From assembly GCA_017620345.1 (NCBI GenBank), contig JAFZQP010000017.1:1-21044 (forward strand): DNA of 21,044 nucleotides, in the 5' to 3' direction. This document shows positions 1 through 21,044 of this stretch, piece after piece (position 1 is the first letter of the stretch; each line of letters begins with the position of its first letter). Under the pieces are notes generated by a model. The model did not search any database. It was not told where the DNA came from and saw only the letters and a program-made list of their open reading frames with translations. This DNA comes from Lachnospiraceae bacterium. Lineage in GTDB: Bacteria; Bacillota_A; Clostridia; Lachnospirales; Lachnospiraceae. The position numbers were made by a program, and so were the translations under genes.

Positions 1-140
1 AGCTGAATTTGGACTGATTTCCATGTTAGACTACTACACCGCAAGGTGTGCTTCTTGTTAAGTTGATTGAACCGCCGTGTACCGAACGGTACGCACGGTG
101 GTGTGAGAGGTCGGCGGTCATTGACCGCCTCCTACTCGAT
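1..140 (+). mobile_element. 3' end of a group II intron (domains V and VI)
   Basis: Domain V is visible at about 71-102. Bases 71-79 pair with 94-102 with one G-U wobble (74 with 99), giving a CGC catalytic triad at 73-75. Bases 80-83 pair with 88-91 around a GAAC tetraloop, and C92-G93 form the expected two-base bulge. Domain VI follows: 105-110 pair with 131-137 around a single bulged A at 134, the branch-point adenosine, and 113-119 pair with 123-129 as the upper stem. The intron should end at about base 140 (...CGAT). A CGC triad is typical of many class IIC introns, but the class cannot be settled from the 3' end alone. The intron points toward the symporter gene, on the opposite strand, and ends about 25 bases beyond that gene's stop codon. 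Confidence 0.85.
2..61 (+). CDS. C-terminal fragment of probable group II intron reverse transcriptase/maturase (5' part outside window)
   Basis: An open frame enters from the left edge and ends at a TAA at 59-61, giving about 19 residues that end in YYTARCASC. The identification comes mainly from position: the frame ends eight or nine bases before an unmistakable group II intron domain V, which is where the intron-encoded protein normally stops, since its gene lies in domain IV. The fragment is too short to recognise by its own residues. A complete protein would combine a reverse transcriptase, a maturase (X) domain and sometimes an endonuclease, and would help the intron splice and retrohome. 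The gene is cut by the window edge; nothing shows that it is broken in the genome. Confidence 0.45.
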   Translation, partial: AEFGLISMLDYYTARCASC

Positions 141-165
141 TAACATTGATTTTTCTGTAAGTTAC

Positions 166-1692
166 TTATTCGGCACCGTTCTTTACTGCCTCGGCCATCT
201 CAGCCTGGATCTCTTTGTCATATGACAGGATCGGTTCGATGTCCTTGCCTTTGATCTTACGGTCAACATAGTTGTTTGTAAGCTTGATGACAAGAGGTGT
301 CATGGACAGTACACCGATAAGGTTCGGGAGCATCATCAGACCGTTGAACGTATCCGAGATATCCCATGCAAGTGATGACGTCATAAGTGCACCTGATATG
401 ATCATAAGAACGAAGATCACGCGGTAGACTTTGGCGCCCTTTACTCCGAACAGGTATTCAACAGCTTTGCTTCCGTAATGTGACCAGCCCATAACTGTTG
501 TGAAAGCGAAGAGCAGTACCGCGATCGCAACGAACCATTCGCCGGCCTTTCCGAAGCTTGCTCCGAATGCTTTTGCAACAAGCGTTGCATCGTTAACCCC
601 GTCAACTGCAAGTCCTGTCTCAAGATCGATGGCTCCGGAAGAAAGAACTACGATAGCAGTCATCGTACATACGATGATCGTATCCGCAAACACTTCGAAG
701 ATACCCCACAGACCCTGCCTTACAGGCTCCTTGACGTTGGAGTTGGAATGTACCATAACGGATGAACCAAGGCCTGCTTCATTGGAAAATACGCCTCTTT
801 TACATCCGCTCTTAACGGTGTTCAGTGCGATAGCAACAGCAGAACCTGCGGCTCCGCCGGCAACGGCTCTCGGACCGAAGGCGAATTTGAATATTGAAGC
901 GAACATGGCGCCAAGGCTTCCTATGTGCATGAACATTATGACAAGTGCACCGATAACATAAACGATCGCCATAAACGGAACGATCCTTTCGGCTACGGCT
1001 GCGATCCTCTTAAGTCCGCCAAGTATGATGGCGGCACCGATGAGCATAAGAATGGCACCGATCACCCAGTTGACTACCGAAACACCGGCAAGTGTTGCCG
1101 AATTCATATTCGAGAAAAACGCGGATTCGATGTTCAGCGTTATCTTGTTGATCTGTCCCATATTACCGATACCGAATGAGGCGATCATCGCAAATACGGC
1201 AAATATGACAGCCAGCGCTTTTCCTATACCTTTACAGTTCTTGTAAGAACCGAGTCCGTCGGCAAGATAGTACATTGCTCCGCCTGACCACTCGCCTTCG
1301 GCATTTCTTCTTCTGAAGTATATACCGAGGATGTTCTCGGAGTAGTTGGTCATCATACCGAGGATAGCTGCGATCCACATCCAGAATACGGCTCCGGGAC
1401 CACCTACACAGATGGCAGCAGCGACACCGGCGATATTACCCGTTCCGATAGTTGCTGCAAGAGCAGTACACAGTGCCTGAAACTGGGATACGCTTCCGGC
1501 TTCGTTCTTGACATGCGAATCCTCATGAAGGACCATTCCGATAGTCTTGCTCCACCAGTGCTTGATGTGTGTTATCTGAAAGAACTTTGTGATAACGGTA
1601 CATACCAGACCGGTTCCGAGCAGCATGATAAGTCCGAACCATCCCCATGCGAACCCGTTTACTGCATCATTGATGCGTACGATAGTTTCCAT
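166..1692 (-). CDS. Sodium:alanine symporter, AGCS family
   Basis: This is an integral membrane carrier of the alanine/glycine:cation symporter family (AlsT/DagA type), which imports small neutral amino acids with Na+. The protein is very hydrophobic, with about ten or eleven membrane segments. It carries the family signature near the end of the first third (GTGNIAGVAAAI followed by GGPGAVFWMW) and a later conserved SNEAGLGSS segment. I place the start at 1692 (METIVRIND, 508 residues) because an AAAAGGAG site lies nine bases upstream at 1709-1702; the upstream ATGs at 1731, 1725 and 1701 lack a well-placed site. The gene is transcribed alone, divergent from the MFS gene. Its 3' side abuts a group II intron. 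Substrate preference between alanine and glycine cannot be read from the sequence. Confidence 0.93.
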   Translation of the reverse strand: METIVRINDAVNGFAWGWFGLIMLLGTGLVCTVITKFFQITHIKHWWSKTIGMVLHEDSHVKNEAGSVSQFQALCTALAATIGTGNIAGVAAAICVGGPGAVFWMWIAAILGMMTNYSENILGIYFRRRNAEGEWSGGAMYYLADGLGSYKNCKGIGKALAVIFAVFAMIASFGIGNMGQINKITLNIESAFFSNMNSATLAGVSVVNWVIGAILMLIGAAIILGGLKRIAAVAERIVPFMAIVYVIGALVIMFMHIGSLGAMFASIFKFAFGPRAVAGGAAGSAVAIALNTVKSGCKRGVFSNEAGLGSSVMVHSNSNVKEPVRQGLWGIFEVFADTIIVCTMTAIVVLSSGAIDLETGLAVDGVNDATLVAKAFGASFGKAGEWFVAIAVLLFAFTTVMGWSHYGSKAVEYLFGVKGAKVYRVIFVLMIISGALMTSSLAWDISDTFNGLMMLPNLIGVLSMTPLVIKLTNNYVDRKIKGKDIEPILSYDKEIQAEMAEAVKNGAE

Positions 1693-1757
1693 CTCTCTCA
1701 TCTCCTTTTCCTGTATTCTCCTCATGATCATGAAACGGTTTTTTCATAACATACGTA

Positions 1758-1787
1758 ATAATAGCATTTGTAGCCTTTGTGTGTCTA
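1758..1787 (-). promoter_or_regulatory. Promoter for the AGCS symporter gene
   Basis: On the minus strand a TAGACA -35 box (1787-1782) and a TATTAT -10 box (1763-1758) are separated by 18 bases. Each matches consensus at five of six positions. This predicts a leader of roughly 55-60 bases to the start at 1692. It is read by eye only. Confidence 0.55.
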
Positions 1788-1794
1788 TAACTAC

Positions 1795-1822
1795 TTGATT
1801 TTTTTCTTTCTTATTCTATAAT
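1795..1822 (+). promoter_or_regulatory. Promoter for the OFA/MFS transporter gene
   Basis: A perfect TATAAT at 1817-1822 lies 16 bases after TTGATT (1795-1800). It sits about 50 bases before the ATG at 1871 and back to back with the opposite promoter of the symporter. The two -35 regions are only about 8 bases apart, so one regulator bound here could affect both genes. Confidence 0.6.
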
Positions 1823-1870
1823 GATTATGTTTGTGTTTAATATCTGAGGTTTAAACGAGAGGTATCATCT

Positions 1871-3169
1871 ATGGAAAACAAATGGGTACGCGGTGCGATC
1901 CCCGCATTGTTGCTTCACTGCAGTATCGGTACGGTTTACTGCTGGTCGACATTTTCAAAAGAGATCGCAGATTATATCGGAGCTTCGAAGTCGGCAACGG
2001 AATGGGCATTTTCACTTGCGATCTTTTTCCTCGGAATGTCAGCTGCATTCCTTGGAGACGTAGTTGAAAAGAACATTCACAGATCGTCGCTTATTGCGAC
2101 TATCTGCTTTACAACAGGTATGATCGGAACCGGCTTTGGTATCATGATAAAATCACTTCCCGTGATACTGATATTTTACGGATGCATAATGGGTATAGGT
2201 CTTGGAACAGGTTATCTGTCACCGGTCAAGACACTGATGCTGTGGTTTGAGGACAAGAAGGGTCTTGCAACAGGACTTGCCGTTGCCGGATTCGGACTTG
2301 CCAAAGCTATCGCGAGCCCTATCATGCAGTCGATACTTAATGCATTTGATGACAACCCCGCACCGATGTTTTTTATCATGGGCGGCGTATACTGCGTGAT
2401 GATGTTCATCGGACATCTTATATTAAAGAAGCCTTCAACATGGACGGAGGCGCATTCGGAAGGCGGTATCAAGGAGTTCTTTGACACGCTTGCAGCCAAC
2501 TTCAAGACATCATTCGGAAATAAGACTTTCGTGGGTATATGGCTCATGTTCTACATCAATATCGCCTGCGGTCTTGCGCTCATCTCTCAGGAGAAGATGA
2601 TCTTCAAGTCGGTAGGACTGTCAGTCGGTGTATGCGCAACGCTCGCAACAGTTACGGCTATAGCCAATGCAGCGGGCCGCCTCGGATTTTCGGCATGGGC
2701 GGATACGCTTAAGGACAGAAATACGATATACAAGCTCATATTCATACTGTCGATCGCATTCACACTGCTTGTAGTCGTTACACAGGGTATCGTGAAGGGA
2801 GCTGAGATACCGGCACTTTCGATCCTGTGCGTAGCACTTCTGATCATGGTAAATGCAGGATACGGCGGAGGATTTTCAAACGTTCCGACGCTTCTTTCCG
2901 ATCACTTCGGAATGGGCAAGATATCATCCGTGCACGGCATGTGCCTCAGCGCATGGGCTATCGCGGGTCTTACGGGTAACCAGATGGCTACCGCGATCGT
3001 TAACCGTGTCGGCGAGTTCAAAGAGATCACGCTGTCAAACGGAGATGTCGCATCGGTCAATCCTGTCGGATATCAGACGGTTCTGTATGTGACCGGAGCG
3101 TTGTATGTTGTCGCGCTTATCATAAGCTGCGTGATGATACCGAAACTCAATAATAAAAGTGACAAGTAA
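1871..3169 (+). CDS. OFA-family MFS transporter (oxalate/formate antiporter- or lactate permease-like)
   Basis: A 432-residue polytopic membrane protein with the expected twelve hydrophobic segments and a central cytoplasmic loop at about residues 190-220. The N-terminal WVRGAIPALLLHCSIGTVYCWSTF region and the GLGTGYLSPVKTLMLWF segment with KKGLATGLAVAGFG are typical of the OxlT/OFA branch of the major facilitator superfamily, which exchanges or imports small carboxylates such as oxalate, formate or lactate. An AGAGG site at 1858-1862 lies eight bases before the ATG. It has its own promoter and a hairpin directly after its stop. Residues fixing the substrate cannot be judged here, so carboxylate transport is the safe level of call. 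Pairing with an amino-acid symporter on the other strand suggests a nutrient or fermentation-product exchange locus. Confidence 0.88.
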   Translation: MENKWVRGAIPALLLHCSIGTVYCWSTFSKEIADYIGASKSATEWAFSLAIFFLGMSAAFLGDVVEKNIHRSSLIATICFTTGMIGTGFGIMIKSLPVILIFYGCIMGIGLGTGYLSPVKTLMLWFEDKKGLATGLAVAGFGLAKAIASPIMQSILNAFDDNPAPMFFIMGGVYCVMMFIGHLILKKPSTWTEAHSEGGIKEFFDTLAANFKTSFGNKTFVGIWLMFYINIACGLALISQEKMIFKSVGLSVGVCATLATVTAIANAAGRLGFSAWADTLKDRNTIYKLIFILSIAFTLLVVVTQGIVKGAEIPALSILCVALLIMVNAGYGGGFSNVPTLLSDHFGMGKISSVHGMCLSAWAIAGLTGNQMATAIVNRVGEFKEITLSNGDVASVNPVGYQTVLYVTGALYVVALIISCVMIPKLNNKSDK

Positions 3170-3173
3170 GATC

Positions 3174-3206
3174 GGACTCCTCGCTTTTGGCGGGGAGTTC
3201 TTTCAA
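3174..3206 (+). terminator. Hairpin after the MFS gene: intrinsic terminator or attenuator
   Basis: Bases 3174-3184 pair with 3190-3200 (11 pairs, two G-U) around a small T-rich loop, five bases after the stop codon. The following tract is only TTTC then AAAAAC, so termination may be partial. That matters because no separate promoter for carB is evident between this hairpin and the carB start at 3229. Confidence 0.55.
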
Positions 3207-3228
3207 AAACCGGAAAGGTACAGAAGAT

Positions 3229-6200
3229 ATGAAAAAACGAGACGACGTTAACAAGATCCTCATCATAGGCAGCGGCCCCATTATAATCGGACAGGCATGT
3301 GAGTTTGATTACTCGGGTACGCAGGCATGTAAGGCGCTCAAAAAACTCGGGTACGAGATAGTTCTTGTTAATTCCAATCCCGCAACGATCATGACAGACC
3401 CGACAACGGCGGATGTAACATATATAGAACCTCTGAACGTTGAACGTCTGACACAGATCATCGAGAAGGAAAGACCGGATGGCCTGCTTCCGAACCTCGG
3501 CGGACAGACGGGTCTGAACCTTGCTTCGGAACTGTACAAGAAGGGCGTGCTCGACAAATACGGAGTAAAAGTCATAGGCGTACAGGTTGACGCGATAGAG
3601 CGCGGTGAAGACAGGATAGAGTTCAAGGAACTGATGAACTCACTCGGTATCGAAATGGCAAGATCCGAAGTTGCATATTCGGTCGATGAGGCGCTTGCGA
3701 TCGCCGATAAGCTCGGATATCCCGTTGTGCTTCGTCCTGCATATACGATGGGCGGCGCCGGCGGCGGACTTGTATATAACGTCGAAGAATTGAAGACAGT
3801 ATGTGAACGGGGGCTGTCTGCCTCACTTGTAGGTCAGGTGCTCGTTGAGGAATCCGTACTTGGATGGGAGGAACTTGAACTCGAGGTCGTAAGGGATTCG
3901 ACGGGCAAGATGATAACGGTATGCTTTATCGAGAACATCGATCCGCTCGGAGTCCATACGGGTGACAGTTTCTGCTCGGCTCCGATGCTCACGATCCCGG
4001 AAGACGTACAGGCCGAACTCCAGCGTCAGGCTTACAGGATAGTTGATGCGATAGAGGTCATCGGCGGAACGAACGTACAGTTTGCAAGAAATACCGAGGA
4101 CGGCAGGATCATAGTCATTGAGATCAACCCGAGAACTTCACGTTCATCGGCACTTGCATCCAAGGCGACCGGATTCCCGATAGCACTTGTATCCGCAATG
4201 CTCGCGGCAGGTCTTGATCTGTGTGACATACCGTGCGGTAAGTACGGGACACTTGATAAATACGTTCCCGACGGAGATTATGTCGTCATCAAGTTTGCGA
4301 GATGGGCATTCGAAAAATTCAAGGGTTCCCAGGATAAGCTCGGAACACAGATGCGTGCGGTCGGCGAAGTCATGTCGATCGGAAAGACATACAAGGAAGC
4401 ATTCCAGAAGGCGATCCGTTCGCTTGAGATAGGACGTTACGGACTTGGTCAGGTTGCAGCGTATGAAGAGATGTCATTAAAGGAACTCATGAACCTGCTC
4501 CATACTCCTTCGAGTCAGAGACAGTTCATAATGTATGAGGCGATCCGCAAAGGCGCCGGTCTTGATGAACTTTACAATATAACGAAGATCAAACCGTATT
4601 TCCTCGAACAGATGAAAGAACTCGTTGATGAGGAAGAAGCTCTTAAGAAGTATAAAGGAAGCGTTCCTCCGACGGATGTGCTCGAACGTGCCAAGAAGGA
4701 CGGATTTGCGGACAAGTACCTTTCGCTCCTTCTTGATGTTCCCGAGGAAGATATAAGGAATGCCAGGATAAAGGCGGGTATTGTCGAAGCATGGGAAGGC
4801 GTTCATGTAAGCGGTACGCAGGACAGTGCTTACTATTACAGCTCGTACAACATGAAGGACGAGTCTAAGACGAGCGACAGACAGAAGATCATGATCCTTG
4901 GCGGAGGTCCCAACAGGATCGGTCAGGGTATAGAATTCGATTACTGCTGTGTTCATGCAGCGATGGCGCTTAAAAAGCTCGGATTCGAGACTATCATCGT
5001 CAACTGTAATCCCGAAACGGTCTCAACGGATTATGATACATCGGACAAACTGTATTTTGAGCCGCTCACGCTTGAAGACGTTCTGTCCATACATGAGAAG
5101 GAAAAACCTGTTGGAGTAATCGCACAGTTTGGAGGACAGACACCGCTCAATCTTGCGGCTGACCTCAAGAAAAACGGGGTGAACATACTCGGTACGACAC
5201 CGGAGACTATAGATATGGCAGAAGACCGTGACCAGTTCCGTGCGATGATGGATAAGCTTGGTATCCCGATGCCAGAATCGGGAATGGCTGTCACGGTTGA
5301 TGATGCGCTTGCGATCGCAAAGAAGATCGGTTATCCGCTCATGGTAAGACCGTCATATGTACTTGGCGGACGCGGTATGGAAGTCGTCCACGATGATGAA
5401 CACATGAAGGTCTACATGGCGGCAGCGGTAGGTGTTACACCTGACAGACCGATACTTATAGACAGATTTTTGAACAATGCACTTGAATGTGAGGCTGATG
5501 CGATCTCCGACGGAGAGAACGTATTTGTTCCCGCAGTAATGGAGCATATAGAACTTGCGGGAATTCATTCGGGAGACAGTGCATGCGTGCTCCCGTCCAA
5601 GAACATCTCCGAAAAGAACGTCGAGATCATCAAGGACTATACACGTAAGATAGCAAAAGAGATGAACGTTAAGGGTCTTATGAACATGCAGTATGCGATC
5701 GAGAACGATACAGTTTATGTTCTTGAGGCAAACCCGAGGGCTTCGCGAACGGTACCGCTCGTATCCAAGGTCTGCAACATCGGAATGGTTCCGATCGCAA
5801 CCGAGATAATCACGATGCCGATAACCGGTAAACCTTCACCTGTTCCCGCACTTCGCGAAAAGAAATTCAATCACTGCGGAGTTAAGGAAGCAGTATTCCC
5901 GTTCAATATGTTCCAGGAAGTCGATCCTCTGCTTGGTCCCGAGATGAGGTCGACCGGTGAGGTGCTTGGGCTGGCAAGTGATTTTGGCGAAGCGTTCTTC
6001 AAAGCTGAAGAGGCAACGCAAACCGCACTTCCTCTTGAAGGCACCGTACTGATATCGGTAAATGACAGGGATAAGGCCGAACTTGTTGAAGTAGCAAAGG
6101 GATTTGCCGACTGCGGATTCAACATAATAGCGACCGGCGGCACGTGCGATATGATAAACGAAGCGGGCATTCCGGCAACGAAGATATTTAAGCTTCAGCA

Positions 6201-6447
6201 GGGACGTCCCAATGTGCTCGATGCGATCACGAACAAAGAGGTTTCGATCGTTATCAATACACCCGATGACAAGAAGGGTGTGATGGATGACTCATATATC
6301 CGAAAGGGAGTCATCAAATCCGGGATCCCGTATGTTACGACGATGGCTGCCGCTAAGGCGTCTATAGCCGGTATCAAGGCAAGAAAGCACAGCAACGGTG
6401 AAGTAAAATCACTGCAGACATACCACAAAGAAATTCAGGATATGTAA
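3229..6447 (+). CDS. carB: Carbamoyl-phosphate synthase large subunit
   Basis: This subunit makes carbamoyl phosphate from bicarbonate, ATP and ammonia supplied by the glutaminase subunit CarA, feeding arginine and pyrimidine synthesis. At 1072 residues it is the family's normal full length. The duplicated synthetase halves are clear: the first starts with KILIIGSGPIIIGQACEFDY and the second with KIMILGGGPNRIGQGIEFDY at about residue 560. Each has an ATP-grasp core, and a C-terminal MGS-like allosteric domain fills roughly the last 135 residues (VLISVNDRDK, ATGGT). The start at 3229 is chosen because GGAAAGG lies ten bases upstream and MKKRDDVNKILIIG matches the family N terminus; an ATG-initiated extension from 3187 would run through the preceding hairpin. 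carA, usually adjacent, is not here. The stop codon overlaps the serS ribosome binding site. Confidence 0.97.
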   Translation: MKKRDDVNKILIIGSGPIIIGQACEFDYSGTQACKALKKLGYEIVLVNSNPATIMTDPTTADVTYIEPLNVERLTQIIEKERPDGLLPNLGGQTGLNLASELYKKGVLDKYGVKVIGVQVDAIERGEDRIEFKELMNSLGIEMARSEVAYSVDEALAIADKLGYPVVLRPAYTMGGAGGGLVYNVEELKTVCERGLSASLVGQVLVEESVLGWEELELEVVRDSTGKMITVCFIENIDPLGVHTGDSFCSAPMLTIPEDVQAELQRQAYRIVDAIEVIGGTNVQFARNTEDGRIIVIEINPRTSRSSALASKATGFPIALVSAMLAAGLDLCDIPCGKYGTLDKYVPDGDYVVIKFARWAFEKFKGSQDKLGTQMRAVGEVMSIGKTYKEAFQKAIRSLEIGRYGLGQVAAYEEMSLKELMNLLHTPSSQRQFIMYEAIRKGAGLDELYNITKIKPYFLEQMKELVDEEEALKKYKGSVPPTDVLERAKKDGFADKYLSLLLDVPEEDIRNARIKAGIVEAWEGVHVSGTQDSAYYYSSYNMKDESKTSDRQKIMILGGGPNRIGQGIEFDYCCVHAAMALKKLGFETIIVNCNPETVSTDYDTSDKLYFEPLTLEDVLSIHEKEKPVGVIAQFGGQTPLNLAADLKKNGVNILGTTPETIDMAEDRDQFRAMMDKLGIPMPESGMAVTVDDALAIAKKIGYPLMVRPSYVLGGRGMEVVHDDEHMKVYMAAAVGVTPDRPILIDRFLNNALECEADAISDGENVFVPAVMEHIELAGIHSGDSACVLPSKNISEKNVEIIKDYTRKIAKEMNVKGLMNMQYAIENDTVYVLEANPRASRTVPLVSKVCNIGMVPIATEIITMPITGKPSPVPALREKKFNHCGVKEAVFPFNMFQEVDPLLGPEMRSTGEVLGLASDFGEAFFKAEEATQTALPLEGTVLISVNDRDKAELVEVAKGFADCGFNIIATGGTCDMINEAGIPATKIFKLQQGRPNVLDAITNKEVSIVINTPDDKKGVMDDSYIRKGVIKSGIPYVTTMAAAKASIAGIKARKHSNGEVKSLQTYHKEIQDM

Positions 6448-6459
6448 GGAGACAGGATC

Positions 6460-7746
6460 ATGCTTGATATGAAATTCCTCCGGGAGAATCCGGAGATCGT
6501 AAAACAGAATATCAGAAACAAATTCCAGGACGAGAAGCTCCCGATGGTCGACAAGGTCATTGAGCTCGATGAGATGCGCCGCACGATGCAGCAGGAAGCG
6601 GACGATCTTCGTAACAAGAAGAACGTTCTCTCGAAGCAGATCGGCGCACTTATGAAAGAGGGTAAGAAGGAAGAGGCCGAAAAAGTCAAGGCCGAGGTTG
6701 CCGCAGATGCAGCAAGACTTGCGGAACTTGAGGGCGTGGAAGGTCCCGTAGCCGAAGAGATCCAGAAGATCATGTATACGATACCGAACATCATTGATCC
6801 GAGTGTTCCGATCGGTAAAGATGACAGTGAGAACGTTGAGGTCACCAAATACGGCGAACCTGTCGTACCTGATTTTGAGATACCTTATCATACACAGATC
6901 ATGGAAAGCTTTGACGGTATCGATCTTGATGCCGCAGGCCGTGTTGCGGGAAACGGTTTTTATTATCTCATGGGCGATATCGCAAGACTTCACTCTGCAG
7001 TGATCAGCTACGCAAGGGATTTTATGATCGACAGGGGATTTACATACTGCGTTCCGCCTTTCATGATAAGGTCCAATGTCGTGACCGGTGTTATGAGTTT
7101 TGCCGAGATGGATGCGATGATGTACAAGATCGAAGGAGAAGATCTGTATCTTATCGGAACGAGTGAACATTCGATGATCGGTAAGTTCATAGATCAGGTG
7201 GTTGATGAAGAAAAACTCCCTTATACGCTCACAAGTTACAGTCCGTGCTTCCGTAAGGAAAAAGGTGCGCACGGTATCGAGGAGCGTGGCGTATACAGGA
7301 TCCACCAGTTTGAGAAGCAGGAGATGATAGTTGTCTGCAAGCCTGAGGAAAGCCCTGAGTGGTTCAATAAACTCTGGCAGAACACGGTAGACCTGTTCCG
7401 CAGCATGGATATCCCCGTACGTACGCTTGAGTGCTGCTCGGGAGATCTTGCAGACCTGAAGGTAAAATCATTTGATGTTGAGGCATGGTCACCGAGACAG
7501 AAGAAATACTTTGAAGTGGGAAGCTGTTCAAATCTCGGAGACGCTCAGGCAAGAAGACTTAAGATAAGAGTCAACGGCAAGGACGGCAAGTATTTTGCGC
7601 ATACGCTCAACAACACGGTCGTTGCACCGCCGCGTATGCTGATCGCGTTCCTTGAGAATAATCTGTGCGCGGACGGAAGCGTGAAGATACCTGAGGTGCT
7701 GAGACCTTACATGGGTGGCAAGGAGAAACTGGTACCGAAGAAGTAA
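6460..7746 (+). CDS. serS: Seryl-tRNA synthetase
   Basis: Charges tRNA-Ser (and tRNA-Sec where present) with serine. The 428-residue protein has the tRNA-binding coiled-coil arm at about residues 27-105, then the class II catalytic core: GTSEH at 233-237, motif 2 at about 263-288 (CFRKEKGAHGIEERG then YRIHQFEK) and motif 3 at 381-401 (HTLNNT then PPRMLIAFLEN), ending in the usual EVLRPYMGG. The TAAGGAG site overlaps the carB stop, with only 12 bases between the genes, so the two are probably cotranscribed. Motif 2 has GAHGIEERG where most bacterial enzymes have GSAGRDTRG-like residues, and the region after it (KPEESPEW, DVEAW) differs from the common bacterial form. No T-box leader precedes it. 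Confidence 0.96.
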   Translation: MLDMKFLRENPEIVKQNIRNKFQDEKLPMVDKVIELDEMRRTMQQEADDLRNKKNVLSKQIGALMKEGKKEEAEKVKAEVAADAARLAELEGVEGPVAEEIQKIMYTIPNIIDPSVPIGKDDSENVEVTKYGEPVVPDFEIPYHTQIMESFDGIDLDAAGRVAGNGFYYLMGDIARLHSAVISYARDFMIDRGFTYCVPPFMIRSNVVTGVMSFAEMDAMMYKIEGEDLYLIGTSEHSMIGKFIDQVVDEEKLPYTLTSYSPCFRKEKGAHGIEERGVYRIHQFEKQEMIVVCKPEESPEWFNKLWQNTVDLFRSMDIPVRTLECCSGDLADLKVKSFDVEAWSPRQKKYFEVGSCSNLGDAQARRLKIRVNGKDGKYFAHTLNNTVVAPPRMLIAFLENNLCADGSVKIPEVLRPYMGGKEKLVPKK

Positions 7747-7773
7747 ACCATTTTTGTATGTGTACGTATAAAA

Positions 7774-7905
7774 GCGGGTGGCCGCACTGATGCCACAAAG
7801 CGAGTTCCGCAGACGCTCGGTTCCCTGTCTTGATCCTTGAATCAGAACTGAATCCGAGCGGCGAGGACTGTTTGAGCGACTGGCGCAGTGACGGACAGGA
7901 CCCGC
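7774..7905 (+). ncRNA. Candidate structured RNA or 5' leader element between serS and the NYN gene
   Basis: The 194-base gap after serS contains a GC-rich stretch with nested and crossing complementarity. GCGGGT (7774-7779) pairs with ACCCGC (7900-7905). CCTGTC (7824-7829) pairs with GACAGG (7894-7899), directly stacked inside the first helix. Between the 5' strands are small hairpins: GGC 7780-7782 with GCC 7792-7794 (extendable to GTGGC/GCCAC), and AGCG 7799-7802 with CGCT 7814-7817. CGCTCGG (7814-7820) can also pair with CCGAGCG (7854-7860), which would form a pseudoknot. No reading frame here has a ribosome binding site. It may be an independent small RNA or a leader controlling the downstream gene. 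I do not recognise an Rfam family; a partial look-alike to the T-box sequence was rejected. Confidence 0.5.
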
Positions 7906-7940
7906 GTATAACAAAAGACAGATTCGTAACAGGAGAATAT

Positions 7941-8846
7941 ATGGAAGCAGTGGAAAGACGTCTCGCTGTCCTCATCGACGCCGAGAATATTTCTATCAAG
8001 TATATAAAGGTCGTGCTCGACGAGATCAGTAACTACGGTATCGCCACGTATAAACGTGCATACGGTGACTGGACGAATCAGGTGCTTAAAGGGTGGAAAG
8101 AGGAAGTTCTTAAGAACTCGATCACCCCTATGCAGACGTACAGTTATACCCAGGGTAAGAACTCGACGGATTCTGCGATGATCATCGATGCGATGGATAT
8201 ATTGTATTCGGGCAAGGTCGACGGGTTCTGTATCGTAAGCTCGGACAGTGATTTTACGCGTCTTGCGTCGAGGCTTCGTGAAGCCGGCATGCTCGTTATC
8301 GGGATGGGCGAAAAGAAGACTGTGGAAGCGTTCAGGACGAGCTGTACGATGTTCAAGTATCTTGAGGTACTGGCTGCAGAGGACAGCTCACAGTCTGATA
8401 TATCGCGAGAGGATGTTGAAGATTCCATACTCAAGATAATGATCGATAACGAAGCAAATGAACGTGAGACGACGGTCGGCGAACTCGGCAACAAGCTCTC
8501 CAACAGACATGCTGATTTTGACGTACGTAACTACGGATACTCCAAACTGTCAAAGTTCCTTGAGAGCATAAAGGGACTGACGCTCACACAGCATGGAAAC
8601 TCGATCACGGTCACCCGCAAGGCAAGCGAGGTGTCAAAAGAGCAGATCGAGAAGCTTGTAAACGATACGCTTAAGAAGGCTGCGGGTAAGACGATGAGCC
8701 TTCCCGAACTGAAGCAGAAGATCGAAAAGAAATATCCCGCTTTTAAGTTAAGTGATTATCAGTACAGCAGGTTTTCACAGTTTATAAAAGACATGGACGG
8801 AATGGTCGTAAAGAACAATACGGTCAAACTGAAACAGAGCAGGTAA
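7941..8846 (+). CDS. NYN-domain (PIN-like) putative ribonuclease with two OST-HTH/LOTUS domains
   Basis: A soluble 301-residue protein. Residues 6-145 form a LabA-like NYN/PIN domain, with acidic residues placed as in PIN nucleases: D13 (LIDAEN), D77 (NSTDSAM) and D102/D104 (SSDSDF). Residues about 158-228 and 232-298 are two OST-HTH (LOTUS) modules, each with the KxxKFLESI- or SRFSQFIKDM-like helix. LOTUS domains bind RNA, sometimes G-rich or structured RNA, so an RNA-processing or decay role is likely; the target is unknown. I chose the ATG at 7941, preceded by AGGAG at 7931-7935, over an in-frame ATG at 7830 because the longer version would translate the structured intergenic element and add 37 residues foreign to the family. 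It overlaps closely with the next gene (3-base gap). Confidence 0.88.
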   Translation: MEAVERRLAVLIDAENISIKYIKVVLDEISNYGIATYKRAYGDWTNQVLKGWKEEVLKNSITPMQTYSYTQGKNSTDSAMIIDAMDILYSGKVDGFCIVSSDSDFTRLASRLREAGMLVIGMGEKKTVEAFRTSCTMFKYLEVLAAEDSSQSDISREDVEDSILKIMIDNEANERETTVGELGNKLSNRHADFDVRNYGYSKLSKFLESIKGLTLTQHGNSITVTRKASEVSKEQIEKLVNDTLKKAAGKTMSLPELKQKIEKKYPAFKLSDYQYSRFSQFIKDMDGMVVKNNTVKLKQSR

Positions 8847-8849
8847 TAT

Positions 8850-10076
8850 ATGAACATAGCTATACTTGGAGCAGGCGAAATCGCCGCCGTAATGGCAACT
8901 ACATTACAGCCGCTTAAGGACGTGACATGCTATGCGGTAGCGGCACGGGACAGAAACCGTGCGCAGATTTTTGCGGATAAATTCGGATTTACAAAAGCAT
9001 ACGGGTCATACAAGGACATGCTTGAGGATCCCGATGTTGAGCTTGTGTATATCGCGACTCCGCATTCGCATCACTATGAGCACATCAGGATGTGTATAGA
9101 TCACGGCAAGCACGTTCTGTGCGAAAAAGCTTTTACCGCAAATGCAAAACAGGCTGAGGAAGTAATGCGACTGGCTGAGTCAAAAGGGCTTCTTCTGACC
9201 GAAGCGATGTGGATCCGTTACATGCCTATGGCTTCAAAGATCGTTGAGGTTGTTAACTCCGGGATAATCGGCCGGCCTACATCGCTGTCTGCAAATCTGG
9301 GATATCCTCTTGAGCACAGGGAAAGGATGGTTAAACCTTCGCTGTGTGGCGGCGCTCTTCTGGACCTGGGAGTGTATGTTCTTAACTTTGCATCCATCGT
9401 GTTTGGGGATGAGATCGAGAGCATTTCGGCAAACTGTGTCAGATACCCTTCCGGTGTTGATGCGCAGGAAACGATCATGCTCAGTTACCGCGACGGAAGG
9501 ATGGCAACACTGTATGCGACGATGCTTGCACAGACCGACAGACGCGGCATAATAAACGGTACGAACGGTTATATCGAGATTGATAACATAAACAACTTTG
9601 AAGCTATGAGAGTGTATAACCTTGAGCGTCGTGTCGTGGCGGAATATGCAGCACCGATGCAGGTAACGGGTTATGAATATGAAGTACAGTCCGCAATGAG
9701 GGCGATAAAAGAAGGCGCGATAGAGTGTCCTGAAATGACTCATGCCGAGACTCTTTTCATGATGCAGCTCATGGACAATATAAGATCTGCGTGGAACATG
9801 AGATTTCCGTATGAGGTTGAAAGAGTTGACAGCGATCCCGAAGAGGATCCTGTTGTAACAGCAAGAAAAGCAGCAGAGGCAAAACGTGCCGAGGAAGAAA
9901 AGAAAGCTGCCGAGGAGGCAAGGAAAAAAACCGAGGAAGCCGTAAAGCGTGCCGAAGAGAAGAAGGCTGAAGAGGAAGCGGCAAAAGAAGAGGCAGCGAA
10001 GATCCTTGATGCTCCCACCGATCCGGATGAATTTATGGATGAAGCAGAGGTCGCAAATGACCCTGATGCGAAATAA
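8850..10076 (+). CDS. Gfo/Idh/MocA-family NAD(P)-dependent oxidoreductase with charged C-terminal tail
   Basis: Residues 1-120 form a Rossmann NAD(P)-binding fold starting with NIAILGAGEIA, and about 121-328 the Gfo/Idh/MocA substrate domain. The layout HVLCEKAFTAN followed by LTEAMWIRYMP resembles the dihydrodiol or glucose-fructose oxidoreductase-like branch; the usual EKP motif is EKA here (E92, K93, A94), keeping the catalytic lysine. The substrate is not predictable, though a sugar or polyol is usual. From residue 329 the protein continues for 80 residues in a Lys/Glu/Ala-rich helical stretch (about 337-385) and an acidic end (DPDEFMDEAEVANDPDAK), which the family normally lacks. The start lies three bases after the NYN stop, so translation is probably coupled. 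A weak AGCAGG precedes it. Confidence 0.88.
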   Translation: MNIAILGAGEIAAVMATTLQPLKDVTCYAVAARDRNRAQIFADKFGFTKAYGSYKDMLEDPDVELVYIATPHSHHYEHIRMCIDHGKHVLCEKAFTANAKQAEEVMRLAESKGLLLTEAMWIRYMPMASKIVEVVNSGIIGRPTSLSANLGYPLEHRERMVKPSLCGGALLDLGVYVLNFASIVFGDEIESISANCVRYPSGVDAQETIMLSYRDGRMATLYATMLAQTDRRGIINGTNGYIEIDNINNFEAMRVYNLERRVVAEYAAPMQVTGYEYEVQSAMRAIKEGAIECPEMTHAETLFMMQLMDNIRSAWNMRFPYEVERVDSDPEEDPVVTARKAAEAKRAEEEKKAAEEARKKTEEAVKRAEEKKAEEEAAKEEAAKILDAPTDPDEFMDEAEVANDPDAK

Positions 10077-10088
10077 TTGAAAATTGTA

Positions 10089-10117
10089 TTGACATACACG
10101 TGCAATACGCATAAAAT
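10089..10117 (+). promoter_or_regulatory. Strong sigma-A-type promoter for rpsT
   Basis: Perfect TTGACA at 10089-10094, a 17-base spacer, and TAAAAT at 10112-10117. It begins 13 bases after the oxidoreductase stop. Transcription should start near 10124, leaving a leader of about 90 bases before the GTG start. Confidence 0.8.
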
Positions 10118-10215
10118 GTACGAGTGTGCTCATATCGGGCAGTTTTTCGTGTCTCTTGTCCATATGACACTTAAGGAACGATAAGTCCCTAATAAGGTTG
10201 ATAGGAGGTGAAATC

Positions 10216-10479
10216 GTGGCAAATATCAAATCCGCAAAGAAAAGGATCCTTGTAATCAATACCAAGACCGAGCGTAACAAAGCTATCAGGTCCAAGGTTA
10301 AGACATATGTTAAGAAGGTATACCAGGCGATCGAATCAGGCGATAAGAATGAAGCTGCCGAGGCACTCAGAGTAGCTACAAGCGAACTGGAACGCGCCTG
10401 CTCAAAGGGTATCTACCACAAGAATACAGTATCCAGAAAGATCTCACGTCTGTCTGCTGCTGTTAACAAGATGGCTTAA
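10216..10479 (+). CDS. rpsT: 30S ribosomal protein S20
   Basis: S20 binds 16S rRNA early in assembly of the small subunit. The 87-residue product, rich in Lys and Arg, has the typical (M)[12 protein letters not shown] start, a conserved [10 protein letters not shown] segment, and an end [22 protein letters not shown]. The start codon is GTG at 10216, preceded by a near-perfect AGGAGGTG at 10203-10210 with five bases of spacing; the upstream ATG at 10198 lies ahead of this site and would add six residues not found in S20. It has its own promoter and is followed by a terminator, so it is probably a monocistronic unit with some read-through to lepA. Confidence 0.96.
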
Positions 10480-10502
10480 TTTTGATGGTGAATCATATAT
10501 CA

Positions 10503-10542
10503 GGGAGATGCTCATACCGTCATGTGAGTATCTTCCTTTTTT
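10503..10542 (+). terminator. Intrinsic terminator between rpsT and lepA
   Basis: Bases 10503-10515 pair with 10524-10536 (13 pairs including three G-U) around an 8-base loop, followed by TTTTTT at 10537-10542. It lies 23 bases after the rpsT stop and only seven bases before the lepA ribosome binding site. It would therefore limit rpsT transcripts from entering lepA. Confidence 0.85.
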
Positions 10543-10558
10543 ATCTGTAGAGGTAAGC

Positions 10559-12364
10559 ATGGATCAAAGTCATATTCGCAATTTCTGCATAATCGCACAT
10601 ATAGATCACGGAAAATCAACCCTTGCGGACCGCATCATAGAAAAGACAGGGCTGCTTACGCAGCGTGAGATGCAGGAGCAGGTTCTTGATAACATGGATC
10701 TCGAGCGTGAGCGCGGGATCACGATCAAGTCACAGGCTGTCAGAACGATCTACAAGGCAAAGAACGGTGAGGAATATACCTTCAATCTTATAGATACACC
10801 GGGACATGTTGATTTTAACTATGAGGTGTCAAGGTCGCTCGCTGCATGCGACGGTGCGATACTCGTTGTCGACGCTGCACAGGGTATTGAAGCTCAGACA
10901 CTCGCAAACGTGTATCTGGCGCTCGATCACGATCTTGATGTTTTTCCCGTTATCAACAAGATAGATCTTCCGTCGGCAGAGCCCGACAGAGTCATAAATG
11001 AGATAGAGGACGTTATCGGCATAGAGGCGATGGATGCCCCGAGGATCTCGGCAAAGATGGGAATCGGTATTGAGAATGTCCTTGAGGCTGTTGTAAGCAA
11101 GATCCCGGCACCGACAGGAGATGAGAAAAAGCCCCTCAAGGCGCTCATATTTGATTCGATCTATGACCCGTATAAGGGAGTCATAGTGTTCTTCCGGATG
11201 ATGGACGGACGTGTAACGCGCGGTACTAAGGTACTGATGATGGCAACAGGTGCTACCGCTGAGGTCGTTGAAGTCGGTACATTCGGAGCCGGTCAGTTCA
11301 TTCCGTGCGATGAGCTTACGGCCGGGATGGTCGGATATCTGACGGCTTCCATCAAGAACGTGAGGGATACGATGGTCGGAGATACGATCACTGACTGCGA
11401 TAACCCGTGTTCTGAGGCGCTTCCGGGATACAAGAAGGTACAGTCCATGGTATTTTGCGGGATGTATCCCGCGGACGGAGCCAAGTATCCGGATCTTCGT
11501 GATGCGCTTGAAAAACTCCAGCTTAATGATGCATCGCTTAACTACGAGCCGGAAACGAGCGTGGCACTCGGCTTCGGATTCAGGTGCGGATTTTTAGGAC
11601 TCCTTCACCTTGAGATCATTCAGGAGAGGCTGGAGAGAGAGTACAATCTCGATCTGGTGACTACCGCTCCGTCTGTTATATACAAAGTTTACAAGACAAA
11701 CGGAGAAGTCATCGACCTGACAAATCCTACAAACCTTCCGGATCCGTCGGAGATAGAGCATATGGAAGAACCGATAGTCTCTTCGGAGATAATGGTCACA
11801 AAAGATTTTGTAGGCCCCATTATGGAACTGTGCCAACAGCGACGGGGCAGATACATTTCAATGGAATACATTGAGGAAACAAGAGCACTGCTCAAGTATG
11901 AACTACCTCTCAACGAGATCATATATGACTTTTTTGATGCACTCAAATCCCGCTCGAAGGGATATGCATCTTTTGACTATGAACTCAAAGGCTATGAGCC
12001 GTCAAAGCTTGTCAAACTTGACATACTAGTAAACCGCGAGGAAGTCGATGCGCTTTCGTTCATCGTTCATGCCGACAGTGCGTATGAGCGCGGAAGACGC
12101 ATGTGCGAAAAACTCAAGGATGAGATACCAAGGCACCTGTTTGAGATACCGATCCAGGCAGCCGTAGGGGGAAAAGTCATAGCGCGCGAGACCGTTAAGG
12201 CAATGCGCAAAGACGTGCTCGCAAAGTGCTACGGCGGAGATATAACGCGTAAGAAGAAGCTCCTTGAAAAACAGAAAGAGGGTAAGAAACGTATGCGCCA
12301 GATAGGCAATGTCGAGATACCCCAGAAGGCTTTCATGAGTGTGCTTAAGTTAGAAGAAGATTAG
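10559..12364 (+). CDS. lepA: Elongation factor 4 (LepA), back-translocating GTPase
   Basis: A ribosome-associated translational GTPase implicated in ribosome back-translocation or remodelling under stress and in 30S maturation. At 601 residues it has the family's normal length. The G motifs are clear: AHIDHGKST at 13-21, DTPGHVDF at about residue 81, and NKIDLP in the G4 position. These are followed by domain II, the EF-G-like III and V domains, and the EF4-specific C-terminal domain with [19 protein letters not shown] and [23 protein letters not shown]. The start at 10559 is preceded by AGAGG (10549-10553) with five bases of spacing; a frame-open extension to 10508 would run through the terminator stem. 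The adjacent order rpsT-lepA is common in Bacillota. hemW follows after two bases. Confidence 0.96.
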
Positions 12365-12366
12365 AA

Positions 12367-13494
12367 ATGGAATTATACGTACACATTCCTTTTTGTGCTA
12401 AAAAATGCAACTATTGTGATTTCCTCTCGGGACCTGCCGATGAAAGAGTGCGGCAGCTGTATGTCGATGCGCTCATAAAGGAGATCGAGGGACATTCGAG
12501 AAAGATCGGAAGGAATCAGCCGGTGTCCACGGTATATTTCGGCGGGGGAACTCCGAGCATTCTTGATGTAAGTCAGTTGCAGGAGATATTCGGTGCAATA
12601 ACTGCAAATTATTCGGTAAAACCCGATGCGGAGATAACGATAGAAGTGAACCCTCAGAGCGCAAAAGGGAAGCTCCTTGAAATGCGCAAAACAGGGTTTA
12701 ACAGACTGTCCATCGGTATGCAGTCCATACATAAGAGTGAACTCGAGTATCTGGGAAGGATACATTCATTTGATGATTTTCTGGAGTGTTTCATTGATGC
12801 GCGGGCGGCGGGATTTCGGAATATTAACGTTGATATAATGACCGCGATACCGGGGCAGACCGACCGGATGCTTACGGAGACCGTGGACAGAGTATGCGAG
12901 ACGGGCTGTGAGCACATCAGTGCATACAGTCTGATGATCGAAAAGGGGACCCCGTTCTATGAGCAGTTCGGAGATACCGAAGGCCCTGTAGTCGGTGAAG
13001 AGACGGAAAGACGTCTGTACTGGATGACCGTTGATATGCTCAAAGAGCACGGCTACAAGCATTACGAGATATCCAATTTCGCCAAGCCGGGTTATGAGAG
13101 CCGTCATAATATAGGATACTGGAAGAGAGTGCCTTACCTCGGAGTGGGACTCGGCGCGAGTTCATGTCTTGAGACGGCTGACGGAGATGAAAGAAGCCGG
13201 AATACAACAAGTCTGCAGACATATCTGTCAGATCCTTTTACAAAAGAGGAAAGCACTGTACTGTCAAGAAAAGAGATGATAGAAGAGACGGTCTATCTGG
13301 GACTTCGCATGATGGACGGAGTGGACACGGATGATTTTGAAAAGAGGTTCGGTGTCACGCTCAGGAGTCTGTATTCGGATGTGATAGACGATCTTGTGGC
13401 GCAGGGGCTTGTGTACGAAGGAAGCGGGAGCCTGTCGCTGTCGGATCTTGGGATAGACTACGGTAACCATGTGTTCGCGAAGTTTCTGAAGTGA
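12367..13494 (+). CDS. hemW: Radical SAM heme chaperone HemW (HemN-like)
   Basis: A 375-residue radical SAM protein. The 4Fe-4S cluster cysteines are C10, C14 and C17 in HIPFCAKKCNYCDF, and the SAM-binding GGGTPS follows at about residue 58. A GMQS segment and a HemN C-terminal-like region complete it. HemW-type proteins differ from true coproporphyrinogen dehydrogenase HemN in lacking the N-terminal extension and substrate-binding residues, and act in heme delivery; many were once annotated hemN. Adjacency to lepA is conserved across Bacillota and supports HemW. The gene begins two bases after the lepA stop, using the GAAGAAGA at the lepA end as its binding site. In many relatives hrcA-grpE-dnaK follows; here it does not. 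Confidence 0.93.
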   Translation: MELYVHIPFCAKKCNYCDFLSGPADERVRQLYVDALIKEIEGHSRKIGRNQPVSTVYFGGGTPSILDVSQLQEIFGAITANYSVKPDAEITIEVNPQSAKGKLLEMRKTGFNRLSIGMQSIHKSELEYLGRIHSFDDFLECFIDARAAGFRNINVDIMTAIPGQTDRMLTETVDRVCETGCEHISAYSLMIEKGTPFYEQFGDTEGPVVGEETERRLYWMTVDMLKEHGYKHYEISNFAKPGYESRHNIGYWKRVPYLGVGLGASSCLETADGDERSRNTTSLQTYLSDPFTKEESTVLSRKEMIEETVYLGLRMMDGVDTDDFEKRFGVTLRSLYSDVIDDLVAQGLVYEGSGSLSLSDLGIDYGNHVFAKFLK

Positions 13495-13519
13495 TCTCTG
13501 TCAATGATCATAAATCATA

Positions 13520-13548
13520 TGGAAAAATCTTGCAAAACCTTGTATAAT
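13520..13548 (+). promoter_or_regulatory. Promoter ahead of the c-di-GMP gene pair
   Basis: A perfect TATAAT at 13543-13548 lies 17 bases after TGGAAA (13520-13525), a four-of-six match to the -35 consensus. The predicted start is near 13555, with a short leader containing CAGGAG before the ATG at 13584. Confidence 0.5.
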
Positions 13549-13583
13549 CAATCATAAGTGATTTTTTACGCTCAGGAGATACG

Positions 13584-16500
13584 ATGCATCAGTTCAGCGA
13601 GAATCTTTTCCAAAATGCAATAGATCTTAATGACACCATTGTGTTCGAGTATAATGCCGTCGATGATGTCATTACTTTTTCTGATAATATCAAGAAATAT
13701 ATCCCCATTCCCGTCAGACTCTCTGCGTTCGTGGAGAAGATGGGATATCTCGGCAAAGTCTATGACGGGGATATCGAAAAAGCCATTTCATTTTTTACCC
13801 AGATCGAAGATCAGGATAAGGTTCGTATGGAATACATACGGTTCCTTGATTTTGCCGGAGAATACTGCTGGTATCAGCTCAAGGGACGTATAGAACAGGA
13901 TGCATCAGGAAAGCTGTCAAGCGTATACGGAACGCTTGCATATGTTGATGACGAGACAAAGCATCAGGAGGAGGAGAAGTCTCTTTCGAGGGATCCTCTT
14001 ACCAAACTGCTCAAGGTTGAGGCGTTTGACAAAGAGGTATCGGGATATCTTGAAGAACTTCCGGAAGGCGTTATCCCGAACCTGATGATAGTCGATCTTG
14101 ATGATTTTGCCACATGGGAAGATCATTTCAGCGAAGCAGGTGCGGACGGTGCACTTATTGAGATAGGCAGGATATTAAAGAGAGCTTTCCGCGGATCGGA
14201 TATCATAGGACGTATCGATATAGACAGGTTCGGTATCCTGATGAAGGGAGTCCGTGCTACAAACATCCTGCTCGAGCGTGCCGCATACATCCGCCAGACG
14301 GTGAAGGATGTATGGAGTGATTTTGAAAATAACGGATTCATTACCGTTAGCATCGGTATAGCAGCGATGCACGGAAAGGAAGCGACATTTGACAAGCTCC
14401 AGGCAAGGGCTCTTTCCGCGTTAAACGATGCGAAGCTTTCAGGTAAGGATAATTATGTCCTGTATACGAGCGACATGGAAAGGCTTGATACATCGGTCAA
14501 TCCGATACTCTCCACGAAGGAAATGGAGATGATCAGGAACATCCTTGATCCGATGAGCTCGTGGGCATATGCGGTCGATGACAATTACCAGATCCTGTAC
14601 CGTAACGAAGTGTTAAGCGAAAGACTTGGCAATAAATGCGAGGGTATGTGCTACGCGGCCATAAAGGGTTATGAGGAGCCGTGTAATGACTGTCCGATCA
14701 GTAAGATGAAAAGAGAGCAGACTTCATATGACTGTAACGTATATTCTCCTTCGCTTCGTGCCACGATCCCGATGCGTACCAACAGGATAGTGATGCGTAA
14801 CGGAAAGAGTGTATACCTTATCGCGTCAGTCAAAGAGGATATTGAGAACCAGATAGCGGCTATGACCGAGAGTGAAAATCGTACGAAGGAATCTCTCGTC
14901 CGCATGATGGATATCATATGGGATATCAATCTCACAAAGAATACATGCATACGTCTTAAGGAACAGAACGTCAGGAGTTTCATAGATGTACGTATAGATA
15001 ATTACAAGAATCTTCGCGAGCATTTTTCAAAAGAGGTCGTCTGCGAAGAAGATCGTGCGAAGTTCCTCGAGGCAACCGAGCCGAGCCTTATCAGGCAAAA
15101 TGCCCTGGCAGGAAACAGGACGATCTTCACGGAACTTCGTTTTGTATCCGTTACCGGAGAAGAGGTTTGGTATGGCCTGTACACGGTCGTATTATACGAT
15201 CCCAATAAAGAAGACGCAGACGGCACGAGATCCGATGAGAGGATAATGATCGTATGCCTTAATCTCAATGACTACAAGAAGCGCAGCATAGAGGCTGTTG
15301 AGACAAGGATCAAATATGAGATCATGCATGAAAAGAGCAGCATCCTCAAGGATATGGCTCTCAATTACGAGCGTTATGAGAATGTCAATGACATGATCGG
15401 AATACTCGTTTATGAGTATACGGTCGCGGACAACAGTTATTATCTGTGTTCAAACTTTGAAGATGTATTTGAGATAGACAGAAAATCACTTGATAATGAG
15501 TGGTCGCTCATATCGTCGCTCAAGGTCCATGCAGATGATCAGGAGATGTTTGACAGGTTCATTGAGTCGTCAAAATCATCTGCGATGATACAGAGGATCA
15601 CGGTAAGGATATATAACAGGTTCGGCGTTCCGGTGTGGTACACGATCGTTCTGCAGACACTCAGGGGTCTTAATAATGTGCCGGTAAGATATCTCGGGAC
15701 GCTGCAGAATGTCAACACCGAGATGAAGATCAAAGCCGAGATGGAGTACCGTGCGGATTACGATTCAATGACGGGACTGTATAACTCCGAGACTTTCTAC
15801 AAGAAGGCTGAATCGATCCTGAACGCAGAACCGGATTCGAACTTTGTGATCATTTCGATAGATATTGACAGATTCCGTCTTATCAATGACAGATACGGCA
15901 TCGATGCCGGAAACCGTACTCTTCAGACAGTCGGAAAGATGATACGTGAGGTTTCACCGAAGGGCTCGATAGCCAAGAGATATCAGGGCGACGTTTTCTC
16001 TGTACTGCTTAAATACGATGCGGACCAGGATCTTGTACATTATATGTCCAAGCTCTCATCAGAGGTCAGAAATGCAAGGGTTGTACCCATGGCCATTTCG
16101 CTCACATACGGTATTTACAAGGTTACGGATACGAACATACCGGTAAGGCTGATGTGCGACCGTGCCCGCGCCGTCAAGAAGCAGGTTAAGGGTAATGCCC
16201 TTACCAACTATGCAGTATATGATGACGTGATCAGGCTCAAGATGCGTGAGCAGGCAGAGATAGAAGAAGAGATGAGCATGGCACTTGCAAATAATGAGTT
16301 CGTCATGTTCCTGCAGCCGCAGATGGATCTTCACACCCAGAAGATATGCGGTGCGGAAGCTCTCGTACGCTGGAAGCATCCGATGAAGGGCATCCTTGTT
16401 CCCGCCCAGTTCCTGGATCTGTTTGAAAGCAACGGTTTCATAACCAAGATGGATAAGTTCATATGGGAACTTGCCTGCAAATATATCCGTGACCTGCAAA

Positions 16501-17015
16501 AGCGCGGGATATACCTTCCCGTGTCGGTCAATATTTCGAGAGTACACATAGGAACGACCAACCTGTCTGAGATACTTATGGATCTTGTGAGAAAATACGA
16601 TATAGATCCGAAGTACTTAGAGCTTGAGATAACGGAGAATCTGTTCATGGAGGATGTAGATGAACTTTTCGCCGAAATGTCCACTTTAAAAGAGTGCGGA
16701 TTCAAGATAATGATGGATGATTTCGGAAGCGGATATTCATCGCTTAACATGCTCAGAAACGCACCGGTCGATACACTCAAGATCGACAGGTTTTTCCTTG
16801 ATGAGATAATGTCAACTGACAGAGGAAAGATCATAGTTGAGGCATCTGTCAGGATGGCCAAGCAGCTTGGACTTAATGTTATAGCCGAAGGTGTTGAGAC
16901 ACAGGAACAGCTTGATTTTCTCTCATCTATTGACTGTGATATCGTTCAAGGATATTATTATTCAAGACCGGTTCCGCCGGATGAATTTGAGGTGTTCATG
17001 GAGAGATACAGATGA
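13584..17015 (+). CDS. Cyclic di-GMP phosphodiesterase (EAL) with two degenerate GGDEF domains and sensor-like regions
   Basis: A 1143-residue protein without membrane segments. Residues 1-130 are PAS-like. A first GGDEF-like domain spans about 135-295, with the signature replaced by DIDRF (212-216). At about 320-415 is a PAS-like region with a CxxxC...CxxC cluster (C352, C356, C367, C370). Residues 430-715 look like two further PAS-type repeats. A second GGDEF-like domain spans 720-885, with QGDVF (801-805) replacing GGDEF. The EAL domain spans about 890-1140 and keeps the catalytic set: E925 (AEALVRW), N983 (VNIS), the E in EITENL, DDFGSGYSSL, K in LKIDRFF, EGVET and QGYYYSRP. Degradation of c-di-GMP is the likely output, with the GGDEF domains regulatory at most. 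The start is ATG at 13584, after CAGGAG. It overlaps the next gene by four bases. Confidence 0.9.
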   Translation: MHQFSENLFQNAIDLNDTIVFEYNAVDDVITFSDNIKKYIPIPVRLSAFVEKMGYLGKVYDGDIEKAISFFTQIEDQDKVRMEYIRFLDFAGEYCWYQLKGRIEQDASGKLSSVYGTLAYVDDETKHQEEEKSLSRDPLTKLLKVEAFDKEVSGYLEELPEGVIPNLMIVDLDDFATWEDHFSEAGADGALIEIGRILKRAFRGSDIIGRIDIDRFGILMKGVRATNILLERAAYIRQTVKDVWSDFENNGFITVSIGIAAMHGKEATFDKLQARALSALNDAKLSGKDNYVLYTSDMERLDTSVNPILSTKEMEMIRNILDPMSSWAYAVDDNYQILYRNEVLSERLGNKCEGMCYAAIKGYEEPCNDCPISKMKREQTSYDCNVYSPSLRATIPMRTNRIVMRNGKSVYLIASVKEDIENQIAAMTESENRTKESLVRMMDIIWDINLTKNTCIRLKEQNVRSFIDVRIDNYKNLREHFSKEVVCEEDRAKFLEATEPSLIRQNALAGNRTIFTELRFVSVTGEEVWYGLYTVVLYDPNKEDADGTRSDERIMIVCLNLNDYKKRSIEAVETRIKYEIMHEKSSILKDMALNYERYENVNDMIGILVYEYTVADNSYYLCSNFEDVFEIDRKSLDNEWSLISSLKVHADDQEMFDRFIESSKSSAMIQRITVRIYNRFGVPVWYTIVLQTLRGLNNVPVRYLGTLQNVNTEMKIKAEMEYRADYDSMTGLYNSETFYKKAESILNAEPDSNFVIISIDIDRFRLINDRYGIDAGNRTLQTVGKMIREVSPKGSIAKRYQGDVFSVLLKYDADQDLVHYMSKLSSEVRNARVVPMAISLTYGIYKVTDTNIPVRLMCDRARAVKKQVKGNALTNYAVYDDVIRLKMREQAEIEEEMSMALANNEFVMFLQPQMDLHTQKICGAEALVRWKHPMKGILVPAQFLDLFESNGFITKMDKFIWELACKYIRDLQKRGIYLPVSVNISRVHIGTTNLSEILMDLVRKYDIDPKYLELEITENLFMEDVDELFAEMSTLKECGFKIMMDDFGSGYSSLNMLRNAPVDTLKIDRFFLDEIMSTDRGKIIVEASVRMAKQLGLNVIAEGVETQEQLDFLSSIDCDIVQGYYYSRPVPPDEFEVFMERYR

Positions 17016-18103
17016 AGTTTGTAAAGACCGAAGATCTGAAGATCGGAATGAGGCTTGCAAAACCTATCTACAACAACAAAGGTGTCCTGCTGTATGACCG
17101 CAATTCAAAGCTTACACAGCAGGGTATTGAATCCGTGCACAATTTCAAGCTCATCGGCATATATGTTCTTGAGCCGGCAGAGCCGCTCCCGCCACAGACC
17201 GAGGATGATATAGAATTCGAGAAGTTCCAGATGGTTAATGTTTTTGCGGTAGAGGAGGAACTGTCAGCGATACGTGAGCGCGGCAAGAACAACAGGATCT
17301 ATAATCTTGCAGAAAACATAATCAGAAATTACGGCAGACTCGATCACAAGATCAATTTCCTGCAGAACCTGCGCAGTAAAGAGGATTTTGTGTATAAGCA
17401 TTCACTTAACGTTGCGATACTTGTTGCGATGATCTGTCACAAGATGAACGTAAGAAAAGAAGATGCTACGGAAGCCGTAGTATGTGCGATAATCCACGAT
17501 ATAGGCAAGCTTTCCGCCAACCCCGAACTCCTCGTCAAGGACGATATCACCGAGGAGGAGGCAGCGGAACTCAAAGCTGCACAGTATGCGGGCATCAGCA
17601 CTATAGAAGCGGCGTTTGCATCATCACCGAATGTAAAGCGTGTTGTGTTGCAGACGTACAAGAGACTGGAGGCGTACTATAACGGCGAGGAGATCGAAAG
17701 GGATTCCAGGGATTCCAAGATGGTTGTCGGTGCCAGAGTTCTGTGCGTTGCGGAGGAGTACGACCGTATGACTGCGATCAACAGTGAGGGAGAGCCGCAG
17801 TCTGAACTTGCGCAGATCAGGCGCATGATGGATAATCCGGAATATTTTGATCCTGCTGCGGTAAACGCGCTCGTGGAAAGCATCAACCTTCTCGCAAAAG
17901 GTGTATCAGTTGAGCTGTCAACCGGAGAAAAGGCTCTTGTCATAGCACCGAATGAGGAAAATATCTTCAGACCGATGGTGCTTTGTTTTTCGACCAATAC
18001 GGTCATAGATCTTGCAATGACCGCGTTGTACAGCGATATAGAGATAGTGGATATCATGAAGACGTATGATAACAGATACGTCCTCAAAGAAGACGTAAAA
18101 TAA
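17012..18103 (+). CDS. HD-GYP-like protein with degraded catalytic residues
   Basis: 363 residues, no signal peptide. The N-terminal ~70 residues (KTEDLKIGMRLAKPIYNNKG) are the domain commonly preceding HD-GYP phosphodiesterases. An HD domain spans about 125-295: H130 (YKHS) and H162-D163 (IIHDIGKL) are kept. The third histidine position is Q191, the HHE...DGSGYP stretch is QTYKRLEAYYNGEE (214-227), and the late aspartate is E248 (VAEEYD). Most metal ligands and the GYP motif are thus lost, so catalysis is doubtful; a c-di-GMP-responsive or scaffolding role is an inference. About 70 further residues follow. The ATG lies inside the upstream gene's stop (ATGA overlap), indicating coupled translation and joint function with the EAL protein. 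Confidence 0.82.
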   Translation: MKFVKTEDLKIGMRLAKPIYNNKGVLLYDRNSKLTQQGIESVHNFKLIGIYVLEPAEPLPPQTEDDIEFEKFQMVNVFAVEEELSAIRERGKNNRIYNLAENIIRNYGRLDHKINFLQNLRSKEDFVYKHSLNVAILVAMICHKMNVRKEDATEAVVCAIIHDIGKLSANPELLVKDDITEEEAAELKAAQYAGISTIEAAFASSPNVKRVVLQTYKRLEAYYNGEEIERDSRDSKMVVGARVLCVAEEYDRMTAINSEGEPQSELAQIRRMMDNPEYFDPAAVNALVESINLLAKGVSVELSTGEKALVIAPNEENIFRPMVLCFSTNTVIDLAMTALYSDIEIVDIMKTYDNRYVLKEDVK

Positions 18104-18140
18104 TGACACTGTTGCTTTTATAGTTCTATATATTTCTAAA

Positions 18141-18165
18141 GCATCCGTTTCTGGATGCATTATTT
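18141..18165 (+). terminator. Short hairpin after the HD gene, possible weak terminator
   Basis: GCATCC (18141-18146) pairs with GGATGC (18153-18158) around GTTTCT, followed by an A/T stretch with only ATTATTT. Six base pairs and an imperfect T tract make it a weak candidate, about 37 bases after the stop. Confidence 0.4.
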
Positions 18166-18214
18166 CAAACCAACAATCGTATAGATGATCAGAGAAAACA
18201 ACGGAGGATTGTTT

Positions 18215-19747
18215 ATGTTTTGTTCTGTATTTTCCGGAGGCGTTCGTGGCATCGAAGGCTTTCCGGTTTGCGTTGAAACTGATATTTCAAACGGCATGCC
18301 TGCGTTTGACATCGTAGGCTATGCCGGAAACGAGGTAAGAGAAGCGAAGGACCGCGTCAGGACTTCGCTTCGCAATTCGGGCTACACTCTTCCCGTGGCA
18401 CACATAACAGCGAATCTGTCACCGGGAGATATCAAAAAGAGCGGAACAGGGTTTGACCTGCCGCTTGCTCTGTCTGTGCTGATCTGCATGGGAGAGGTTG
18501 ATGCCGCAAGCCTTGACGGAACTCTTGTTGCCGGGGAACTGTCTTTGTCGGGTGGCGTGTCCGGGATAAAAGGGATACTTCCCATTATGATCATGGCAAA
18601 AAAGAACGGTATAAAAAAATGTATCATACCGGCAGCAAATGTGAAGGAAGGCTCAGTCATAGAAGGCTTGGATGTATATGGCGTATCATCGCTTGAAGAA
18701 GTGATCCTGCACCTTAACGGAAAGAAATGCATAGATCCGGCCGCAAGCCGGCTGAAGAATCTTCTGGTACAGAGGAGAGAGTACGCAAATGATTTTTCCC
18801 GTATAAAGGGGCAGAAGATGGCAAGAAGAGGAGCCGAGATCGCAGCAGCAGGTTTACATAATATTCTGATGATGGGGCCGCCCGGTGCGGGAAAGACTCT
18901 TATCGCCAAGTCGATACCGTCGATAATGCCGCCGCTGTCCGAGGAGGAGTGTCTTGAAGTATCCGCGATCTACAGTGTCAGAGGAGCACTTTCGGAAGGC
19001 GAACCGCTGATCACGCAGCGACCGTTTGTATCGGCACACAGTTCTTCGACGGATATTTCGCTCGTGGGAGGAGGAGCCATTCCAAGGCCCGGGGCGGTGA
19101 GCCTTGCTCATAAAGGGGTACTGTTCCTTGACGAGATACCGGAATTTTCCAGAAAGGCGCTTGAATCGCTCAGGCAGCCTCTTGAGGATGGGTGTGTACA
19201 TATATCGCGGAACAGGGATATTTGTACGTTCCCGGCTGATTTTATGCTCGTTGCGGCAATGAACCCGTGTCCCTGCGGTCATTACCCCGATATGAACCGA
19301 TGTACATGCGATGATGCCAAGAGGACAAGATATCTGTCAAGGATCTCGGGACCGTTCCTTGACCGGATCGATATATGCATAACGGCAGAGAAAGTATCGC
19401 TGTCGGATATACAGTCTGCCGAAGAGGCTGAGAGCTCCGCGGCGATAAGGCAGCGCGTGATACGCGCACATGCCATACAGGAAAAAAGATTTGAAGGGCT
19501 CGGCATATCGTTCAATTCACAGATGGGAAACCGTGAGATAGAGAGGTTCTGCGTACTTGGGCAGAAAGAGCAGGAGCTGATAAAAAAGATAGCCACTCAA
19601 AAGGGTATGAGCGCAAGGACGTATTACCGGGTACTTAAGGTGGCAAGGACTATCGCTGACCTGTCCGGACAGTCGGATATAGATTCGGCGGCATTACTCG
19701 AGGCGGTCAGGCTGAAAGGAGGACTGAATGGAAGACAGGATATATGA
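18215..19747 (+). CDS. YifB/ComM-family Mg chelatase-like AAA+ ATPase
   Basis: A 510-residue ATPase. Residues 1-170 form the Lon-like N-terminal (ChlI) domain, with NLSPGDIKKSGTGFDLPLAL at 67-86. The AAA+ core carries Walker A GPPGAGKT (221-228) and Walker B LFLDEIPEF (303-311). The C-terminal region has NPCPCGHYP and a cysteine cluster (C352, C354, C363, C365) as in the family. ComM aids branch migration during natural transformation in Gram-negatives; in Bacillota the role is less clear. The start at 18215 has GGAGG at 18203-18207, seven bases upstream, and gives the family's MFCSVFSGGVRGIEG; an ATG at 18185 lacks a site. It has RPFVSAHSS where relatives usually have RPFRAPHHT. The gene ends 20 bases inside dprA, so the two are one operon. 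Confidence 0.93.
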   Translation: MFCSVFSGGVRGIEGFPVCVETDISNGMPAFDIVGYAGNEVREAKDRVRTSLRNSGYTLPVAHITANLSPGDIKKSGTGFDLPLALSVLICMGEVDAASLDGTLVAGELSLSGGVSGIKGILPIMIMAKKNGIKKCIIPAANVKEGSVIEGLDVYGVSSLEEVILHLNGKKCIDPAASRLKNLLVQRREYANDFSRIKGQKMARRGAEIAAAGLHNILMMGPPGAGKTLIAKSIPSIMPPLSEEECLEVSAIYSVRGALSEGEPLITQRPFVSAHSSSTDISLVGGGAIPRPGAVSLAHKGVLFLDEIPEFSRKALESLRQPLEDGCVHISRNRDICTFPADFMLVAAMNPCPCGHYPDMNRCTCDDAKRTRYLSRISGPFLDRIDICITAEKVSLSDIQSAEEAESSAAIRQRVIRAHAIQEKRFEGLGISFNSQMGNREIERFCVLGQKEQELIKKIATQKGMSARTYYRVLKVARTIADLSGQSDIDSAALLEAVRLKGGLNGRQDI

Positions 19748-20864
19748 TTACTGGGTGGCAACGCTCCAGGACGGGTATCTGGGCAAATTGACCGAATTGG
19801 TCGAAAAAGCCGGGGGCGCCAGAGCCTTCTATGAGCTTACCGGTACGGATATGACAGAACGGCTTGGAATATCGAAAAGACTGTCGGATTACTTTTCGTC
19901 AAAAAAAAGGGATACAGGTCTGATCGAAAAAGAGTATGAATTGCTGGAGAAGAGAGAAATTAGTTATGTTAACCATACGGACCATGATTTTCCGTTAAGG
20001 CTCCGTGATATCCCGACGCCGCCGTACGGGTTGTTTGTGAGGGGGAGACTTCCGGATGAGAATACGCCTTCGGTTGCCGTGATAGGATCACGTGAATGTT
20101 CGGAGTACGGCAGGATCATGGCGGAATATTTCGGATCAAAGCTTGCGAAGGAAGGCGTAGCGATCATAAGCGGGATGGCCTGGGGGATAGACGGGATAGC
20201 ACAGGCTGCAGCGCTTGCAGCAGGCGGGAACAGCTATGCGATAATGGGATGTGGAGTTGACATAACATACCCGGCAAAGAATATGGTTCTCTACAGGAAG
20301 CTGTGCAAAAACGGAAACGGAGTGATCAGTGAATATGCCCCCGGAACAGCGGCTGAGCCACGGCGCTTTCCACCGAGGAACAGGATAATCTCGGGATTGT
20401 GTGATGTGCTCATAGTTGTGGAAGCAAGAGCAAAGAGCGGTACACTGATCACTGTGGATATGGCGATAGACCAGGGCAGGACGGTAATGGTCGTCCCCGG
20501 ACGGCTTACGGACAACCTCAGCGCAGGGTGCATAAACCTCCTGTACCAGGGCGCATTTCCGGCAACAAGCGTTGAATCCGTCCTGGAACAACTGGGGATG
20601 GGGAAAGTCTCAAAGCAGTCGAAACGGACAAAACGGTCAAAAAAAGATGAGGCGGTCGTTATGACCAAGGAGAACAAGGGACTTCCTGAAGAGATGCAGA
20701 AGGTAGCATCGCAGCTGACTCTGGATCCGAGAAATATCGATGAGATAGCATCCCTCGCAGGCATGGCTGTAAGCGATGCGATGATAATCCTGTCAAAACT
20801 GGAGATGGAAGGGATCGCAAGGGAGATATGGCCGGGCAGTTTCGTCCGGGGAGATATCGGGTAA
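19728..20864 (+). CDS. dprA: DNA-processing protein DprA
   Basis: DprA/Smf binds incoming single-stranded DNA and loads RecA in natural transformation; it is also widespread in non-competent bacteria. The 378-residue protein has an N-terminal SAM-like/helical region (1-75). The Rossmann core follows at about 76-290, with VAVIGSRECSEYG (117-128), SGMAWGIDG (148-156), RFPPRNRIISGL (213-224) and the VPGRL loop (257-261). A basic linker (SKQSKRTKRSKK, 295-306) and a winged-helix domain (about 325-378) complete the usual architecture. In the ligand loop W152 and Q159 stand where many relatives have R and H. An AAAGGAGG site (19715-19722) five bases before the ATG lies inside the comM end. topA, often next in Bacillota, is replaced by an insertion-sequence-like end. 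Confidence 0.95.
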   Translation: MEDRIYDYWVATLQDGYLGKLTELVEKAGGARAFYELTGTDMTERLGISKRLSDYFSSKKRDTGLIEKEYELLEKREISYVNHTDHDFPLRLRDIPTPPYGLFVRGRLPDENTPSVAVIGSRECSEYGRIMAEYFGSKLAKEGVAIISGMAWGIDGIAQAAALAAGGNSYAIMGCGVDITYPAKNMVLYRKLCKNGNGVISEYAPGTAAEPRRFPPRNRIISGLCDVLIVVEARAKSGTLITVDMAIDQGRTVMVVPGRLTDNLSAGCINLLYQGAFPATSVESVLEQLGMGKVSKQSKRTKRSKKDEAVVMTKENKGLPEEMQKVASQLTLDPRNIDEIASLAGMAVSDAMIILSKLEMEGIAREIWPGSFVRGDIG

Positions 20865-20940
20865 TAAACCATATTGATTATTTTGGCTTCAAATCTGACA
20901 ACCCGTAGGGTAAAAAGTTTGTAGGAAAAATAAATATAGA

Positions 20941-21003
20941 GAAAGCACCAGATCCTTGTGTTAGGATTGAGTTACCACACTTAAATCCAAAGGAGGTGCT
21001 TTC
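20941..21003 (+). repeat. Inverted repeat and leader hairpin over the transposase start site
   Basis: GAAAGCACC (20941-20949) is the exact reverse complement of GGTGCTTTC (20995-21003), which spans the end of the ribosome binding site up to the ATG at 21004. Inside it, GGATT plus AGT (20964-20972) can pair with ACT plus AATCC (20979-20988), or alternatively ATCCT (20952-20956) with AGGAT (20963-20967). In RNA the outer stem would block ribosome access; in DNA it could also be part of an element end. Confidence 0.65.
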
Positions 21004-21044
21004 ATGACTAAAAGTATACAACAGTTTCAAGAGGATGGGGTAAA
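21004..21044 (+). CDS. N-terminus of a probable transposase (cut by window edge)
   Basis: An open frame starts at ATG 21004 with a strong GGAGG (20992-20996) seven bases upstream and runs off the right edge as MTKSIQQFQEDGV. Thirteen residues are too few to name a family. The call rests on the sudden change from the dense chromosomal operon to AT-rich, repeat-bearing DNA and on the hairpin covering the start, a device several insertion sequences use to limit transposase translation. An ordinary chromosomal gene with a structured leader is the alternative. Confidence 0.45.
   Translation, partial: MTKSIQQFQEDGV

Follow-up and report, generated by a model that had tools for sequence, protein, structure and literature searches.

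A probable mobile palindromic repeat of Lachnospiraceae in the spacer between serS and an NYN-domain gene

The spacer between the seryl-tRNA synthetase gene serS and an NYN-domain gene of a Lachnospiraceae bacterium very probably contains one copy of a small noncoding, non-autonomous mobile palindromic repeat of certain Lachnospiraceae, which has landed at positions 7771-7908 of the 21,044-nucleotide stretch analysed here (the window; assembly GCA_017620345.1, contig JAFZQP010000017.1). This reading is based on several observations: many similar copies occur at unrelated places, their presence among genomes is patchy, and some orthologous sites are empty; the hairpin is long and conserved, shows compensating changes and varies at its tip; and truncated or internally deleted derivatives exist. 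The family is apparently uncatalogued, and no published account of it was found in the open PMC literature. It adds a structured mobile repeat, with unusually clear compensating changes, to what is recorded for the little-studied Lachnospiraceae, and it serves as an example of a mobile repeat that mimics a riboswitch candidate.

Locus and Extent of the Element

The element is flanked by two genes on the forward strand, namely serS (6460-7746; Pfam PF00587 and PF02403) upstream and a gene with NYN and OST-HTH/LOTUS domains (7941-8846; PF01936 and PF12872) downstream, which are separated by a gap of 194 nt. Its core hairpin was delimited on the forward strand at 7771-7908 by a covariance model, R1, constructed from 13 copies, and the full model (1-112) was matched with a cmsearch score of 106.1 bits, a value obtained for a sequence that was itself among the 13 used for building. 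The distance from the end of the element to the NYN start is 32 bases. As judged by eye, outer arms perhaps extend the repeat to about 7752-7917, with a possible outer arm TTTTGT at 7752-7757 (forward strand) that is complementary to 7911-7916 and that resembles, also by eye, the arms of copies in genome G006 (G numbers denote genomes and L numbers loci). By R1, the repeat mostly measures about 100-155 nt, and some copies reach about 200 nt once their outer arms are counted. An extended form (202 nt in L100), whose outer arms end like CTRGTAYARYRTYC and AACRCTRG, was observed in L100, L112, L139 (G025) and L140 (G193).

Predicted Fold

The region 7768-7915 is predicted to fold at -58.3 kcal/mol, compared with -43.8 +/- 3.6 kcal/mol in shuffled sequences (n=200; z -4.05, 0/200 as good), while the signal of the whole serS-NYN gap is weaker (z -2.91, 1/200 shuffles as good). 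The original prediction had regarded exact long-range pairing in this region as unlikely by chance. The fold as a whole is above chance; single complements of 6-7 bases are common here, the 261 bases 7700-7960 containing 10 inverted pairs of 6 bases or more.

According to the folding model, the window element forms a single long rod whose tip is variable. The outer stem is formed by GCGGG (7774-7778) and CCCGC (7901-7905), paired with a probability of about 1 and showing base changes on both sides among copies. It is followed by helix 2, with a 5' arm at 7779-7795 that includes CACTG (CAGGG in most copies) and a 3' arm at 7881-7897 that includes CAGTG (CCCTG in most copies), as placed by the alignment of copies, in which 96.3% of cells are paired and 6 of the 15 pairs display changes on both sides. 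Helix 3 joins 7798-7808, within the conserved AAGCGAGTTCC, to its aligned 3' arm GGACTGTTT at 7865-7873, with 93.4% of cells paired. The rod is capped by an apical stem of 7814-7820 with 7854-7860 (pairing probability 0.976-1.0) and a variable apical part at 7821-7853, in place of which the alignments of other copies contain a GAA loop or other short hairpins. All of these features are given on the forward strand.

The three exact complements on which the original prediction was built are present: GCGGGT (7774-7779) with ACCCGC (7900-7905), CCTGTC (7824-7829) with GACAGG (7894-7899), and CGCTCGG (7814-7820) with CCGAGCG (7854-7860). The first of them, the proposed outer helix, is supported, with a pairing probability of 0.905-1.0 and covariation between copies. 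The second is not, as its pairing probability is 0.0 and its 5' side falls within the variable apical part that is absent from most aligned copies; forcing it together with the outer helix changes the energy from -58.3 to -41.7 kcal/mol, a cost of 16.6 kcal/mol. The third, described as crossing the second, does form, yet it is the apical stem nested at the tip of the rod, and therefore nothing is crossed and no pseudoknot is needed; the proposed pseudoknot was rejected on these grounds.

The original prediction had recognized no known family in the element, in agreement with an Rfam search that included the 6S, raiA and T-box models. With all models of release 15, 0 matches were obtained in the window at gathering score, and over 7600-8050 at E <= 10 only TCL6_1 appeared (E 3.7, at 7656-7751). 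Across 12 copy-bearing loci at E <= 1, the single match was a T-box located outside the element, with none on the element itself. An identity as tRNA or tmRNA was likewise rejected for the window element. The T-box leader match close to an element copy lies at L098 1748-1992 (G027) on the minus strand, with 82.6 bits, under the gathering score of 93.

Covariation between Copies

Comparison with relatives and analysis of covariation, the test that the original prediction had itself proposed, gave a positive outcome, revealing a covarying structured element. In a first alignment of 29 matches from 28 sources, with partial and rearranged matches included and 13 rows forming the R1 building set, 95.1% of 1004 cells pair and changes on both sides occur at 16 of 36 pairs, values that were reached by 0/500 shuffles; when partners were slid as a control, pairing fell to 34-41%. 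Clear compensating examples include CACTG/CAGTG in the window versus CAGGG/CCCTG in most copies, GCCA/TGGC versus GCCG/CGGC, and several outer stems. A second alignment drew on 19 loci of G193 and G716 and comprised 24 matches, 23 of them distinct and all from outside the R1 building set. Here 94.4% of cells pair (shuffles 93.3%), changes on both sides are found at 6 pairs (2/500 shuffles), further pair types lie within the shuffle range (51/500), and pairing is lost at columns 10-107 in 16/23 rows and at columns 30-82 in 10/23 rows. The shuffle numbers should not be read as probabilities, because both alignments were fitted to the R1 structure and comprise related copies.

Such covariation, together with the high conservation of the unpaired bases among copies, would also be expected of a dispersed small-RNA gene family made up of copies that are noncoding RNAs in their own right, their mobility being incidental. 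The strand on which an RNA would be read was addressed in the 22 full rows of the first alignment, 7 of the 29 being left out (L139, L098, L116, L112, L113, L108 and the second match of L141). G-T cells number 60 in these rows, of which two fixed pairs account for 44; A-C cells number 12. The two pairs are fixed as G-U/U-G on the forward strand in 22/22 rows, favoring that strand as RNA, whereas outside them 16 G-T cells against 12 A-C cells hardly amount to a strand preference, and the counts give no firm verdict. Further points against independent RNA genes are the patchy presence of the copies, the location of one of them inside a gene, and the detection of 0 promoter-like or terminator-like sites in 7600-8050, a count of little power given shuffle averages of 0.5 and 0.4. 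A small-RNA gene family is considered quite unlikely.

Distribution among Genomes

The NYN protein, whose closest listed homologue is 98% identical and is named Lachnospiraceae, served to locate the nearest genomes. In a DNA search of the nearest genus at E <= 0.1, 7 of the 37 genomes gave matches, strong ones in G006, G008, G025 and G027, with conserved ends and a varying middle. With R1 at E <= 0.01, 19 hits, some of them partial, were obtained in 4 of the 37 genomes (6 in G006, 3 in G008, 8 in G025 and 2 in G027). Wider samples were screened with stricter filters, under which weak matches are lost, yielding 2 of 397 genomes of the family (G006 and, newly, G193) and 1 of 392 genomes of the order (G006 again). 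In the genus of G193, both of the two genomes examined carry the repeat at E <= 0.001, with 18 hits in G193 and 16 in G716 (34 in total); several of these hits form adjacent pairs, which occur in both genomes. Carrier genomes contain 2-18 hits at unrelated loci, a multicopy distribution like that of MITEs. A near-perfect inverted repeat of more than 70 nt flanks one G716 copy (L264); this flanking palindrome, perhaps a fold-back assembly artefact, was excluded from the evidence.

Spread on phages or plasmids was considered and rejected, as the phage and plasmid search returned nothing beyond short matches (26-30 bases, E 0.6); viral contigs contained 0 exact matches to three patterns. A wide occurrence of GAGCGA repeats in Clostridia was also considered; one exact pattern was found in 0 of 291 genomes of the class, a sample without a known carrier and hence without a positive control.

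Evidence for Mobility

Seven copies from G006 or G008 were each aligned with the orthologous site of the counterpart genome. Empty sites in G008 are opposite the G006 copies L101 and L104, an internally deleted mini-hairpin is opposite L094, and other or unclear sequence is opposite L108, L113, L102 and L093. In the serS-NYN spacer, G008 contains the element versus a short coreless hairpin in G006. Truncated copies, identified by BLAST and by eye and not recognized by R1, are present at L181, L189 and L190. Coreless or nearly coreless hairpins were observed at L160 (G006) and L239 (G008), where the other genome has a full element. The sharing of the serS-NYN site by the window and G008, which fits either descent or an insertion hotspot, was counted against mobility.

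Insertion into a pre-existing palindrome, which the coreless G006 site suggests, was considered and rejected. It conflicts with the empty sites facing L101 and L104, which do not have the stems of these copies, so that there the stems came with the element or arose at insertion. No target-site duplication is evident at L101 and L104. In the window, the direct repeat CGTATAA (7765-7771 and 7905-7911) was considered as a target duplication and is not confirmed by the sister gap of G018, in which it has no counterpart.

An autonomous parent was sought by the pattern of the ends, which gave 9 hits in 5 genomes, compared with 8 for a backward control, and no transposon was recognized. Four of the nine correspond to copies of the element, full or truncated (L198, L200 and L201 by coordinates, L206 by reading), and by eye no element follows within the next 330 bases of the other five.

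Two copies of the same genome, L092 and L103, have a common core except for a 12-nt apical insert and possess quite different perfect outer stems. This pair, along with the coreless or deleted hairpins at orthologous sites, which indicate palindrome-driven rearrangement, favors an origin of the compensating changes at the DNA level, through hairpin-templated repair or hairpin recognition during mobility, instead of selection on an RNA. Internal helices covary as well (helix 2, at 6/15 pairs), and selection on the RNA fold explains this equally. A DNA-level origin, which is compatible with the mobile-repeat reading, is regarded as a serious possibility of somewhat less than even probability. 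A further, rather unlikely proposal is that the unit passed on is the folded hairpin itself, a fixed core acquiring different perfect outer stems via a single-strand or RNA intermediate and a non-RAYT enzyme, with the fold acting as RNA in host transcripts. The combination of the same core with different perfect outer stems makes the manner in which hairpin repeats spread directly testable.

Genomic Neighbors and the Leader Hypothesis

The original prediction had suggested a conserved RNA or riboswitch-like leader, considered here as a functional cis-regulatory RNA of the NYN gene. In line with such a role, the element ends shortly before the NYN start (32 bases), its fold is stable and covarying, two genomes have it in the same gap, and part of the copies run in the same direction as both neighbors. 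The occurrence of the element at NYN genes and the neighbors of the other copies point the other way.

The 31 NYN upstream regions considered are the window and L149-L178, the latter representing 30 of the 36 NYN matches of the genus (L001-L004 repeat four of them). The element is present in 2 of the 31, the window and G008, and absent from 29, including the closest relative of the window (G018, NYN 98% identical), in which the gap is 24 nt. In L001 (NYN 92% identical) the serS-NYN arrangement is kept and the element is absent; not all of these genomes have serS as the gene preceding NYN. The gene with NYN and OST-HTH/LOTUS domains was itself observed in 35 of 37 genomes of the genus (E <= 1e-60), by eye not always with serS upstream.

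The neighbors of the copies are unrelated by Pfam and include, by names deduced from Pfam, iorA/iorB, lon, folC/folP and flgK, among others. For orientation, 26 copies were classified, those of G716 being left out. The automatic call gave 10 co-directional, 4 antisense, 2 divergent, 1 convergent, 6 inside an ORF and 3 unresolved; after five of the six crossing ORFs (L099, L101, L140, L141 and L147; 88-157 aa) had been judged spurious, the numbers were 12, 6, 3, 1, 1 and 3. The copy still placed inside an ORF, L093, is in frame within an ABC-F-like ORF of 621 residues, between ABC_tran (301-430) and ABC_tran_CTD (559-619); the corresponding site in G006 contains a rearranged, inverted relative, and the frame is still open. 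A stable, sense-only association with one gene, as expected of a leader, was thus not found: copies adjoin unrelated genes in mixed orientation, some antisense to both neighbors (4 of 26, or 6 after re-judging) and one inside a gene, and there is no Rfam match. A cis-regulatory RNA of the NYN gene is very unlikely.

Under the mobile-repeat reading, the window copy would still probably be read through with serS and NYN and fold as a hairpin within their transcript. There it may delay degradation or mark a site of processing, effects that have been described for ERIC and Correia repeats. Copying of the repeat would be carried out in trans by an enzyme of the host or of an IS that recognizes the folded hairpin.

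Comparison with Known Repeat Families

The enterobacterial repetitive intergenic consensus (ERIC) is characterized in PMC10969869 and PMC2267715 as an intergenic repeat present in many copies, up to about 127 bp long, which forms one long stem-loop, can be located at 3' gene ends and is sometimes intragenic. To the extent of that description, the window family is similar, being a multicopy intergenic repeat that folds as one long stem-loop; it differs in its hosts and in a tip that varies between copies. E. coli genomes contain ERIC according to PMC10969869, and a blastn search of 20,395 E. coli records at E 1 gave no match to the window element, which argues indirectly against sequence similarity to ERIC. 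Rickettsia palindromic elements, as far as the available part of PMC10969869 describes them, are palindromic, about 150 bp long and able to sit in frame in a gene. The in-frame copy L093 is comparable, whereas only 1 of 26 copies of the window family lies in a Pfam-recognized gene, the comparison being one with the description of these elements.

The likeness to MITEs is considerable, as the window family is short and noncoding, with inverted arms, many copies, patchy presence and empty sites. It is an inverted repeat without coding capacity, a rod-like hairpin of 36 pairs, and five of the six ORFs crossing copies are short. It differs from MITEs in that the searches gave neither a parent transposon nor a target-site duplication.

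A REPIN, a doublet of REP sequences moved by a REP-associated tyrosine transposase (RAYT), was also considered. In the part of PMC3116915 available, REPINs are described as hairpins of two inverted arms with a variable spacer, and on that description the window family is alike: a long imperfect hairpin with conserved arms and a variable middle, mostly intergenic and multicopy. In contrast, Y1_Tnp (PF01797), the sole transposase family searched, had no match in four of the five carriers (G006, G008, G025 and G027) and one match in G193, in genomes whose completeness is not stated, and was detected in 4 of 8 genomes that lack the element. A REPIN is very unlikely on this evidence.

Additional hairpin structures were observed around the repeat and elsewhere. 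An extra hairpin arm occurs near GAGCGA motifs in L108, L112, L113, L116 and L098, measuring approximately 42 nt in the first three, and other palindromic or GAGCGA-containing spacer repeats, apparently separate families as judged by eye, are present in related genomes at L153, L105, L172, L174, L175, L240 and L242.
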